DNA of 64,000 nt from contig JAJDDK010000008.1 in NCBI GenBank assembly GCA_029260345.1, positions 62,001 through 126,000 of the forward strand. Reading direction: 5' to 3'. The notes beneath the pieces are model-generated. The model did no database searches, had not been told where the DNA came from, and saw nothing but the letters and a program-made list of their open reading frames with translations. The position numbers and the translations under genes were made by a program. Below, in pieces: positions 1 to 64,000 of the stretch; positions within the stretch are counted from its first letter, which is position 1, and every line of letters starts with the position of its first letter. Source of the stretch: Phycisphaerales bacterium. GTDB taxonomy: Bacteria; Planctomycetota; Phycisphaerae; Phycisphaerales; UBA1924.

Positions 1-88
1 CTTTCGAACAGACGCCTGATCTGAGCGAAGCGAAGGTCAGGATTCCCACGTCCAATCCGAGCCTTCGTTTCTCTCAGACTCGGCGTCG
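1..88. other. window edge, no gene seen
   Basis: These first bases hold no convincing coding frame. An imperfect inverted repeat (CCTGA ... TCAGG, about positions 15-41) could be the end of a transcript from outside the window, but it has no T-run. The HAD gene on the minus strand ends just after this stretch. Confidence 0.4.
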
Positions 89-814
89 TCACGCAGTGCT
101 CGCGTCCTCGAACCGATACGCAAGTTCGGCGAGAGACTGCACCGTCAGGTCAGGCGTCACGCCTTCTGGCGCCGCCGGTGTTGCTCCCCCACCGCGGCCC
201 CCTCGTCGATCCACCCAGCACGTGCGAATGCCCATCGCCCCCGCCGGCGCGATGTCGTGATACAGACTCTGCGCCACATGCAGATGCGAACTCGATGAAA
301 CACCGAGCTTCTCAATCGCCGCTTGCAATGCATCAAACATCCGCCGATCCGGCTTGTAGGCGCCGACATCCTCCGCCGTCACGATCGCATCGAACTCAAC
401 TTTCAATCGTGGCAGCGTGCCGCGCAACGACGCATGATCAACATTTGAAAGGACGACCAGTCGGCAACGGCGCATGAGTCGAGCCAGCGCTTCAGCCGTG
501 TCGGCGAAGGCGGGCCATGCGCCGACGCTCGAAGCCAGCGCTTGTCGATCATTCTCATCACACGGCGCGCCAAACGAGTCCGCGATTCGACTCATCACGT
601 CCTTCAGCACGTCAGAGTAAAGCGCGCCGGGATGTTCCTCCTCGGCCGCAGGCTCACACTCCGCAAACGCCGCCAGCAGCGCGGCGTCCGAAGCGCCAAC
701 CTGCTGACGAATCGCCCACGGCCGCAAGGTCTCAACGATACCCGCCTCCCAATTGATCAGCGTCCCATAGCAATCGAAGGAGAGCGTGTTGATTTGGGAA
801 AGATTGATCGGCAT
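89..814 (-). CDS. HAD-superfamily hydrolase, haloacid dehalogenase type II-like
   Basis: A 241-residue cytosolic hydrolase of the HAD superfamily. Motif I is DCYGT with the nucleophile Asp14, motif II is VLSN at about 121-124, the motif III lysine is Lys154 (AYKPD), and motif IV lies around Asp188 (SLYHDIAPAG). The layout and length fit the 2-haloalkanoic acid dehalogenase branch, which hydrolyses carbon-halogen or phosphate-ester bonds through an aspartyl intermediate. The true substrate cannot be read from sequence. The ATG has only a weak ribosome-binding site. It is transcribed away from the dockerin-tailed gene at 974, with about 160 bases between the two starts. Confidence 0.85.
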   Translation of the reverse strand: MPINLSQINTLSFDCYGTLINWEAGIVETLRPWAIRQQVGASDAALLAAFAECEPAAEEEHPGALYSDVLKDVMSRIADSFGAPCDENDRQALASSVGAWPAFADTAEALARLMRRCRLVVLSNVDHASLRGTLPRLKVEFDAIVTAEDVGAYKPDRRMFDALQAAIEKLGVSSSSHLHVAQSLYHDIAPAGAMGIRTCWVDRRGGRGGGATPAAPEGVTPDLTVQSLAELAYRFEDASTA

Positions 815-973
815 CGCGGCATCGTAGACAAGGGGGATACAACCGGGAGCGGTGAGAACCCCACCCTATTTCGAGAATTCATCGCGGAATCATTCAAATT
901 AGGGCGCCCGTCGCCCACACTTCCCGTTCTATACTTGCCGAGCGTTTCGTTTTTGAACTGCGAGGAGTGTGCG

Positions 974-1816
974 ATGGGAAGCAAGTGTGTGTTGGCGGCG
1001 GGCGTGGCGATCATTTTGGCGTCCGGCAGCGCTTTGGCGGAATCGGTCGACCTCACATCAGACCGTGACAACACGATTTATCTCGACGGACTCCCTCTCA
1101 GCAACGGCGCCGGCCAGCACATGTTCGCGGGCAACAGCGGCAATGGTCTGCCGCGCCGAGCGCTGATCCGCTTTGACGTCGCTGGAAGCGTGCCCGCGGG
1201 CGCGACAATCGACAGCGTCACGCTCACGCTGAATATGTCGCGCACCAACATTGGCCCTCGAAACAATGCGCTGCATCGCCTTGTTGCCGATTGGGGCGAA
1301 GCAGGTTCGATCGCATTCGGTGAGGAAGGCGGCGGCGCCTTGGCCATGCCAGGCGACGCCACTTGGGAGCAAAACTTTTACGACGCGAATGCGCCTCAAT
1401 TGTGGGCGACCCAAGGCGGAGATTTCGTCGCGGCATCCAGCGCATCGATCATTGTGGATCAGGAAGGCCTCTACACGTGGGGAAGCACCACAGAGATGGT
1501 CGCTGACATTCAGATGTGGCTCGACGATCCCGCTTCAAACTACGGCTGGATCATCATTGGCGGCGAAAGCGGTTTCGGCGGCGCCAAACGCTATGACACG
1601 CACGACAACATCGACCCGCTGGTTCACCCCGTTCTCACCGTGATGTATTCCATGGGTTCCCCCGCGGATCTCAATGGCGACGGGTTCGTCAACGGCGCCG
1701 ATCTCGCGGCGCTGCTGGCCGCCTGGGGACCGTGCGCCGGCTGCCCCGCTGATCTCAACGGTGACGGCGACGTCAACGGCTCAGACCTTGCGGCATTGCT
1801 TGCTGCTTGGACTTGA
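974..1816 (+). CDS. exported DNRLRE-like protein with C-terminal dockerin-like repeats
   Basis: A 280-residue exported protein. The start chosen is the ATG after GAGGAG, giving a signal peptide of about 22 residues ending ALA. The middle (about 30-220) has the DNRLRE-type pattern: RALIRFDVAG, then 'ATIDSVTLTLNM', typical of beta-sandwich modules of secreted proteins. Two dockerin-like calcium loops close the protein: DLNGDGFVNGADLAALLAAW from Asp232 and a second copy from Asp260. Such tails are frequent in Phycisphaerae exported proteins and are thought to mediate attachment or sorting; the partner is unknown. No catalytic domain is visible. Confidence 0.8.
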   Translation: MGSKCVLAAGVAIILASGSALAESVDLTSDRDNTIYLDGLPLSNGAGQHMFAGNSGNGLPRRALIRFDVAGSVPAGATIDSVTLTLNMSRTNIGPRNNALHRLVADWGEAGSIAFGEEGGGALAMPGDATWEQNFYDANAPQLWATQGGDFVAASSASIIVDQEGLYTWGSTTEMVADIQMWLDDPASNYGWIIIGGESGFGGAKRYDTHDNIDPLVHPVLTVMYSMGSPADLNGDGFVNGADLAALLAAWGPCAGCPADLNGDGDVNGSDLAALLAAWT

Positions 1817-1822
1817 TTCCAG

Positions 1823-2278
1823 CTACGCAATATCAGCTAGCTTGCTGCGAATTTTGATTTCACCAGTCAGTGTGCGATGCACCGGGCACTTGTCCGCGAT
1901 CTCAAAGATTCGTGCGCGCTGCTCCGGCGTGAGATCGCCATCGAGATGCAGAGTCGTCTGAATGACATGGACAAACGCGTCCTTCGATTCGCAATCCTCA
2001 CAATCCTCGGCGTGCACACGTTCCTGCGTCAATTCAATTCGCGCTTCAGTCAACGGCCATCCTTTGCGATCGGCGTACATGCGCAGCGTGATCAACTTGC
2101 ACGCGGCAAGAGACGCCAACAGCAGTTCGTACGGATTCGGCCCGTTGTCGGCGCCACCCACATCGCGCGGCTCATCCGCCGTGAGCGTGTGCCTCCCACC
2201 CATAGTGATGAACGTGGGAAAGTGATCGACGCCGATGCGAGCGGCGACGCTTGGTGTGGAAGCATTGGCTGACATCAT
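1823..2278 (-). CDS. OsmC/Ohr family protein
   Basis: A 151-residue OsmC-like protein of normal family length. Family members reduce organic hydroperoxides with two cysteines. Here these are Cys60 in LLASLAACK and Cys131 in DKCPVHRTL, both in the usual contexts, so it is probably active. It is cytosolic. Its ATG overlaps the stop of the upstream DUF1272 gene (shared ATGATGA, 4-base overlap), so the two are likely co-translated. The dockerin-tailed gene on the other strand ends 6 bases away. It belongs to the OsmC-like branch rather than classical Ohr, and a thiol-peroxidase role is inferred from family only. Confidence 0.88.
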   Translation of the reverse strand: MMSANASTPSVAARIGVDHFPTFITMGGRHTLTADEPRDVGGADNGPNPYELLLASLAACKLITLRMYADRKGWPLTEARIELTQERVHAEDCEDCESKDAFVHVIQTTLHLDGDLTPEQRARIFEIADKCPVHRTLTGEIKIRSKLADIA

Positions 2279-2535
2279 TCTTCACCTGTGATTCCTTGAC
2301 TGCGTGCCGTCGCACACAGCCACGATCGGGATTGTTCATGGTCATCGACTGGATCGGCCGGAGTTACCCGGCGCGGCCGAAGCACGAGCTCGCCGCCACA
2401 ATTCGGACACACCCGATTCATCGCGCCGGCACAATCGTCGCAAAACGAGCATTCAAAAGCACAAATGAATGCGCGTCCATCCGGCGCCAGCGAGGACTGA
2501 CAACGCTCACACTGTTCCTTCATCTCAAGCGCCAT
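2275..2535 (-). CDS. DUF1272 zinc-binding small protein
   Basis: An 86-residue protein with an N-terminal cysteine-rich module: CERCQ near residue 9, then [11 protein letters not shown] at about 25-35, then CPNCGGELV at about 43-51. This matches the DUF1272 family, whose members are short putative zinc proteins of unknown function. The remaining 35 residues look unstructured. It is the first gene of a two-gene unit, and its stop overlaps the OsmC start. Pairing with OsmC could suggest thiol or metal stress, but that is inference. The ATG at the 5' end begins the conserved MALEMK start. Confidence 0.82.
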
Positions 2536-2672
2536 CGTGCGTCCTCGTCGGTCGGCTCGATTGTCCCATTGCAGGACATCTCCGCAATCCTCCGCTACGC
2601 TCTTTGTCGTTTCTCACGACCATCTCCGCGGCGCCTCGCGTCGCGACCAAACTCCATCCGAGGGAGAGCATC

Positions 2673-2957
2673 ATGCCGCAAGCCGCCGCCCGTCACATTC
2701 TCGTCGCCACCGAGCAGCAGGCCTTGGACCTCAAGGATCAGATCGCGGAAGGCGCTGATTTCGGCGATGTCGCCAAGGAGCATTCCAAGTGCCCCAGCGG
2801 CAAGCAGGGTGGCAGCCTCGGCCGCTTTAAGCAAGGCGATATGGTCAAGGAATTTGACGCCGTTATCTTCAGCGACCTGCCCGTTGGCGAGGTTTCCGAC
2901 CCAGTGAAGACGCAGTTTGGCTATCACCTGATTCAGGTCGAGCAGCGCTTCGCGTAA
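2673..2957 (+). CDS. parvulin-type peptidyl-prolyl isomerase (PpiC-like)
   Basis: A 94-residue single-domain parvulin, the same length as E. coli PpiC. The start follows GGGAGAG. Recognisable parts are [12 protein letters not shown] (first strand), [21 protein letters not shown] (written here as landmarks at about 31-50), [11 protein letters not shown], and the C-terminal [10 protein letters not shown]. It catalyses cis-trans isomerisation of prolyl bonds. No signal peptide is visible, so it is probably cytosolic. It stands alone between the DUF1272/OsmC pair on the other strand and the bactofilin. The family assignment is firm. Confidence 0.92.
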
Positions 2958-3145
2958 TCGCGGGACACGTCCGAAAGTCTACGTAGATTTACTCGGCTGC
3001 AGTTTTCCTGTGCGAACACTCAAATCGGTTCCGTCCTGCGCCATCGTTACGTACACTGCCCGCCCGCCGCGCGTTGTCCGGGTGGACACGTGTTGAATGG
3101 ACGACGGCGCGGCGTATGAACATTTCACCATCCGAAGGAGAGGCG

Positions 3146-3565
3146 ATGGCCGAAAATCGAGAGATCACTGTGATCGGCGCCGACACGCACATCAAAGGAG
3201 AGATGTCGTTCGGTTCCACCGCTCGCGTTCTGGGAACGTTTGAAGGCACGATCACAGCCAAAGGCGAAGTTCAAGTCGCGGAGGGCGCCACCTGTCGCGC
3301 CGCGATCGAAGCAAAGACCGTTTCCGTTGACGGCGAAGTCGAGGGCAACGTGACGGCGCATGAAAAGCTCGTTCTGAACGCCAAGGCGCGCATGAAGGGC
3401 GACCTCGTCGCCCCGACACTCGTTGTGGCCGAGGGCGCCGAGTTCACTGGGCACGTCACGGTGGGCGGCGATGCGTCGCGTAATGGCCGGGCGTCGCGTG
3501 AATCATCCACAACCGAAGCGAAAGTCGTTGTTCCGCCGCAAGACAAAGCGGCCGTCAAGAAATGA
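3146..3565 (+). CDS. bactofilin (polymer-forming cytoskeletal protein)
   Basis: A 139-residue bactofilin. The chosen start MAENREITVIGADT follows GAAGGAGAGG; an upstream in-frame start adds 24 unconserved residues. The core is a right-handed beta-helix with short turns: IKGEMSFGSTARVLGTFEG, AEGATCRA, VEGNVTAHEKL, MKGDLVAPTL, EFTGHVTVG. Such proteins self-assemble into filaments under the membrane and scaffold shape or envelope factors. The tail after about residue 110 is polar and probably disordered. The next gene (3626) encodes a zinc-ribbon version of the same fold, so the two may co-polymerise (inference). Confidence 0.88.
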   Translation: MAENREITVIGADTHIKGEMSFGSTARVLGTFEGTITAKGEVQVAEGATCRAAIEAKTVSVDGEVEGNVTAHEKLVLNAKARMKGDLVAPTLVVAEGAEFTGHVTVGGDASRNGRASRESSTTEAKVVVPPQDKAAVKK

Positions 3566-3625
3566 TTCGAACTGCGTGCGGCTCCGGATGACGCATCCGG
3601 CCGCGCGCCCTCTTCGATCTGCGGC

Positions 3626-4057
3626 ATGGCCAAGAAGAAAGCGCCCACGCAACGCGATGTGCGGTGCTACCACTGCGGGCACGAGCACGTGATCGCCGCA
3701 CGCGCCTCACGCGTGTCCTGCCCGAAGTGCGCCAAGAGTTTGCTGGTCGAGGATGTCACGATCAAATCCACCGAAGGGTGGGCGCACTTCAAAACATGCG
3801 GACGCGTGACCATCATGGCGCGCGGCAAACTCGTCGCCCAAACGATCGAAGCCCAGGGCGGCATCGAAGTGCGCGGCGGGCTCGAAGCCAAGTCCTACCG
3901 TGGAGGACCGGTGCTACTGAAAAAGAGCGCCGTGTGGCGCGGCGACTGCGAAGCGCCGAGCCTCGCCATTGAAGCTGGCGCGCGGGTGGACCGCGGGTGG
4001 TTTGTCATCACCGCGCCGTCGCAAGAAGAAGTTGAGCCTGTGGAGGATTCAGCATGA
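3626..4057 (+). CDS. zinc-ribbon bactofilin-like protein
   Basis: A 143-residue protein with an N-terminal zinc ribbon (Cys14-x2-Cys17 and Cys32-x2-Cys35) and then bactofilin-like turns: VTIMARGKLVAQTIEAQGG, IEVRGGLEAKS, AVWRGDCEAPSLAIEAGARV. The tail is acidic. It sits 60 bases after a standard bactofilin and its stop overlaps the cupin start (ATGA). The role is inferred as an accessory cytoskeletal subunit with a metal site that could link filaments to nucleic acid or protein partners. It could also be called a DUF583-type protein. The fold assignment rests on repeat spacing rather than strict motif identity. Confidence 0.72.
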   Translation: MAKKKAPTQRDVRCYHCGHEHVIAARASRVSCPKCAKSLLVEDVTIKSTEGWAHFKTCGRVTIMARGKLVAQTIEAQGGIEVRGGLEAKSYRGGPVLLKKSAVWRGDCEAPSLAIEAGARVDRGWFVITAPSQEEVEPVEDSA

Positions 4058-4422
4058 CGCCTCACGCGACACAACATCGCTGGAACGAAATTGCCTCGGA
4101 TACACCGATGCCGCTGCTCGAACGCAAGCGCATCATCGGTGACAAAGCCATGATTTCGCACGTGCTCTTGAAGGCGGGCTGTTACGTCCCCACGCATCAC
4201 CATGAGAATGAGCAATTTGCATTGGTGATCAGTGGGCGGATCCGGTTCGGTGTCAGCCAATCCGATGCGCCCGGCGCGACGACCGACAGCCTTGTTCTTG
4301 AAGCGGGCGAGGTGCTGCAAATCCCAGCTCACGCCCCCCACTCGGCAGAGGCACTTGAGGACACCCTCATCCTTGACGTCTTTAGTCCGCCAAGTGAAAA
4401 AACAGGCGTGGATCGCGCCTGA
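4054..4422 (+). CDS. cupin-domain protein
   Basis: A 122-residue single cupin. Cupin motif 1 appears as PTHHHENEQFALVISG with metal ligands among His48-His50 and Gln/Glu near 51-54. Motif 2 is GEVLQIPAHAPHSAEAL with His93/His96. It probably binds one metal ion and acts as a small-molecule enzyme or sensor; the substrate is unknown. The start codon overlaps the stop of the zinc-ribbon bactofilin gene, so translation is probably coupled. The gene is followed by about 110 bases without a clear terminator. Confidence 0.82.
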   Translation: MTPHATQHRWNEIASDTPMPLLERKRIIGDKAMISHVLLKAGCYVPTHHHENEQFALVISGRIRFGVSQSDAPGATTDSLVLEAGEVLQIPAHAPHSAEALEDTLILDVFSPPSEKTGVDRA

Positions 4423-4532
4423 CTGCGGATTTCATACTTCGTCCCCGGAACTTCATTTGCTAACGTAATTCGGCGCCGCGCTTCGGCTGGAGTTGCGATT
4501 CGGCCCGCGCTTGGCGTTCCGGAGGACCGGTT

Positions 4533-6713
4533 ATGAAAATGCTCGTGAAGGCAACGACAGCGATTCTCATCGTGCTTGCCTCAACCGCTGTGACATGGGC
4601 GAGTCAGGACGCGGACGAAGCGACCGCGGTCGCGACCGATCCATACATGAAGCAGGCGCCTGCGACGTACTGGGACCATGCCTTTGCGCGGCGTGACCGG
4701 CTTCGCGCGCGATTGCTCGACGCGTACAACACTCACGGACGACACCATGAAGAACTCGACGACAATTGCCGCAAACTCATCTCCGAGATGGCGTCATGGT
4801 TTTGCAGCACGCGCGACCGCCTACCATTTGCCAAAGCTTCAGACCTCACGAACACGACTTCCGGATCCCAGGATCCGCTCATCTACTTCTGCTATGCGTA
4901 CCTGTGGGATGTGCTTCAGCACGAGTGGAATGCTGGCGGGATTCTCAAAACATCAGTCGAACGACTTCAGGAAGACGGATACCCGCCTGAGATTGTTGCA
5001 CTTGCAGCAAGCCAATACGCCGGTTTTCTGGAGGCGCGTCAGAATGGCAATGGCGCGGCGGAGATGCACCAACTCGCTGTCGATTCATTTGTAGACGCGG
5101 TCAATACTGGCGCGTTTGATGCGGCGCCGTCGGACCTGCTTCACTTTGCGCTCCCCCAGATTGACCGGACACTCCCCGTCGGCACCGCCGCGATATTGAT
5201 CGACCGGCTCGCCGCTGACAAGGAACATGTCCCGCCCTACGTCGTTGAACTGATGTACGGACAGCTCAAACGCCGGCAGGCGTGGGACGCGCGCGGCCGT
5301 GGTTTCGCCAACACCGTTGATGATGAGGGGTGGCGTCAATTCGCCGAGTTGATGAATGAGGCGAAAAAGCACTACGTCACATCACTCGAACTCAATCCGA
5401 ATTTTCCGGTCGGCGCCAGCCACATGATTGAAGTCGCGATGGCCGGCCACGCGGACCCTGGCGAAAACGAGCGATTCTGGCTCAATCGAGCCAAAGGCAT
5501 CGTCTTTGATTGGGAAGGCGCACATGGCTCCTATCGCTGGTCGCTCAGGCCCCGATGGGGTGGCAGTCTGGAAGAACTCTATTCGTTCGGACTCGAATGC
5601 GCGAAGACCAAACGCTACGACACCAATGTCCCGTACCAGTTCATCGAGGCGATGCGCGACATCTCAGAAGAACTCAAGGATTGGGACCCTCTCGAATTCT
5701 GGAACTTCCCAGGCGCTGCGAGCACGGCGTATGAAGTTCTCAACGGTTTGGCAGCAGATCCCAGCAGCGCCGACCGCCTGGACTGGCTCCGCTCGCTTGA
5801 GGTCGCGATTGCGTGGGCAAGTGAGGATTATGAACGCGCCGCCGATGTATACGCAACGTTGGGCGATGCGTTTGATGAACGAGCCGTGCCCTATTTACAT
5901 TTGGGCGTTCGTGTGTGGACCGTCATCGAGGAATCTCAACTTTATGGAAGTCCTCTCGCGGACGAAGTTCGCGAGGCGGAAGATGCATACTGGGACGATG
6001 AACTCGAACTCGCGGCGGCGCAGTATCAAGCGCTGCTCGACGACGAGCGCGCTGCGGATGAACAGTTGCAATCCGCGCTGCGTCAGCGATTGGCGCTCGC
6101 CAAAACCGAACGTGCGCTTCAATCCCATGAATGGACACCGGTCACCTTTGACGAGACGCTGACCGGTTGGCGCACCATCGCAGGCGAATGGACGCGCGTC
6201 GATGACACAACAATTCGAGGCGTGCCTGGCGCGGACTTCGATCTTCGGCGCAATCTCGTATTGATCAGCGAAGCGTACACATCGAATCAATGGGAGATGA
6301 AGGCCACAATCGATCTGACGCAGACCCGGTCTGGCCAATCAATGGACTTCGGGATCATCTCCCATTTCATCGACAACCCAATGAATTGGCGCACCATGGC
6401 CGTTCGCCCGCGCGCGGATAAGGTTTCTCTTCGCCGGATGTATTACGGGGGCCAGGAGGCGCCTGCTGAAGTTGCTGATGACCAGCCCTTCGAAATCCAC
6501 GCGCAGGTCTGGGAAGAGGAGGTCGTCATCATGGTGAACGGCGAGAAGAGATTCGCCGGACCCTATCGCGGCCAAGTCAGACAAGAGTTTGGCAATGGAC
6601 TTGGATTCACCGGATGGATTTCCTCCATGCGGGGCGGTGGAGTGCTCATTTCAAATATCTCCATCCGCGGGCTGGACAACCGACCCCGCGTGCTCGTCGA
6701 GCCCGGTTTTTGA
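4533..6713 (+). CDS. large exported protein with TPR-like region and C-terminal DUF1080-like domain
   Basis: A 726-residue protein after GGAGGA with a cleavable signal peptide (about 1-23, ending TWAS). The body (about 40-530) is rich in helices and contains tetratricopeptide-like stretches such as YVTSLELNPNFPVGASHMIEV and YERAADVYATLGDAF. The last 180 residues (from ETLTGWRTIAGEWTRVDD) resemble the DUF1080/3-keto-disaccharide hydrolase or LamG-like jelly roll: 'W.....', 'DFGIISHF', 'IMVNGEKRFAG', 'GLGFTGWIS'. This fold binds or cleaves sugars. The protein is probably periplasmic. I do not recognise the whole architecture. It is flanked by a cupin gene and a convergent ankyrin gene. Confidence 0.65.
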   Translation: MKMLVKATTAILIVLASTAVTWASQDADEATAVATDPYMKQAPATYWDHAFARRDRLRARLLDAYNTHGRHHEELDDNCRKLISEMASWFCSTRDRLPFAKASDLTNTTSGSQDPLIYFCYAYLWDVLQHEWNAGGILKTSVERLQEDGYPPEIVALAASQYAGFLEARQNGNGAAEMHQLAVDSFVDAVNTGAFDAAPSDLLHFALPQIDRTLPVGTAAILIDRLAADKEHVPPYVVELMYGQLKRRQAWDARGRGFANTVDDEGWRQFAELMNEAKKHYVTSLELNPNFPVGASHMIEVAMAGHADPGENERFWLNRAKGIVFDWEGAHGSYRWSLRPRWGGSLEELYSFGLECAKTKRYDTNVPYQFIEAMRDISEELKDWDPLEFWNFPGAASTAYEVLNGLAADPSSADRLDWLRSLEVAIAWASEDYERAADVYATLGDAFDERAVPYLHLGVRVWTVIEESQLYGSPLADEVREAEDAYWDDELELAAAQYQALLDDERAADEQLQSALRQRLALAKTERALQSHEWTPVTFDETLTGWRTIAGEWTRVDDTTIRGVPGADFDLRRNLVLISEAYTSNQWEMKATIDLTQTRSGQSMDFGIISHFIDNPMNWRTMAVRPRADKVSLRRMYYGGQEAPAEVADDQPFEIHAQVWEEEVVIMVNGEKRFAGPYRGQVRQEFGNGLGFTGWISSMRGGGVLISNISIRGLDNRPRVLVEPGF

Positions 6714-6736
6714 CGCACCATGTGCTGACCGCCCCG

Positions 6737-7567
6737 TCACCCCATGATGCGTTTCGCTCGCACTCGATCCGATCCGATGGAGATCGTCGCGGCGATCGAT
6801 TGCGCCCCTTGGTACTGAAAAATCACCTGCACGCTCGGGGCGCCTGCGGGATGGAAGACGCCCTCACCTTGATTGAAAAGGCCGCGATAGAACGAACCGC
6901 TCGGAGTGATTCCAAGGGCGCCGCGCCGATCAACAATTTCAAATTGATCACTCTCAGCCGGCCCAAATGAATACACCCCGACGTGCGCAGTGCGTTCTTC
7001 ATCAGTCAGCGGGTCATTGCGCGGGCCGACATCGGCATCGCCAAGCGCGTCGAGGTAACTCAGCACCGCTTCCGCTTCGGCTCCGCCCGCCTTCGCGTGC
7101 GAAAGGAGCGTAATTCCGTGCGGCCCCGGAATGCGCTGTATTCCGGGGTTCGCTTCGATATACGCTCTTACAACATCCACCTGACCCAGCATGGTGAATG
7201 TGAACAGGTCAGGCCGGGCGCCATTGGCGATCAGCAATTCTGCAATTGCTCGCCGGCCGGTGTGCGACGCCGCGCCAAGCGCTGTCTCCCAGTCGCCAAA
7301 CCCCCAATCCCATGCGGCCTTTGCAAGCTCCGGGCGCTCAGCAAGCAACTCTCGTACGCGCTCCTCGTTGGCATGCGAAGCGCCCACGATCGACTGCACA
7401 AGCTCCGGATTCTGTCGCGGAAACCCCGGAGGCGCGGCCCCGTTCGCGCCCGTGGGCACGTCCTCCGCTTTCGCTTGTGATTGCGAAAGGCCAAGAAACG
7501 CAAGCGTCAACGCCCCCGCTCCGGGCGCCGCAGTGAGGAAAGAACGCCGATTCAGCGATGCACGCAT
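6737..7567 (-). CDS. Tat-exported ankyrin-repeat protein
   Basis: A 276-residue protein. The start MRASLNRRSFLTAAPG follows CAGGAG and gives a twin-arginine signal (NRRSFL) with a hydrophobic stretch ending QAKA. Residues about 55-175 form ankyrin-like repeats: ERVRELLAERPELAKA, ETALGAASHTGRRAIAELLIANGARPDLF, VVRAYIEANPGIQRIPGPHGITLLSHA. The C-terminal 90 residues form a beta-rich domain (HVGVYSFGPAESDQFEIVDR) like those in exported hydrolase-associated proteins. It probably acts outside the cytoplasm through protein contacts. It converges with the 4533 gene and is 178 bases upstream of mscL's end. Confidence 0.75.
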   Translation of the reverse strand: MRASLNRRSFLTAAPGAGALTLAFLGLSQSQAKAEDVPTGANGAAPPGFPRQNPELVQSIVGASHANEERVRELLAERPELAKAAWDWGFGDWETALGAASHTGRRAIAELLIANGARPDLFTFTMLGQVDVVRAYIEANPGIQRIPGPHGITLLSHAKAGGAEAEAVLSYLDALGDADVGPRNDPLTDEERTAHVGVYSFGPAESDQFEIVDRRGALGITPSGSFYRGLFNQGEGVFHPAGAPSVQVIFQYQGAQSIAATISIGSDRVRAKRIMG

Positions 7568-7705
7568 GGTTTGCTCCTGGAAAAGAGTCGACGCCACCTC
7601 GTTTGTCGTACCACTCAGTGTCTCTCAGGAGGCAGCGCACATACACAACTTTGCCGCCGCCATTTTTGGCGCCGATCTCAATTCAAGGAAGAATGAAACA
7701 ACGAC

Positions 7706-8059
7706 TTAGGCCTCCGCAGGCGTGCTGCGACTGCTTATCGCCCGAGTCATGACTTTCACGATGACGAACACAGAGAACGCCACAATCAGAAAATCAATGA
7801 TGTTGTTGATGAACATGCCATAATTGATAGTGACGGCTGCGATCTCTTCACCGGTCGCCGTGACGCTTGCCTCTTTCAAGACAATCGCCAGATTCTTGAA
7901 ATCGACGCCGCCGATCGCCATGCCGATGGGAGGCATAATGATGTCGTTCACCAGCGAGTTCACGACCTTATTGAACGCGGCGCCCAGAATGATGCCCACG
8001 GCCATGTCCAGCGCATTGCCCTTGACCGCGAACTCTTTGAATTCCTGAATCATGCCCAT
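7706..8059 (-). CDS. mscL: large-conductance mechanosensitive channel MscL
   Basis: A 117-residue MscL, slightly short of the usual 130-150. The start [15 protein letters not shown] follows TTGGAG; longer starts add unconserved residues. Transmembrane segment 1 is [20 protein letters not shown] and segment 2 is [20 protein letters not shown]. Both carry the family's glycine/alanine packing faces and the N-terminal amphipathic helix. The periplasmic loop (about 50-75) is short and the cytoplasmic helix is trimmed to about 15 residues. The pentameric channel opens in hypo-osmotic shock to release solutes. No operon partner is apparent. Confidence 0.95.
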
Positions 8060-8262
8060 GATGCGCACTCCAAAGATGGACTCAGCGCGAGCACCACCCC
8101 GGCGCCCCGCCCCAAGCAACCTTGATTCGTCGCGCGATCAGCACGCCGTCAAGTGCGCCCACAACGTCAAATACGCACGTGAGGGCGGCCCCACTATACG
8201 AAAAGCTGAGCGTGCTGTCTCAATGCGACTCTGAATCGGTCAGTCATACAAGTCTCACAACT

Positions 8263-9942
8263 TCACCTTGTTGCGGCCGCACCTGTCCGTTCCAGAGATT
8301 CCATTTCAAGCGTCGCGAGCATAAGTTCAAATCCGGACTCGATAAATTCACGCTCATCAGCGCGGCACAACTCAACGCACTCAAGGAACGCGCCCCCACC
8401 GACGGGCGCAACCGTGATCCGAAACACATATTCAACGCCGACGAGCGTCGCCGTCGCCTCACCCGTCGTGGAGTCTTTCCACGTGCGATCCTGCACCAAC
8501 GACGGCTCACCGGCAAACACAAAGCCATTTGATGTATACGTGTCCAGCGTGTTTTGAATCTCTTCCTCGGGCGTATTGATCGATTGATATTTTGACAAGA
8601 TCAGCACCGCATCCTGCGGCGCCTGAATCATCATTGACGACTCCGGCTCAAAGCTCATCTCATCCAGTTCAAGTTCCCAGTTGGCGGGATAGTCAAACCG
8701 AATCATGTCGCCGCGAAAGGACTTCGGCTTCGAAACATTCGGCGGCGCCCCTGACCCAGGAACATAAGCAATCGCTTCGAGCTTGAGGGATTGCTGAATG
8801 AGATCGAACCCGGACTGCGCGTACGCGCTCTGATCGCTCCGGCACAGCTCCACCAATTGCACGTACTGCGCGGCGCCGATCCAAAGAATCGTCAAACGCA
8901 GGTCGTAATCCATGCCACTGATTTTGCCGCGGCACAAAGCGCCGACATCGCCTTTGCCATATCGATCGCGATGGCGCGACACCACTTGGAGATCCTTGAA
9001 CACGCGCGTGCTGTAATCACTCAGCGCATTGTTGAAGAGTTCAACTTCAGACAAGTCACTTTCGAGTCTGGACAATTCAAAGAAACCATCCTGCTGCGTT
9101 TCGACCAGCACATACCAGTCCGGATCAAAGTCCGGTTCATCAATGCGCAAGAGCCAGTTGCCGGGATACGAAAACGTCGTGGTTGAACCGCGATGGACGA
9201 GCGGCGCCGTGGTGTCCGCCGGGGCGCCCGTGCCAGTCAAGCCAGTCAGAGCAAGAACAACTCCAAGGACGAAACCGCCGACGATCAGGGCTGACGGCAG
9301 AGCGACGAACCAAATCATCCCTGGAACTCGGCGCACGCCAAAGACTTCGCGCACACCCCGGTAACTGACGACATACGACCACAGCAGCGATGCAATAAAG
9401 ACCCACATCCAGACATCGAAGACGCCGAGCCACGTCTGAGATGGCCGTTGATACGTCAGTGTGTTTGAGATTTCAGAAATCAGAAACGGGATCGACGCTA
9501 CAAGCGAGGCGTACAAATACACTCGCCGAACGAGTTTCGGGTCGGTGTCGCTGCCGCCGCCCGACCACCGCACCCGCACGCGATACCACCACCCGCCGAT
9601 CACATAGTAAAGGGCGCCGCTCATGGCGCCGACCGCGACAACAAAGATCCAATAAAACGTCCAGTCATCCGGGATTATCGAATGTTGACCGGAACCGCTC
9701 GTGCGCATTTGGTATGTCGCGATGCGATCCGCTGCGATTCTGATCCCGAGCAACCAGGCGCATAACACCGTGAGCGCGGGCCACGTCGCATTCGCAAATG
9801 TTCGAAAAAACGTTGTCGGGCGCACATACAAATCGAACAACCACCAGCGCCCCTCGACGCGACGGGGTTGCCTCGCCCCCAGCGCTAGTTCTTCCTCAAA
9901 ATTCCGCGGGTCCGTTTCATCGCCATTGGGAAACGTGCTCAT
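8263..9942 (-). CDS. YIP1-like multi-spanning membrane protein with C-terminal soluble domains
   Basis: A 559-residue membrane protein. The start MSTFPNGDETD follows GAGGGTGG. The N-terminal part begins with WWLFDLYVRPTTFFR, a motif common in YIP1/DUF1282-type proteins, followed by about five or six hydrophobic segments between residues 55 and 255. The remaining 300 residues contain two similar beta-rich halves: each has 'F.YP.NW.L..DE..F.P', then 'VE.C' strands and 'ES/QSGF.L....L.LE', suggesting an internal duplication like PsbP/DUF1795 lipocalin-like modules. The topology would place the repeats on one membrane face. The function is unknown. It lies 51 bases after the SRPBCC gene on the same strand. 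Confidence 0.65.
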   Translation of the reverse strand: MSTFPNGDETDPRNFEEELALGARQPRRVEGRWWLFDLYVRPTTFFRTFANATWPALTVLCAWLLGIRIAADRIATYQMRTSGSGQHSIIPDDWTFYWIFVVAVGAMSGALYYVIGGWWYRVRVRWSGGGSDTDPKLVRRVYLYASLVASIPFLISEISNTLTYQRPSQTWLGVFDVWMWVFIASLLWSYVVSYRGVREVFGVRRVPGMIWFVALPSALIVGGFVLGVVLALTGLTGTGAPADTTAPLVHRGSTTTFSYPGNWLLRIDEPDFDPDWYVLVETQQDGFFELSRLESDLSEVELFNNALSDYSTRVFKDLQVVSRHRDRYGKGDVGALCRGKISGMDYDLRLTILWIGAAQYVQLVELCRSDQSAYAQSGFDLIQQSLKLEAIAYVPGSGAPPNVSKPKSFRGDMIRFDYPANWELELDEMSFEPESSMMIQAPQDAVLILSKYQSINTPEEEIQNTLDTYTSNGFVFAGEPSLVQDRTWKDSTTGEATATLVGVEYVFRITVAPVGGGAFLECVELCRADEREFIESGFELMLATLEMESLERTGAAATR

Positions 9943-9993
9943 GTCCACCCTCATTGATTCGCGCCGCCATAGCGCATTCTTCCTTGCTGGTGA

Positions 9994-10473
9994 TCACACC
10001 GCCGCGGGTTGCCCTTCCGAAGCCGCGCCGCCTTCGCACACTTTCTTCAAATCCCGCAAGTCAGCGCCGACGCACTTCTTCATCATGCCGCGCATGAGCG
10101 GCGTCATGACCACGCTCATGATCTTCGCCCAAACCGACAGCGGCTTCGTCAGAAAATCAAGATCAACGCGCGTGCCGCCCGCTTCCGGCGTGAAGCTGAA
10201 CGTGCTGGACCATAGGGCGCCGCAGGATTCACTGCCCACCGTGTACGAGCGCGGCGGATCAAACCCGGTGATCTCCATCGTCTCGGAATGCTCCTTGCCG
10301 AACATCACGCGCGTCTCACTCCACGTCGTGCCCACGCCGACGGGGCCGTCCGTGAGCATCTCGATTTTCGTGATGCCCTCAATCATGTTCGCGGCGTTGG
10401 GAATGTTCGACGCGACCTGAAAGACTTCCTCAGGCGAGGCGTTGATGTGAACGGAGTAATGAAATTTGCCCAT
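9994..10473 (-). CDS. SRPBCC (START/polyketide cyclase-like) family protein
   Basis: A 159-residue SRPBCC-fold protein. The start MGKFHYSVHINASPEEVF matches the first strand of this family and follows GGAGGTCG. Other landmarks are IEGITKIEMLTDGPVGVGTTW, ITGFDPPRSYTV and TRVDLDFLTKPL. The fold makes a deep hydrophobic pocket used to bind lipids or aromatics, or for cyclase chemistry; here nothing points to a specific ligand. It is cytosolic and precedes the YIP1-like gene on the same strand, and they may be co-transcribed (51-base gap). Confidence 0.82.
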   Translation of the reverse strand: MGKFHYSVHINASPEEVFQVASNIPNAANMIEGITKIEMLTDGPVGVGTTWSETRVMFGKEHSETMEITGFDPPRSYTVGSESCGALWSSTFSFTPEAGGTRVDLDFLTKPLSVWAKIMSVVMTPLMRGMMKKCVGADLRDLKKVCEGGAASEGQPAAV

Positions 10474-10576
10474 GACGACCTCCTACTCCAACAGTCGCTT
10501 GTATGCCATGACGTCTCAGATTGCTTCAGATTCTAGACTCCTCACCAAACGCTATCTGAATTGATTACACTCGATG

Positions 10577-11977
10577 TCAAACCCCAGAACGCTTTCTATT
10601 TGCAAGGAGGTTTCGAACTGAGTCTCGTGCAAGTTCTCTCAGAGACTGAATATCAAGCTCATGAAAATTTGCTTCTGATCCAAGTTTCCTCGCGCGCCCT
10701 TCTGCTCGAAAGAGTTTCCCGAGTGCATCATCGACTCTTTCCCATGCAACGATTGCTTCGTCGGTATGCCGCATCCAAGCTCGCCGCGATTCAGGAGTAA
10801 ACAGCCCATCGCGGATGTTGTAGCTGTAGTTGTAATTATTCGGATGCAGTGATTCCGCGCGATCTATTCCGTCGTTGATATACCGAACCAGTGCTTCGAT
10901 TTCACGAATCTGTTGACCAAGCTGATTAATTCGACGTTGCTCGGCCTCACTGGCTCGCCTCTCTCGCGTTTCTTCGAGAACGCGCATCCGCATTCTATTT
11001 TCGCGAGCGCTTTCCATGGCAATTTCCCCAATCTTGCCATGAATCCGCCATCTAGGGAGACCAAGTATTTGGTGCAATGCGGTTGTTTCTAGTTCTGAAA
11101 TGTTTGCCAACCCAATTTCTGACGCTTCAGTTGATGTAAGGGTCAAGACAGATCCATTCTCGGAGAGCACTCGCTTCAAAACGTCGCCATCCTGAAGAGT
11201 GTCAACAATTGCAAGATCGCCTTCAGCGCTTTGGACCCAATAGCACGCAGCATCTGGGACAATCATTGCACGAATAAGGGCAGGATTGATTCCTTGCTGT
11301 TCCGCAATAGCGCAAAGCTCAGCCGCAAGCGCTGAATTCATCTTTGCATCAACATCTATTTCTCCCGTGGAGAAATCTTGATAAAATGCCGTTGCCGCAC
11401 CAATCGTGGCACCGGGGCGCAAGACAATCTCATCGCACGAAAATACGATCCAAATTGCAGCGCTTATTGCTCGCTCAACAACCGCTGTATAGTGCAATGA
11501 TTCAGCCTTAGATCGGAGCAAACGTGCCATTTCTTGCGCCACGGAAACCTGACCACCGAAGCTATTTATTCGGAAGACAATGTGAGTGATATTACGTCGC
11601 TCCGCCGCCTCCAAGGCGCTTTTTAAGCCCTCGGCCAAAACTGCACTCCCAATTTCACCAACGACTGGCACCTCAATGAACTCAATATCTGCAATCGCTC
11701 CAGATGTGGCTTGAGGGTTCGTTGTCGGCGGTATATTTGGTGCTGCAAAGAAATCCTTGGGCAGTTCGCTCTTCTGAAGCCGAAGAATGTCGGTGCGACC
11801 AAAACTCAATATTGATCGAATATTGGAAACCATTGTATCAATTCGTACGCGCGAATTGGTTTCGTCAACAATTTGTCCAATAAAAATGCGACCATCATGT
11901 AATTCAATTTCATCAGCACGAATCAATGCTGAACATGCAAGCAAAGTAGCAATCACGCAAAGTAGTCGCAAAATCAT
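10577..11977 (-). CDS. exported ClpP/NfeD-like serine protease homologue
   Basis: A 466-residue protein. The start MILRLLCVIATLLACSA follows GGAGATCG and gives a signal peptide. A small SH3-like stretch (ELHDGRIFIGQIV) precedes the protease domain (about 98-300) with NfeD/SppA features: VPVVGEIGSAVLAEGL, FRINSFGGQVSVAQEM, a likely catalytic Ser172 in AISAAIW, and DEIVLRPGATIGAATAF. After residue 300 comes a charged helical coiled-coil-like region with no NfeD membrane tail. It probably acts on membrane or envelope substrates. Codon use is more AT-rich than its neighbours, which suggests transfer or a divergent block. Confidence 0.7.
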   Translation of the reverse strand: MILRLLCVIATLLACSALIRADEIELHDGRIFIGQIVDETNSRVRIDTMVSNIRSILSFGRTDILRLQKSELPKDFFAAPNIPPTTNPQATSGAIADIEFIEVPVVGEIGSAVLAEGLKSALEAAERRNITHIVFRINSFGGQVSVAQEMARLLRSKAESLHYTAVVERAISAAIWIVFSCDEIVLRPGATIGAATAFYQDFSTGEIDVDAKMNSALAAELCAIAEQQGINPALIRAMIVPDAACYWVQSAEGDLAIVDTLQDGDVLKRVLSENGSVLTLTSTEASEIGLANISELETTALHQILGLPRWRIHGKIGEIAMESARENRMRMRVLEETRERRASEAEQRRINQLGQQIREIEALVRYINDGIDRAESLHPNNYNYSYNIRDGLFTPESRRAWMRHTDEAIVAWERVDDALGKLFRAEGRARKLGSEANFHELDIQSLRELARDSVRNLLANRKRSGV

Positions 11978-12125
11978 CTTCGATCTCCAGATATCGCGCC
12001 GCCTCACTCTGACAGGCTAATTGCCAATTCGAGCCTGGTAGATGTTCGCGGCAAGCCTAGATGTTACTTCCACGATTTAGACTCAGTAGGGATAAATCGA
12101 GACAATTATTGGAATTTCGCAATGA

Positions 12126-12821
12126 TTATTCGAACGCGGAGGGCACAATTTGGATTTCAAGAGGGCAAGTATCGGCCCGGTAAATTCCGGGATTATCGCC
12201 GCGAATCGTCACCTTCACCGGCACCGGCTCCGCCGTGATGCCGCCGATCAGTTCCGTGCCGGTCTTGAAGATGACGAACATGCCGCGCTCGTCGCCCATG
12301 GGGCGGAACGTTTCGGACTGGTTGCGATAGGGCTCAAAGCCGGTGACGTCGTGAATCCAGTTCGCCAGCGCCAGCGTATCGTCCGCGGCCAGCGCGATCT
12401 CGCTGATCCCGAGAATGTCGGCGGGCGTGAAGGGGCCGTCGGCGGCGGAGGGCAGGTCGTGCCGCGCGATGAACTCGACGACATTGCCCGCAGGGTCGAG
12501 GAAGTACAACGCGTGCGCGTTCCAATTCTTGAACCAGCGAACCTCCGGCGCATGCGCTGGATCACGAAACTCCGGCGGCGTGGCGATCAACGCCACACGC
12601 TCCGCCAGCCAATCCCGCGCGGCGTCGATCTTGTTCTCGGAGATGTTGAAGGCGAAGTGGTAGAGAGTTGCACTAGGACTGTTTCCTAGGCACCCGAATT
12701 CTATTCCGCCGCCTGATTGATTTTGTGCCACCAGCCCGAGCACTCCGCTATAAAAAGCCTGAGTCTGAGCCAACTCGTCTTGAAGCCGTAATCGAATCGC
12801 GCAAATAGGCACTTTGGTCAT
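12126..12821 (-). CDS. VOC-superfamily (glyoxalase/dioxygenase fold) protein
   Basis: A 231-residue protein made of two vicinal-oxygen-chelate half-domains. The first holds LRLQDELAQTQAFYSGVLGL and ALYFLDPAGNVVEFIAR; the second starts ILGISEIALAADDTLALANW. The YFLDPAGNVVEF element with its Glu is the classic metal-ligand strand of VOC dioxygenases and glyoxalases. No neighbouring pathway identifies the substrate. The middle of the gene is GC-rich while about 160 bases at the 5' end and about 60 at the 3' end are AT-rich, as if recombined. It starts with ATG and is cytosolic. Confidence 0.8.
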   Translation of the reverse strand: MTKVPICAIRLRLQDELAQTQAFYSGVLGLVAQNQSGGGIEFGCLGNSPSATLYHFAFNISENKIDAARDWLAERVALIATPPEFRDPAHAPEVRWFKNWNAHALYFLDPAGNVVEFIARHDLPSAADGPFTPADILGISEIALAADDTLALANWIHDVTGFEPYRNQSETFRPMGDERGMFVIFKTGTELIGGITAEPVPVKVTIRGDNPGIYRADTCPLEIQIVPSAFE

Positions 12822-12859
12822 TCTACATCAGTCGATGAAATTCACTCTTTCAAGTCAGT

Positions 12860-13531
12860 TCACGATATGTACCTTCGAACGGATTGAAGACAACGCTGAA
12901 CCACGAGCATTACTTGACTATTTTTTCTCGTTGGCACAACCAAGTTCACCATATCCGTCGGCACTCTCTCCTTCACGGCCCAGAAGTCAATCCACTTCTC
13001 CAGAAAGTCAGTCAGTCCTTCAGGATCTGTGATCCAACAAGTCAATTTCCCACGATATAGATTTCCGAAACACACTTTTTCGATGGGGCCGCCATCCTGC
13101 GATGACCAATTAAAAACGTTGCCATGTGCAAGTGCGTGCCGGAGTGTTGAAGCGATCTCAGCGATTTTGGGATCACTCGAATTTGCTGGCGGAAGATTGG
13201 TTGCCCAGCGTGTGCTTCCATTCTCAACGTGTTCGAGTGCAATCTCACCATGCCAATGAGTCCCTCTAAGCTTTTTGACTGCAGACTGATTTCCAAAATC
13301 GACATAAGCCGCCTTGATCGCAGAATATCTTGCGTCGAGTATGTCTTTGGATGGATGCGCTTTGGCATGTCCAATCAACTCCAACCGTTCCAGCGGTACT
13401 AGCACGACTGGCCACGCGCACATCAGCAAGAATGTGATTTCTCTCTCACACGCAAGCGCGTCATCAGACCACCTGCGCTTCAGTTCGCGAATCCTTGATG
13501 GAAAATCCAAATTCCATTCTTTGATCTCCAT
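12860..13531 (-). CDS. HEPN-like hypothetical protein
   Basis: A 223-residue protein. An upstream in-frame TTG exists, but the ATG (MEIKEWNLDF) has GGGAG five bases before it. Its key feature is LRHALAHGNVFNW around residues 130-142, with Arg131 and His136 forming an R-x4-H motif, the signature of HEPN domains, many of which are RNases in toxin or defence modules. The helical N-terminal half (FLLMCAWPVVLVPLERLELI) would fit the four-helix bundle, as in the pEK499_p136-type HEPN group. No antitoxin gene lies beside it. The function is inferred from one motif. The gene is AT-richer than average for the window. Confidence 0.5.
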   Translation of the reverse strand: MEIKEWNLDFPSRIRELKRRWSDDALACEREITFLLMCAWPVVLVPLERLELIGHAKAHPSKDILDARYSAIKAAYVDFGNQSAVKKLRGTHWHGEIALEHVENGSTRWATNLPPANSSDPKIAEIASTLRHALAHGNVFNWSSQDGGPIEKVCFGNLYRGKLTCWITDPEGLTDFLEKWIDFWAVKERVPTDMVNLVVPTRKNSQVMLVVQRCLQSVRRYIS

Positions 13532-13577
13532 TTGGGCTCCCAACTCACGATTCTCGAGGGTCCGCTTTCAGAAGAAG

Positions 13578-13613
13578 AAAAAAGAGCGACGGGCGCTTTC
13601 ACGCTCGCCGCTC
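13578..13613 (-). terminator. intrinsic terminator after the 46-residue protein gene
   Basis: A 12-base stem (13584-13595 with 13602-13613, one mismatch and one G-U) with a six-base loop, followed on the minus strand by six T residues (13578-13583). It lies just past the stop of the gene at 13619, as expected for rho-independent termination. Confidence 0.8.
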
Positions 13614-13618
13614 CTAAT

Positions 13619-13759
13619 TCACCGCGTCCGGACGAGGAAGGCAAACACCTTCGCACGCTTCGGATAGACCTTCTTGCCAGTCCGCCAATGACGGAACCAA
13701 GGCCTAAAGATCCAGCGGTACCCGGGCGGTGCCGGGAAGGGCGGCTTGCGCGATGGCAT
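13619..13759 (-). CDS. 46-residue basic small protein
   Basis: A 46-residue protein starting MPSRKPPFPAPPGYRWIFRP and ending with KKVYPKRAKVFAFLVRTR. Evidence that it is real: a strong AAAGGAG site six bases before the ATG, and a strong intrinsic terminator directly after the stop. The composition is aromatic and basic with a PPGYRWIFRPW core. I have a vague impression of similar short proteins elsewhere but cannot name a family. A nucleic-acid or ribosome contact is plausible for such a basic peptide, but this is a guess. It sits between the HEPN-like gene and the winged-helix gene in the AT-richer block. Confidence 0.6.
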   Translation of the reverse strand: MPSRKPPFPAPPGYRWIFRPWFRHWRTGKKVYPKRAKVFAFLVRTR

Positions 13760-13907
13760 GGCTCGCTCCTTTGCTGTAGGTACAGCGGCGCGCCTTGACT
13801 GCCACGTGCGGAGAGCGAAGATTGGAATTGCATGTGTTTCCAATGCTGGACACTTCCGTCCGGCCCCCCGTCATCGGCACCGCTTTTGACGCGGGGGGAA
13901 TGCACTT

Positions 13908-13936
13908 GCCCGAAGCCGGCTCAATCGGCTTCGGGC
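13908..13936 (+). terminator. strong hairpin with T-tract on plus strand at a gene end
   Basis: A perfect 11-base stem (13908-13918 with 13926-13936), seven-base loop, followed by TTTTC on the plus strand. The minus-strand gene at 13921 ends inside the loop. In the minus direction there is no T-run, so it may act as a processing or stability hairpin there, or as a barrier to antisense transcription. Confidence 0.55.
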
Positions 13937-14679
13937 TTTTCTTCTACGAGCACGTCACTCATCAAATCGATCCATGCTCGCAGACGAGAAACGTCCGTTG
14001 CTTGCAACGGTCTCATGAGCCGAATTACCGCGGACCGGCCTTGCGTGAGCGGAATTGCGAACTCCTCTTCGCTTTCGCGCAGGTGTGACGTTTTCATTGA
14101 GGACGATGTTTGCGACACCTGAGGTTCTTTTTCGCGAGTTGCATCGACAGGGCTGCCCGATTGAACCTGCTGCCGTTCCGTTGACTGTTCACGTGACTGA
14201 CACAAGATCCCTTTCCGTAACAATCCTGCGAATTCCGCGCTTTCTTTAAAAATGCTTGCGACACTCTCGCTTGATTTTCGAAAGACACCAAACTGCCGGG
14301 ACAACACATTTGCAAAGAGTGTTGGGAGAGCGCCCTCAGAAAACGCCTCAAAGATCTCCTGATAGAGGGTCGGTGCAAACGCGGCGTCTACAATTGCGTC
14401 TGCACGTTCGTCCGGAGATGTGGGCTGAATGATTCTCTTCCCGATATCGGATACGTGATATTGACTCCCGCGACGATCCAGCAAGCCAAAGTGCATCAGC
14501 GTGCCGATCTTCCGAGAGGCAGGCCCTGTTATTCCTTGATGCCCTAGCGCTTCTGCTACCGCCTCACGGCTGAACGGTCCGGAACCAAGTCCGGCGAAAA
14601 CTCTCTCGAGCATTTCCACCGCATCACCAAGAGGTTGCGCCGGGGCCTTTCGACGAGACGTTTCTCGATTCGCTGCCAT
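13921..14679 (-). CDS. winged-helix-like protein resembling DUF5343 family
   Basis: A 252-residue protein starting MAANRETSRRK after AAGGAAAG. The first 150 residues look like a winged-helix module with a helical continuation: FSREAVAEALGHQG, SRKIGTLMHFGLLDRRGSQY, VSDIGKRIIQP, APTLYQEIFEAF, and SAEFAGLL near residue 150. This order (helix-turn-helix, 'IG', a 'TP'/'P' helix, 'aGL') is like DUF5343 proteins, which occur in mobile and defence contexts. The middle (160-210) is Ser/Gln-rich linker and the C-terminus (ATDVSRLRAWIDLMSDVL) a short helix. A DNA-binding or regulatory role is inferred. The family call is tentative. Confidence 0.5.
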   Translation of the reverse strand: MAANRETSRRKAPAQPLGDAVEMLERVFAGLGSGPFSREAVAEALGHQGITGPASRKIGTLMHFGLLDRRGSQYHVSDIGKRIIQPTSPDERADAIVDAAFAPTLYQEIFEAFSEGALPTLFANVLSRQFGVFRKSSESVASIFKESAEFAGLLRKGILCQSREQSTERQQVQSGSPVDATREKEPQVSQTSSSMKTSHLRESEEEFAIPLTQGRSAVIRLMRPLQATDVSRLRAWIDLMSDVLVEEKPEAD

Positions 14680-15057
14680 TGTCGTCTTTCCTTTGCGAAC
14701 TTGAAGCTCATTTCCGGAGCGACCATTCGGAACACTCCAAAACTGCCCGGATAGTACCAAGCTTGCCCAAATTGGGTCGAACACTCAAAATTTTTCTGTG
14801 GATAAGCTGACGACCATCAACGGATTTGACCGATACGCGATTTACACGCTGACAGGACAGCGCTTTTCCGCCAATCTAGCGGCCCGTCACTGAGCGGCGG
14901 CCGCCGTTATCATAAATCATTGTTCGACAAGTAGTTACGACTGCCATTGCAGCCCGCCCGGCGCGGCGACTGACGGCGAAAAGACGGGGAATGCGCTATA
15001 TTCGTATTTTGTTCGGCCAAGTATCTAGTCGAACTGGGGTGTCAAAAAAATTTTCAC
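14680..15057. other. intergenic stretch between winged-helix gene and thiC
   Basis: About 380 bases without a convincing gene. It holds a perfect palindrome CGGCGGCCGCCG at 14895-14906 and an AT-rich run beside the thiC stop (GTCAAAAAAATTTTC, about 15041-15055). The promoter of the minus-strand gene at 14679 should lie here, but I could not identify clear -35/-10 boxes. Confidence 0.5.
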
Positions 15058-16941
15058 TCACACAGAATCGATTCGTGCGTGCAGCCTCTTCGCCGAATCC
15101 CCATCCACAAAATCACTATGGCACGAAGCCTTCCCCTCCTCCGCCCCCACCTTTTTCTTCGTCTTCGCGGCGAGGCGGTGGATTTCTTCGGGGCTGAGGA
15201 CGCCGCGCTGTTTGAGGATTTCCTGCTGCTCGGCGCTGAGGGCGGCGGTGATCTTGGGCGCGTTCGGGATGTCGCCGGCCTTGCCGCCGAGGCGGACGAA
15301 ACCTTCGGCCTTGCCTGACGCGAAGTCCTGGATTTCCTTGCTGATGCGCACGGAGCACCAGTCGTGCCCGCACATGGCGCAGAAATCCGTATCGACGTCG
15401 AGATCCTCGTCGTGCAGGGCCCGCGCGGTGTCCGTGTCGAACGCCAGGTCGAAGTGCTTGTCCCAGTTCAGCGCGGCTCGCGCCTTGGTCAGATCATCAT
15501 CCCAGTCGCGCGTGTGCGGAATGCCCAGCGCCACGTCCGCGGCGTGCGCGGCGATCTTGTACGCAATGCACCCCTGCTTCACGTCGTCCTTCTTCGGCAA
15601 GCCGAGATGCTCCTTGGGCGTGACATAGCACAACATGCTCGCGCCGTGGTACGCGGCGGACGTCGCGCCGATGCAGCTTGTGATGTGGTCGTAACCGGGG
15701 AAGACGTCCGTCACCAGCGGGCCGAGCACATAGAACGGCGCGCCGTGGCACAGCGTGCGTTGCGCCTTCATGTTGAATTCGATCTGATCGAACGGCACGT
15801 GGCCGGGGCCTTCCACCATCACCTGCACGCCATGGCGCCAGGCGCGCTCGGTGAGTTCGCCGAGCGTTTCGAGTTCGGCCAGCTGCGCATCATCGGTCGC
15901 ATCTGCAAGGCCGCCGGGGCGCAGGCCGTCGCCGATGCTGAAGGAGACATCGTAGCGGCGCAGAATGTCGCAGATGGAATCCCACAGGTCGTAGGTCGGG
16001 TTCTCGCGATCATGGACGAGCATCCACTTGGCGAGGAGGGAGCCGCCGCGCGAGACGATGCCGATGAGGCGGTCTTTCACGAACGGAAGGTGCGCCTTGC
16101 GCACGCCCGCGTGAACCGTCATGTAATCGACGCCCTGCTTCGCCTGCTTTTCGATGGTGTCGAGGATGATCTCGTAGGAGAGGTCTTCGAGCTTGCGCCC
16201 GATGATCATGGAATAAATCGGCACGGTGCCGATGGGGACGCGGCTCGCCTTGATGATCGCTTCGCGGCAGGCGTCGAGATCGCCGCCGGTGGAGAGATCC
16301 ATCACCGTGTCGGCGCCCCAGCGCTCGGCCCACTGCAGCTTCTCCACTTCCTTATCCGTGCCGGACGAGACGGGCGAGGCGCCCATGTTGGCGTTGATCT
16401 TGGTGAGCGAAGCGCGCCCGATGACCATCGGCTCGAGGTTGTACGTGCGATGCACGATGTTGCTCGGCAGGATCATGCGCCCGGCGGCGATCTCATCGCG
16501 GATCTGCTCGGCGGTCAGGTGCGGCTCGCGCGTCGCGACGTGCTGCATCTCGGGCGTGACGACGCCGAGGCGGGCGTGTTCGAGTTGGGTGATGGGATTG
16601 AAATCCGATGGGAAGGTCACGCGACGAACATGACCGCGTGCATCCTTGAAGATGATTTCACCAGCGCCGGGCTTGAATTCGCGGAGCGTCGATTCGACGC
16701 ACGTCGTTGCCGGCAGCGTCTCAACCGACCAGCCTTCAGGCAGAAAGTCCCACGCCGTCTTGCTTGATGGCGTGGGCATGCCGGGGGTGTCGGGCGATGA
16801 ATATGTCAGCGGACCGCCGATGTCCGGCGCGTTGGCGAAGGAGCCGGGCGTGGTGCCATCGCGATTAGTTGAGGGGTTATGGGCGCCGCGGAGCGGGGCG
16901 CGAAGGCGCGAGAGCGGCGTGTCGGTGTTCGGATGAATCAT
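15058..16941 (-). CDS. thiC: phosphomethylpyrimidine synthase ThiC
   Basis: A 627-residue radical SAM enzyme that converts aminoimidazole ribotide to HMP phosphate in thiamine synthesis. The start used has GGAG nine bases upstream; a second ATG 15 bases earlier is possible. Landmarks: ThiC-associated N-terminal region ([14 protein letters not shown]), [48 protein letters not shown], and the C-terminal cluster motif CAMCGHDWC (Cys521, Cys524, Cys529) binding [4Fe-4S]. The protein is full length. A TPP riboswitch lies directly upstream, so expression is probably shut down by thiamine pyrophosphate. It is cytosolic and stands as a single gene. Confidence 0.97.
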
Positions 16942-17049
16942 GGGCGGAGTCTCCACATGCGGAGGCTCGCCCGGCTGTGCAAAGGAGCGGGGCGCATCGC
17001 GAAAACAATTGAAACCGAGTCGTCAGCGACGCGGCTCGCGGTGCGCTCG

Positions 17050-17137
17050 TTCGCATTCCCTCCGCCGGTGCGAACCGGGTCAGGTTCTACGGGTGCGTCT
17101 CAGCCGTCCTTCACAAGCGAGGGCGGCGCCCCGAGCG
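17050..17137 (-). promoter_or_regulatory. TPP (THI-box) riboswitch upstream of thiC
   Basis: Read on the minus strand, the leader contains the conserved THI-box parts in order: GGGGCGCC, then GGCTGAGA (17097-17105 region), ACCCGTAGAACCTGA, and GGCGGAGGGAA near the 3' end. These are the pyrimidine- and pyrophosphate-binding elements of the TPP aptamer. It lies about 110 bases before the thiC start, on the same strand. Initiation or attenuation control cannot be told from sequence. Confidence 0.92.
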
Positions 17138-17157
17138 ATCGGGCGCATTGTACGGGA

Positions 17158-18366
17158 TCAGGCAGCCTGCGAGGAATTCAGCCACCGCACGAGAAACCGG
17201 ATGATCACGAAAAATATGAAGATGGCGACGCTCGCAATAAGTATGACGACGGCTGTAACGATCCTAGATACGCGGTCGACCCCAGCCTGAAAGTGAGAAA
17301 CGCCGTTGACGCCGTTCGGCAAGGCCACTGATGCTGGCTCAACCCACCCATTCCAAAATGACTCTTCAGACTCCAAATCTGGATGGCGTCCTTCGGCCAG
17401 TCGGTTCAAGATAAAGTCGCGCCGACGCTCGTTCCGCACTTCGGCACTCGCGCGAGCCTTTTCGAAATACTTTTTGATTTCGACGCCATCTCTCGCACCT
17501 AAGCCGAAATTCCCTTCTTTAAATTCGTCCTCATCAATCGTCATGCGAACGCGCGAATTGGCTGAGTTCTTTCCGGACTCCAGCAATTCATCAACTCGCA
17601 GTTGAGCGAGGTAGGCGATAGACGCATGTTCCAACGAATTCAGCGCCGACATGATTGCCGTAAACACGTCCACGCTTTCCCATGCATTGCCGAGAACGAC
17701 AAGTCCAGTTAATCCTTCTACAGCCGCATCCGCCGACATAAAAGAACCCGGATTGTCCCAGAACGCGACTTGCCCATCCGATCGAAGCGGAACGAATCCA
17801 TCAAACCACGGATCCATGTGGACCGGCGCTTCGATGATCCACTGCATCAGCCTGAGTTGAAGTCTTTCTCGTCCAAAGTGCGCGTCAGGATTGCTTTCAA
17901 GCGCTTTCTCAATGTGCGTCGCCCCTTCCCGGAGCTCTTCGATCTCAGCTCGATTCGCGCCATTGGCAAACCAGCGATGCGCAAGCATCGTGCCGAGGTT
18001 GGCGTGATACCGATACTCATGCTCAGTGTTCGGCAGCGCATCGAGTTGCTCCCGCTTGAGCCGCATCCATTCAATTGCTTCATCGTGCTTGCCGACGCGA
18101 TCGCTCGCGACGGCCGCGTCGTCGTACAAATCAAGGCGCGTTGGATCGGATTCGAGTTCACTCGCGACGCGCTCCAGACGCATTTCGTAGACCTCAGCCG
18201 GCCAACGATCAAACCAGCCGATGATGACGTCAACGGTCCCCGGGATTCCTGCGGCTTCTGTGCGCAGTGTGTCACGATCCCAAAGGCATGCGTTTGCGAA
18301 AGATGCCGCGAGGGCCAGGACCAAAATTCCAAGACCAACTTGACCGAACCATCGTGTGCGTCTCAT
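17158..18366 (-). CDS. exported TPR-like protein with C-terminal membrane anchor
   Basis: A 402-residue protein. The start MRRTRWFGQVG follows GAGGTTCC and gives a signal peptide (hydrophobic 9-26, ending NA before CLW). A tetratricopeptide-like region covers about 65-170 (DLYDDAAVASDRVGKHDEAIEWM, LREGATHIEKALESNPDAH). The C-terminus has a clear transmembrane helix (IVTAVVILIASVAIFIFFVI) followed by RFLVRWLN. So the main body is outside the cytoplasm, held by the C-terminal anchor. There is no enzymatic motif. It ends 21 bases before the TPP riboswitch of thiC begins, but is unlikely to be functionally linked. Confidence 0.65.
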   Translation of the reverse strand: MRRTRWFGQVGLGILVLALAASFANACLWDRDTLRTEAAGIPGTVDVIIGWFDRWPAEVYEMRLERVASELESDPTRLDLYDDAAVASDRVGKHDEAIEWMRLKREQLDALPNTEHEYRYHANLGTMLAHRWFANGANRAEIEELREGATHIEKALESNPDAHFGRERLQLRLMQWIIEAPVHMDPWFDGFVPLRSDGQVAFWDNPGSFMSADAAVEGLTGLVVLGNAWESVDVFTAIMSALNSLEHASIAYLAQLRVDELLESGKNSANSRVRMTIDEDEFKEGNFGLGARDGVEIKKYFEKARASAEVRNERRRDFILNRLAEGRHPDLESEESFWNGWVEPASVALPNGVNGVSHFQAGVDRVSRIVTAVVILIASVAIFIFFVIIRFLVRWLNSSQAA

Positions 18367-18462
18367 GGGAACCTCGACTTGTTTCAAAGTCATTCGTCCC
18401 CCGCAGGGCGCGGGTTCCGGCGACACTCTGACGAAGCGCACATTGGTGTCCGAACACTCGCC

Positions 18463-18957
18463 TTAAGCCGGCCCATCCACCATCAACATCCACTCCACCA
18501 CACTGTTTGGCGGCAATTTCTCCACCCCAAGCTGCCGCAGCATGTTCAGGCATTGGGCGCGGTGATGCATGCCGTGCGTGGTGACGTGCGTCAGGATGCC
18601 GCCGCGCAAGAAGGTGAAAGATTGGCCGCGCCGTTCGGCGGTCACGCTGCCATCAAGCGGATGCGCTTTGATCGTTGCCGCGAAGTCTTCGGCAATCTCT
18701 TCGTGCATTGCCTTGAGCTGTTCAATTGTGCGCGTTTCGCCTTCGAGCCGCTCACGAATCGGGCGTTCCGCAAGCATGTCGCCCCACGCCTGCATCGCGG
18801 CGAGCATGTGCGTCAGCGTGTCGTGCAGCGACCCCGGCCCCATCTCGAACGACTTGTGGAAGTCATCCTGCGGCAGACTGGCGCACGCATCCAGAATGTT
18901 GTCCGTCGCCCAGCGATCGTGCGTCAGAAGAATGTCCGCGGGATTGCTCGTGGCCAT
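18463..18957 (-). CDS. DinB family protein
   Basis: A 164-residue DinB-like four-helix bundle. The start MATSNPADILLTHDRWA follows AAAGGAG. Metal ligands expected in the family appear as His in SLHDTLTHMLAAMQAW and in HVTTHGMHHRAQ near residue 130-140. DinB-fold proteins include thiol-dependent metalloenzymes (bacillithiol and mycothiol S-transferases) and many members of unknown role. It is cytosolic. It lies about 100 bases from the TPR gene on the same strand and is probably transcribed alone. Confidence 0.85.
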   Translation of the reverse strand: MATSNPADILLTHDRWATDNILDACASLPQDDFHKSFEMGPGSLHDTLTHMLAAMQAWGDMLAERPIRERLEGETRTIEQLKAMHEEIAEDFAATIKAHPLDGSVTAERRGQSFTFLRGGILTHVTTHGMHHRAQCLNMLRQLGVEKLPPNSVVEWMLMVDGPA

Positions 18958-19135
18958 GCTTGGCTCCTTTGATGTGATCGGGGCCCAAGACCATCGTACC
19001 GGCGGCGTCCGAGAATCATCAAAGGACGCCTGCATTCCGTGACGATTTCAATACAGAATCATCCCCTGTCGTTCGTTAGAATGGAGTCACTGTGAGGGTC
19101 GTCGTCACACCGACTGAGAAAGGATTTCGCGCACC

Positions 19136-19912
19136 ATGAAGGCACACACCGGCGCCGCATTAACGTTTGGACATCGACTCTTGATCGGCGCAGCGCTTAT
19201 CGCGATGGTGATCGGCCTTGCCGGTTGCAAGTCGAAGAGCCGCCTGACGCTGGACATGCCCAAGAGCATGGAGTCTGCGTTTGATATCGAGAACCCCTAC
19301 GGGCCGGTCCGGGTGTATGTGGATCCGTGGGTTGATGAGATCACCGTGCATGTGGTTCGGTCCAAGCGATCGGGAAGCAAAGAGAAGAAATCCGTTGTTC
19401 GCAAGGTGGAGGTCATCGCCGAAACGCTGCAGGACGTCGAAGGTCGCCTGACCACATCCATTATTGCGTCGTCGGACGAGTTTCTGGTTGACGATGTGCG
19501 CGTTGCGCTGGAAATCACCACGCCGCGCTGCGATGGCGTGCGTGTGCGAGCGGCGGGTGTGATCCTCCTGGCGGGCGTGTCCGGCGCGGTGCAGGCGGAA
19601 AGCGTGCGCGGCTCCATCGAAATGAAAACGAATGTTCCCGTGACCGATCCCGTTGTGCTGACCACCGGCAAAGGCGACGTCTATCTGACGATTGTGCCGG
19701 GGTCACAAGGGCGGCTCACCGTTGAAGCGCCGGAGGGACGAGCGCGGGTTCACTCCCTCGACATGCCGCTGCACAACATCGACGCCGGCCTCAATGTGTA
19801 TTCCGCACAGCTCCAGAACGGAACGAATGACATCCTTGTGCGCACCGAAGACGGCGATGCGCTGCTCATGATCATCGACGACCCGATGTCAAACGTACGG
19901 CAGTTGCGGTGA
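19136..19912 (+). CDS. lipoprotein with DUF4097-like beta-helix region
   Basis: A 258-residue lipoprotein: hydrophobic signal ending in the lipobox LAGC with Cys31. The mature part is beta-rich, with regularly spaced short strands such as RVYVDPWVDEITVHVV, VRVRAAGVILLAGVSGAVQAES, VRGSIEMKTNVPV and LTTGKGDVYLTIVP. This pattern resembles the DUF4097/putative adhesin right-handed helix family. It would be anchored at a membrane facing the periplasm. No neighbours suggest a pathway; the next gene converges 9 bases away. Confidence 0.65.
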   Translation: MKAHTGAALTFGHRLLIGAALIAMVIGLAGCKSKSRLTLDMPKSMESAFDIENPYGPVRVYVDPWVDEITVHVVRSKRSGSKEKKSVVRKVEVIAETLQDVEGRLTTSIIASSDEFLVDDVRVALEITTPRCDGVRVRAAGVILLAGVSGAVQAESVRGSIEMKTNVPVTDPVVLTTGKGDVYLTIVPGSQGRLTVEAPEGRARVHSLDMPLHNIDAGLNVYSAQLQNGTNDILVRTEDGDALLMIIDDPMSNVRQLR

Positions 19913-19921
19913 GGCGATGCC

Positions 19922-21538
19922 TTAGGGCGCCGCGACGAGACGCTCGCGGACGATGCGATCAAAGAGATTGCTGGACGGCGTCTGGCCCGTCCATGCGCTG
20001 AATTGCAACGCGGCTTGGCGGACGAACATCTCGACGCCATCGATGGTTTGATAGCCGCGGTCGCGCGCCTGCTTCAAGAGCGGTGTTTCGATGGGGTTGT
20101 AGACCGTTTCGAAGACCACGCATTCACGCGGAAGCTGTGTAAGCGTGCTCAGGTCGAAGGGGCTCTCCAGCGGCGCCGGGCCGCCGGTCATGCCGAGGGG
20201 CGTTGCGTTGATGATGACGGCCGCACCGCAATCCTGAATGTCTTTCATTGGATGGGCGACGATGGCGGCGCCATGTGATTGGGCAAAGTCACAAAGATCG
20301 TCGGCAATTCGTTGCGCCCGTTCTGGTGTTCGATTAAAGAGCTTAACTTCGCATCCTTCCGCCACGAGCCCGGCCGCCGCCGCCCGCGCCACACCGCCGG
20401 CGCCGATGATGGCGATTCGCTTGCCTCGAAGTTTGCTCAGGCGGGTCTGAAGGCATTGCGCGATGGCCGGCGCATCGGTGTTCACCACGAACCAATTCTC
20501 GTCGTCACGAACAATCGTGTTCGCCGCGCCCGCCGCTTCAGCCAGCGAATCGAGGCGCCAGCCATCCTCCGCGTGCTCGCGTGCAAATCGCACGAGATGT
20601 TCCTTGTGCGGGATCGTGACGCTGGCGCCGCGAAAGTCGAGACGCGGATCGTCAATCAGCGCTCCGAGCGTCGCCTTGAAGTGCTCCCATTCCGGCGGGA
20701 TCGGCAGCGGCAGATACACACCATTGAATTCAATCGACGCGAATCCTGCATTGTGAATCGCGGGCGACATGGACTGCGAGACCGGCCAGCCGATCACGCC
20801 GAAGACCTGCGTTTTCCGATTGATCGAGCGGAATTGGTACGTGGTCGTCAGTTCGCCGATCGTCGGTTGTCCCGGCGCGGTGGCGGCTTCGGAGCGCAAT
20901 GCCGCGAATGTGAGGAACGCGCCAAACTTTGGCGCCAGCACACGCGACATGACGCCAAATTCACCCATGCCCAGCGCGATGGTGGGTATGTCACGGGTTT
21001 GAAGGATCTCAAACAGCTCGAGATTGTCGCGAAGTGAGCGCGCACGAAAAGCGAGCTTCAACACTGCAGCGCCCTTGACGGCGGCGACCCGCTCTTGCCG
21101 GCGCGTCAGATCAGCGGGGCGCTGATTGAAGTCATGCATCGAAACGATAAGTCGCGGCGCTTCCACCTCCGCAAGCCTCGCCGCCAGCGAACGGATCTCA
21201 GTTGACCGCTCAATCGTCGCCAGTTCAACATCGATGTACTGCGGTGGGTGATCGGCGCTGATCAGCGCTTCCAACAGCCGCGCAAGCACACCATCGTCGC
21301 CCTCGTACGCCCCACCTTCAGCAGCGATGCGGCACGTGACAATGCACGGCAACGGTGAGTCCGCCACGATGTTGACCACATCCGAGATCGAACTTGCCAG
21401 GTCGGTATCGTCGTCTTCCGTGATGAATCCATCCACGCGATACTCGACGAGATCAGCCCCTGCCGCGCGCGCTGCGAGCGCTTCGGCCATGGCCTGTTGT
21501 TGGGATTCAACCGTGATCGGTGCGCACAGAAACGTCAT
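19922..21538 (-). CDS. aroDE: fused 3-dehydroquinate dehydratase / shikimate dehydrogenase
   Basis: A 538-residue two-domain enzyme for steps three and four of the shikimate pathway. Residues 1-230 are type I dehydroquinate dehydratase: FLCAPITVES, EYRVDGF, general-base His135 in SMHDFN, Schiff-base Lys161 in AVLKLAFRA, and GQPTIGEL. Residues 243-538 are shikimate dehydrogenase: VFGVIGWPVSQSMSPAIHN, catalytic Lys312 in TIPHKEH, NADP loop IGAGGVARAA, and NATPLGMTG. Such fusions are known in planctomycetes, chlamydiae and plants. The chosen ATG gives the usual N-terminus but has a poor ribosome-binding site. It overlaps the end of the upstream flavoprotein gene by 32 bases. Confidence 0.93.
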   Translation of the reverse strand: MTFLCAPITVESQQQAMAEALAARAAGADLVEYRVDGFITEDDDTDLASSISDVVNIVADSPLPCIVTCRIAAEGGAYEGDDGVLARLLEALISADHPPQYIDVELATIERSTEIRSLAARLAEVEAPRLIVSMHDFNQRPADLTRRQERVAAVKGAAVLKLAFRARSLRDNLELFEILQTRDIPTIALGMGEFGVMSRVLAPKFGAFLTFAALRSEAATAPGQPTIGELTTTYQFRSINRKTQVFGVIGWPVSQSMSPAIHNAGFASIEFNGVYLPLPIPPEWEHFKATLGALIDDPRLDFRGASVTIPHKEHLVRFAREHAEDGWRLDSLAEAAGAANTIVRDDENWFVVNTDAPAIAQCLQTRLSKLRGKRIAIIGAGGVARAAAAGLVAEGCEVKLFNRTPERAQRIADDLCDFAQSHGAAIVAHPMKDIQDCGAAVIINATPLGMTGGPAPLESPFDLSTLTQLPRECVVFETVYNPIETPLLKQARDRGYQTIDGVEMFVRQAALQFSAWTGQTPSSNLFDRIVRERLVAAP

Positions 21539-22874
21539 CCGTGTCGCAGTGTAGTTTGGACGACGCCTCCGCATTGCTTCGCGGCGTCGCCAACCAGTCA
21601 ATTCCAGAACCAGCAATAAAGCCCGTCGCCCACGCCCATTGAAAATTGAAACCGCCGATGCGCCCGTCCACGTCGAGAATTTCCCCGACGAGATGAAGAC
21701 TGGGAACGACGCGGGATTCCATGGTCTCGAGCCGCACTTCGGTCAGGGGCACGCCCCCGGCGGTGACTTCCGCATGGCGAAAGCCGCGGCTACCGGTGAC
21801 GGCAAGTTCGAGCGCCGTCAGTGTTTGCACAAGCAGACGGCGCTTTTCGCGCGTGAGTGTCGCGCCGGTGGCGGCAATGTCGAGACCGGCGAGTTCAATG
21901 AGTTGCCGCGCTAGTCGATCGGGGAGTTTCTCCGAAAGCCAGCGGTGCACACTGCGACCGCCAAGTTCCAGCAAGGCAGCATCCACAGTTTCCGCCGTTT
22001 CGCCGGGAAGCCAGTTGGCGACGAGTTTCGCGCCGCCGCTCGAGGCTTCATCGAGGTAATAGCGGCTGATGTCGAGCGTGACCGGGCCGCTGATCCCGAA
22101 GTGCGTAAAAAGCAGTGCGTTCGTGAACGATGCGAGGCGCTTGTTCGTTGAAGTGCGCACTTCCAGCGTCGCATCGGTTGCAACACCCGCGAGTGTGCGC
22201 GCCCAGTGATCTTCGGGAAGCGTGAGCGGCACAAGCGATGGAAATACGCGCGGCGTCACAGTGTGCCCGAGCGATTTCACGAATCGGTATCCGTGACCAT
22301 CCGAGCCGGTCTTGGGGAGGCTCATCCCGCCGCAGGCGATGATGACGCGTTTGGCTCGCAGTTCGCCCCAGTTCGGCCAGTCCGATGCATTGTCGGGCGC
22401 ACGAATGACGAAACCATCACCATTGCGTTCAATTGAATCCACGCGATGACGAGTGCGAAGGTCAACCCCCACTGACTGCGCCGCGCTGAGTAACGCATCG
22501 AGCACCGTGCGCGCCGAATCCGTCACGGGAAAGAGCTTGCCCGTGTCTTCACGTTTAAGCTCAACGCCGAGTCTTCGAAAAAACTCCACCGTCTGCGGCA
22601 CATCGAAACGTCGAATCACTTTGCGAATAGCGTTGCGCGAGCCGCCTGCGTACGCCGCGGCGTCCACTTCGTGATGCGTCACATTGCAGCGCCCGCCCCC
22701 CGCGACCAGGATCTTGGCGCCAAGCTTGGCCGCCCCATCGAGCGCCACAATCCGCGGCGTGATCCCAGCCTCTCGCGCCGACCGCCCGGCCCAGATCGCC
22801 GCCATCAGCCCTGCGGCCCCGGCGCCGATGATGGCGAGATCGACCGAATCGGCGTCTTGGTGAGGGCCTGACAT
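21507..22874 (-). CDS. YhiN/HI0933-family flavoprotein (NAD(P)/FAD-dependent oxidoreductase)
   Basis: A 455-residue flavoprotein. The FAD-binding Rossmann motif is VDLAIIGAGAAGLMAA near residue 12, followed by AKILVAGGGRCNVTH, characteristic of the HI0933-like/YhiN family. Later landmarks are VIIACGGMSLPKTGSDGHGY, LFTHFGISGPVTLDISR, and the C-terminal GEILDVDGRIGGFNFQWAWATG. Family members are widely conserved; BaiN relatives have been linked to bile-acid reduction, but the usual substrate is unknown. It overlaps the aroDE start, so the two genes may be translated together, although no pathway link is known. Confidence 0.9.
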   Translation of the reverse strand: MSGPHQDADSVDLAIIGAGAAGLMAAIWAGRSAREAGITPRIVALDGAAKLGAKILVAGGGRCNVTHHEVDAAAYAGGSRNAIRKVIRRFDVPQTVEFFRRLGVELKREDTGKLFPVTDSARTVLDALLSAAQSVGVDLRTRHRVDSIERNGDGFVIRAPDNASDWPNWGELRAKRVIIACGGMSLPKTGSDGHGYRFVKSLGHTVTPRVFPSLVPLTLPEDHWARTLAGVATDATLEVRTSTNKRLASFTNALLFTHFGISGPVTLDISRYYLDEASSGGAKLVANWLPGETAETVDAALLELGGRSVHRWLSEKLPDRLARQLIELAGLDIAATGATLTREKRRLLVQTLTALELAVTGSRGFRHAEVTAGGVPLTEVRLETMESRVVPSLHLVGEILDVDGRIGGFNFQWAWATGFIAGSGIDWLATPRSNAEASSKLHCDTDDVSVRTDHG

Positions 22875-22968
22875 GCCCCAGAGCGTACGTCACGCCCTAA
22901 GAGGCCGCTTTTTGCGAGCCGCGGCGCCTTTTTGACCTTCGGGCTTGCGAGCGAATGATTCATTCAGT

Positions 22969-22987
22969 ATGTTCTGTCGATACAGAA
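22969..22987 (+). promoter_or_regulatory. palindromic operator before GbsR/MarR-type regulator
   Basis: TTCTGT-CGAT-ACAGAA is a perfect 6+4+6 palindrome (22972-22987) just before the regulator's start at 23000. The left half is extended as ATGTTCTGTC, and the inverse GACAGAACAT recurs after the gene (23555-23564). It is probably the autoregulatory site of the encoded regulator. Confidence 0.6.
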
Positions 22988-22999
22988 AGACACAGCCGT

Positions 23000-23527
23000 A
23001 TGCCAGAACTCTCCGAACCAATCCAGACCTTCATCCTGCACTGGGGTGAAATGGGAACCCGCTGGGGCGTCAACCGAACCGTCGCGCAGATTCACGCGCT
23101 GTTGATGGTCTCCGACCGCCCGCTCCCGGCTGATGAAATCGCCGAGACGCTGCAGGTGGCACGCTCCAACGTCAGCACGAGTTTGAAAGAGCTCCAGTCC
23201 TGGGGGCTGGTGAAATCAATGCATGTGCTCGGCGATCGGCGCGATCACTTTCAAAGTGAGAAAGACGTTTGGGACATGTTTCTGATCGTCATGGATGAGC
23301 GCAAACGCCGCGAGATTGACCCCTCCATCGCCGTACTGCGCGACTGCGCCGAAGCGCTCAAGAGTGAATCAAATCCGGAATCACATGCAGAGAAACAAAT
23401 CGGTGAACTCCTGCAATTCATGGAGACCACCAACAGCTGGTATGCAAACGTGCGCAAGCTGCCCAAACCACTGATGATCCGATTCTTCAAGATGGGCGGC
23501 CGCCTCAACAAGATCCTTGGAAGCTGA
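23000..23527 (+). CDS. GbsR/MarR-family transcriptional regulator
   Basis: A 175-residue winged-helix regulator of the GbsR/MarR group. The start MPELSEPIQTF was chosen because a longer frame would include the operator palindrome. The DNA-binding module is seen at about 35-80: AQIHALLMVSDRPLPADEIA, LQVARSNVSTSLKELQSWGLV, and a wing with VLGDRRDHFQSE. The C-terminal helices would dimerise. It probably binds the TTCTGT/ACAGAA site before itself and the related site before the membrane protein gene at 23627. The ligand is unknown. There are 99 bases between the two genes. Confidence 0.88.
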   Translation: MPELSEPIQTFILHWGEMGTRWGVNRTVAQIHALLMVSDRPLPADEIAETLQVARSNVSTSLKELQSWGLVKSMHVLGDRRDHFQSEKDVWDMFLIVMDERKRREIDPSIAVLRDCAEALKSESNPESHAEKQIGELLQFMETTNSWYANVRKLPKPLMIRFFKMGGRLNKILGS

Positions 23528-23550
23528 GTTTTTTTCAATGAATACTTCAG

Positions 23551-23565
23551 TCTTGACAGAACATT
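23551..23565 (+). promoter_or_regulatory. second operator-like half-site with TTGACA before the membrane protein gene
   Basis: TCTTGACAGAACATTC carries GACAGAACAT, the inverse of the site before the regulator (13 of 15 positions shared over the longer stretch). The first part doubles as a consensus -35 hexamer TTGACA. A regulated promoter for the gene at 23627 is likely, though I see no clean -10 box. Confidence 0.45.
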
Positions 23566-23626
23566 CAGACAGTTACGTCCCATCTCGCAAAGCGCCACCG
23601 TCTCACCACGATTTGGAGCACCATTC

Positions 23627-24064
23627 ATGACCACCATTCTCGCGTACATCGCCTATTTGCTGATCAGCATCGGTCTGACGGTGTGGGTTGCCCGCACACT
23701 CCACAAGAACGGTCGCATCTTCCTTGTCGAAGCGTTTCGCGGCAATGAAGCACTCGCCGATTCCGTAAATCATTTGCTTGTGGTCGGCTTCTACCTTGTC
23801 AACATTGGATACGTCGCCCTGGCGTTGCAATTCGGCGACAAGCCCCACACACTCGAGAACGCAATTGAATATCTCAGCACCAAGATTGGGCTTGTCTTGC
23901 TCGTTCTCGGCGTCATGCACTTTCTCAACTTGGCCGTCTTTGCCAGAGCGCGTAACTCGATGCGCTGGCATGAAAATGCAAGCGGCAATTCTGCAATGAC
24001 GCCGCCAACCGAGCCACTCCGTGATGCCGTTCGGCGCACGCGTGAGGGGTTCGGCGAGGTCTGA
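23627..24064 (+). CDS. small integral membrane protein linked to GbsR/MarR regulator
   Basis: A 145-residue membrane protein after TTTGGAG. Three hydrophobic helices: ILAYIAYLLISIGLTVWVAR (about 4-23), LLVVGFYLVNIGYVALALQF (about 49-68) and IGLVLLVLGVMHFLNLAVF (about 87-105). The tail is hydrophilic. Between helices 1 and 2 lies RIFLVEAFRGNEALADSVNHL, likely a cytoplasmic loop. The function is unknown. Its shared operator-like motif with the upstream regulator suggests that this protein is the regulated target, for example in envelope or osmotic response (inference). Confidence 0.65.
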   Translation: MTTILAYIAYLLISIGLTVWVARTLHKNGRIFLVEAFRGNEALADSVNHLLVVGFYLVNIGYVALALQFGDKPHTLENAIEYLSTKIGLVLLVLGVMHFLNLAVFARARNSMRWHENASGNSAMTPPTEPLRDAVRRTREGFGEV

Positions 24065-24070
24065 CCTGCA

Positions 24071-25165
24071 TCAGAGTTCACTGAGGCGTCGTGCAATTTC
24101 TTGCTGCTGCAACTCCGCCGCGATCGGTTGGAGATCGCCCGACAAGGTGCGGTCTAAATTGAACGACTCCCCCAACCGATGATCCACTGCGATGCCGTCC
24201 TTGTACCGGTACGTGCGAATCCGTTCAGCTCGCCCGGCCCCACCGATTTGTGATGCTCGCGCCTCGGCACGCTCGGCGGCCTGGCGCTCACGTTCCAATT
24301 CATACAGCCGTGCGCGCAGGAGCCGCCACGCCTTCTCGCGATTCTGGCGCTGGCTCTTCGTTTCCTGCATGCGCACTTCGATGCCGGTCGGCTTGTGCAC
24401 GAGATGCACCGCCGTTGCGACTTTGTTCACATTCTGACCGCCGGGGCCTTGCGACGTCGTGATGTGTTCTTCAACATCAGCGGGGTCAACCTCAATCTGC
24501 ACGTCCGTCGGTTCGGGCAGCACTGCGACCGTCGCTGTGCTGGTGTGTACGCGTCCTTCTGACTCCGTCGCCGGGACGCGCTTCACGCAGTGCGTGCCTG
24601 CCTCGTGCGCCATCGCGGCCCAGGCGCCTTCGCCGGAAATCGTCGCGATGGCGTGGCGCACGCCTCCCATTTCGCCGGCGGCCAGATCCATGACTTCCAG
24701 CGACCAGCCGCTTTGAGCCGCGAATTTTTGATACATCTCCAGCACATCACCGGCCCACAGCGCCGCTTCATCACCGCCAACGCCGGCGCGGATTTCAAGA
24801 ATCAGCGACCCGATAGATTGATCGTCCGCCGTGACGAGTTGCTCGAGCAGCTCAGCCGCGAGTTCGCTGGCGCGATCTTCAAGCTGCGGCAGCTCCTCGT
24901 GGGCCATCGACGCGAGCTCCACATCCTCGCCCGATTTGATCACGGCGCGCAAATCAGCATGTTCCGCTTCAAGCGACGTGAACAATTGATACCGATCGAC
25001 AATTCGATCGAGCGCCGCCTTCGCGATGGAAAGTTCGCGCACCGCGTGGTGGTCGCCCATCACTTCCGGATCTGCGAGTTGTTGCGCGAGCGTGGCTCGG
25101 CGCGCTGCAAGCTCGTCGAGCTTGGCGCGAACGGCGGGAGTCATGATGTCGTTCACGCTTTGCAT
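24071..25165 (-). CDS. prfA: peptide chain release factor 1
   Basis: A 364-residue class I release factor that reads UAA and UAG at the ribosome and triggers peptide release. The tripeptide anticodon is PAT (198-200, in RVPATESEGRVHTST), which marks RF1 rather than RF2. The catalytic GGQ is at 242-244 in QGPGGQNVNKV, where the Gln would be methylated. The C-terminal RTYRYKDGIAVDHRLGESFN is typical. It lies about 100 bases downstream of rpmE on the same strand, an arrangement common in bacteria, but an intrinsic terminator separates them. No prmC is seen in the window. Confidence 0.97.
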   Translation of the reverse strand: MQSVNDIMTPAVRAKLDELAARRATLAQQLADPEVMGDHHAVRELSIAKAALDRIVDRYQLFTSLEAEHADLRAVIKSGEDVELASMAHEELPQLEDRASELAAELLEQLVTADDQSIGSLILEIRAGVGGDEAALWAGDVLEMYQKFAAQSGWSLEVMDLAAGEMGGVRHAIATISGEGAWAAMAHEAGTHCVKRVPATESEGRVHTSTATVAVLPEPTDVQIEVDPADVEEHITTSQGPGGQNVNKVATAVHLVHKPTGIEVRMQETKSQRQNREKAWRLLRARLYELERERQAAERAEARASQIGGAGRAERIRTYRYKDGIAVDHRLGESFNLDRTLSGDLQPIAAELQQQEIARRLSEL

Positions 25166-25205
25166 CGGATCGCCTTCGCTTGCGCCCGAAGAATTTGGGG
25201 CAAAG

Positions 25206-25232
25206 AAAAACCCACGGATCGAAATCCGTGGG
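25206..25232 (-). terminator. intrinsic terminator after rpmE
   Basis: A perfect nine-base stem CCCACGGAT / ATCCGTGGG (25211-25219 with 25224-25232) with loop CGAA, followed on the minus strand by five T residues and TCTTT. It lies 29 bases after the rpmE stop and before prfA, so it limits read-through. Confidence 0.88.
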
Positions 25233-25261
25233 CTCGTGTGCTGTATCCGAATTGGAGCCGA

Positions 25262-25516
25262 CTAACGGCGCGGGGCCTTCTTCTTCGCCTTGGGATCCGT
25301 CTTGCGGCTGAAGTAGTCGCCCTGGAATTTCTTCTGGAACTTCTCAACGCGGCCCGCGGCGTCAACAAACGCCTGCTTACCCGTAAAGAACGGGTGCGAC
25401 CCCGACCACACTTCGACATGCAACTCCGGCACCGTGGCGCCGACCGTCATCACGTGCTCGCCGCCGTGAAAGACCTTGCACTCGGGGTAGTACTTGGGAT
25501 GGATGTCCTGCTTCAT
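25262..25516 (-). CDS. rpmE: 50S ribosomal protein L31
   Basis: An 84-residue L31. Landmarks are MKQDIHPKYYPECKVF, PELHVEVWSGSHPFFTGKQ and VDAAGRVEKFQKKF, followed by a lysine-rich tail. Most bacterial type A L31 proteins carry a Cys4 zinc site; here SACHPFF-type cysteines are replaced (WSGSHPF) and only one Cys remains, so this is a zinc-free form. Such forms are used or favoured under zinc shortage in bacteria with two copies. The protein sits on the large subunit near the central protuberance. It is followed by a strong terminator and prfA. Confidence 0.95.
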   Translation of the reverse strand: MKQDIHPKYYPECKVFHGGEHVMTVGATVPELHVEVWSGSHPFFTGKQAFVDAAGRVEKFQKKFQGDYFSRKTDPKAKKKAPRR

Positions 25517-25800
25517 AGCGCAATGCTCACTGCTGAAAGTTCGGGATCGCCTCGGGTGGAATCCAAACCCCGCCCGGCGGCGAACCGACGAGTATAGCCA
25601 TACGCTTGAAGGTGTGCAGAGGCCACCAACGCTCGAAATCAGTCCGATTTCAGGGCCTTTGCCCCCTAGTCTGACGCCGGGAGGACCCCGTTTGGGAATA
25701 CTTTCCGATCTTCGCAGGTACATACTTGGCAAGCGACGACGGCAGGAGACTGACTCGCGCCTGGACCAGGAATGAACGCCACTATCACGGAAGGGAATTG

Positions 25801-26892
25801 ATGAGCGCCAGGATTATTCGAAACGTCTTGCTTTTTGTCGCCGCCGCTGCCGCGCCATTTGTCATTTATTTTGTGCGAGCCATGCCTCACGACGTTCGCG
25901 GACCGGAGTACACCGCTATGGAAGTTTCCGACACGATGCAGACCACCGACGGCCCGAAGTACTCAGAGACCGGGCACGACATCACGCCGTTATCGCAAGA
26001 GCAAATCGCTGAGCTGGCGCAAGACCTGACGGCTGAAGAAGCGCACATCATGCTGCGCAAGGGCACCGAAGCCGCGTTCTGCGGCACACTCCTCGACAAC
26101 AAGAAGGAAGGCACATACGTCTGCCGCTTGTGCGCGCTGCCGCTCTTTTCATCCGATTCGAAGTTCATCTCCGGCACCGGCTGGCCGAGTTTTTACAAGC
26201 CGGTCGACTCCGCCCATATCGGAATGCATCGCGATCGCAGCCACGGCATGGAGCGAGTTGAAATCGTGTGCGCACGATGCGATGGCCATCTCGGCCACGT
26301 CTTTGACGACGGCCCCAAGCCGACGGGCTTGCGCTATTGCCTGAACTCTGCATCGCTGCAATTTCATGACGCGGACGCCGAACTGCCGCAAGCGTCGCGC
26401 CCGATTGAAACGGAAACGGCTTACTTCGCCGGCGGCTGCTTCTGGGGCATTGAAGATCGATTCCAGAACCTCAGCGGCGTCGTCAGCGCCGTGAGCGGCT
26501 ACCAAGGCGGGCAGGTTGACGACCCGACCTATCGCGAAGTGTGCTACGAAGACACCGGCCATGCAGAAGCGGTGCGAGTGTTATACGACCCCACACAAAT
26601 CACCTACGACGAACTGCTGGCGGCGTTCTTTCGCTTCCACGACCCCACGCAACTCAACCGCCAAGGCCCTGACGTCGGCACGCAATATCGCAGCGCGATC
26701 TTCTGCGTTGACGAGAAACAACTGGAAGCTGCCAAACAATTCATCGAGCAACAGAGCAAACGAGATCGCTTCCGAGGCAAGAAAATCGTCACGCAAGTCA
26801 CCATCGCGCCGACGTTCTATCCCGCCGAGGAATACCACCAGAATTACTACGCGAAGAACGGCGGAAGTTGCCCGATCCCGATGTACAAATGA
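25801..26892 (+). CDS. msrBA: membrane-anchored MsrB-MsrA methionine sulfoxide reductase fusion
   Basis: A 363-residue fusion repairing both methionine sulfoxide epimers. The start MSARIIRN follows GGAAGGG; a hydrophobic stretch at 9-25 anchors or exports it. The MsrB domain (about 55-195) has zinc CxxC pairs Cys108/Cys111 and Cys157/Cys160 and catalytic Cys180 in [10 protein letters not shown]. The MsrA domain (about 205-360) has catalytic Cys213 in GGCFWG and [10 protein letters not shown]. Order B-A with an N-terminal hydrophobic segment suggests it acts on envelope proteins. It converges with the membrane protein gene at 26902. Confidence 0.95.
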
Positions 26893-26901
26893 TTCCTTCG
26901 C

Positions 26902-27921
26902 TTAGTCGGCACGCGGGACGTCGGCGTCATCCGGCGCCATCAGCGCCGCTCGGACCTGCTTCGGATGTGCGGCTCGAATGAAGAGCGCCGTCGCTTTTCG
27001 GCGCACGCCGTACATGCCGGTGACCTCGACCGGCTCGGCAAACCGCAACACTAGATTCGGCTCCTGCATCGCCGTCGCTTTGATGGCGTCTTTCGATTTT
27101 TCAAACGTGCGGCATGACTCAATCGCACTGATATTCGAAAGCGGAATCATCGCCTCAAACCGCAAGCCAAGGCAGAACCGCAACGAATGACCGACGATCT
27201 CGGTGCGTCGCCTGAGCAAAGCGCGGTAATCGCCGGCCAGCCAGATCGCAGCGTACACGCTCAGCGCCGTGGCGAACCACGCGGCCAGCGGACTCCATCG
27301 CGCCAGCAGCAGATGCACCGCGACGGTCTCAATCACAATGATCGCCATAAACGCAATCACAATCGGCCTCGTCACGCCAAGCTCATGCTCAAAACGCCCA
27401 CCGGATTTCTTCGTGCGGCTCCGACCAGAAAAAGCGAACCGCAACAGGCAAAGCTCCGTCGCAAGAATGTCTGCGACGAGACGCGAATGCACGACCTGTT
27501 GAGCGGCATCGCGAATGCGATCCACGAAATCATCCTGATCCGCCGCACGACTCGCGCGATACGCGCGTCGGGCCAGCACGGCGATGCACAACACCACCAG
27601 AACTTCCAGCGGGATGGCAAGCAGACGAATCGTTTCGACCGCGCCTTGTTGATCCTTCGGCAACACGGCCATGGCAAGCAAGCAACCAACAATGAACAGC
27701 GGCGCCATGGAGAGCAGCGGCGCGCGCTTTTCACGCATCCAGATGAGATAGATAATTAGCGGCGCCACGATGGCGAAATCGAGCGTGATCGCGATCGCAA
27801 AAGCATTCGCCGCGTCGGACGCCAGCGGCGCCGCGAACGAGACTGCAAAGATGGTCGCCCACACTGCCGTGGCGATGCCGATTCGTCGAAACGCGATCCC
27901 CGGTGTTGCGGCTGCGTTCAA
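26902..27921 (-). CDS. multi-spanning membrane protein of unknown function
   Basis: A 339-residue membrane protein starting with TTG; the TTG overlaps the TGA of the upstream hydrolase gene (TTGA), implying translational coupling. Hydrophobic helices at about 15-35, 38-60, 68-86, 98-117 and further pairs around 186-230 suggest six or so transmembrane segments. A long charged loop (120-180) lies between. The C-terminal 100 residues form a soluble, beta-rich segment resembling a bacterial PH-like domain ('MIPLSNISAIESC', 'NLVLRFAEPVEV'). The function is unknown. Confidence 0.6.
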   Translation of the reverse strand: MNAAATPGIAFRRIGIATAVWATIFAVSFAAPLASDAANAFAIAITLDFAIVAPLIIYLIWMREKRAPLLSMAPLFIVGCLLAMAVLPKDQQGAVETIRLLAIPLEVLVVLCIAVLARRAYRASRAADQDDFVDRIRDAAQQVVHSRLVADILATELCLLRFAFSGRSRTKKSGGRFEHELGVTRPIVIAFMAIIVIETVAVHLLLARWSPLAAWFATALSVYAAIWLAGDYRALLRRRTEIVGHSLRFCLGLRFEAMIPLSNISAIESCRTFEKSKDAIKATAMQEPNLVLRFAEPVEVTGMYGVRRKATALFIRAAHPKQVRAALMAPDDADVPRAD

Positions 27922-28760
27922 TTCATCGCTCCAAGAATCTCAAGCCAACGATCCCAGCCATGCACATACACATTGATGTTCGCTGCCGAGGCGTCCGGGG
28001 CTTCACCGAGGCGCATGAAGGCATGGCCGGCGCCTTCGTAGATCTTTGCGTCGAATTTCTTCCCAAGCTCGTCCATCTTCTTTTGCACATCCGGCACAGC
28101 GCCCGTGATGCGAAAATCATCACCGCCGTAGAAGCCATATACAGGGACACGAATCTGTTTGAGGACTGCTTCGTCGCTGGGCGCTGAGCCGTAGAACACA
28201 AATGCGGCGTCGATGTCTTCGTTGTGCGCCGCCAATTCAAATGATCTGGCGCCGCCCCAGCAGAACCCCGCGACGGAGATCGTGTCGGTCGTCGCCTTCA
28301 TCGCCAGCGCGTGCGCAATCACCGCGTCCAGATCAGCCATGACCTGATCCGGCGGCAACGCATAAATCGCGGTTCGCGCGTCATCAGAACTCGCAAATGA
28401 CGTTGTCCCGCCGCCGTCCGGTCCCGACCCGCTCAAAAGATCCGGCGCCAGCGCCACGTAGCCCTCTTCCGCAAGCCGGTCCGCCACGCTGCGCGCCCAA
28501 TCCGTCAATCCTCGATTCTCATGGATAACGACCACAGCGGGCGCCGGCCCGGCAACCTCCGGATACACAACCCACGTATGCACCGAGCGTTCGCCCGGCG
28601 CGGCGATGCGCACCCATTCGTGGTGTCGAGGCGATTCTTCGAGCCGCTTTCGCCCGTCTTGGGCCACGGCCGTCGCCAGAAACGCAAGGCCGGAAAATGC
28701 GACCGCGAGAAACGCCAGTTTCGGACTCAATCGACGAGCAGTTTTTCCGCTGGAGATCAC
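27918..28760 (-). CDS. exported dienelactone hydrolase-family protein
   Basis: A 280-residue alpha/beta hydrolase. The GTG start used has GGAAGGG six bases upstream; a TTG 15 bases earlier is an alternative. An N-terminal hydrophobic region (LAFLAVAFSGLAFLATAVAQ) acts as a signal. The hydrolase core shows VVVIHENRGLTDW, nucleophile Cys in GFCWGGARS, VPVYGFYGGDDFR and catalytic His in GAGHAF: the Cys-Asp-His triad of dienelactone hydrolases. The enzyme opens lactone or ester rings, but here the periplasmic location and context give no defined substrate. The downstream gene overlaps by four bases. Confidence 0.88.
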   Translation of the reverse strand: MISSGKTARRLSPKLAFLAVAFSGLAFLATAVAQDGRKRLEESPRHHEWVRIAAPGERSVHTWVVYPEVAGPAPAVVVIHENRGLTDWARSVADRLAEEGYVALAPDLLSGSGPDGGGTTSFASSDDARTAIYALPPDQVMADLDAVIAHALAMKATTDTISVAGFCWGGARSFELAAHNEDIDAAFVFYGSAPSDEAVLKQIRVPVYGFYGGDDFRITGAVPDVQKKMDELGKKFDAKIYEGAGHAFMRLGEAPDASAANINVYVHGWDRWLEILGAMN

Positions 28761-28854
28761 ATGAAGCCCTTCCAAGAGAGGCGCCGCAGGATGTGAGGAA
28801 TCTCCGCATGGTATGGCCCGAATTTGAGCAATTCGCGGAGAAGGATGTGGATTG

Positions 28855-28886
28855 TTGCGACTCAGTCTCAGTAGCCCTACTATGAT
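28855..28886 (+). promoter_or_regulatory. Fur-like box and -10 element of the feo operon
   Basis: TTGCGACTCAGTCTCAG (28855-28871) is a near-palindrome about a central C, six of eight arm positions paired, resembling Fur boxes of the TTGAGACTGAGTCTCAA type. TATGAT at 28881-28886 is a good -10, and TTGCGA can serve as a -35 (20-base spacer). The box would block the promoter when iron is plentiful. It lies about 70 bases before feoA. Confidence 0.6.
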
Positions 28887-28938
28887 TTATCCTTGGGCGC
28901 GGCCGGAATTGGCTGGCCGCCCCGCACGGAGTCACGGG

Positions 28939-29223
28939 ATGCGTCAGGCCCCTTTTGAAACCTCAGAAACCACGCCAAAAGCGGAGATTCGTCGCGTTTC
29001 ACTGGCCGCCGCGCCCTGCGGATCGCGGGCTCGACTGCTCGATGCGGGCGCGGATGTGGCTCAATCCGCGGCACTGGCCGCGATGGGTGTGACTCCTGAC
29101 GAAGTGCTCGTCGTGCATCGTTCCGGTGAGCCGACGATTGTCTCACTTGGCACGTGGCGAGGCCGCCGCATCGGACTCAGCGCCCGTGCCGCCCGCGAAC
29201 TGATCGTCGCCATCGAGGACTAA
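28939..29223 (+). CDS. feoA: ferrous iron transport protein A
   Basis: A 94-residue FeoA-like cytosolic SH3-fold protein. The start at MRQAPFETS has CGGAG about nine bases upstream. Conserved parts: RRVSLAAAPCGSRARLLDAG and AALAAMGVTPDEVLVVHRSG, then SLGTWRGRRIGLSARAARELIV; the latter matches FeoA's beta strands and final helix. FeoA supports the FeoB transporter by an unknown mechanism. The stop is 29 bases before the feoB start, in the same unit, behind the Fur-like box. The N-terminus is about 15 residues longer than most. Confidence 0.88.
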   Translation: MRQAPFETSETTPKAEIRRVSLAAAPCGSRARLLDAGADVAQSAALAAMGVTPDEVLVVHRSGEPTIVSLGTWRGRRIGLSARAARELIVAIED

Positions 29224-29252
29224 ACACTCTTCGCCCGCCCACTCCCGTGGAC

Positions 29253-31298
29253 ATGCCCCCCACCACCACGAATGCGGCGGCGCCCAGCGACGAAGCGACA
29301 CCTTCCGGTGACGCGGCGACGTCATTCAAGTGCATTGCACTCTTAGGCAACCCGAACACGGGCAAGTCCACGCTGTTCAATCGCCTCACCGGGCTGCGCC
29401 AGAAAACATCAAACTTCCCCGGCACCACGATCGAAGCGCACATCGGCGTGATCCCTGCGCGCGTGATGGTGGGCGCCTCGCCTGAGCATGTCGCCGGTGA
29501 TCTGCACGTCCTCGATCTTCCCGGTGTGTATTCGCTGAATCTCGACGGCGCCGAATCACGCGCCTGCCGGCGAGCGCTCGAAGCAACGTCGCCTTTGAAA
29601 GATTCGTTCCCTTCACCGGATGCGGCGTGCGTGGTCGTGGATGCCACCGCGCTGCGCCAGGGCTTGCGATTCCTCGGCGAAGTGGCGAGGCATCGCCTCC
29701 CCACCGTCGTTGCGATCACCATGCTGGATGTCGCACAGAGGCGCGGCATCAGCGTGGACGCAAAAGCACTGCAAGAAAAGTTGGGTTGCCCCGTGTGCCC
29801 GATCAACCCCCGGCGCGGCGATGGTGTGTCGGAATTGCAAACGGCGCTCGCATCAGCGCAAGTGCTGCGAACCACGCCACCGGCCGATGAGGCTGGCTTT
29901 CGCGCCTGGATTGATGATCTTCAGGAAACCTCAGCGCCGGCGCCCGCGACTGAACTCGGGCCCAATCGCATTTCGGAGCGCTTCGACTGGGCATTTACGC
30001 ATCCCGTGATCGGCGCGCTTGTCTTCGGCGCCATCATGTTCGCGCTTTTCTGGCTGCTGTTTCGCATCGCCGTCTTTCCGATGGAGTGGATTGAGACCAC
30101 TTTTGCCGTTGCGGGCGAGCTCATCGGGCGGCTCACACCCGAAGGCTTTGTGCGCGACCTGCTCATCGGGGGCGTCGTGCCGGGCATTGCGGGCGCCGTC
30201 GTGTTTCTGCCGCAGATCTGTTTGCTGTTCTTCCTGCTCTCCATACTTGAAGACACGGGTTATCTCGCGCGGGCGGCATTCGTCGCCGACCGTTTGCTGC
30301 GCCGCTTCGGTCTTCCGGGAACGGCATTCATCCCGCTCCTTTCAAGCCATGCGTGCGCGATCCCCGGCATTCTCGCAGCCCGAAGCATCCCCAACCGGCG
30401 CGAACGACTCGCAACAATCCTTGTCGCACCATTCATGACGTGCTCTGCCCGCCTTCCGGTGTATGCGCTGCTCGTCTCGCTCCTTTTTGCGAATTCACCA
30501 TCAAAGGCGGCAATTGCCTTCGCCGCGTGTTATGCGCTGGGCGCGGCGGCCGGCATTCTCAGCGCTCTGGTCGCCCGAGGCACGGTCCTCCGCGGCGCCA
30601 GCACGCCCATGACACTCGAACTCCCCAGCTACAAAACGCCTAGTGTCCGGACCGCGCTATTCACTGCCTACGACCGGGGATTTGTCTTCATTCGCAAGGC
30701 CGGCGTCTTCATTTTCGCCTTCTCGATTGTCTTGTGGTGGGTGTCCAATTTCCCGCAAATGACATCGACAACGCCCGATGCCGTGGCGCTGCGGGATCAA
30801 GCTGCCCACGTTCAGAATGAAGAACAATCGCAGGAACTGAACAATGAGGCGGATCGCGTCGAAGCAAAAGCAGCGCTGGCTCATTCGTATGCCGGACGTA
30901 TGGGCCGATCGCTCGAACCGATCTTTGCACCGCTCGGCTTTGACTGGCGCGTCAACATTGGTGTCGTTACTTCCTTCGCCGCTCGCGAAGTTTTCGTTTC
31001 CACCATTGCGATTGTGTTTGTCGGCGATGAAGCGGCGGCTGAGGGCGAGGGTGTGATTGACGCGGCCAGAACCGCCGTGCGGGATGATCGCGTCACACCC
31101 GTATTTACACGCGCCGCATCGTGGTCATTGCTCGTCTTCTATGTGCTTGCGATGCAGTGCTTTTCCACTCTTGTGGTGACGGCCAAAGAAACGGGAAGCT
31201 GGAAGTGGGCCGCTCTGCAATTCACCTGGATGACGGCGATCGCATACGGCGCTGCCCTCGCCGCTCGCCACATCGCCATTGCACTGGGAGCGGCATGA
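29253..31298 (+). CDS. feoB: ferrous iron transporter B
   Basis: A 681-residue FeoB. The N-terminal GTPase domain has G1 GNPNTGKST (32-40), G2 Thr in FPGTTIEAH, G3 DLPGVYSL and the usual TMLD-type G4 (ITMLDVAQ). A hydrophobic core of about eight helices follows, with Gate motifs such as SHACAIPGILAAR and FMTCSARLPVYALL, where cysteines line the ferrous path. It imports Fe2+ across the inner membrane. Spacing from feoA is 29 bases, and the next gene overlaps by ATGA. The chosen ATG has a poor ribosome-binding site, in line with coupling to feoA. Confidence 0.96.
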   Translation: MPPTTTNAAAPSDEATPSGDAATSFKCIALLGNPNTGKSTLFNRLTGLRQKTSNFPGTTIEAHIGVIPARVMVGASPEHVAGDLHVLDLPGVYSLNLDGAESRACRRALEATSPLKDSFPSPDAACVVVDATALRQGLRFLGEVARHRLPTVVAITMLDVAQRRGISVDAKALQEKLGCPVCPINPRRGDGVSELQTALASAQVLRTTPPADEAGFRAWIDDLQETSAPAPATELGPNRISERFDWAFTHPVIGALVFGAIMFALFWLLFRIAVFPMEWIETTFAVAGELIGRLTPEGFVRDLLIGGVVPGIAGAVVFLPQICLLFFLLSILEDTGYLARAAFVADRLLRRFGLPGTAFIPLLSSHACAIPGILAARSIPNRRERLATILVAPFMTCSARLPVYALLVSLLFANSPSKAAIAFAACYALGAAAGILSALVARGTVLRGASTPMTLELPSYKTPSVRTALFTAYDRGFVFIRKAGVFIFAFSIVLWWVSNFPQMTSTTPDAVALRDQAAHVQNEEQSQELNNEADRVEAKAALAHSYAGRMGRSLEPIFAPLGFDWRVNIGVVTSFAAREVFVSTIAIVFVGDEAAAEGEGVIDAARTAVRDDRVTPVFTRAASWSLLVFYVLAMQCFSTLVVTAKETGSWKWAALQFTWMTAIAYGAALAARHIAIALGAA

Positions 31299-31504
31299 TG
31301 GCTTTGCTTTTCTCCGCAATCACAACTGCGCCCGAGCCTTTCCCCATTGCGAACGGTCAGTTCTGGATCGTGACGGTGATTGCGCTTCTCGCGGCGCTTT
31401 TCATCGGATGGCGCGCCTTCGGCGGTCGATGGCGACGCCGCAAGACAAAGCCGCGGAAAACAAGCGCGACGCTCACGATCGAAGGAAAGTCGGTCGATCG
31501 CTGA
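31295..31504 (+). CDS. small single-pass membrane protein coupled to feoB
   Basis: A 69-residue protein whose ATG overlaps the feoB stop (ATGA). One transmembrane helix, FWIVTVIALLAALFIGWRAF (about 23-42), is followed by a basic cytoplasmic tail rich in Arg and Lys (GRWRRRKTKPRKTS). Position and size match the small FeoB-associated membrane proteins found in several phyla, but the Cys-rich tail of those proteins is absent here. It may help assemble or stabilise FeoB (inference). The overlap and a coherent helix make it likely real. Confidence 0.7.
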   Translation: MMALLFSAITTAPEPFPIANGQFWIVTVIALLAALFIGWRAFGGRWRRRKTKPRKTSATLTIEGKSVDR

Positions 31505-31581
31505 ATTCGCCGCGAATACTCTCCGGTGGCGGCTTCATATGATCCCGGGACTCCGATCCGATTGGAAAGCGACTCCCACTC

Positions 31582-33057
31582 ATGGTCACCTCTGAGCCTT
31601 TTGCCACCGCAGCGCTGGTGTTCACGTTCGGCTTGCTGATGGCCGTGAGCGTGCTCTTCAGCCGCGCGCTGGAAAAGCTGGGCGTGCCGATCCTGCTGCT
31701 GTTTCTTCTGCTCGGCATCGCGGCGGGCTCCGAAGGCATCGGCGGAATTGAATTCGACAACTACCAGTTCGCGTTCCGCATTGGCGCTCTTGCGCTCATC
31801 CTGATTCTGTTCGATGGCGGATTGAATACGCCGTGGCGTTCTGTGAAGGGCGGCATCGGGCCGGCGACCTCGCTCGCGACGTTTGGCGTTGTCGGCGCGG
31901 CGGGCCTCACGGCATGTGCCGCACGACTCTTCGGACTTCCATGGCCAGAAGCGCTTCTCCTTGGCGCGGTCGTTTCCTCAACAGACGCCGCCGCCGTCTT
32001 TGCGGTTCTGCGTGGCAGCAGACTCAATCTTCAGAAGCGCGCCGGTGTAACGCTCGAACTCGAATCCGGTTTGAACGATCCGATGGCCGTGATCCTGACG
32101 ACTGCTCTGACGCAGGTCGCCGCGACAGGAGCGACGCCGTCTTGGCACCTGGTGTGGCAAGCGCCGCTGCAACTCGTCATCGGTGCGCTGGTCGGTCTTC
32201 TCGTCGGCTGGCTTGGGCTGGTCATCTTGGCGCGCATTCGTCTTCGCGCTGGTGGGCTGTACCCGGTCCTGACGCTTGGCTTTGCGCTGGTCGCGTTCGG
32301 CGCCGCGACGCTCGTTTTCGGCAGCGGGTTTCTTGCTGTTTATACCGCGGGCGTAGTTATCGGAAACAGCCGCACCCCGTATCGATACGGCCTGAAACGC
32401 ATTCACGATGCATTGGCGTGGCTGGGTCAGATCTCGATGTTCCTGATTCTGGGCATGCTCGTGTTTCCATCGCAGCTCATCAGCGTCGCGCCAATGGGAA
32501 TCGGCATTGCGCTCTTTCTCGCCTTTGTGGCGCGCCCCATCGCGACATTCCTTTGCCTGGCGCCGTTTCGCTATCCAACCAAGCACGTCACCTTCATCGC
32601 CTGGGCCGGCCTGCGCGGCGCCGTGCCAATCATCCTCGCCACCATCCCCGTGCTGGCCGGCGCGCCCGCCGCAATGGAAGTTTTCAACATCGTGTTCTTC
32701 GTGGTGTTCGTGAATGCGATATTGCCGGGCGCGACGTTGCGCTGGGCCACCAAATGGCTCGGCCTGGAGCGCACGCTCCCGCCCGACCCACCCGCCGTCA
32801 TCGAGATCAACTCAACGCAACTGCTCGACGGCGAGATTCTGCTGTTTTATATCGATGAAACACTCGCCGTCGCCGGCGTCCCGATTTCGAAAATTCGACT
32901 TCCCGAAGGCTCCGCCGTGCTGCTGGTCATGCGCGGCGCCGCACTCATCGCCGCCCGCGGCAGCACCGTGCTCACACCCGGTGATCACATCTATTTGTTC
33001 TGCCACCAGCACGATCGACCATTCATCGATCTGCTCTTCGGCGGACCGGCGACATAA
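31582..33057 (+). CDS. potassium/proton antiporter (NhaP2/CvrA-type)
   Basis: A 491-residue CPA1-family antiporter. About 12 hydrophobic helices span residues 8-385, with the ND-type core GAVVSSTDAAAVFAVLRG (Asp in the transport site) and LESGLNDPMAVILT. The C-terminal 90 residues form a TrkA-C-like (RCK-C) domain: AVAGVPISKIRLPEGSAVLLVMRG and STVLTPGDHIYLF. Such proteins exchange K+ or Na+ for H+ and are gated by ligands bound to the RCK part. It is in the inner membrane. It lies about 80 bases after the feo unit with no terminator seen, so partial read-through is possible. Confidence 0.9.
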   Translation: MVTSEPFATAALVFTFGLLMAVSVLFSRALEKLGVPILLLFLLLGIAAGSEGIGGIEFDNYQFAFRIGALALILILFDGGLNTPWRSVKGGIGPATSLATFGVVGAAGLTACAARLFGLPWPEALLLGAVVSSTDAAAVFAVLRGSRLNLQKRAGVTLELESGLNDPMAVILTTALTQVAATGATPSWHLVWQAPLQLVIGALVGLLVGWLGLVILARIRLRAGGLYPVLTLGFALVAFGAATLVFGSGFLAVYTAGVVIGNSRTPYRYGLKRIHDALAWLGQISMFLILGMLVFPSQLISVAPMGIGIALFLAFVARPIATFLCLAPFRYPTKHVTFIAWAGLRGAVPIILATIPVLAGAPAAMEVFNIVFFVVFVNAILPGATLRWATKWLGLERTLPPDPPAVIEINSTQLLDGEILLFYIDETLAVAGVPISKIRLPEGSAVLLVMRGAALIAARGSTVLTPGDHIYLFCHQHDRPFIDLLFGGPAT

Positions 33058-33269
33058 CGCCCGCGTGCGCGCGGCACGCGGCAAGGCCAAATGACCCAAC
33101 CGTTGGTCCGTCACGGTGCATTTTCGAAGTACGAAGGCTGCTGGGTCCTCAAGTTCCTTGCCGTCCCCAATTCCCGTCGCCGGTACACTCCCCCAACCCC
33201 GTTCCCGGAACGGCGCCCGCCATTCCGCGGCGCCGCTCGCATTCACGCCACCCCACTGAGGTTTCGTCA

Positions 33270-36200
33270 ATGGCAGGCATTACTCGCGTCAATGGTCGAT
33301 TTGTCCATTCCTGTGCGTTCTCCGTCGCGGCGTTCTTGATGTGCTCATGCGCATACAACTCCATCGCCCAGCCGGTGTCGCCCAACTGGTTCCGCGCTCC
33401 GGCCATCTCGCCGGACGGCTCGACCATCGTCTTCACGCACGGCGGCGACCTGTATTCCGTGCCGGTTGAGGGCGGGCGGGCGATGCCGCTGACGCTCGAC
33501 CCTGGTGATGAGACGCGCCCGGTGTGGTCGCGCGACGGATCGACGATCGCGTTCGCCTCGGATCGCTTCGGCAATTACGACGTGTTCATCATGCCCGCGA
33601 CGGGTGGCGAAGCGACGCGCCTGACGTTTCACTCAGCCGATGACTTCCCGACGGACTTCACGCCGGGCGGCGACGCTGTGCTGTTTGAAAGCGCGCGCCT
33701 CGATGATGTCGACAGTGCGCTGTTCCCGTCCGGCGTCCTTGCGGAGCTGTACCTCGTCTCCGTCGAAGGCGGCACGCCGGACATGGTGCTGACAACGCCG
33801 GCGCTCAATGCGAAATACAACCGCGCCGGCAACGCGCTCATTTATGAAGACCGCAAGGGTTACGAAGATGAACTGCGCAAGCACCACACCTCCAGCATTG
33901 CCCGCGATGTGTGGATGGTGGACCTCCGCAGCGGCGAACACACGAAACTGACGGATCACGCCGCCGAGGATCGCGAGCCGCACTGGACGCCTGACGGTCG
34001 AAACGTGCTGTTTCTCTCGGAGCGCAACGGCGATTTCAACCTGTACCGCATGCCCGCCGGCGCCGGTTCCGAAGCACTAGCAGAGCAGTTGACTTCGTTC
34101 CAGGCGCACCCGGTGCGGCAACTTTCCGTCGCATCCAACGGCGCCGCAGCGTTTAGCTGGCACGGCGATCTCTACACGTACACCGCCGACGGCGGCGCCA
34201 CACGAATTCCCATCGAAATCAGCATTGACGGCCGGCGCGACGTGGTCACCGAGACCAAGCGTTCCGGCGCGACGGAGTTCAGTGTGGCTAAGAACGGCAA
34301 GGAAGTCGCGTTCATCGTTCGCGGCGAAGTCTTCGTCACATCCGTGGAGTTCGGCACGACACGCCGCATCACGAACACGCCCGAGCAGGAGCGTTCGGTG
34401 GACTTTGCGCCGGACGGTCGATCCATCGTGTACGCCGGTGAGCGCGATGGCTCGTGGAACATTTATCAGGCGACGATTGCCGATGATGACGAGTTGTATT
34501 TCTTCAGCGCCACGAAGATTGATGAAGAGCCGCTGGTTGAGACAGGCGCGGAGGAATTCCAGCCGCAGTATTCACCGGACGGCAAGAAGATCGCGTACCT
34601 GCACAATCGTTCAACGCTCAAAGTGCTCGACATCGAGAGCGGCGACATCGTGACGGCGCTGCCCGGCACGGCGTACTACTCCTATAGCGATGGTGATTAT
34701 CTCTTCCGCTGGTCGCCCGATAGCGCATGGCTCGCGATGCACTTCTACAACGGCAGCCGCGCGTTTGTGTCACAAGTCGGCGTGGTGCGGGCGGATGGCT
34801 CGCAGGACTGGCCGATCAATATTTCCAATTCCGGGTACGACGACAATTCGCCGCGCTGGGCGATGGATGGCGGCGTGCTGGCGTGGGCGTCTGACCGATA
34901 CGGCATGCGCAGCCATGGAAGCTGGGGTGCGCAGTTCGACGTCGTCGCGGCGTTCCTCACGCAAGATGCGTACGACCGATTCCGACTCTCAAAGGAAGAG
35001 TACGACCTTCAGAAAGAATTGAAGGAAAAGCACGAGAAGAAAGAGAAGGAAGAAAAAGACGCCGACGACGATGAAGAGACGGACGGCGACAATGGCGATG
35101 ACGCCAAGGATGAAGACGAAGAGGACGACGAGGTCGAGCCGATCGAAATCGAACTTGACGGTCTTGAGCATCGCATCGAACGTTTGACCATTCACGCCTC
35201 CGACCTCGGTGACTTTGCGCTGAACTCGGATGGCGACAAGCTCTTCTACCTCGCGCGATTCGAGAAGGGCTTCGACCTCTGGGTGCACGATTTCCGCAAG
35301 GAATCGACCAGCATGCTGAAGAAGCTTGGTGCGAATAGCGCTTCCATGGAGCTTTCCGACGACGGCAAGACGATCTTCCTGCTGGCGAGCGGGTCGCTCT
35401 CGAAGATCGATACGGATGGCGGCGATCAAAAGTCCATCTCATTCACCGCAGAGCTTGAAATCAACGGCGACGCCGAGCGCGCCCACCTGCTTGAGCATGT
35501 GTGGCGCCAGACCAAGCAGAAGTTCTACCGTGATGACATGCACGGCGTGGACTGGGACTTCTACCGCGACCAGTATGAGCCGAAGCTCGAAGGCGTCGAG
35601 ACAAACCGGCAGTTTGCGGAGGTCCTTTCGGAGTTTCTGGGCGAACTTAATGCCTCGCACACCGGCGGCCGCTATCGACCGGGCTCCGAAGATGGCGCTG
35701 CCCGCACCGCTTCGCTCGGTGTGTTCTACGACAACGACTACAACGGCGACGGCGTGCGCATCGTCGAGATCATCGAAGATGGCCCGCTCGATCGCTCTGA
35801 TGTTGACATCGAAGAAGGCATGATCATCACGCACATCGACGGTGTGGCCTTGGGCGGTTCGCAAAACCTCTATCAAACACTGAATCGCAAGACCGGTGAG
35901 CGTGTGCGGCTCACCGTCCGCGACGCCGATGGCGATGTCCTCGAAGAAGTCGTCAAACCGATCAGTCTCGGCGCGGAGAATGAACTGCGCTATCAGCGCT
36001 GGGTGCGGTCACGCCGCGCGATTGTTGATGAGGCTTCGAATGGCCGCATCGGCTACATGCACGTGCGCGGCATGAATGACCCGAGCTTCCGCAGCTTCTA
36101 CGCCGAAGCGCTGGGCCGTCACTTCGATAAAGAAGCCCTCATCGTGGACACCCGCTTCAACGGCGGCGGCTGGCTGCATGATGACCTCGTCACGTTCCTC

Positions 36201-36617
36201 ACGGGCACGCGCTATGTGGACCTCCACCCGCGCGATGATGAATCACCTGATGTGAGCTACGTCGGCGACACCTCGTGGCGCTGGACGAAGCCCTCCGCCG
36301 TCGTGATGAGCGAGAGCAACTACTCCGATGCGCACTTCTTCCCGTGGGCGTATGACGATCTCGAGATCGGAACCACGGTCGGCATGCCGGTGCCGGGCAC
36401 CGCGACTGCCGTGTGGTGGGAAACGCTCTTCACGGGCGATCTGATCTTCGGCATCCCACAGGTGGGCACGAAGGGCCGCGCCGGCGAGTATCTCGAGAAC
36501 ATGCAGCTTGAGCCGGACATTGAAGTTCCGCTCGATCCCGAGTCCGCTGCCGAAGGCACGGACACGCAAGTGCTCGCGGCTGTTCGCGTGCTGCTCGAAC
36601 AACTCGACGAGGACTGA
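33270..36617 (+). CDS. tricorn-like protease (PD40 propeller, PDZ, S41 domain)
   Basis: A 1115-residue exported protease. The start follows GAGG; a signal peptide covers about 1-34 (lipobox-like CSCAYNS also seen). Residues 40-570 hold many PD40/WD-like repeats (AISPDGSTIVFTHGGDLYSV, RWSPDSAWLAM), forming two propellers that gate substrate. A highly acidic Glu/Asp/Lys linker lies at about 577-630, then more blades, a PDZ domain (about 810-890) and a C-terminal S41/tail-specific protease core with catalytic Ser1019 in SNYSDA and the pocket GTTVGMPVPGTATAV. It degrades peptides, perhaps misfolded or imported ones. Kinase and STAS genes follow. Confidence 0.9.
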   Translation: MAGITRVNGRFVHSCAFSVAAFLMCSCAYNSIAQPVSPNWFRAPAISPDGSTIVFTHGGDLYSVPVEGGRAMPLTLDPGDETRPVWSRDGSTIAFASDRFGNYDVFIMPATGGEATRLTFHSADDFPTDFTPGGDAVLFESARLDDVDSALFPSGVLAELYLVSVEGGTPDMVLTTPALNAKYNRAGNALIYEDRKGYEDELRKHHTSSIARDVWMVDLRSGEHTKLTDHAAEDREPHWTPDGRNVLFLSERNGDFNLYRMPAGAGSEALAEQLTSFQAHPVRQLSVASNGAAAFSWHGDLYTYTADGGATRIPIEISIDGRRDVVTETKRSGATEFSVAKNGKEVAFIVRGEVFVTSVEFGTTRRITNTPEQERSVDFAPDGRSIVYAGERDGSWNIYQATIADDDELYFFSATKIDEEPLVETGAEEFQPQYSPDGKKIAYLHNRSTLKVLDIESGDIVTALPGTAYYSYSDGDYLFRWSPDSAWLAMHFYNGSRAFVSQVGVVRADGSQDWPINISNSGYDDNSPRWAMDGGVLAWASDRYGMRSHGSWGAQFDVVAAFLTQDAYDRFRLSKEEYDLQKELKEKHEKKEKEEKDADDDEETDGDNGDDAKDEDEEDDEVEPIEIELDGLEHRIERLTIHASDLGDFALNSDGDKLFYLARFEKGFDLWVHDFRKESTSMLKKLGANSASMELSDDGKTIFLLASGSLSKIDTDGGDQKSISFTAELEINGDAERAHLLEHVWRQTKQKFYRDDMHGVDWDFYRDQYEPKLEGVETNRQFAEVLSEFLGELNASHTGGRYRPGSEDGAARTASLGVFYDNDYNGDGVRIVEIIEDGPLDRSDVDIEEGMIITHIDGVALGGSQNLYQTLNRKTGERVRLTVRDADGDVLEEVVKPISLGAENELRYQRWVRSRRAIVDEASNGRIGYMHVRGMNDPSFRSFYAEALGRHFDKEALIVDTRFNGGGWLHDDLVTFLTGTRYVDLHPRDDESPDVSYVGDTSWRWTKPSAVVMSESNYSDAHFFPWAYDDLEIGTTVGMPVPGTATAVWWETLFTGDLIFGIPQVGTKGRAGEYLENMQLEPDIEVPLDPESAAEGTDTQVLAAVRVLLEQLDED

Positions 36618-36687
36618 TCGCGTCGTGATCCCGGTCCGAATCTGGTCTATATGGCGCCAAGGCCGCGCCTCGTGCTAGATTGGCGTC

Positions 36688-39408
36688 GTGGCACTGGGGC
36701 ACGGCAGCACGATCGGACCGTACATCGTTGATTGCGAAGTCGGTCGCGGCGGGATGGGCATTGTCTATCGCGCCACCGATACGCGCCTCGATCGCGTCGT
36801 CGCCATCAAAGCGCTTCCCGAAAGCGCCACACTTGACGCCGATCGGCGCGAGCGTTTCGAACGCGAAGCCCGCACCCTTGCCTCACTCAATCACCCGAAT
36901 ATTGCGCAGCTCTTCGGTCTCGAAATCCAGGACGGCCAGCAATACCTCGTGATGGAGTTCGTGGAGGGCGAGACGCTTCAGGAACGGCTGGCGAATGAGC
37001 GTCTCTCGATTGACGAAGCGCTGGAGATCGCGTTGCAGATAGCGCACGGGCTTGAAGCCGCGCACGATGCGGGCGTGATCCATCGCGATCTCAAACCGGG
37101 CAACGTAAAAATCACGCCCGAAGGCAAAGTCAAGATTCTCGACTTTGGATTGGCGCGGGCCGACACCGGCAGCACGATGAACAGCGGCGCCAGCGAATCG
37201 CCGACGCTCAGCATCCCCGTTTCTCCGACCATTCCCGGCGCCATTCTCGGCACCGCCCCGTACATGAGTCCGGAACAGGCTCGCGGCCGTCCCATCGACA
37301 AACGCACGGACATCTGGTCGTTCGGTGTCGTGCTGCACGAATGCCTGACCGGCCGCGGACTTTTTCAGGGCGAAACGGCGACGGATTCCATCGCGGCAAT
37401 ACTGGAGCGTGAAACATCGCTCGAAATGCTGCCAGAGAGAACGCCCAGACGCGTGCGCGAACTGATCGTGCGTTGTCTTGAAAAGGATCGCGGACGACGC
37501 TTGCGCGACATCGGCGATGCGCGGCTCGAACTCGAACAAGCGCTCGCCGATCGTGAGTGGTTGCGGCAGAAAGGCTCGAGCGGTTCCGAAGCGCGATGGA
37601 AGTTTCGGTATGCGGGTTGGTTCATGATGGCGATTGGCATTGCGATCGGCGCCATCGCAACGGTGCTTGTCGTTTCGCCAAGCGGCGAACGAGAGGTCGC
37701 CGCCAAGAAACCGATGCACTTTGAACTTCCCCTTCGGACGGTCGCCATGAACGGCGACCATCTGACACATGTGCCTGATCGATTGGGCATCACTCCCGAC
37801 GGTTCCGCGATCGTCATTGATCCCGTTGGAGACGGCCCGCTGATCGTGCGTGAGCTGAATTCGTTTGAGGTTCGTGTTCTGGAAGGCACCGATGACGCCC
37901 ACCTCCCTCGCTTCTCTCCCGATGGGCAGCACATCGCGTACAAGAAACAGGGGCGCATGCATCGCGTTTCACGCCATGGCGGCCCGCCAATGTCTCTCTT
38001 TGATTTGACCGCATTTCGAGGATGGGGCACATGGGGTGATGATGGCTCGATTTACGCCATCACCGATGTCGGCACGGAAGTTGTCCGATTCCTCCCCGAT
38101 GGTTGGACCCAACAGTCCATACTCAAGGTTGGCGATGCGCCGGGCCATCTCGGATTCGAATCCATCTTTGTCGTTCCGGGCGAGGATTATGCCTTAGTCG
38201 ACGCGTATTTTGACAACGCCATCGACGCCTACCGCATCCTCGCCGTTTCACTTCGAGACGGAACTGTTCGCACCGTCCTGGAGAACGCGGCCTTTCCTCA
38301 CGTCACCTCGAACGGCGTTCTCTACTTCACGCGCGATGCGACACTCTTTGCGGCGCCATTTGACATTGCGTCCGGGCAGGTCACTGGCGCCTCGACGATT
38401 GCCATTCCGACAGTGCGATCTTCCGAATGGGGCTCCGGCAGCTACCTCGATATTTCGTGGAGCGGCACGATCGCCTATCTCCCCGGGGAACGATCGGGGA
38501 AAGGGCGCCGAATTGTTCGCGTCAATCAACAAGGAGACGTTGAACGTCTTGGGCAACCAGATGTCTTGAATGATTCCGATATTCGCGTCTCACCCAACGG
38601 TCGATTCATAGCGGTCAACACCATGCGCCGAGGCCAAGAGGCGTATCTCTATGACATCGAACGTGACATGATGCGTCGCATTTCAATCTCCGGCGAGGCG
38701 TATTCGTTCGGCTGGACCCATGACAGTGAGACGCTGTTGTTTAATTTTTATGACACACCACAGGGGTATGAGCAGTCTGAGATCATGATGTTTGATTTGA
38801 ACTCGGGCGAGAGCCCGAGACGCATTCGCAAGGCGAAGAACCAAGCCCCCGTGTCATTGATTGGCGATGGGACTTCTGTTTTGATCACTCAATATTCCAC
38901 AGACCCGTCAGTCGAATCGACTGAATTCCTCCAAGCGCCCATTGATGCCTCGAGCGAACCGCAATCCTTGTTTCAAGTAGACCACTATCTCGGCTATCCT
39001 CGCGTCTCTCCCAACGGACAGTGGCTTGCATGTATCTCCTACGAGACGGACACTCCTGAGTTGATCATTCATGAGTTTCCGCCGACCGGCCGCCGATGGC
39101 ACGTTTCTCGAAGCGATCAAGAGGTGTGGCTCGGACCGTTCTGGTCTGCGGATTCATCCACTCTGTACTGGGTGTCCGAGGAGCAGATGTTTGCGGCCAC
39201 GATCACCGAATCGCCTCGTGGTCCTGAGATCGGGCCACAGCGCATGCTTTTTTCGACGCCGTGGCCTCATGCCGCGAGCCGCTGGGATAGCTGGGACATG
39301 GGCCCTGACGGAAATTTCTATGCTGTTGAGCCAGCCGACTGGGAACAAGAACAAGCCGTGGTTCGCGTCATCGTGAATTTCGACGAACACATTGGGAGCA
39401 ACAGATGA
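36688..39408 (+). CDS. Ser/Thr protein kinase with C-terminal beta-propeller
   Basis: A 906-residue receptor-type kinase starting at GTG. The cytosolic kinase domain (about 10-275) has the glycine loop GRGGMGIVY, Lys41, HRDLKPGNV with catalytic Asp134, DFG at 152-154 and APYMSPEQARG. A transmembrane helix lies at about 309-331 (MMAIGIAIGAIATVLVV). The outer part (about 345-900) carries PD40/TolB-like propeller repeats (RFSPDGQHIAY, RVSPNGRFIAV, RVSPNGQWLAC). It is probably an envelope sensor that signals through phosphorylation. The stop overlaps the STAS gene (ATGA), which suggests a direct partner. It lies 70 bases after the tricorn-like gene. Confidence 0.93.
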   Translation: MALGHGSTIGPYIVDCEVGRGGMGIVYRATDTRLDRVVAIKALPESATLDADRRERFEREARTLASLNHPNIAQLFGLEIQDGQQYLVMEFVEGETLQERLANERLSIDEALEIALQIAHGLEAAHDAGVIHRDLKPGNVKITPEGKVKILDFGLARADTGSTMNSGASESPTLSIPVSPTIPGAILGTAPYMSPEQARGRPIDKRTDIWSFGVVLHECLTGRGLFQGETATDSIAAILERETSLEMLPERTPRRVRELIVRCLEKDRGRRLRDIGDARLELEQALADREWLRQKGSSGSEARWKFRYAGWFMMAIGIAIGAIATVLVVSPSGEREVAAKKPMHFELPLRTVAMNGDHLTHVPDRLGITPDGSAIVIDPVGDGPLIVRELNSFEVRVLEGTDDAHLPRFSPDGQHIAYKKQGRMHRVSRHGGPPMSLFDLTAFRGWGTWGDDGSIYAITDVGTEVVRFLPDGWTQQSILKVGDAPGHLGFESIFVVPGEDYALVDAYFDNAIDAYRILAVSLRDGTVRTVLENAAFPHVTSNGVLYFTRDATLFAAPFDIASGQVTGASTIAIPTVRSSEWGSGSYLDISWSGTIAYLPGERSGKGRRIVRVNQQGDVERLGQPDVLNDSDIRVSPNGRFIAVNTMRRGQEAYLYDIERDMMRRISISGEAYSFGWTHDSETLLFNFYDTPQGYEQSEIMMFDLNSGESPRRIRKAKNQAPVSLIGDGTSVLITQYSTDPSVESTEFLQAPIDASSEPQSLFQVDHYLGYPRVSPNGQWLACISYETDTPELIIHEFPPTGRRWHVSRSDQEVWLGPFWSADSSTLYWVSEEQMFAATITESPRGPEIGPQRMLFSTPWPHAASRWDSWDMGPDGNFYAVEPADWEQEQAVVRVIVNFDEHIGSNR

Positions 39409-39779
39409 GTCGAGGACCGGATGGATCGTCACAGCTTTTTGCCAGCATTGAACGGCAAGACTCTGCGGCCCGGGTGCGCGTGGTCGGCCCGAACTTTGGC
39501 GAGCGTGAAGGTCCGATTGTCACCTCGATGATTGAGACATTCGTGGAGGAACAGCCGACCGTCAAAGTCATTGTTCTTGACTTCACCGATGTCGAATTCA
39601 TTAACAGTAGTGGCCTCGGATCCTGCGTCACCATTCACCGCAACGCGACCGGCGGCAAACGCAAAGTGGCGCTGTTTGGTGTGTGCCCCAACATCATGGA
39701 GGTGTTCAAGATGACGCACCTCCACAAGCTGTTCAAGATGGTTGAGAACGAGAATGCGCTCAATAAACTCGTGTCCTGA
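39405..39779 (+). CDS. STAS-domain anti-sigma factor antagonist
   Basis: A 124-residue STAS protein of the SpoIIAA/anti-anti-sigma type. The core motif is DVEFINSSGLGSCVTIHRNA with likely phosphorylation site Ser69. The other strands are ARVRVVGPNF and KVALFGVCPNIMEVFK. Such proteins are phosphorylated by a kinase and, when dephosphorylated, bind an anti-sigma or other partner. Its start overlaps the kinase stop by four bases, so it is likely the kinase's substrate or partner (inference). There is no anti-sigma (HATPase) gene in the window. Confidence 0.9.
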   Translation: MSRGPDGSSQLFASIERQDSAARVRVVGPNFGEREGPIVTSMIETFVEEQPTVKVIVLDFTDVEFINSSGLGSCVTIHRNATGGKRKVALFGVCPNIMEVFKMTHLHKLFKMVENENALNKLVS

Positions 39780-39790
39780 CGCATTCAGCC

Positions 39791-41224
39791 TTATTGAGTC
39801 TTTGAATGTTCACTCTGCATTTTCTGAATCATCGACTTCGCGTTCTCGTTGTCTGGGTCAAGCCGCAATGATTCGCGGTAGCTGCGAATGGCTCGTTCGA
39901 TCTGGCCGTCGTTCATGAATGCCTCTCCAAGGCTGTCGTGCACGTTCGCGGATTCGGGAAAGCGTGTCGCATTCACCTGAAAAACAGCGATCGCCAGTTC
40001 GATTTGTGAATTCTCGAGCCGTTGGTATCCCATTTGATTGACCAGCATTTCACTGAGGAGCCCTGACGCGAGCGCGTCATCGAGCACCGTGGTGATCATT
40101 TTTGCGGCCTCTTTGGTGCGCCCGCTCTCCACAAGCTCATCAACTCGTTGAAGCGACGCATCAAAATCGCTCCAGGTGGAATTCATATTCTTGGACAATT
40201 GCTCGCGGCGTTTCTCCGCCGCACTCTCGGCAAGGTCGACGGCGACATCAAATGCATCATCCGCCGTGGTCTCAACATCCGGCACAATGCCGACGCCTTC
40301 CCAGTTGCCGCCCGTCACCGGATTAATCGCGCGGCCGGTGGGCACAAAGATCGAAAACCGCTCATTGGCCATCATCGCGCCGCCGGGATTGGCGCCGCCG
40401 CCGGTGTTCTCACCGACAATCGTGGCGCGTTTGCGGTTCTGCAGATTGGAGCAAAACTCCTCAGCGCCGGAAAAGGTGTAGTTGCTCGTCAACACAAAGA
40501 TGGGAACTTCGGCGAGCCGCGGACCGGGCAGTTCGTCCAGCGTCCAGAATTCTTCGGTGCGATCACCGGCGCGCCAGTACAGGCTGTTGAGATGCGTTGG
40601 CTCATCGAAGAAATAAGAGCACATGAATCGCACCATGCCAGGGTTGCCGCCGCCGTTCTTGCGAAGATCGACGATGAGCGCATCACTGTTCGCCAGGAAT
40701 CGCATTGCAGCCGCAGCAGTTTCGCGTGCCTCGGGCTGACCCGCGAAGTACCGAAAATCGATATATCCAATGTTGCCCTCAAGACGCTCGACACTGCGGA
40801 AACCAAAGTTGTCACGTCGTGCGGCGTCGCGCTGCTCGGTGATCTGCCGGGCGGGGCTTGGCTGAGCTGCTGGCGCGTCATCGTTTGTTCGCGGCTGCCG
40901 CACCCGCACGCGCATGTGCTTGTCGTTGCTGATCGCTTGCACCTTCTCTGTGAGAAGCACTGCAAACGCCTCGGGATCCGACACACTGTCGAATTCGCCG
41001 GCGTTCAGTCGTTCAAGCAAATCCGCCTGGCACAATTCGGCAATGTCAGGAAAAACGTATCGATCCACGAGGAGTTCGCTGATCTTCTCCACCACCTGTT
41101 GCCGTTCGGCGGCGTCAAGCGGCTCTCCAGATTGCGCCGTCGCGACCGATGCCAGGACGAGGGTCATCGCGACCGTCATTCTCATCATCATGCTGAGTTG
41201 AAGTGCGAGACGAGACGTTTTCAT
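39791..41224 (-). CDS. exported S41-family peptidase with C-terminal TPR
   Basis: A 477-residue exported protein. The start MKTSRLALQLSMMMRM follows AAGGGG and gives a signal peptide ending TAQS. After an IRBP/S41 N-terminal helical part (ISELLVDRYVFPDIAEL) the S41 core shows GYIDFRYFAG, VDLRKNGGGNPGMV, and the probable nucleophile Ser in SNYTFSGAEEF, with GENTGGGANPG as a pocket. The last 130 residues hold TPR repeats (ESANVHDSLGEAFMNDGQIE, AIRSYRESLRLDPDNENA). It resembles retinoid-binding-like tail-specific hydrolases that act in the periplasm. It converges with the STAS gene. Confidence 0.88.
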   Translation of the reverse strand: MKTSRLALQLSMMMRMTVAMTLVLASVATAQSGEPLDAAERQQVVEKISELLVDRYVFPDIAELCQADLLERLNAGEFDSVSDPEAFAVLLTEKVQAISNDKHMRVRVRQPRTNDDAPAAQPSPARQITEQRDAARRDNFGFRSVERLEGNIGYIDFRYFAGQPEARETAAAAMRFLANSDALIVDLRKNGGGNPGMVRFMCSYFFDEPTHLNSLYWRAGDRTEEFWTLDELPGPRLAEVPIFVLTSNYTFSGAEEFCSNLQNRKRATIVGENTGGGANPGGAMMANERFSIFVPTGRAINPVTGGNWEGVGIVPDVETTADDAFDVAVDLAESAAEKRREQLSKNMNSTWSDFDASLQRVDELVESGRTKEAAKMITTVLDDALASGLLSEMLVNQMGYQRLENSQIELAIAVFQVNATRFPESANVHDSLGEAFMNDGQIERAIRSYRESLRLDPDNENAKSMIQKMQSEHSKTQ

Positions 41225-41275
41225 AGGATGCCCCTTGAGATGTCGCCAAGGCGACTCGGAGAACTCGGGATCAAC

Positions 41276-41300
41276 AAAAAGGCGCCGGCGGCGCCGTTTT
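41276..41300 (-). terminator. bidirectional hairpin with T-tract after GNAT gene
   Basis: GGCGCC-GGC-GGCGCC (41281-41295) flanked by AAAAA and GTTTT, so the hairpin has a T-run in both directions. On the minus strand it lies 125 bases after the acetyltransferase gene and before the S41 gene, where it would stop read-through. Confidence 0.7.
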
Positions 41301-41425
41301 GCGAAACCGCTCAAAAGAAACAGATGCAAGCCGAAAGCTCTACCGTCGGAATCTGAGAAGTTTTCACTGGAAGCCACTGATCGCCAGAAATTCAATACTT
41401 AAGCGCCTGCAAGCATCGCTCGGCT

Positions 41426-41980
41426 TTAACAGAGGCCACGAAACGCCTGCGCATACTCAACGACGCCCCGGATCGGGTCGCCGGAATCATCTTTCAGGGA
41501 CAAGACCATGAAAGCCTCATCGGGGACGTCAAACGGAGCTTGGACGCCTCGTTCGGACGCTCGTCGAAAGCCGAATCTTGGGTAGTACTCGGGATGGCCC
41601 AGGACAACGATGTGATGTTCGCCGAGCGAGCGGGCCGCCGCGATCGCTTCCCGAACCAGTCGATGTCCGACGCCCTGGCGTTGCCGCTCCGGGAGCACAC
41701 ACATCGGCGCCAGCGCCAAGACTGGAACGTCGCCGTCGGCGGAGCGAATCCAGGCCCGTGTCATGAGTAAATGCCCGATCACGAGTTCGTGTTCGACCGC
41801 AACGAATGAGAGTGCCGGGATGAAAGCGTCGGAACGCCGCAGTGCCTCGACGAGGCGTGCTTCGACTTCGATCGGGAACGCCGCTTCATTCACGGCTCGA
41901 ATTCCAGCGACATCCGCAGGCGCCTCGGAACGTATTGTGCATTGCGTCGCGATCCTCGATGATAGTGCGGTCAGCGCCAT
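41426..41980 (-). CDS. GNAT-family N-acetyltransferase
   Basis: A 184-residue GNAT. The start MALTALSSRIATQ follows AGGG and lies 37 bases from the divergent exported-protein gene. Landmarks: IRSEAPADVAGIRAVNEAAF, ALRRSDAFIPALSFVAVEHE, and the acetyl-CoA loop LAPMCVLPERQRQGVGHRLV, then LGHPEYYPRFGFRRASERG, which marks the YhbS-like subgroup. It transfers an acetyl group to an unknown amine, possibly protein or a small molecule. A longer in-frame start would overlap the divergent gene and is unlikely. It is cytosolic. Confidence 0.9.
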   Translation of the reverse strand: MALTALSSRIATQCTIRSEAPADVAGIRAVNEAAFPIEVEARLVEALRRSDAFIPALSFVAVEHELVIGHLLMTRAWIRSADGDVPVLALAPMCVLPERQRQGVGHRLVREAIAAARSLGEHHIVVLGHPEYYPRFGFRRASERGVQAPFDVPDEAFMVLSLKDDSGDPIRGVVEYAQAFRGLC

Positions 41981-42017
41981 GTGGCCCTGGGGCTTCGCCG
42001 GCGAGAAAGGGGACGAC

Positions 42018-42566
42018 ATGCTTTGGTTGATGCTGTTCATGTTTGCTGCAACGACAGGGCCGCTTGACGAAGCCCCCCCGCCGCGCACGCACACGCTTCC
42101 GGCGGAATGGCACGGCGTGTGGTCCGGTTCACTGGAGCGTGTTGGAGATGACCCGCTGACGACCATGCATCTTGAGATCGCCCCGCTTGAGGACCGACCT
42201 GGTGTGACGTGGCGTCTTACGTACGGCGACGGTCGCAACGCAGACGTCCGCGACTATGAACTGATTCCGGGTGTCGCTGCTGACCGGTACTACATCGACG
42301 AGAAGAACGGCATTCAGCTCGATGCGCGGCTCGCGGGAGACACACTGCACTGCGCCTTCGCCATGCGCGAGACGCTGGCGTTCTCGTCCTATGTGCTGAC
42401 GGACGAGACCATCACGTTTGAGATCGCAATTTTCTCCACCGCTGCGACGGCTGAGTCCTCTGTCGGCGAAGGGGAGAATGAACTCGTCGTGACCAACTAC
42501 CAGCCGCTGGCTCTGCAACGGGCGACGTTGCGACGCGTGATGAACACGAATGATGAGCCCCAGTGA
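42018..42566 (+). CDS. exported protein of unknown function
   Basis: A 182-residue protein starting MLWLMLFMFAATTGP after AAAGGGGA, with a signal peptide ending around residue 17. The mature part begins LPAEWHGVWSGSLERV, then a beta-strand-rich domain (MHLEIAPLEDRPGVTWRLTY, LAGDTLHCAFAMRE, TITFEIAIFST). The 'W.G.WSG.L' opening and strand layout are like lipocalin/avidin-like secreted proteins. I cannot assign a function. It runs divergently from the GNAT gene, and the DUF3300 gene follows 79 bases downstream. Confidence 0.6.
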   Translation: MLWLMLFMFAATTGPLDEAPPPRTHTLPAEWHGVWSGSLERVGDDPLTTMHLEIAPLEDRPGVTWRLTYGDGRNADVRDYELIPGVAADRYYIDEKNGIQLDARLAGDTLHCAFAMRETLAFSSYVLTDETITFEIAIFSTAATAESSVGEGENELVVTNYQPLALQRATLRRVMNTNDEPQ

Positions 42567-42645
42567 ACCGGTGTGGCGCACGTCCATCTTTTCGATTGGG
42601 GATAATATGGGTACTCTGATCGCTCGAAAACGAGGAGTCATCTCG

Positions 42646-43941
42646 ATGCAAATTCATATTGCTCGCACCTTGGTTCTTTCGCTCGCCAGCCTGGGGGCAT
42701 TCTCAGGAGCCCCAGCCGCGGCGCAAACGACCGCGGCGGCGCCGGCCAGCAGCAGTCAGGGAACGCTCTCGCAACAGGAACTGGATCAATTGCTGGCGCC
42801 CATTGCGCTGTACCCGGATTCACTGCTGGCCCAAATGTTCATGGCGGCGACGTATCCACTCGAGATTGTGGAGGCGGAACGCTGGCAAAAAGCCAACGCC
42901 AGCTTAACCGGCGACGCGCTTGCCAAAGCGCTAGAGGAACAGGACTGGGATGCGAGTGTCAAGTCCCTTGTGAATTTTCCGGATGTGCTCGCCATGATGA
43001 GCGAGAAACTCGACATGACCTCCAAACTTGGCGATGCGTTTCTTGCACAGCAAAAGCAAGTGATGGACACGGTGCAATCATTGCGAGTCAAGGCGAAAGA
43101 GGCCGGGAATCTCGAATCCAATTCGCAGGTCGTGGTGAAGTCCGAACCACAGACGATTGTGATTGAGTCGGCTAATCCGCAGGTTGTGTATGTGCCGCAA
43201 TACAACCCGACGGTGGTGTACGGGGCTTGGCCCTATCCATCTTATCCCCCGTACTACTACTATCCGCCGCCGAGATACACCGCCGGTCCCGCCGTGGCCT
43301 TTGGCGCTGGCGTCGCCGTCGGCGCGGCATGGGGGTATGCGTGGGGCCATTGCAACTGGCATGGCGGCGACATTAACATCAATGTCAATCAAAACGTCAA
43401 TCTGAATCGGAACATAAATCGTTCCAACTATACGAACATCAACAATGGCGCCTGGCGGCACGACGCGGCGCACCGGCGCAATGCTCCGTATCAGAACGGT
43501 CAAGTGGCGCGCCAATACGGCGGCCGCTCCACCGCGCAAGTGACGCAACAGCGCGAGGCGTATCGCGGGCGTGTCAATCAAGGGGACACTGGTCTGAACC
43601 GGACCGGAAACGCGGCGAGGCCTTCGGGAACCACGCGGCCAACCGGCACGAATCGACCAACCACCGGCCAACGGACAAACACCGATATGGGCCAGAATCG
43701 AGCGAACCGGCCTTCGACGACGAACCGGCCTTCGACGACGAACCGACCGTCCACCACGAATCGCCCGACGGGCGCTTCGCGATCAAGTACAGCCCGACCG
43801 GCGCCGCAGCAGGGCAATGCCTTCAGCGGCGCCAATCGCAGCGGCGCTTCAACGCGACAGGCGAGCTCTCGCGGCAGCGCCAGTCGAGGCGGCGCCAGCC
43901 GAGGCAGCTTTGGCGGCGGCGGCGGCGGTCGGCGGCGCTGA
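42646..43941 (+). CDS. exported DUF3300-domain protein with proline/threonine-rich tail
   Basis: A 431-residue exported protein. The start MQIHIARTL follows GAGGAG; a signal peptide ends AAAQT. The DUF3300 region (about 40-210) includes LAPIALYPDSLLAQMFMAAT, LVNFPDVLAMM and VYVPQYNPTVVYG. Then comes a Tyr/Pro-rich segment (YPPYYYYPPPRY) and a Gly/Ala run (AVAFGAGVAVGAAWGYAWG). The C-terminal 200 residues are low complexity and Asn/Arg/Ser/Thr-rich, including the 18-base repeat at 43703. DUF3300 proteins are secreted and often lie next to DUF2950 genes, as here. The function is unknown; an envelope role is inferred. Confidence 0.85.
   Translation: MQIHIARTLVLSLASLGAFSGAPAAAQTTAAAPASSSQGTLSQQELDQLLAPIALYPDSLLAQMFMAATYPLEIVEAERWQKANASLTGDALAKALEEQDWDASVKSLVNFPDVLAMMSEKLDMTSKLGDAFLAQQKQVMDTVQSLRVKAKEAGNLESNSQVVVKSEPQTIVIESANPQVVYVPQYNPTVVYGAWPYPSYPPYYYYPPPRYTAGPAVAFGAGVAVGAAWGYAWGHCNWHGGDININVNQNVNLNRNINRSNYTNINNGAWRHDAAHRRNAPYQNGQVARQYGGRSTAQVTQQREAYRGRVNQGDTGLNRTGNAARPSGTTRPTGTNRPTTGQRTNTDMGQNRANRPSTTNRPSTTNRPSTTNRPTGASRSSTARPAPQQGNAFSGANRSGASTRQASSRGSASRGGASRGSFGGGGGGRRR
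43703..43774 (+). repeat. 18-base tandem repeat in DUF3300 tail (four units)
   Basis: Units start at 43703, 43721, 43739 and 43757. The first two are identical (CGAACCGGCCTTCGACGA), the third is CGAACCGACCGTCCACCA, and the fourth is CGAATCGCCCGACGGGCG. Each codes for a six-residue NRPSTT-like step. The third and fourth have drifted, so the array is partly degenerate. Confidence 0.9.
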
Positions 43942-43995
43942 GGCGACACGCAAATCAAACCAGTCGCACGAACTGTGCACAAAGGACGAGCATCA

Positions 43996-44967
43996 ATGTT
44001 GACTCACATTTCCCGTCATCTGAAGAACGGTCGGAAGAAAATGAGATTCGCCGCCGCGTTGGCGTGCATGCCGTTCCTTGCGCTCCTGCTCACGGGGTGC
44101 GCGAATTCCTCCAAACCCAAGGCGTTTCCAACGCCCGGCGCGGCGGTGGAATCCGTTGTCACCGCAATTCGTGTCGACAACACGGATGAACTCAAGAAGA
44201 TCCTCGGACCGAAGGCGGATGAAGCCATGTCGTCCGGTGATCCGGTGGCGGACGCCCACGCGAGGGAGGATTTTCTCGCGCTTTACGATGCGCATCATGA
44301 GATCGTCCCCGGCGCCACAGACTCGAGCATGATTCTGCACGTCGGGCAAGAGGACTGGCCGATGCCGATTCCGATTGTGCAGGACGCCAAGGGATGGCGT
44401 TTTGACACGGAAGCCGGTCTTGAAGAAATGTTGAATCGGCGCATCGGCTTTAATGAGCTCTTTGCGATTGAAACCTGCCGCGCCATTGGCGATGCCCAGC
44501 GCGATTACCTTTCAATGAACCCGATGGGGCAAACTGCGCCGACCTATGCTGCGAAGTTCCTGAGCTCGCCAAGTGCTCTCGATGGTCTCTACTGGTCATC
44601 AGAGCAAAGCGACGCCTTGAGCCCGCTGGGTGAACTTGTCGCCGAAGCGATACGAGAAGGATACGAGGCGACCGGCGAAGGCGGGCCATATAACGGTTAT
44701 CACTATCGCATTCTGACGGCGCAAGGGCCGTACGCCGCCGGCGGCGAAATGAGCTACCTCGAAGGAGACCAGCTCACCAAAGGCTTTGCGATTGTCGCCT
44801 ATCCCGCACGCCATCGAAACTCAGGCGTCATGACGTTCATCATGAATCACCAGGGCATTGTGTACGAGTGTGATCTCGGCGCCAACACCGACCACTTGGG
44901 CGCTTCCATGAAGCACTTCAATCCTGACCCGCGCTGGACGATGGTCGAAATGACCTTTGGCGATTAA
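43996..44967 (+). CDS. DUF2950-domain lipoprotein
   Basis: A 323-residue lipoprotein starting MLTHISRHLKN after AAAGGACG, with a hydrophobic signal and lipobox LTGC. The DUF2950 pattern is visible: PTPGAAVESVVTAIRVDN, LKKILGPKADEAMSSGDPVADA, MPIPIVQDAKGWRFDT, GFNELFAIETCRAIGDAQRDY, GLYWSS, GGPYNGYHYRILTAQGPYA and KGFAIVAYPA. DUF2950 is a secreted family of unknown role, commonly paired with DUF3300 as here (54 bases after). It is periplasm-facing. The gene converges with ppc, leaving 14 bases between. Confidence 0.88.
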   Translation: MLTHISRHLKNGRKKMRFAAALACMPFLALLLTGCANSSKPKAFPTPGAAVESVVTAIRVDNTDELKKILGPKADEAMSSGDPVADAHAREDFLALYDAHHEIVPGATDSSMILHVGQEDWPMPIPIVQDAKGWRFDTEAGLEEMLNRRIGFNELFAIETCRAIGDAQRDYLSMNPMGQTAPTYAAKFLSSPSALDGLYWSSEQSDALSPLGELVAEAIREGYEATGEGGPYNGYHYRILTAQGPYAAGGEMSYLEGDQLTKGFAIVAYPARHRNSGVMTFIMNHQGIVYECDLGANTDHLGASMKHFNPDPRWTMVEMTFGD

Positions 44968-44981
44968 TCCGCCACGATCCA

Positions 44982-47639
44982 TCAACCAGTGCTTTGCATC
45001 GCTGCGGCGAGCGCATTCACACTGAGCAGGATCAGCGGACGGAGGATTGCTTTTTCGTCTTCTTCCGCTTGTCGCCAGCGACGCAGCAGTTCCACCTGCA
45101 AGGCATTAATCGCATCCGTATCCGGATTGCGTTCGCGGATGGATTGCTGAATGACCGGATTGTTATCGAGCAGCGCCACTTGCCCGGTGATCGTGAGGAT
45201 GACGCGCTGCGTGCGATCGAATTCTTCCGCAAGCCGCTTGTGCAGCGCCGCGCCGGACGAGCCGGCATACCAGTGCGCCACGTCGAGCCGCGCCCGAGCC
45301 ATTTCCTGCTGGGCGTTGTCGATGAAGGCCCGGAAATAGCCCCCTGCTGTGTACGCGAGTTTGCACAGATTCACGCGTGACGCATCATTCAAGACCAGTT
45401 CTTCAAACGCGGCGCCGATGCCGTACCAGCCCGGCACGTTGTAGCGCATCTGCGTCCAAGCAAAGACCCAGGGAATGGCGCGGAGATTCTCAAATCGAAT
45501 TTCACCGCCTGTCCGCGACACGGGGCGCGACGCAATCGGCAATTCGCCGATGTGCAAGACCGGCGATTGTTCGATGAACCACGGCCAGAACGAATCATCG
45601 TCAATCAAATCTCGGTAGGCGATGCGGGATCGATCCGCGACGGCGTCCATGATCGCATCCATCTCATCAGATTGCGGCGTTTCCGTCGCTTCGTCAGCGG
45701 TGGCGAGGATCATGGCATTGACGATTTGCTCAAGGTGCCGCCGCGCCAGCGCCGGCATGGCGTAACGAAACGAGATGACTTCGCCCTGTTCGGTGAACCG
45801 GATGCGCCCATTTCGGGTGGACTCTGGACTGGCGAGAATCGCGCGATGAGCGCGGCCGCCACCACGGGCGACGGTGCCGCCTCGACCATGGAAAAAGCGA
45901 AACGCAATGCCTGCTTGGCGACAGGTCTTTGCCAGTTCATCTTGGGCGCGATGAAGCCGCCAGTTGGCCACCCAGTATCCGCCGTCTTTGTTGCTGTCCG
46001 AATACCCGAGCATGATCTCCTGAAAGCTGGATCGTGCTTCGAGGTGAGCTGCATATGCCGCATCTTCGAACAGCTCGTGCATGACCCGCGCCGCAGCGGC
46101 GAGATCGTCAACCGTTTCAAAGAGCGGCGCCACATCAATCGGACACTGCACGCGACCATCTTGAATGGACCAGAGCCCCACTTCGCGCAGGAGCACCAGC
46201 ACTTCGAGAATGTCACTCGCATGATGCGCCATGCTGACGATGTAGGAACCAACGGAGTGCGGCTCATCTTGCACTGCCTTGGCGATGACACTGAGCGAGT
46301 CGAGCAGCTCACGCGTCTCGGCAGAAAGTTTGGCCCCGTGCGCCAGCAAGGGTCGCGACGACTGAAGCTCCGCTTGAAGAATCTTCATTTTCGCCGATTC
46401 GTCGAGCGTGTCGTACTCGGGGGCGACGCCCGCGCATCGAAGCATCTCAGCAACGGCGCCCTCGTGAACGCGACTGTGTTGCCGAATATCGAGTGCGGCG
46501 AGGTGAAAGCCGAACGTGCGCGCATTGACGAGCGCATCGGCGAGCAGCCCTCGTTCGGCGACTTCGATCAACCCCATGTCGCGCAAGGCATTCTGAAGGG
46601 TCGCGAGATCATCGATGAACTCGGTGGCGGTGTACGCCGGATCACCGAGGCGTGATTGCATGTGGCGAATCTTGACGCGGAAGGGTTCGTGCCGCAGATG
46701 CCGCACAAGACTTGGATCGAGTTTCCCGGTCTGTTCATCGTGCTCGATGGATGCGTGCAGCAGTGGCGAGACTTCTCGGCGCCGATCCGACACACTCAAT
46801 TCGAAACGCAAGGACTCAAGCGTCTCGGCGTGGCGGCGAATTGCGGCTTCACGCAACTCGTCAAATGTGCGCCGAGTCAATTCGGCAGTGACATTCGGGT
46901 TGCCGTCGCGATCGCCACCGATCCAGCTTCGGTAGCGCAGCACGACCGGCAGATCCGGCCGCTGGCCGTACTGGGCTTCTATCGAATCGGCGAGGTCGCG
47001 GTAGAGACCCGGCACGGCGTCCCAGATCGCGCCAGCGAGAAAACCGATGCCGTTGCGCACTTCATCAATGACATCGAGGCGGCGCGAACGCACTTCATCG
47101 GTGACAAGGAGAAGCGTGAGCGTCTGACGCACCGCGCTTTCGACACGAGCGCGGGCCGAAGGCGTGGTGTCCGGCGCATCGTGTTCCTTGAGCAGGTCGG
47201 CGATGCGGGCCTGTTTCTGGATCACACTGCGCCGGCGCGATTCGGTCGGGTGGGCGGTCAGCGTTGGGCAAATGTCAATGCAGCCAAGCACGCGCAAGAG
47301 CACGTCCAGCGACATACCCTCCGCCTTCATAGCGCCGACTGCTTCGGCCAGCGACTCCGGGCGTGGCGACGAAGGCGTGGCTTCACACTCGCGCCGGTGA
47401 TTGACGCGCACGATGTGGACCTGCTCCGCCTTGTTGCGCAGATGAAAGCGCGTGGTGAGCACTTTCAGAGCGTTGTAGATTTCATCATTGGCCAGTGCCG
47501 CGAGCTGGGCGTCGAGCGCCTCATGCCCGAGCATCTGCTTGGCGATCCCGCGCACGGAATCAAGATCGACATCGGCAGTTGCGACTTTGTCAAGCTGCTC
47601 ATTGAGCCACGCGATGTTTTGGGTGAGTTGTGACGCCAT
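44982..47639 (-). CDS. ppc: phosphoenolpyruvate carboxylase
   Basis: An 885-residue carboxylase that converts phosphoenolpyruvate and bicarbonate to oxaloacetate, filling the TCA cycle. It is homotetrameric and cytosolic. Motifs: CPTLTAHPTESRRR with catalytic His130, RTFDELREAAIRRH, GYSDSNKDGGYW, FHGRGGTVARGGGRAH (mobile loop) and the C-terminal RAIPWVFAWTQMRYNVPGW. The end is STG rather than the usual NTG, a minor deviation. The start is the ATG at the family N-terminus although the ribosome-binding site is weak. It is a monocistron, convergent with the DUF2950 gene. Confidence 0.97.
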   Translation of the reverse strand: MASQLTQNIAWLNEQLDKVATADVDLDSVRGIAKQMLGHEALDAQLAALANDEIYNALKVLTTRFHLRNKAEQVHIVRVNHRRECEATPSSPRPESLAEAVGAMKAEGMSLDVLLRVLGCIDICPTLTAHPTESRRRSVIQKQARIADLLKEHDAPDTTPSARARVESAVRQTLTLLLVTDEVRSRRLDVIDEVRNGIGFLAGAIWDAVPGLYRDLADSIEAQYGQRPDLPVVLRYRSWIGGDRDGNPNVTAELTRRTFDELREAAIRRHAETLESLRFELSVSDRRREVSPLLHASIEHDEQTGKLDPSLVRHLRHEPFRVKIRHMQSRLGDPAYTATEFIDDLATLQNALRDMGLIEVAERGLLADALVNARTFGFHLAALDIRQHSRVHEGAVAEMLRCAGVAPEYDTLDESAKMKILQAELQSSRPLLAHGAKLSAETRELLDSLSVIAKAVQDEPHSVGSYIVSMAHHASDILEVLVLLREVGLWSIQDGRVQCPIDVAPLFETVDDLAAAARVMHELFEDAAYAAHLEARSSFQEIMLGYSDSNKDGGYWVANWRLHRAQDELAKTCRQAGIAFRFFHGRGGTVARGGGRAHRAILASPESTRNGRIRFTEQGEVISFRYAMPALARRHLEQIVNAMILATADEATETPQSDEMDAIMDAVADRSRIAYRDLIDDDSFWPWFIEQSPVLHIGELPIASRPVSRTGGEIRFENLRAIPWVFAWTQMRYNVPGWYGIGAAFEELVLNDASRVNLCKLAYTAGGYFRAFIDNAQQEMARARLDVAHWYAGSSGAALHKRLAEEFDRTQRVILTITGQVALLDNNPVIQQSIRERNPDTDAINALQVELLRRWRQAEEDEKAILRPLILLSVNALAAAMQSTG

Positions 47640-47745
47640 ACGTGGGAGCCATCATCGGTCGCAACTTCTCAAAGTCAATTGTCGACCAGCTCTCCCACTG
47701 TTCATTCGTACTGAGAGTGGCAGAGGGGCATCAATATTCACCAAA

Positions 47746-47781
47746 TGAAAAACCGACCGGCGGTTGGTTCGCCGGTCGGTT
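47746..47781 (-). terminator. intrinsic terminator after the dockerin-tailed gene
   Basis: A 12-base stem AACCGACCGGCG / CGCCGGTCGGTT (47751-47762 with 47770-47781) with a seven-base loop and, on the minus strand, a T-run from 47748-47752 with TCATTT. It lies 36 bases after the stop of the gene at 47817. Confidence 0.9.
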
Positions 47782-47816
47782 CGCATGTTGAGGTTGCGGC
47801 AAGGGAAGCTCAATCG

Positions 47817-49565
47817 TTACGGGCACGATCCCCATACGGCCAGCAGCGTCGCCAAGTCGGCGCCATTCACGACGCCGTCAAGGTTCAGGTCGGCGGCGCA
47901 GAATTCGTCGCCGCACGCCCCCCACACAGCCAGGAGCGTGGCGAGATCGGCGCCATTGATCACGCCGTCGCCGTTGAGGTCGCCCGAGCACAGCGCGGCG
48001 ACGGTGGCGACGATGATGGCGGACGTGTTATCCGTGAAGTTCACCCGCAGGGCGACTTGGTTGTTGTCGTTGAAAGAGGCGCGGCGACCAGACTCGGGCC
48101 CGGCGCCCTGGCGAATTAGAAACAATTCGACGGTTCGGAGTTGCCCCCCAATACTCATTTTCTGGCCCTCGTACAGGACGAGGTCGGCCGGACCGCCGTC
48201 GCGCGAGACCCACAATGCGGTGTTGTTGTCGTCGGTAATCCCGGGGCCGGTCATGCGCCCTATAAACGCAATACGGCCGGTGTTGTTAACGGTCGCGGTC
48301 GTAAAATTCGTCCCGTGGTCGAAGTCCACACCATTGGGCATGCCCGGCGCATCCTGGCCGGCGATCGCAACAATCTGAGCGGCGCCGATCCCATCGCGAT
48401 AGAACAAACCCGAATCCCCATTCTGGAACCCTGGCGCCTCAATGGTGGATTGAAACGCGATTCGCCCGGCGCCATTGATGTCCCCGGCGAACGGATCCAC
48501 ATTTCTGAATTCGCTTCCGAATGGGCCGGGCATGCCCCAATATGCGACGGCGGATTCTGCGCCGTTTCGATCCAGCCATATGCCCGTTTCAATTGGTGTT
48601 CCAAGATCCGCAGTTTGCGTGAACATCGCGTCGCCGGCATTGTTGATGTTGACCTGACCGAGCCCGAACTGCCCACCGCCATAGGCGGGGCCCAACGGGC
48701 TTGCGTCATTCTGACGTGCGATCAAATCGGAAAGACTCATGCCGCCAGGCTCGGCACGCCAAACGGACCAGAGATTCTGCCCGTTGTCGCTGTACGAATT
48801 TTGAACGCCGACAACACCATGGTCATTGATGGTCACGAGCGAACTTACGATGCCGCCCATGAATCCGTTTTGAATCCCAGCGATCGGATCGCCTTCGCGG
48901 AACACCAGTTCCGTCGGGCCAGCGCCTTCGCGATAGACGCCGGAGTCATTCGCCGGTTGCACGCCTCCGCCAATCAGGCGTGAATGGAACGCGACTTCCC
49001 CAATGTTGTTCATGGCGGGCAGGTTCGATATGGATCCATACAAACCACCGCCAGGCGCAGGCCAGAACGGCAGCGCGACGACTTCAAGTTGGCCGCCGAT
49101 GTGCCGGAGGATGCCAATGTCGGTGTCATCATTTACCGAGTCACCGACCAAAGGCGCACCGAATGCGATGTCTCCGGAATCCGACATCACAGGTGTATGA
49201 AAGATGCTTAGAAATTCACCGTACGTCATTGGTGTGAGCGAGGGCACGCTTTGAAACTGGCGCACGACCGGTTCAAGATTGCCGGCGCCGGAATGACCCT
49301 CCGACCAAATGCCGGTTTGGGTGAACAGCCCTTGCACTTCGCCGACAAAAGCGACACGTCCCGTTCTGCTGATGGTCGGGGGGCCGAGACTCGTCCAGAC
49401 CCCGCCGCCCGGCGCGGCCTGGCCGGTGTATGCGACAACACGGTATGCCGCGTCCGTTGGGGTCTGAGGAGGAATGATGACGCCGGCGCCAACTGAAGTC
49501 GCAGCGCCAGCGGCGGCAAGCAGGCTCACCGCGAGACGACAAATGTGCTTTGTTTGAAAATTCAC
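47817..49565 (-). CDS. exported protein with repeated choice-type modules and dockerin-like tail
   Basis: A 582-residue exported protein. The GTG start (MNFQTKHICRLAVSLL) has AAAGGA about eight bases upstream; a GTG 24 bases earlier is possible. A signal peptide ends SVGA. The body (30-520) repeats motifs such as NNIGEVAFHSRL, INNAGDAMFTQ, NNTGRIAFIGRM and FNDNNQVALRV, resembling the choice-of-anchor type beta repeats found in planctomycete exported proteins. The C-terminus has two dockerin-like loops (GDLNGDGVINGADLATLLAV and its copy). It likely attaches to a cell-surface or extracellular partner. A strong terminator follows. Confidence 0.75.
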   Translation of the reverse strand: MNFQTKHICRLAVSLLAAAGAATSVGAGVIIPPQTPTDAAYRVVAYTGQAAPGGGVWTSLGPPTISRTGRVAFVGEVQGLFTQTGIWSEGHSGAGNLEPVVRQFQSVPSLTPMTYGEFLSIFHTPVMSDSGDIAFGAPLVGDSVNDDTDIGILRHIGGQLEVVALPFWPAPGGGLYGSISNLPAMNNIGEVAFHSRLIGGGVQPANDSGVYREGAGPTELVFREGDPIAGIQNGFMGGIVSSLVTINDHGVVGVQNSYSDNGQNLWSVWRAEPGGMSLSDLIARQNDASPLGPAYGGGQFGLGQVNINNAGDAMFTQTADLGTPIETGIWLDRNGAESAVAYWGMPGPFGSEFRNVDPFAGDINGAGRIAFQSTIEAPGFQNGDSGLFYRDGIGAAQIVAIAGQDAPGMPNGVDFDHGTNFTTATVNNTGRIAFIGRMTGPGITDDNNTALWVSRDGGPADLVLYEGQKMSIGGQLRTVELFLIRQGAGPESGRRASFNDNNQVALRVNFTDNTSAIIVATVAALCSGDLNGDGVINGADLATLLAVWGACGDEFCAADLNLDGVVNGADLATLLAVWGSCP

Positions 49566-50056
49566 CGCAGGTTCCTTTCGTCGATTCACTTTCGGGATTG
49601 AGGTCCGTCGCTGCGACGGCGCTGCTGGCGATCCACGTCGCTTTCATTCATGCGACACGGTCCTCACCCACTCAGGCGACAAACGGAATCCTCACGGGAC
49701 AATCAACTCGCCATTTGGCATTGATTTTCTTCGCAGCACGCTTTGGCAGCGCCATCTCACGTCCGTATCCCTCCTGAATCATTCGCATGGCGCCAATATG
49801 GGAGGATTGAGTGTCCTCTCCTTCGCGTTTCTCTCGCCTGAGTCAGTGATCTGGAGGTGAGCGTTCTCTTATGACGATGTGTCAAAGTCGATCTGAATCT
49901 CATTTCGAGCCATCGCACCGTGCGTTTTCGGACGCTTCGCGATGGTCTTTGGAGGATTCCGAGCATCGCCTTTGGGGCGTGGGCCAGCCGCAGCGTATGA
50001 TGTTGATCGACGCACCTCGCGTGCGTCTGGGCATCGGAAGGAGACGCCGCGGCCCG
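49566..50056. other. intergenic stretch before the sigma factor gene
   Basis: About 490 bases. It holds the leader of the dockerin-tailed gene (reading left) and of the sigma factor (reading right). A plus-strand frame could extend the sigma factor to 49871, but the added residues look unconserved. I see GGAGG at 49852-49858 and AAGGAGA just ahead of 50045, but no clear promoter boxes. Confidence 0.5.
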
Positions 50057-50692
50057 ATGAGCGACGACCGTACACAAGATTCGGCTTCCAGCGACGGCGG
50101 TGACATCACACGGTTGCTGCGCAGCGCCAATAAGGACACTCCCGGCGCTCGGGAGGAACTCCTTCAAACGGTCTATCACGAACTCAAACGAATTGCCGCC
50201 TCGCACATGGTCGGCGAGCGTCCCGAACACACTCTGGGAGCGACCGGACTGGTGAACGAGGCGTACCTTCGCCTTTTTATGCCGGACGGCGCACCATCAA
50301 CACCCTATGAGCGCCGCCAGGCGTTTTATCAAGCCGCGACAACGGCGATGCGTCGCATCCTGATTGATCATGCCCGGGCAAAACTGGCAGCCAAGCGCGG
50401 CGGCGCTGAACGTCGAGCCGGTCGCCAACGCATTAGCGCGGATTTGCTTGAAGCCTCCGCCAATGCGGACCCGGCGGACTTGATCGCACTGGACGAAGCG
50501 ATGGACGAACTTCAGCGCGACGACGAGCGAGCGGCCGAAGTGGTCCGGTTGCGCTTTTACGCGGGACGCCAAAACGCAGAGATTGCAGAAGTATTAGATA
50601 TCTCAGAACGCACCGTGAAACGTGATTGGGAGTATGCGCGAGCTCGCTTGCAACAAATATTAGATAATCGCGAACGAGTTGAGCCGCGATGA
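50057..50692 (+). CDS. ECF-type RNA polymerase sigma factor
   Basis: A 211-residue sigma factor. The start MSDDRTQDSASS gives the expected N-terminus; the AAGGAG site is rather far (about 13 bases) and a longer start is possible. Region 2 has ITRLLRSANKDTPGAREELL and VYHELKRIAASHMVG, with LVNEAYLRLF characteristic of the TIGR02999 (planctomycete/acidobacterial) group. Region 4 has AAEVVRLRFYAGRQNAEIAEVLDI and SERTVKRDWEYARARLQQIL, the helix-turn-helix that reads -35 boxes. The stop overlaps the kinase start (ATGA). It may be controlled by that kinase. Confidence 0.93.
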   Translation: MSDDRTQDSASSDGGDITRLLRSANKDTPGAREELLQTVYHELKRIAASHMVGERPEHTLGATGLVNEAYLRLFMPDGAPSTPYERRQAFYQAATTAMRRILIDHARAKLAAKRGGAERRAGRQRISADLLEASANADPADLIALDEAMDELQRDDERAAEVVRLRFYAGRQNAEIAEVLDISERTVKRDWEYARARLQQILDNRERVEPR

Positions 50693-53064
50693 GGGCGCCC
50701 CGTCTTGACTCGCACGAAGAGCACGCGCCGGCGGACCCGGTGCTCGTGAAAGAGCTTTTCGGTCTTTTGATCGACGCCACGGACGATGATGCGTCGGATT
50801 CCGAAAAGCTGAGAGCCGCCGCGACGAAGGCGCTGGCGGACGCGCCGTCGCACGTTCGCGCGGCGGCACAAGCGCTCTTGAACGCGCACTCGCGCGCGAC
50901 CGGACACTTGCTCGACGACACCGCCGCATTGCGGTCGAGCCTGCCGACGCCACAAATTGAGGGTTACGAGATTCGGAGCGAGATCGGTCGAGGCGGCTTC
51001 GGGATTGTGTACGAAGCGGAACAGCGCCAACCAGTGCAGCGTGATGTCGCCGTGAAGGTGTTGCGTGCGGATGTCGCCTCCGACACGACCGCCTTGCGAT
51101 TCCGTATGGAAGCGGCCGTGCTGGCGCGCCTGCAACATTCGGGCATCGCGAGTGTCTTCGACGCCGGTTTCGATTCACTTGGGCGGGCGTATCTGGCGGT
51201 TGAACTCATCCGGGGCGAGCCGATTACGGCGTATTGCGCGAGGCATCGTCCGAGTGTGCGCGAACGTGTGCATCTCATGGCCGCCGTGTGTGACGCCGTG
51301 CATCATGCGCACCAGCGCGCCGTGCTGCATCGTGATATCAAACCGGCGAATATTCTGGTGCAGATCATCGACGGCGCCCCAACGCCAAAGGTCATCGACT
51401 TCGGCATTGCAAAGCTGATTGACGAAGGCGTCACGGAGCAGGCGACACTCGAAGGCCATCGTCTTGGAACGCCGAAATACATGAGCCCCGAGTTGTTTGA
51501 AGGCTCGCATCCCGCGGACGTTCGCGCCGATGTCTACGCCTTGGGCATGGTGCTGTGTGAAGTGCTCTCGGGCGGTCTGCCGGGCGACGGCGCCACCGAC
51601 TCCTCCACGAAGACTCGTCGCTCGACTTTGCGAACGGGATGGAAGCCAAGCGCCATCAGCGCCCAACATGCGGCGCCGGCGTCGTGCCGCCCCAGCGAGC
51701 TGCGGGGTGATCTTGATCGCATAGTCCTCAAGGCAACGTCGCGGGATGCGGCGCAGCGGTACAACTCCGCCGCAGCGCTTGCGGAAGACCTTCAGCGATT
51801 TCTGCGCGGCGAACCGGTGCGTGCGACGCCGCCACGACGCTTGTATTTGATTCGCAAATTTGTCGGGCGGCACCCGGTTGGCGTAAGCGGGGCTGCGGCC
51901 GCAATGGTCATTGTGCTCGTTGCATTGGTTGTTGCGATTCAGGGCCAGCGAGAGGCGGAAGCAGCACGAAGACGAGCCGTTGACGCCGCCGAGCGAGCCG
52001 AGCGCGTTTCGGAGTTCATCTTGCGCGACATGGTCGCAGCAACGGATCCGGTGTTGAACTTCGCCATTGATCGCGAACCGACGGTCGCGGATTTGCTCGC
52101 CGAGGTTGAAACCTCGGTCAACGAAGAGCAATTGAATGATCACCGCATGAGATTTGATTTGCTTGCACACGCAGCCATTGCCCACAGCCAGCTTCGGCGG
52201 CGAGATGACGCGTTGCGCCTGGCGCGAGCCGCCCTGGTGGTTGGCCGCACATTGTCGCCGGCGCCCATCGAACGCATTTTGGAACTCGAACTCACGGAGA
52301 TCGGCGCGGACCGCAATCTGAGCCGCGAGGACGCAGCGGAGGCACGTGCGGCGCTGCTTGCGCACGCCACTCGTGATCTCGGAGAAGCCCACCCGGTGAC
52401 CAATCGGATTGCGCTGGCCGCATCGCGCGATGAAAAGGATGAAGCAAAGCGTCTGGCAACGCTGGAGCGATTGTCGCAACAAAAAGTCGACGCTGAAGTG
52501 CGCTATTTCGCATTGGAAGGACTTGCGGGAATGCTCCGCCGGGGTGGTCGATTCGATGAGGAGCTCGCCGTACGACGCGCCACGCTGGAAGCGGCTCGGC
52601 AGACGAGCTCGCGCTTCAGCACGCGGCAGTTGGGCTCCCGGCATCAACTCGCCATGACACTTGCGATGGTGGAGCGATTTGAGGAGGCGCAGGAAACGCT
52701 GGAGCCGCTGCTTCGTTTTGATGACGCGACCATGCGGACGCGCCATCCCGGCTTTGTGTCGAGCGCGTTTCTCGCGATCAAGATTCATCAGGAGCTCGGG
52801 CAACACGACGACGCGATTGTTTTGGCGACCCGCATCGCATCGGATCAGAAGGACGCTTTCGGCGAGCTTTCATTTGAACATCTGGCGGCGCTGAGAATCC
52901 TGGCGCAGGGGCTGCAGCTCGGGGGGCGGCATCGAGACGCTGTCGCGACTTTTGAAGCAGCGCTGGCGTTGTGTGAACAATTGCCTGGCGCGCATGACGA
53001 GCTTCGAGCGGACTTGAACTCAGGGCTCGCCAACGCGCGCGCTGCGGGGTCGGATTCGCCGTAA
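50689..53064 (+). CDS. Ser/Thr protein kinase with TPR-like C-terminus
   Basis: A 791-residue receptor-like kinase. The N-terminal 90 residues look like a kinase-associated helical region (PVLVKELFGLLIDATDDD), then the kinase domain: IGRGGFGIVYEA, Lys123, HRDIKPANILV with Asp216, DFG at 237-239, GTPKYMSPELFEG. A transmembrane helix follows at about 397-415 (VSGAAAAMVIVLVALVVAI), with a coiled coil (EAEAARRRAVDAAERAERV) and TPR-type helices to the end (LAHATRDLGEAHPVTNRIAL, LGQHDDAIVLATRI). It is translated from an ATGA overlap with the sigma factor gene, the usual planctomycete sigma-kinase pair. It probably regulates that sigma factor. Confidence 0.93.
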   Translation: MRAPRLDSHEEHAPADPVLVKELFGLLIDATDDDASDSEKLRAAATKALADAPSHVRAAAQALLNAHSRATGHLLDDTAALRSSLPTPQIEGYEIRSEIGRGGFGIVYEAEQRQPVQRDVAVKVLRADVASDTTALRFRMEAAVLARLQHSGIASVFDAGFDSLGRAYLAVELIRGEPITAYCARHRPSVRERVHLMAAVCDAVHHAHQRAVLHRDIKPANILVQIIDGAPTPKVIDFGIAKLIDEGVTEQATLEGHRLGTPKYMSPELFEGSHPADVRADVYALGMVLCEVLSGGLPGDGATDSSTKTRRSTLRTGWKPSAISAQHAAPASCRPSELRGDLDRIVLKATSRDAAQRYNSAAALAEDLQRFLRGEPVRATPPRRLYLIRKFVGRHPVGVSGAAAAMVIVLVALVVAIQGQREAEAARRRAVDAAERAERVSEFILRDMVAATDPVLNFAIDREPTVADLLAEVETSVNEEQLNDHRMRFDLLAHAAIAHSQLRRRDDALRLARAALVVGRTLSPAPIERILELELTEIGADRNLSREDAAEARAALLAHATRDLGEAHPVTNRIALAASRDEKDEAKRLATLERLSQQKVDAEVRYFALEGLAGMLRRGGRFDEELAVRRATLEAARQTSSRFSTRQLGSRHQLAMTLAMVERFEEAQETLEPLLRFDDATMRTRHPGFVSSAFLAIKIHQELGQHDDAIVLATRIASDQKDAFGELSFEHLAALRILAQGLQLGGRHRDAVATFEAALALCEQLPGAHDELRADLNSGLANARAAGSDSP

Positions 53065-53110
53065 ACACGGCGCAACCCAAACTTTGACGGCGTTTCGTTA
53101 GCATGGCGCC

Positions 53111-54823
53111 ATGGACCCCTCAACGCCGGACCGGCCCGACTCAACTTCAAAACCTCGACCGGAGGAACAGCCACTTGCGCCGGAGGATGCTGCGGCGGTG
53201 CGCAAGGCGGAAGAGCAGGATTCCAAGGGACGTGCGAGCCGCGCCGTTCAGCGCTTTCTCGGCGTCGTTGAATGGCTCGGGAACTTGCTGCCACACCCGG
53301 TCACATTGTTCGCGCTTTTTGCGCTGGGCGTTGTCTTCGTCTCCTGGATTGCCGCAGCGACGGGGTTGAGTGTCGAAGACCCCCGCCCCGGAAATGCGGG
53401 CGAACTGTTCGTCGCGCGCAGTCTGATGAGCGGCGAAGGCATTCGCTGGATGAGCGAGAATTTGGTGACGAACTTCACCGGGTTCGTGCCGCTGGGGACG
53501 GTGCTGGTGGCGCTGCTGGGTGTCGGCGTTGCGGAGCGATCAGGACTGCTCACTGCGGCGGTGCGGGCGATGGTGCTGGGTGCGCCGAAACAGCTCGTCA
53601 CGGTGGTGATTGTGTTCGCGGGCGTGATGAGCAACACGGCCAGCGAGATGGGCTACGTCGTGCTGATTCCGCTCGCGATGGCGATCTTTCATTCGCTTGG
53701 GCGGCATCCGTTCGCGGGAATGGCGGCGGCGTTTGCGGGTGTGTCGGGCGGGTATTCAGCAAATCTCTTGATCGGAACGGTTGATCCGCTGCTGGCGGGC
53801 ATTACGCAGGAAGCGGCGCGGCTGATTGATCCGTCGTACGAAGTGCATCCGGCGGTGAACTGGTACTTCATGATTGCCAGCACGTTTTTCATCACCTTTG
53901 CAGGGTGGTTCGTGACGGCGAAGATCGTTGAGCCGCGCCTTGGGAAATACGACGACAGCGAAGCCTCTGAGACGCTCGAAGAACGCGCGACGATGTCGAA
54001 GCTAAGCGGCAAAGAAAAACGCGGCTTGCTGTTCGCCGGCCTGAGCGCACTGCTTGTGACCTTCGGCATCGTCGTCGTTGCAGGGCCGAACTTCGGCGCC
54101 TCGGCGCTGAGCTGGATTCCCGGCTGGGGTGTGCTGCGCAATCCCGATCCCGCCGCGACCGGGCCGGAGGCGTTTCGACCGCTGTTGCGAAGTGTTGTGA
54201 CCATCATCTTCATCTTTTTCGTGGTGCCGGGCTTCGTGTACGGGCGCGTCGTCGGCACGGTGAAGAACGATCGCGATGTGATCGATGCGATGGCCGGCGC
54301 GATGCGCAGCATGGGGCTGTACATCGTGCTTGTGTTCTTCGCGGCTCAGTTCGTTGCGTTCTTTGGCTACTCGGGGCTTGGGCAAATCCTCGCGGTGCTC
54401 GGCGCCGATGCGCTGGTGGCGATGAATCTGGACAACCCGCTGGTGTTTGTGCCGTTCATCCTGATGTGCTGCTTCGTGAACTTGATGCTCGGCTCCGCGA
54501 GCGCTCAGTGGGCGGTGACAGCGCCGATCTTTGTGCCGATGCTGATGACGATCGGCTACAGCCCGGAAGTGATTCAGGCGGCGTACCGCATCGGCGATTC
54601 CTCAACCAACGTCATCACACCCATGATGAGCTATTTCGGATTGATTCTGGCAGTGGCGACGAAGTACAAGCGCGACCTCGGCATCGGGACGATGATCGCC
54701 ACGATGCTGCCGTATTCGGTGGTGTTCTTGCTGGGGTGGATGGCGCTGTTTTACATCTGGGTGTTTGCGCTTGGCCTGCCGGTGGGGCCGGGGGCGCCGA
54801 TGGTGTATGAGATGGCGCCGTGA
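53111..54823 (+). CDS. AbgT-family transporter
   Basis: A 570-residue membrane protein of the AbgT family (p-aminobenzoyl-glutamate uptake or antimetabolite export). After a hydrophilic N-terminal 55 residues it begins VEWLGNLLPHPVTLFALFAL, then about ten hydrophobic helices. Family signatures are TNFTGFVPLGTVLVALLGVG, SNTASEMGYVVLIPLAMAIF, VSGGYSANLLIGTVDPLLAG and LGSASAQWAVTAPIFVPML. In family members these form an inverted repeat fold that uses Na+ or H+. The substrate is uncertain. A weak terminator-like hairpin (54850-54873) follows. Confidence 0.9.
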   Translation: MDPSTPDRPDSTSKPRPEEQPLAPEDAAAVRKAEEQDSKGRASRAVQRFLGVVEWLGNLLPHPVTLFALFALGVVFVSWIAAATGLSVEDPRPGNAGELFVARSLMSGEGIRWMSENLVTNFTGFVPLGTVLVALLGVGVAERSGLLTAAVRAMVLGAPKQLVTVVIVFAGVMSNTASEMGYVVLIPLAMAIFHSLGRHPFAGMAAAFAGVSGGYSANLLIGTVDPLLAGITQEAARLIDPSYEVHPAVNWYFMIASTFFITFAGWFVTAKIVEPRLGKYDDSEASETLEERATMSKLSGKEKRGLLFAGLSALLVTFGIVVVAGPNFGASALSWIPGWGVLRNPDPAATGPEAFRPLLRSVVTIIFIFFVVPGFVYGRVVGTVKNDRDVIDAMAGAMRSMGLYIVLVFFAAQFVAFFGYSGLGQILAVLGADALVAMNLDNPLVFVPFILMCCFVNLMLGSASAQWAVTAPIFVPMLMTIGYSPEVIQAAYRIGDSSTNVITPMMSYFGLILAVATKYKRDLGIGTMIATMLPYSVVFLLGWMALFYIWVFALGLPVGPGAPMVYEMAP

Positions 54824-54849
54824 AATGGGCTCGCCCGATAAAGGAGGCG

Positions 54850-54873
54850 GCCTGCTTCACTTAGGCGTTTTTT
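54850..54873 (+). terminator. weak terminator candidate after AbgT gene
   Basis: GCCTG-CTTCACT-TAGGC (54850-54866) is a short five-base stem (one G-T) followed by six T residues at 54868-54873. The stem is short, so termination may be partial. Confidence 0.45.
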
Positions 54874-54900
54874 CGGGTGATTTGAGGCCTTGCATGCAAA

Positions 54901-54952
54901 GAAACGATCGTTTCTGAACGATCTTGACTAAGAAACAATCGATTCCTAGTCT
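54901..54952 (+). promoter_or_regulatory. palindromic operators and promoter of the Fic gene
   Basis: A perfect palindrome GAAACGATCGTTTC lies at 54901-54914. A diverged second copy GAAACAATCGATTCC lies at 54932-54946, 31 bases downstream, which is three helical turns. TTGACT (54924-54929) and TAGTCT (54947-54952) have a 17-base spacer and could be the -35/-10 pair; the second copy sits exactly between them. A repressor bound there would block the Fic gene's promoter. Confidence 0.55.
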
Positions 54953-54982
54953 TAGATAGTCGGAAAGGAGCGTTTCTCAGGC

Positions 54983-56140
54983 ATGACTCGCGTTGCGGGC
55001 GAATTTCGAACGGTCACGGTCGATGGGAATGAGGCGCGTGCGTTCGTGCCCAGCCCCCTGCCGCCTGCGGACCCGCCGCTGACGCTGGACGCCGCGACGG
55101 AGGAATTGCACACCGGCGCCGCCATTGCGCTGGCCAAGCTGGAACTTGCGGGCGCCATGGTCCCCAGCGCCGACTGGTTCCTTTATGGATTCGTTCGCAA
55201 AGAGGCTGTCATCACGTCGCAGATCGAAGGCACGCAAGCCACGCTTCGCGACGTGCTTGAGTTCGAAGCCACTCAATCAACGGAACGGCCCGACGACGTT
55301 GAAGAAGTCAGCAACTATGTCGAAGCGCTCAACTACGCGCGGCGCGAGTTGGCGCGCAAGAATCCGCCCGCCATCGGCGCCGCATTTTTGAGCGGCGTGC
55401 ATAAGCGCCTCATGCAAGGCGCGCGTGGTGCGGACAAGGCGCCGGGGCAAATCCGCTCGACGCAGAACTGGATCGGCGGGCCTACGCCTGACAAGGCGAT
55501 TTATGTGCCGCCGCCGCACGATGAAGTGAACGATGCGCTTCAGGCCTTGGAACAATGGATTGACGCGGATGATTCACTGCCGCCCCTTGTGCGCGCGGGG
55601 CTGGCGCATGTGCAATTCGAAAGCATTCACCCATTTCTTGATGGAAACGGTCGAATCGGCCGCTTGCTTATTACGCTCCTGGCTGAAAAATGGGGGTTGC
55701 TCGATCAGCCGATTTTGTATCTGAGCATTGCGTTCAAACGCCGCCAGCAGGAGTACTACGAGCGCCTTATGGCGGTGCGGACGCGCGGCAACTGGGAACG
55801 ATGGACGCAATTTTTTCTTGAGTGCGTGAGCGAAGCCGCCGAGGATGGAATTGCCACGGCGAAGGCGATTCACGCTGTTTTGCGGAGGGACCGCGATCGC
55901 ATCGTCGGGCACGAACGCGCCACGGTCGCGGCTATCCAATTGTTTGATCATCTGCCGACGCATCCGTTTGTCACCGTGGCGAAAGCGTCGGAACTCCTTG
56001 ATCTCACTGCGCCCCCGGCGCGCAAAGCGATCGAACTTCTTGAAGATTTAGGCGTGCTTTGTGAGACGACAGGCAAGCAGCGCGACCGTGTGTATTTGTA
56101 CCAGGAGTATCTTCATACGCTGGCTGGCGAGAATGTTTGA
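54983..56140 (+). CDS. Fic-domain AMPylase with N-terminal inhibitory helix and C-terminal winged helix
   Basis: A 385-residue Fic protein. The conserved motif HPFLDGNGRIGR is at 216-227 with catalytic His216, which transfers AMP from ATP to target hydroxyls. An inhibitory motif TSQIEG (Thr78-Gly83) lies N-terminal to the Fic domain (class II type), so the enzyme is autoinhibited. A Fic_N-like region precedes it, and the C-terminal 70 residues (HLPTHPFVTVAKASEL to VYLYQEYL) form a winged helix that may bind the operator before the gene. No antitoxin gene is beside it. It is probably an autoregulated, target-AMPylating signalling enzyme. Confidence 0.92.
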   Translation: MTRVAGEFRTVTVDGNEARAFVPSPLPPADPPLTLDAATEELHTGAAIALAKLELAGAMVPSADWFLYGFVRKEAVITSQIEGTQATLRDVLEFEATQSTERPDDVEEVSNYVEALNYARRELARKNPPAIGAAFLSGVHKRLMQGARGADKAPGQIRSTQNWIGGPTPDKAIYVPPPHDEVNDALQALEQWIDADDSLPPLVRAGLAHVQFESIHPFLDGNGRIGRLLITLLAEKWGLLDQPILYLSIAFKRRQQEYYERLMAVRTRGNWERWTQFFLECVSEAAEDGIATAKAIHAVLRRDRDRIVGHERATVAAIQLFDHLPTHPFVTVAKASELLDLTAPPARKAIELLEDLGVLCETTGKQRDRVYLYQEYLHTLAGENV

Positions 56141-56256
56141 GTGTGTCGGCGCTATTCACGACGAGCGCCTTGGCCGTTGTTGATGCAATGATTTCGATGC
56201 ACTGGCTATTTCTGCGTAGTGAATTTGTCTGATTTGTTGATCTTTGCGAATCTTTG

Positions 56257-59200
56257 TCAATGAAAATCGCGCGATGAAGCTCGCAGCGGCGCGGCGCCGT
56301 GCTCAATGCCTTCGATGTGCGTTGTCTGCACATGAACGACGATGCCTTGCCGCTCCACACGTCCGCTGGAGAGAATGATGACGCTGTGCCGCGCTGCGGC
56401 TCGATACCTCTGATAGACCTCCGGACGAACGATCAGGTTGGCGATGCCGGTCTCATCTTCGAGTGTGATGAACACGATGCCGCTCGCGGTTCCGGGGCGC
56501 TGGCGCACGAGGACGACGCCGGCGACGGTGAGGCGGCGTCCCTGCGGCCATCGATTCCCGTCCGCAAGTTCGGCGCACCGCGTGACGCGAAGTTCATCGA
56601 GGCGCGGGCGCAGGAAGCTGACCGGATGCGCCTTGAGCGACAGGCCGACGGAGCCGTAATCGCGCGCGACTTCGCGCATGGGCGGGATTGCGGGGAGCGT
56701 GATGAGTTCTGTTTCGGGCGATGGCGCGGCGTCGAACAGCGGCAGGTCGTCGTCCTTGAGCGCCTGCACGTCCCACTTCGCGGTTTGGCGCGTCAGTCCC
56801 ATTGAGTTGAACGCGTCCGCATCGGCGAGTCTTCGCATGGCGCCGCTGGTGGCGCCGCTGAGGCGCCACAAGCGCTCGACGGACGTGAAGGCGCCATGTT
56901 CATTCACGGCCTGCGCGATCTTGTCCGCATCAACGCGGCTGAGTCCTTTCACCATGCGCATCCCGAGACGCAATGCGACGCCATCACTCCGCGGCTCCAG
57001 CGTGCAATCCCACTGGCTGTGATTGACATCGACGGAGCGCACTTCGACACCGTGCTCTTGCGCATCACGGACGATCTGCGCCGGTGCGTAGAAACCCATC
57101 GGCAGACTGTTCAGAAGCGCTGCGGCGAACGCGGCCGGGTAATGCTTCTTTTGCCACGCCGAGGCGTAGACGAGCAGCGCAAAGCTCGCCGCGTGCGATT
57201 CGGGGAAGCCGTAACCGCTGAATCCTTTGATCTGTTCGAAACAGCGCTCCGAAAATTCCTGGCTGTACCCATGCGCAATCATTCCGGAGATGAGCTTGTC
57301 GCGGAAGCCGAAGATCGCATCGCCGCTGCGCTTCCATGCGGCCATGGCGCGCCGGAGGCGGTCCGCCTCATCGGGTGTGAAGCCGGCCGCGACGACGGAG
57401 AGCGCCATCGCCTGCTCCTGAAAGAGCGGCACACCCAGCGTTTTGCCCAACACGCGTTCAACCTCGGCGCTCGGGTACGACACCGCTTCTTGTCCGGCGC
57501 GCCGGCGCAGGTACGGATGCACCATGCCGCCCTGAATCGGCCCCGGGCGCACAATCGCCACTTCGATAACAAGGTCGTAGTAACAGCGCGGCTTCAGCCG
57601 CGGCGACATCGCCATCTGTGCGCGGCTCTCGACCTGAAACACACCGATTGTGTCCGCTTTGCAGATCATGTCGTACACGCTTGGGTCTTCCGGCGGGATC
57701 GTCGCGAGTGTGAGCGCGCGACCATGATGTTTTTCGATGAGATCGAGGCATTTGCGGATGCACGTGAGCATGCCGAGGCCGAGGCAGTCCACCTTGAGCA
57801 TCCCCAGCGCATCGATGTCGTCCTTGTCCCATTCGATGACGGTGCGGTCCGCCATGGCCGCGTTCTCGATGGGCACAAGGCGCGAGAGCGGCGTCTGCGT
57901 CATCACCATGCCGCCGACATGTTGCGAGAGGTGGCGCGGGAAGCCGCGAATTTCTTCGGCGAGTTCGGCGACTTGCCGAATGGTCGGATCATCAGGATTG
58001 AGGCCGAGTTCGCGCAGGCGCTTGCCGTCAGCGACGCCGTTGTCCCACCAATCAAGACTCTTGGCGAGGCGGTCCACGCAATCCAGGGAAAGACCGAACG
58101 CTTTGCCGACTTCACGAATGGCGCTGCGCCCGCGATAGGAAATCACTTCGGCGGTGAGGGCGGCGCGATGGCGGCCGTACTTCGTGTAGACGTACTGAAG
58201 CACTTCTTCGCGGCGTTCGTGTTCGAAATCAATATCGATGTCGGGCGGCTCGTTGCGCTCGCGGCTGATGAAGCGCTCGAAGAGCAGACTAATGCGATCA
58301 GGATCAACACTGGTGACACCGAGGCAGAAACACACGGCGGAGTTCGCCGCGGCCCCGCGCCCCTGGCAGAGGATGCCGCGCGAGCGCGCATAGCGCACGA
58401 GGTCATGGCAAGTCAGGAAGTACGGCGCATAGGCGAGTTCATCGATGAGCGCGAGTTCGTGATTGATCTGATGGCGCACCTTTTCAGGAAGGCCGTCGGG
58501 GTAGCGATCTTTCGCGCCGGCCCATGTGAGGTCCGCGAGGTGGCTGATGGGTGTGGCGCCCGGCGGGACGATCTCGTGCGGGTATTCGTAGCGGAGCTGA
58601 TCGAGGCTGAAACCGGCGCAGCGCTGGGCGATTTCGACCGTGCGCGCGATGGCGTCGGGGCAAGCCGCGAAGAGTCGGCGCATCTCATCGGGAGTTTTCA
58701 GATGACGCTCGGCATTGGCGAGCAGGCGATACCCGGCCTGGTCAAGCGAGCAGCCGTGGCGGATGCATGTGAGCACATCCTGCAAGCGGCGGCGCTGCGC
58801 TATGTGGCAATGCACATCGTTCGTTGCGACGAGGGGGATGGCGACGTGTTCGGAGAGTGCGTGCAATCGTTCCAGACGATCGGCGTCGTCAGCGCTGTAC
58901 GTGACGCTTGCGGCGAGGGACAGGCGGTCGTTGTTGAAGACGTGGCCCAAGCCGCGGGCGATTTCGATAAAGGATTCGTCGATGATGGCGGGAGGGATCA
59001 GCGCCGCGATCAGTCCGCCGCTGTGGTCGATCACGTCGTGCAGCGACAGGACGCATTCGCCCTTGGGCGCACGACGCTTGCCGAGTGTGAGCAGTTCGCA
59101 CAAACGTCCGTACGCATCGAGATCCGTCGGGTAGACGAGCATTGATACGCCCGGCGGATCAGTCAGCTCCAGTCGCGAGCCGACGATGAATTGCATCCCG

Positions 59201-59460
59201 CAGTCTTTGGCTGCGACGTGGGCGCGCACCACGCCCGCGAGTGTGTTGCGATCCGTGACGGCAATGGCGGCGTGTCCGAGCTGCGCCGCTTGTCGAACCA
59301 TCTCATCCGGGTGGCTGGCGCCGGTGAGGAATGTGAAGTTGCTCGTGACCTGCAACTCCGCGTAGCCGGGGCCATGTCGCGGCGGCGGAAGAATCGCATC
59401 ACTTGAGCGCGGCGTCGTCCACGGGTGCGCACGGGCTTTGGGGGTTGGCGGCTCGGGCAT
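56257..59460 (-). CDS. dnaE2: error-prone DNA polymerase (DnaE2-type)
   Basis: A 1067-residue C-family polymerase, shorter than DnaE1 (about 1160). It starts directly after the imuB stop (3 bases apart). A PHP domain opens the protein (YAELQVTSNFTFLTGASHPD, HAAIAVTDRNTL). The polymerase core has SRERNEPPDIDIDFEHERRE with catalytic acidic residues, then GFPRHLSQHVGGMVM, and late MRMVKGLSRVDADKI. It ends with an OB-fold (VAGVVLVRQRPGTASGI). With ImuA and ImuB it forms the mutasome, which copies past damage using the ImuB-clamp link. The family call is firm; the DnaE2 subtype rests on context and length. Confidence 0.93.
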   Translation of the reverse strand: MPEPPTPKARAHPWTTPRSSDAILPPPRHGPGYAELQVTSNFTFLTGASHPDEMVRQAAQLGHAAIAVTDRNTLAGVVRAHVAAKDCGMQFIVGSRLELTDPPGVSMLVYPTDLDAYGRLCELLTLGKRRAPKGECVLSLHDVIDHSGGLIAALIPPAIIDESFIEIARGLGHVFNNDRLSLAASVTYSADDADRLERLHALSEHVAIPLVATNDVHCHIAQRRRLQDVLTCIRHGCSLDQAGYRLLANAERHLKTPDEMRRLFAACPDAIARTVEIAQRCAGFSLDQLRYEYPHEIVPPGATPISHLADLTWAGAKDRYPDGLPEKVRHQINHELALIDELAYAPYFLTCHDLVRYARSRGILCQGRGAAANSAVCFCLGVTSVDPDRISLLFERFISRERNEPPDIDIDFEHERREEVLQYVYTKYGRHRAALTAEVISYRGRSAIREVGKAFGLSLDCVDRLAKSLDWWDNGVADGKRLRELGLNPDDPTIRQVAELAEEIRGFPRHLSQHVGGMVMTQTPLSRLVPIENAAMADRTVIEWDKDDIDALGMLKVDCLGLGMLTCIRKCLDLIEKHHGRALTLATIPPEDPSVYDMICKADTIGVFQVESRAQMAMSPRLKPRCYYDLVIEVAIVRPGPIQGGMVHPYLRRRAGQEAVSYPSAEVERVLGKTLGVPLFQEQAMALSVVAAGFTPDEADRLRRAMAAWKRSGDAIFGFRDKLISGMIAHGYSQEFSERCFEQIKGFSGYGFPESHAASFALLVYASAWQKKHYPAAFAAALLNSLPMGFYAPAQIVRDAQEHGVEVRSVDVNHSQWDCTLEPRSDGVALRLGMRMVKGLSRVDADKIAQAVNEHGAFTSVERLWRLSGATSGAMRRLADADAFNSMGLTRQTAKWDVQALKDDDLPLFDAAPSPETELITLPAIPPMREVARDYGSVGLSLKAHPVSFLRPRLDELRVTRCAELADGNRWPQGRRLTVAGVVLVRQRPGTASGIVFITLEDETGIANLIVRPEVYQRYRAAARHSVIILSSGRVERQGIVVHVQTTHIEGIEHGAAPLRASSRDFH

Positions 59461-59463
59461 GAT

Positions 59464-60960
59464 TCACGCCCATTCCCCGTGCAGGAACCAGCGCCCGTCG
59501 CCGCGCCGGCGATACACCCACAGCCAGCGTCCTTCTTCGAGTTGCGCGCGGTAGTAGTCGCGCTCCGGCTCATCGCAGCGCCACCATTCGGCGCCGATGC
59601 GCTCCGGACCGATGGAGAGACGCACGCGCTGCGAACCGTCGCGCCCGCGCAGGATCATCAGCGGGCCTTCCGGCGTCATGAGCGCGGCGTCGATGGGACG
59701 CGGGCGATCGAACAGTCGCGAAGGGCGCGGCGCCTCCGGCAGCGCGGCACTGTCGGGCGGGCGGTGCGCTTCATCAGCTCGTGTCAGAACGAAGGCGCGC
59801 TCGGGCAGGTGTGATTCGTGTGCGCTGATTCGCAGGACGCATTCCTCACCAACGCGGCTGGCGAGCGTGTCGATCAGCGCGCCGAGTTCGGCGGAGGCTT
59901 CGCTGCGGGCGCGCTCCGTCCATTGCGTGCGCTGTTCGTGCGCGATGCGGGCGACGCTGCCCGCCGTCAGACGCACGCCTTCGACGCCGAAACCGAGGTG
60001 CGCGGATTCAATCTTCGGCTCGATGAGCGACCACAAATGCGCGGCGTCGCGGCTCGGGCGGCTGAGGCGTGCGGTGAGCTTCTCCGGCGGCAGGTCCGAG
60101 CGGTAGAGCGTGACGAGCAGGCGGCGCGTTCCGCTCTGCCGGCGCAAAAGTTCGCCGCAGAGCATGTCGAGCAGATCGCGGACTGTCAGTGTGATCGCTT
60201 CGAGGCGGTCGGTGGGGCCGTCGAAGGCGCGTTCGGCGCGCACGGGCGGGGCGGGGCGCACGGGAACGATGGATTCCATCGCGCTGCCGAAGACTTGGTC
60301 CAGCCGCAAGAGAACCGAAGCGCCGAAGCGAGCAGGAACGGTCGTGCGCGGCAGAGCGCACACATCACCGACGGTTTCAATCCCGACGTCGCGCATTGCG
60401 ACGATGATGTTGTTCTCGAGGCGCAGCGCTTCGATGGGCAGTGAAGCCAGCGCATCACGCACTTCACCTTCATGAACAATCACGCCGTTCGAAGCGCCAT
60501 GCCGCGCCAGCCCCCACGCGCTCGCAAACGTCGGCGCCAGCGCCAAGCGGTGCGGCAGGTCCAGACCATGAACCGCGTCGCGCACTGCCTCGATCAGTCG
60601 CTCCTCGCCGCCGTACATCGCGGCGCAACCGGAGACGTCCATGAGCAGACCGTCCGGCGGGTCGGGCGCGACGCGCGGCGCCAGGCGCGTCGCCCACACT
60701 GCCAGCCGCTTCAAAGCCCGCTCATCACGAACGGGATCATGCGCTTCAACATGAACATCCGGCGGCGCCAGAGCCCGCGCGTGCGCCATCGTCATGCCGA
60801 GCCGCACGCCAGCCCGCGCGCACACCGGACAGCGAGCCGCGACCAATTCACGCTGACCGTCGCGTATTGAGAGCATGATGGCGCTTGGTTTCCGCGGCGC
60901 CATCCGCTTCCGCGTCAGGTCGATCGGCCAGGTTGGAAGGAACAACGAGATGGCCCGCAT
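59464..60960 (-). CDS. imuB: ImuB-like Y-family polymerase homologue
   Basis: A 498-residue Y-family-like protein. It starts MRAISLFLPTWPIDLTR. The Y-family palm is visible (VCARAGVRLGMTMAHARAL, LLMDVSGCAAMYGGEERLI), but the catalytic pair expected as DE in active polymerases is not intact (MDVSG), in line with ImuB being non-catalytic. ImuB bridges ImuA, DnaE2 and the beta clamp. The start lies inside the 3' end of imuA (113-base overlap), and dnaE2 begins 3 bases after the stop. The C-terminus beyond 420 holds the likely protein contact region. A clamp-binding peptide was not pinpointed. Confidence 0.9.
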   Translation of the reverse strand: MRAISLFLPTWPIDLTRKRMAPRKPSAIMLSIRDGQRELVAARCPVCARAGVRLGMTMAHARALAPPDVHVEAHDPVRDERALKRLAVWATRLAPRVAPDPPDGLLMDVSGCAAMYGGEERLIEAVRDAVHGLDLPHRLALAPTFASAWGLARHGASNGVIVHEGEVRDALASLPIEALRLENNIIVAMRDVGIETVGDVCALPRTTVPARFGASVLLRLDQVFGSAMESIVPVRPAPPVRAERAFDGPTDRLEAITLTVRDLLDMLCGELLRRQSGTRRLLVTLYRSDLPPEKLTARLSRPSRDAAHLWSLIEPKIESAHLGFGVEGVRLTAGSVARIAHEQRTQWTERARSEASAELGALIDTLASRVGEECVLRISAHESHLPERAFVLTRADEAHRPPDSAALPEAPRPSRLFDRPRPIDAALMTPEGPLMILRGRDGSQRVRLSIGPERIGAEWWRCDEPERDYYRAQLEEGRWLWVYRRRGDGRWFLHGEWA

Positions 60961-61666
60961 CGGTCAACTCCACCGTCCAGCGCCGCGGCGTCTGCACGTT
61001 CAATTCGCCTCCTTTGCATCGCACACACTCCACATTCCATCGCGGAGCGAACCGGTCCGACGGCGCAGGCGACACACGCCAGCGCGTCATCGCCGCCGAG
61101 CCTTTGGCGATGTCCGTCGGTGGGCGCGCGAGCACACCCAGCGCGCCATTCGACTCGGCAGCAAGCTGCAAACGGCGCGTCGCCGTGTGCGCGAGGCGCG
61201 AGCCATCGGCGACGACAGCCGCGACGGCGCCGGAGCGCAACGCCAGATCAATCGCCCACACGCGCTCGGCGTCATTTGATGGATCGATGAACAGCGACCG
61301 GCGCATCAGGGCGCGATCGCCACTGGTGACGAGCGCCGTTCCGTACGGCCAGACGGATCGCCCGATCCAGCACACGATGCGTGCATCGTCATTGGCGCTG
61401 ATCGCCCGCCGCGCCAGGTGCGCGAGGATCAGCAAAGGCGCCGACCACGATCGATCCCCGCGCGCCTCCGCCGTCCATTCATGGATCGCGCCGAGACGCA
61501 GCCCGCCATCGGGAAGCGCGTCGTCAATCTCTCTCCACCCCGTCCCCAGCGCGGCGGCGCCACCATCCGCTCGCCCGCTTTCGATGCAACTGATCCGCTC
61601 GCGAAGGTCGCTCAGAGACGGAGCGGGCTGAGGCCGCGGGACACATTGGGCGGCACGTGTTCGCAT
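60848..61666 (-). CDS. imuA: ImuA-like RecA-fold protein
   Basis: A 272-residue protein, the first gene of the cassette. It is related to ImuA and SulA-type RecA-like proteins: LSDLRERISCIESG at the start, then ALGTGWREIDDALPDGGLRLGAIHEW, where the usual Walker A loop is lost, ARIVCWIGRSVWPYG, and RRSLFIDPSNDAERVWAIDLALRSGAV. The C-terminal part (VELTDAGHLVVPS) overlaps imuB. ImuA tethers the mutasome to RecA-coated DNA. The start is an ATG with no strong ribosome-binding site. I saw no clear LexA box upstream. Confidence 0.85.
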   Translation of the reverse strand: MRTRAAQCVPRPQPAPSLSDLRERISCIESGRADGGAAALGTGWREIDDALPDGGLRLGAIHEWTAEARGDRSWSAPLLILAHLARRAISANDDARIVCWIGRSVWPYGTALVTSGDRALMRRSLFIDPSNDAERVWAIDLALRSGAVAAVVADGSRLAHTATRRLQLAAESNGALGVLARPPTDIAKGSAAMTRWRVSPAPSDRFAPRWNVECVRCKGGELNVQTPRRWTVELTDAGHLVVPSNLADRPDAEADGAAETKRHHALNTRRSA

Positions 61667-61792
61667 TTTGTTAGGGTATCGGTCGGGTCCAAATGATCAA
61701 GCGGAGAACCTTCAAATTGGCTGTTTTCCTTCTCCGGTCGTGTCCTGCGCGGCCCTACCCTCCTGCACGCCAGACGCAACGAATGGAGGGGC

Positions 61793-62125
61793 ATGAACGC
61801 ACGAATCATCGCACTCGGACTCGCTCTCGGCTGCGGCATCGGAGTCGCCCTGGGCTCGGCCATCGGCGCCGCGACGGGAAACGTCGGCCTCGGAGTCTCA
61901 CTTGGCATTTCCCTCGGCGCGGGGCTCGGCCTTTGCCTCGGCGCGACGATCGCCGTCTTCATGCAACCCGCCGCCAAAGGAATCTGCCCGCATTGCGGCT
62001 ATTCCACCAAAGGCCTGCCATCGAAAATCTGCCCGGAGTGTGGCGCCGACACCACTGCCGCGCCGCCACCTGAAGAGTCAGCACACAACGACGCAACGAC
62101 AGATTCACCGTCACCCAAAGAGTGA
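61793..62125 (+). CDS. small membrane protein with C-terminal zinc ribbon
   Basis: A 110-residue protein after GGAGGGGC. The N-terminal half is a Gly/Ala/Leu-rich hydrophobic region (about 5-57), likely two helices with GxxxG packing. It is followed by a zinc ribbon, Cys65-x2-Cys68 and Cys80-x2-Cys83 (CPHCGYSTKGL, CPECGAD), of the kind common in planctomycete membrane proteins. The tail is disordered. It is divergent from imuA, and its last 15 bases overlap the end of the convergent SRAP gene. The function is unknown. Confidence 0.65.
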   Translation: MNARIIALGLALGCGIGVALGSAIGAATGNVGLGVSLGISLGAGLGLCLGATIAVFMQPAAKGICPHCGYSTKGLPSKICPECGADTTAAPPPEESAHNDATTDSPSPKE

Positions 62126-62782
62126 ATCCGGCTCAGGCTCGACAGGTTCAAGGCAGGCTGCGTCATCGTTCTTTGGAGAGTTGATGCGCGTGCCGATCGG
62201 TTGCGCCGTCATCTCGTCCGCATCGAACGGGCGCAGCAGATGTTGCAAGTCATCGAGATCCGCCAGGGGATCGAGCCACGCGTCGTACTGATTCCGCGGC
62301 AGGATCACCGGCATCCGATCATGAATCGGCGCGACGAGACCATTCGGTTCGGTCGTCAGAATTGCGTACGTTTCAATGTCACCCCATCGCTCCCAGATGC
62401 CCGCAAAGCAAAACGGATCGCCGCTGTTCAGCAGAATGTGGAACGGCTGTTTGCGCCCGCGCCCCGGTTTCTTTTGCCATTCAATAAAACCCGTCGCCGG
62501 CACGAGGCAGCGCCGCTCGCGAAAAGCATTGCGGAATGACCGTTTTTCGTTCACCGTCTCCGAGCGCGCGTTGATCATCCCCATCCCATCGCGCGAGAAC
62601 GACGGAATAAGCCCCCAGCGCAGCATGATGAACTCGCGTTCACCGTCAGTGTCGAGCCGCACCACCGGCGCTGATTGTGAGGGTGCGACATTAAACCGCG
62701 GCGCAAACTCCCCCGGCGCGATCAAACCAAAGATCGCCGCGAGCTCTTCCGCTTCGACAATGAGGGCATATCGACCGCACAT
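62111..62782 (-). CDS. SRAP-family (YedK/HMCES-like) DNA-protein crosslink protein
   Basis: A 223-residue SRAP protein, the same fold as E. coli YedK and human HMCES. After Met removal, Cys2 (MCGRYAL) forms a thiazolidine bond with abasic sites in single-stranded DNA. Other conserved parts: PRFNVAPSQSAPVV, WGLIPSF, INARSETV, RRCLVPATGFIEW with its Glu, and IHDRMPVILP with the active His. It protects abasic sites at forks. It lies next to the imuA-imuB-dnaE2 cassette, which makes a DNA-damage block. It starts with ATG and is cytosolic. Confidence 0.94.
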   Translation of the reverse strand: MCGRYALIVEAEELAAIFGLIAPGEFAPRFNVAPSQSAPVVRLDTDGEREFIMLRWGLIPSFSRDGMGMINARSETVNEKRSFRNAFRERRCLVPATGFIEWQKKPGRGRKQPFHILLNSGDPFCFAGIWERWGDIETYAILTTEPNGLVAPIHDRMPVILPRNQYDAWLDPLADLDDLQHLLRPFDADEMTAQPIGTRINSPKNDDAACLEPVEPEPDSLFG

Positions 62783-63271
62783 GCTGAGACATCATAGTTG
62801 TTGGATCCCAGGCGCCGCGGAGGCGCAGCACAATCAGGCGAGCGAACATCATGCGTCAGTGAGTTGTGTGCGTGCACGCGTGCCGACCTCTCGTCTGCGG
62901 TCGCCTCGCTCTCGAAGCGTTCGCCCGCGTCCACAGCGAAGGGCCCGTCGGCGGCGAGACGATCAAAATTGGCCTCACAACACTCGTCTGGAGGATGTTC
63001 GGGCGTGTTGGCGGCGCCGGGTGTGACGTGTTTCTCGTCCATAAGATGCGGCTCCGGGGAGGAGGGGCCACTTCTCTCTTTGCGCGGGGCGCCACAAGTA
63101 TTGCAGTTCTGAAATCTCGAAATGCGAAAAATCAAAGTCTCGTCGTCTGTTGGTGAATTCTCTATTGATGATTCGTGGATTCGCGCTTCCCTAAGAACGC
63201 CGATCGGCTAAATTTGCGTTGTAAAAAGGCTGGGGCTGCTGCCCTACGACGACGCGCTGGAGTTCACAGGC
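62783..63271. other. non-coding stretch before the exported FG-GAP gene
   Basis: About 490 bases. A minus-strand frame from 63042 to 62722 (107 residues, starting MDEKHVTPG) exists, but it has no good ribosome-binding site, no recognisable domain and overlaps the SRAP start, so I do not call it a gene. AT-rich sequence around 63110-63230 may carry the promoter for the gene at 63272. Confidence 0.5.
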
Positions 63272-64000
63272 ATGAAACGAAGAATCGATTCTGGAATCAA
63301 GACCTGGACACTTTGGAGCCTTGTGGCTCTCGTTCTATTCCCGTTGCCTGCCACGACCGCCAACGGCGCGCCGATGTTCGAGAGTGAACTGATCGATATT
63401 GGGAGTCCCACCGAATCAATGGCGGCGGGAGACATCAATGGCGACGGTCTCATTGATTTGGTCGCGGCGCCCGCACAGCCAAACCAATTTTCAACACCCC
63501 ACATCTTGCTCATGTTTGCCGATCCGAACGCGCAGCAGGGCTATGTTTCTGTTCAGTTTGAGTTGGAGTTTGAACAACGTCTCGTCAAACTCGTCGATGT
63601 TGATCTGGATAATGACCTTGATCTCATTGTCGCCGGCCATAGCAATGGCGACCCAGACAATCATGAGGTCCAGGTCTTCTTCAATGACGCCTTTGGCAAC
63701 TTCACCATTGAGCAGACTTTTGACTTCACCAACCCTCCGCAGTTTGTGGAACTCAAAGATGTCAACTACGACAATTGGCCGGACATGGTGTTGCTGTTTG
63801 GCAGCGCCGTCGGTGTCTCGCTCAATCAGGGCGACGGTCACTTTGGCCCAACTACGCTCGAAACGGGTTCAACCTCATTCATGAGCTGGATGGAGGTAGC
63901 TGATATTAATGGCGACGGGTTGCAGGATGTTGTGTTTGCTGATTTTGGCGACCAACGAGTTCTCTATGTTTCGATTGCGCTCGATGGGCTTTCACTCTCG
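63272..64000 (+). CDS. exported FG-GAP/VCBS-repeat protein (partial at window end)
   Basis: The first 243 residues of a longer protein; the frame is open to the window edge. The start MKRRIDSGIKTWTLW has GGAG and a hydrophobic signal ending TTANGAP. The mature part has FG-GAP/VCBS-type calcium-binding repeats: AAGDINGDGLIDLVAAPA, DVDLDNDLDLIVAGHSNGD, DVNYDNWPDMVLLFGSAVG and VADINGDGLQDVVFADFGD. These form integrin-like propeller blades and are common in exported planctomycete proteins with surface or matrix roles. The rest of the protein, including any anchor or dockerin tail, lies outside the window. Confidence 0.8.
   Translation, partial: MKRRIDSGIKTWTLWSLVALVLFPLPATTANGAPMFESELIDIGSPTESMAAGDINGDGLIDLVAAPAQPNQFSTPHILLMFADPNAQQGYVSVQFELEFEQRLVKLVDVDLDNDLDLIVAGHSNGDPDNHEVQVFFNDAFGNFTIEQTFDFTNPPQFVELKDVNYDNWPDMVLLFGSAVGVSLNQGDGHFGPTTLETGSTSFMSWMEVADINGDGLQDVVFADFGDQRVLYVSIALDGLSLS

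What the first reader, a model, noticed from the sequence alone, without database searches (positions are those of the whole stretch)
56257..62782. imuA-imuB-dnaE2 mutasome beside an SRAP gene: a DNA-damage tolerance block
All three cassette genes are on one strand, with a 3-base gap between imuB and dnaE2. The imuA-imuB overlap is 113 bases, unusually long. The adjacent SRAP protein protects abasic sites. A Fic protein lies at the other side. No LexA box was seen, so the control is unclear.
Basis: partly seen in the sequence, partly recalled or inferred. Interest (0 to 1): 0.55.

Follow-up and report, generated by a model that had tools for sequence, protein, structure and literature searches.

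The report
Mutagenic repair cassette with LexA switch

Summary
The cassette is real: imuA (61666-60848), imuB (60960-59464), dnaE2 (59460-56257), minus strand, 113-base imuA/imuB overlap, 3-base gap. It is an ordinary ImuA-ImuB-DnaE2 mutasome. Three points change. (1) A LexA-type box exists: GTTCGCATTTTGTTAGGGTA at 61659-61678, a period-11 direct repeat, covers the putative imuA -10 and contains its ATG. Leave-one-out scoring finds the motif at 30 of 34 imuA regions. A matrix trained on imuA alone finds it upstream of 13 of 30 recA and 12 of 50 lexA genes. In this genome matches lie at lexA, recA, imuA, pcrA/uvrD and a PA0069-type radical SAM gene. In 10 of 24 like-oriented imuA sites an ATG lies at that place, in frame in all 10, suggesting a leaderless transcript. 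(2) The long overlap is usual: 30 of 31 relatives overlap in the same frame. (3) SRAP is linked in 13 of 33 genomes, but here an opposite-strand ORF intervenes and SRAP has no box; Fic looks like a bystander. Nothing was tested by experiment. In passing: an unknown ORF reads about 200 bases into lexA in 48 of 50 loci.

The parts
61659..61678 (+). LexA-type operator GTTCGCATTTTGTTAGGGTA: direct repeat GTTCGC / GTTAGG, period 11; covers the putative imuA -10 and the start codon
   Evidence: Matrix scan and leave-one-out score 31.5 bits; only window site of 14 bits or more (next best 13.8); same motif at recA, lexA operon, pcrA and, in relatives, Pol IV genes. GTTC-N7-GTTM alone is not significant in the window: 1 match, 3.07 expected
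61673..61678 (-). Putative -10 hexamer TACCCT inside the operator
   Evidence: Window and relatives: 19 of 24 like-oriented sites have TTGnnn 16-17 bases upstream, at most 2 at any other spacing from 10 to 30. The generic sigma-70 scan finds no promoter here
61695..61700 (-). Putative -35 hexamer TTGATC, 16-base spacer
61664..61666 (-). imuA ATG inside the operator, 6 bases after the -10: predicted leaderless mRNA
   Evidence: ATG at this offset in 10 of 24 like-oriented sites, in frame in 10 of 10
60848..61666 (-). imuA, 272 aa, mutasome subunit of the ImuA family; no Walker A motif seen by eye
   Evidence: NCBIfam ImuA_translesion 4e-21 but 75.7 bits, under the cut-off of 150; no Pfam match; alignment with relatives
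60848..60960 (-). 113-base imuA/imuB overlap
   Evidence: same frame in 30 of 31 relatives
59464..60960 (-). imuB, 498 aa, inactive Y-family polymerase-like scaffold
   Evidence: Pfam IMS 1.4e-8; Asp-Glu pair of a Pol IV aligns with Asp103-Gly104
56257..59460 (-). dnaE2, 1067 aa, error-prone C-family polymerase
   Evidence: NCBIfam NF004225 1455.9 bits, cut-off 939; catalytic Asp residues kept in the alignment with a Pol III alpha chain
61793..62125 (+). Small ORF (110 aa, Gly-rich N-part, zinc-ribbon-like C-part) between imuA and SRAP; not part of the cassette
   Evidence: Pfam weak, under cut-offs
62111..62782 (-). SRAP (YedK/HMCES family) gene; recurrent neighbour, not in the boxed unit here
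   Evidence: Pfam SRAP 226.4 bits; no site of 3 bits or more at 62000-63400
54983..56140 (+). Fic family gene, convergent with dnaE2; probable bystander
   Evidence: Pfam Fic_N and Fic; among loci L081-L120 found only in L117, beside an SRAP gene

Best explanation
This is an SOS-controlled ImuA-ImuB-DnaE2 translesion-synthesis cassette. LexA binds the direct-repeat box at 61659-61678, which covers the -10 element, the likely transcription start and the imuA start codon, and so blocks transcription. After DNA damage RecA filaments trigger LexA self-cleavage. A transcript that probably begins at or near the AUG (leaderless) is made, and imuA, imuB and dnaE2 are translated in turn, coupled by the 113-base overlap and the 3-base gap. 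ImuB (inactive) links ImuA, the beta clamp and DnaE2, and DnaE2 copies past lesions with errors. Shown by sequence: the genes, the motif and its conservation, the in-frame ATGs, the promoter spacing in relatives, the conserved order and overlap. Inferred: that LexA is the binder, the leaderless start, translational coupling, and the mutagenic function (from studied homologues).
For: Family calls and conserved order in 29 of 32 relative loci. Leave-one-out box of 16 bits or more in 30 of 34 imuA regions, against 1 in 2 Mb of random sequence. A matrix trained on imuA only finds sites of 15 bits or more upstream of 13 of 30 recA genes and 550-900 bases upstream of 12 of 50 lexA genes, against 1 in 3 Mb random. 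In G000 the only zero-mismatch matches are lexA operon, recA and imuA (the pattern was built from these three); with up to 2 mismatches 11 hits against 2 for the reversed control, among the others pcrA/uvrD and a PA0069-type radical SAM gene. In 61 genomes 41 hits against 3 control; of 29 new loci returned, 13 lie at SOS-type genes: imuA 8, recA 1, Y-family Pol IV 2, integron integrase 1, and a dnaE2 read by eye. Period-11 column correlation 0.64, other shifts from 6 to 14 at most 0.32.
Against: No binding or expression data. 38 of 50 lexA loci (one of them, L018, with almost no upstream sequence) and 17 of 30 recA loci lack a site of 15 bits in the range counted. Two genomes without a detected LexA (G021, G042; 91% and 97% complete) still have strong imuA boxes (L105, L115). 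Four of 34 imuA regions (L087, L089, L098, L114) fall under 16 bits. The generic promoter scan finds nothing. GTTC-N7-GTTM alone is expected 3 times in the window. ImuA is under its NCBIfam cut-off. 16 of the 29 new loci show no evident SOS gene, and several 2-mismatch hits in G000 lie inside genes.
Confidence: 0.85

Rival explanations
1. The motif is the site of another DNA-damage regulator (for example a WYL-type activator like PafBC, or an alternative sigma factor), not LexA.
For: The motif overlaps -10 or -35 and is not palindromic; two genomes without detected LexA have it; one 2-mismatch hit lies upstream of an ECF-type sigma gene (L161).
Against: It occurs upstream of lexA itself and recA, in either orientation (24 like the window, 8 opposite), overlapping the -10 in some loci and upstream of it in others, as operators do; targets fit the published LexA core (PMC3323433, passages).
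Confidence: 0.1
2. SRAP, imuA-imuB-dnaE2 and Fic form one co-regulated DNA-damage tolerance block.
For: SRAP within 5 kb of the cassette in 13 of 33 genomes in three arrangements; in L082, L102 and L113 the box lies between divergent SRAP and imuA, in L094 and L095 SRAP follows dnaE2 closely on the same strand.
Against: In the window a plus-strand ORF separates SRAP from imuA and SRAP has no box; where SRAP lies just upstream on the same strand in relatives (L084, L086, L089, L092, L103) the box is between SRAP and imuA; unlinked SRAP genes L116-L120 have no box of 12 bits or more within 300 bases upstream, 0 of 5. Fic is beside no other cassette among L081-L115.
Confidence: 0.12
3. The motif is only a conserved promoter (TTGnnn-16/17-TACCCT) with a conserved start region, with no operator function.
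For: The -35/-10 spacing is conserved.
Against: Sites occur in the opposite orientation and away from the -10, conservation extends to the GTTCGC/GTTAGG halves with period 11, and the same full motif is at recA and the lexA operon.
Confidence: 0.04

Closest known systems
LexA-regulated imuA-imuB-dnaE2 cassette of Alphaproteobacteria (Caulobacter type)
   Same: Gene order, long imuA/imuB overlap (mostly 47-113 bases), nearest ImuB relatives after Phycisphaerales in the best 80, GTTC-N7-GTTC direct-repeat operator (motif from PMC3323433, passages)
   Different: LexA here has a different recognition helix (SKVTAFEHVETL against SKSGIHRLITAL and near variants) and groups apart in a 24-row tree with long branches; second half-site usually GTTAGG; start codon inside the operator. 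Whether alphaproteobacterial imuA has that too was not tested
SRAP gene neighbourhoods with imuA-imuB-dnaE2 (Aravind et al. 2013, PMC3765255, passages)
   Same: SRAP alongside genes of the cassette
   Different: Here and in five relatives with SRAP just upstream the LexA-type box does not cover SRAP
Leaderless lexA mRNA of Mycobacterium tuberculosis (PMC2897130, passages)
   Same: An SOS gene whose transcription start equals its translation start
   Different: There it is experimental and at lexA; here predicted, at imuA, with the ATG inside the operator
M. tuberculosis ImuA'-ImuB-DnaE2 mutasome
   Same: Same three-subunit architecture (PMC12926913, passages)
   Different: Split cassette and ImuA2/ImuB2 type there (PMC6511836 and PMC12926913, passages)

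Membership tests
ImuA-ImuB-DnaE2 mutasome | imuA, imuB, dnaE2 adjacent, same order and strand | tested here: met
ImuA-ImuB-DnaE2 mutasome | DnaE2-type error-prone polymerase with catalytic Asp residues | tested here: met
   NF004225 1455.9 bits, cut-off 939; PPDIDIDF and KVDCLGL align with MPDFDVDF and KFDFLGL of the Pol III alpha chain 5fku (that it is E. coli and that these Asp are catalytic is recalled)
ImuA-ImuB-DnaE2 mutasome | ImuB a Y-family homologue without active site | tested here: met
   Pfam IMS above cut-off; Glu of the Asp-Glu pair aligns with Gly104, the majority residue in 18 aligned ImuB but not listed as invariant. The N-terminal active-site Asp was not covered by the alignment
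ImuA-ImuB-DnaE2 mutasome | ImuA recognised by the curated model | tested here: inconclusive
   ImuA_translesion 4e-21, 75.7 bits against a cut-off of 150
ImuA-ImuB-DnaE2 mutasome | LexA-controlled, damage-induced | not testable with these tools
   A box is present; binding and induction need experiments
SRAP (YedK/HMCES) | SRAP domain with Cys2, Asn, Glu, His of the active site | tested here: met
   Pfam 226.4 bits; MCGR start in the sequence; NAR, GFIEW, HDRMP align with HMCES 6oe7; the role of these residues is recalled
LexA operator, alphaproteobacterial type (GTTC-N7-GTTC) | Direct repeat with period 11 | tested here: met
   Column correlation 0.64 at shift 11; in the window GTTC-N7-GTTA
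LexA operator, alphaproteobacterial type (GTTC-N7-GTTC) | Genome's LexA of the alphaproteobacterial kind | tested here: not met
   Recognition helix differs from nine alphaproteobacterial LexA and the LexA groups apart

The most novel reading that the evidence does not exclude
Phycisphaerales have their own SOS control logic. A direct-repeat LexA box (GTTCGG-N5-GTTMGG), reached independently of Alphaproteobacteria by a different LexA, is fused in one 20-base element with the -10, the transcription start and the start codon of imuA, giving leaderless damage-induced mRNAs. lexA itself is preceded and overlapped by about 200 bases by a conserved unknown gene in another frame, which would tie the repressor's translation to that protein.
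Probability: 0.55. Interest if true: 0.65.

Novelty: new variant of a known kind. Interest (0 to 1): 0.5.

Why it matters
In the one passage seen here that speaks of the LexA site of Planctomycetes it is given only negatively: not the conventional E. coli type (PMC3108266, passage). A working motif makes the SOS regulon of this group searchable, including an integron integrase in one relative. The fusion of operator and start codon is a compact repressor design that can be tested in one gel shift and one 5'-end mapping. The overlapping gene at lexA, if real, is a new SOS component.

Tried and rejected
Palindromic and direct 4-5-mer enumeration in lexA upstream regions gave only GC-rich noise. 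That script also took loci on the minus strand in the wrong orientation, and the real lexA-operon sites lie 550-900 bases upstream; both were corrected. The bare GTTC-N7-GTTM pattern was uninformative. A first pattern gave 4 hits in G000 against 1 reversed; one of them, at window 15000, looks like chance. Whether box presence at lexA and recA tracks possession of the cassette was only looked over, not computed; no pattern was evident. Fic as part of the block was rejected, though in G036 a Fic gene directly precedes SRAP (L117).

Rows dropped before counts: G026, which has an ImuB fragment, was not fetched, so it is in none of the locus counts. L101 (imuA cut by contig end) was left out of the imuA-upstream sets; L101 and the decayed L114 out, where L087 fell under the 15-bit limit. 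In one search the upstream stretch was widened for L111 and L112 because their ImuA matches start far inside long frames. In one search the imuB starts of L098, L105, L106, L110 and L111 are doubtful, so their overlap lengths are rough. recA was looked at in the 30 loci returned of 37 genomes searched, lexA in 50 of the 59 genomes with a match.
Full report
What is there. The window's minus strand from 61666 to 56257 carries imuA, imuB and dnaE2. Pfam and NCBIfam place DnaE2 firmly in the error-prone polymerase subfamily (1455.9 bits, cut-off 939), ImuB in the Y family (IMS, above cut-off) and ImuA in ImuA_translesion, the last at 4e-21 but under its curated cut-off. DnaE2 keeps the aspartates that align with those of a solved Pol III alpha chain; in ImuB the glutamate of the Asp-Glu pair of a Pol IV is Gly104; I see no Walker A motif in the ImuA sequence. 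The SRAP protein keeps the residues that align with HMCES.

Organism. The genome is an unnamed assembly of 3.40 Mb in 8 contigs. The nearest named ImuB relatives in genome contigs are L166-L169 (41-47% identity over the best segment): three titled Phycisphaerales or Phycisphaeraceae, one only 'bacterium'; the rest of the best 80 are mostly Alphaproteobacteria.

Conservation. Among 61 genomes (own, same family, same order) ImuB-query matches occur in 37, three of which (G040, G044, G056) look like ordinary Pol IV at 20-22% identity; ImuA in 35, SRAP in 43, LexA in 59. I fetched stretches around the ImuB matches of 32 relatives (G026, with a fragment, was not fetched). In 29 of 32 loci (L081-L112) imuA-imuB-dnaE2 stand in that order on one strand; L091 ends before imuA, L106 and L107 have no adjacent dnaE2. 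L114 (G014) is a decayed cassette. The overlap of imuA and imuB is in the same frame in 30 of 31 relative loci where both could be placed; L112 is the exception. It is at least 47 bases long in 58 of 74 measured loci among 80 of genome contigs; the ten loci with Bacteroidota titles lie between -3 and 8. So the overlap is a trait of this branch, and 113 is at the upper end.

SRAP and Fic. SRAP lies within 5 kb of the cassette in 13 of 33 genomes (window plus the 32 genomes of L081-L112; G039 through its other contig, L113): upstream on the same strand in seven, divergent in four, downstream of dnaE2 on the same strand in two. With one SRAP gene in about 3.5 Mb the chance expectation is roughly 0.15 of 33 (my estimate). 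The genomes are related, four of the 13 being one genus, but three arrangements argue that linkage is kept or regained. Such association is known (PMC3765255, abstract and passages). In the window a plus-strand ORF (61793-62125) stands between SRAP and imuA, and SRAP has no box. In five relatives with SRAP just upstream the box lies between SRAP and imuA; in three with divergent genes it lies between both starts; five unlinked SRAP genes have no box within 300 bases upstream. In genome-contig loci SRAP occurs in the fetched flank (up to 9 kb, often less) of 13 of 80. Fic appears beside no other cassette among L081-L115.

The box. imuA upstream regions of relatives share a strong motif. A matrix built by a simple EM search on 34 regions, the window's included, gave GTTCGCATTTTGTTAGGGTA. 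With leave-one-out, 30 of 34 regions hold a site of 16 bits or more (L087, L089, L098 and L114 do not); random sequence with the same base steps gave 1 in 2 Mb. The window site, + strand 61659-61678, scores 31.5 bits and is the only one of 14 bits or more in 64 kb. Columns correlate at a shift of 11 (0.64; other shifts from 6 to 14 at most 0.32), a direct repeat. The matrix was not trained on recA or lexA. Yet 13 of 30 recA loci have a site of 15 bits or more within 600 bases upstream (G000: 17.8 bits), and 12 of 50 lexA loci have one 550-900 bases upstream, in front of the ORF that precedes lexA (G000: 18.3 bits); random sequence gave 1 in 3 Mb. In G000 a pattern built from these three sites has no other exact match; with up to 2 mismatches there are 11 hits against 2 for the reversed pattern. 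Besides the three they include pcrA/uvrD (box just inside the coding start) and a PA0069-family radical SAM gene whose ATG touches the box, and also hits at an ECF-type sigma gene, at an unknown ORF and inside genes. Over 61 genomes a second pattern, drawn up after seeing imuA and recA sites, has 41 hits against 3 reversed. Of 29 new loci returned, 13 lie at SOS-type genes: imuA 8, recA 1, Y-family Pol IV 2, an integron integrase (TIGR02249, 334.8 bits, cut-off 265) and a dnaE2 that I read by eye; 16 show no evident SOS link.

Layout. Of 32 imuA sites of 15 bits or more, 24 lie in the window's orientation. In 19 of these a TTG starts a hexamer 16 or 17 bases before TAyCCT; no other spacing from 10 to 30 has more than 2. 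In 10 of 24 an ATG stands at offset 12, and it is in frame with imuA in all 10. The -10 is 6 bases from that ATG, so the transcript should start at or very near the AUG. In the window: TTGATC (61700-61695), 16 bases, TACCCT (61678-61673), 6 bases, ATG (61666-61664). The generic scan finds no promoter here, so the promoter claim rests on the comparison.

Which protein binds. LexA is present in G000, with the recognition helix SKVTAFEHVETL, unlike SKSGIHRLITAL and near variants in nine alphaproteobacterial sequences, and it groups apart in a 24-row tree that has long branches and an arbitrary root. A similar direct repeat bound by a different LexA would be convergence, or an operator that travelled with the cassette; I cannot tell. 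Against LexA: G021 and G042 have the box without detected LexA, and most lexA and recA loci lack a strong site (38 of 50 and 17 of 30). PMC3323433 (passages) says that the cassette, where present, is persistently LexA-regulated and in several organisms is the only regulated unit.

In print. Eight paper searches listed no title or abstract beginning that gives a LexA box for Planctomycetes or Phycisphaerae. The lists were capped below the number of papers found, and only open-licence papers are held. [quoted passage not shown] coli motif (PMC3108266).

A lead outside the window. In 48 of 50 lexA loci, one each from 50 genomes with G000 among them, an ORF with an LGPGG-type motif near its N-terminus lies before lexA and reads 197-251 bases into it in the -1 frame (the exceptions are L011 and L018, the latter with almost no upstream sequence). 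In 49 lexA genes that frame has no stop in codons 1-62. Of 615 junctions there where a T at the third position would make or could make a stop none has T, against 244 of 1618 other junctions, and 115 of 1385 such junctions later in lexA. In 12 lexA genes of other groups 9 have stops there, with T at 19 of 128 such junctions. This points to a real overlapping gene; its function is unknown.

Verdict. The cassette is an ordinary mutasome; the control that seemed missing is very probably present, in a form that I did not find described for this group.

Noticed in passing
L061 (G000, C5:262000-265600), lexA region; and L001-L030, L062-L080: An unknown ORF with an LGPGG-type N-terminal motif precedes lexA in 48 of 50 loci and reads about 200 bases into lexA in the -1 frame, which is free of stops in codons 1-62 of 49 of 49 genes tested.
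   Followed up: partly
L248 (G045), site at 1501-1520, gene 1568-2788: An integron integrase gene (TIGR02249) in a relative has a LexA-type box (24.2 bits) upstream.
   Followed up: partly
L165 (G000, C7:164601-164620): A 22.3-bit box directly before the start of a 220-aa ORF with no Pfam or NCBIfam match: possible new SOS gene.
   Followed up: no
L161 (G000, C5:539360-539379): A 21.3-bit box upstream of an ECF-type sigma gene, followed by an ORF that looks like an anti-sigma gene by eye.
   Followed up: no
L117 4795-6594 (G036): A Fic gene directly precedes SRAP on the same strand in a genome without an ImuB match, recalling the window's Fic and SRAP on either side of the cassette.
   Followed up: no
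L114 233-3027 (G014): Decayed cassette: pieces of dnaE2 and imuA, no imuB, next to a partial SRAP match.
   Followed up: no
L274 (G042, C89:6460-6479): A dnaE2 (read by eye) on a separate contig from imuA with its own strong box (29.1 bits), so possibly a split cassette.
   Followed up: no
window 15000-15019: A weak box-like site (11.7 bits) just downstream of a thiC-like gene (by eye); probably chance.
   Followed up: partly
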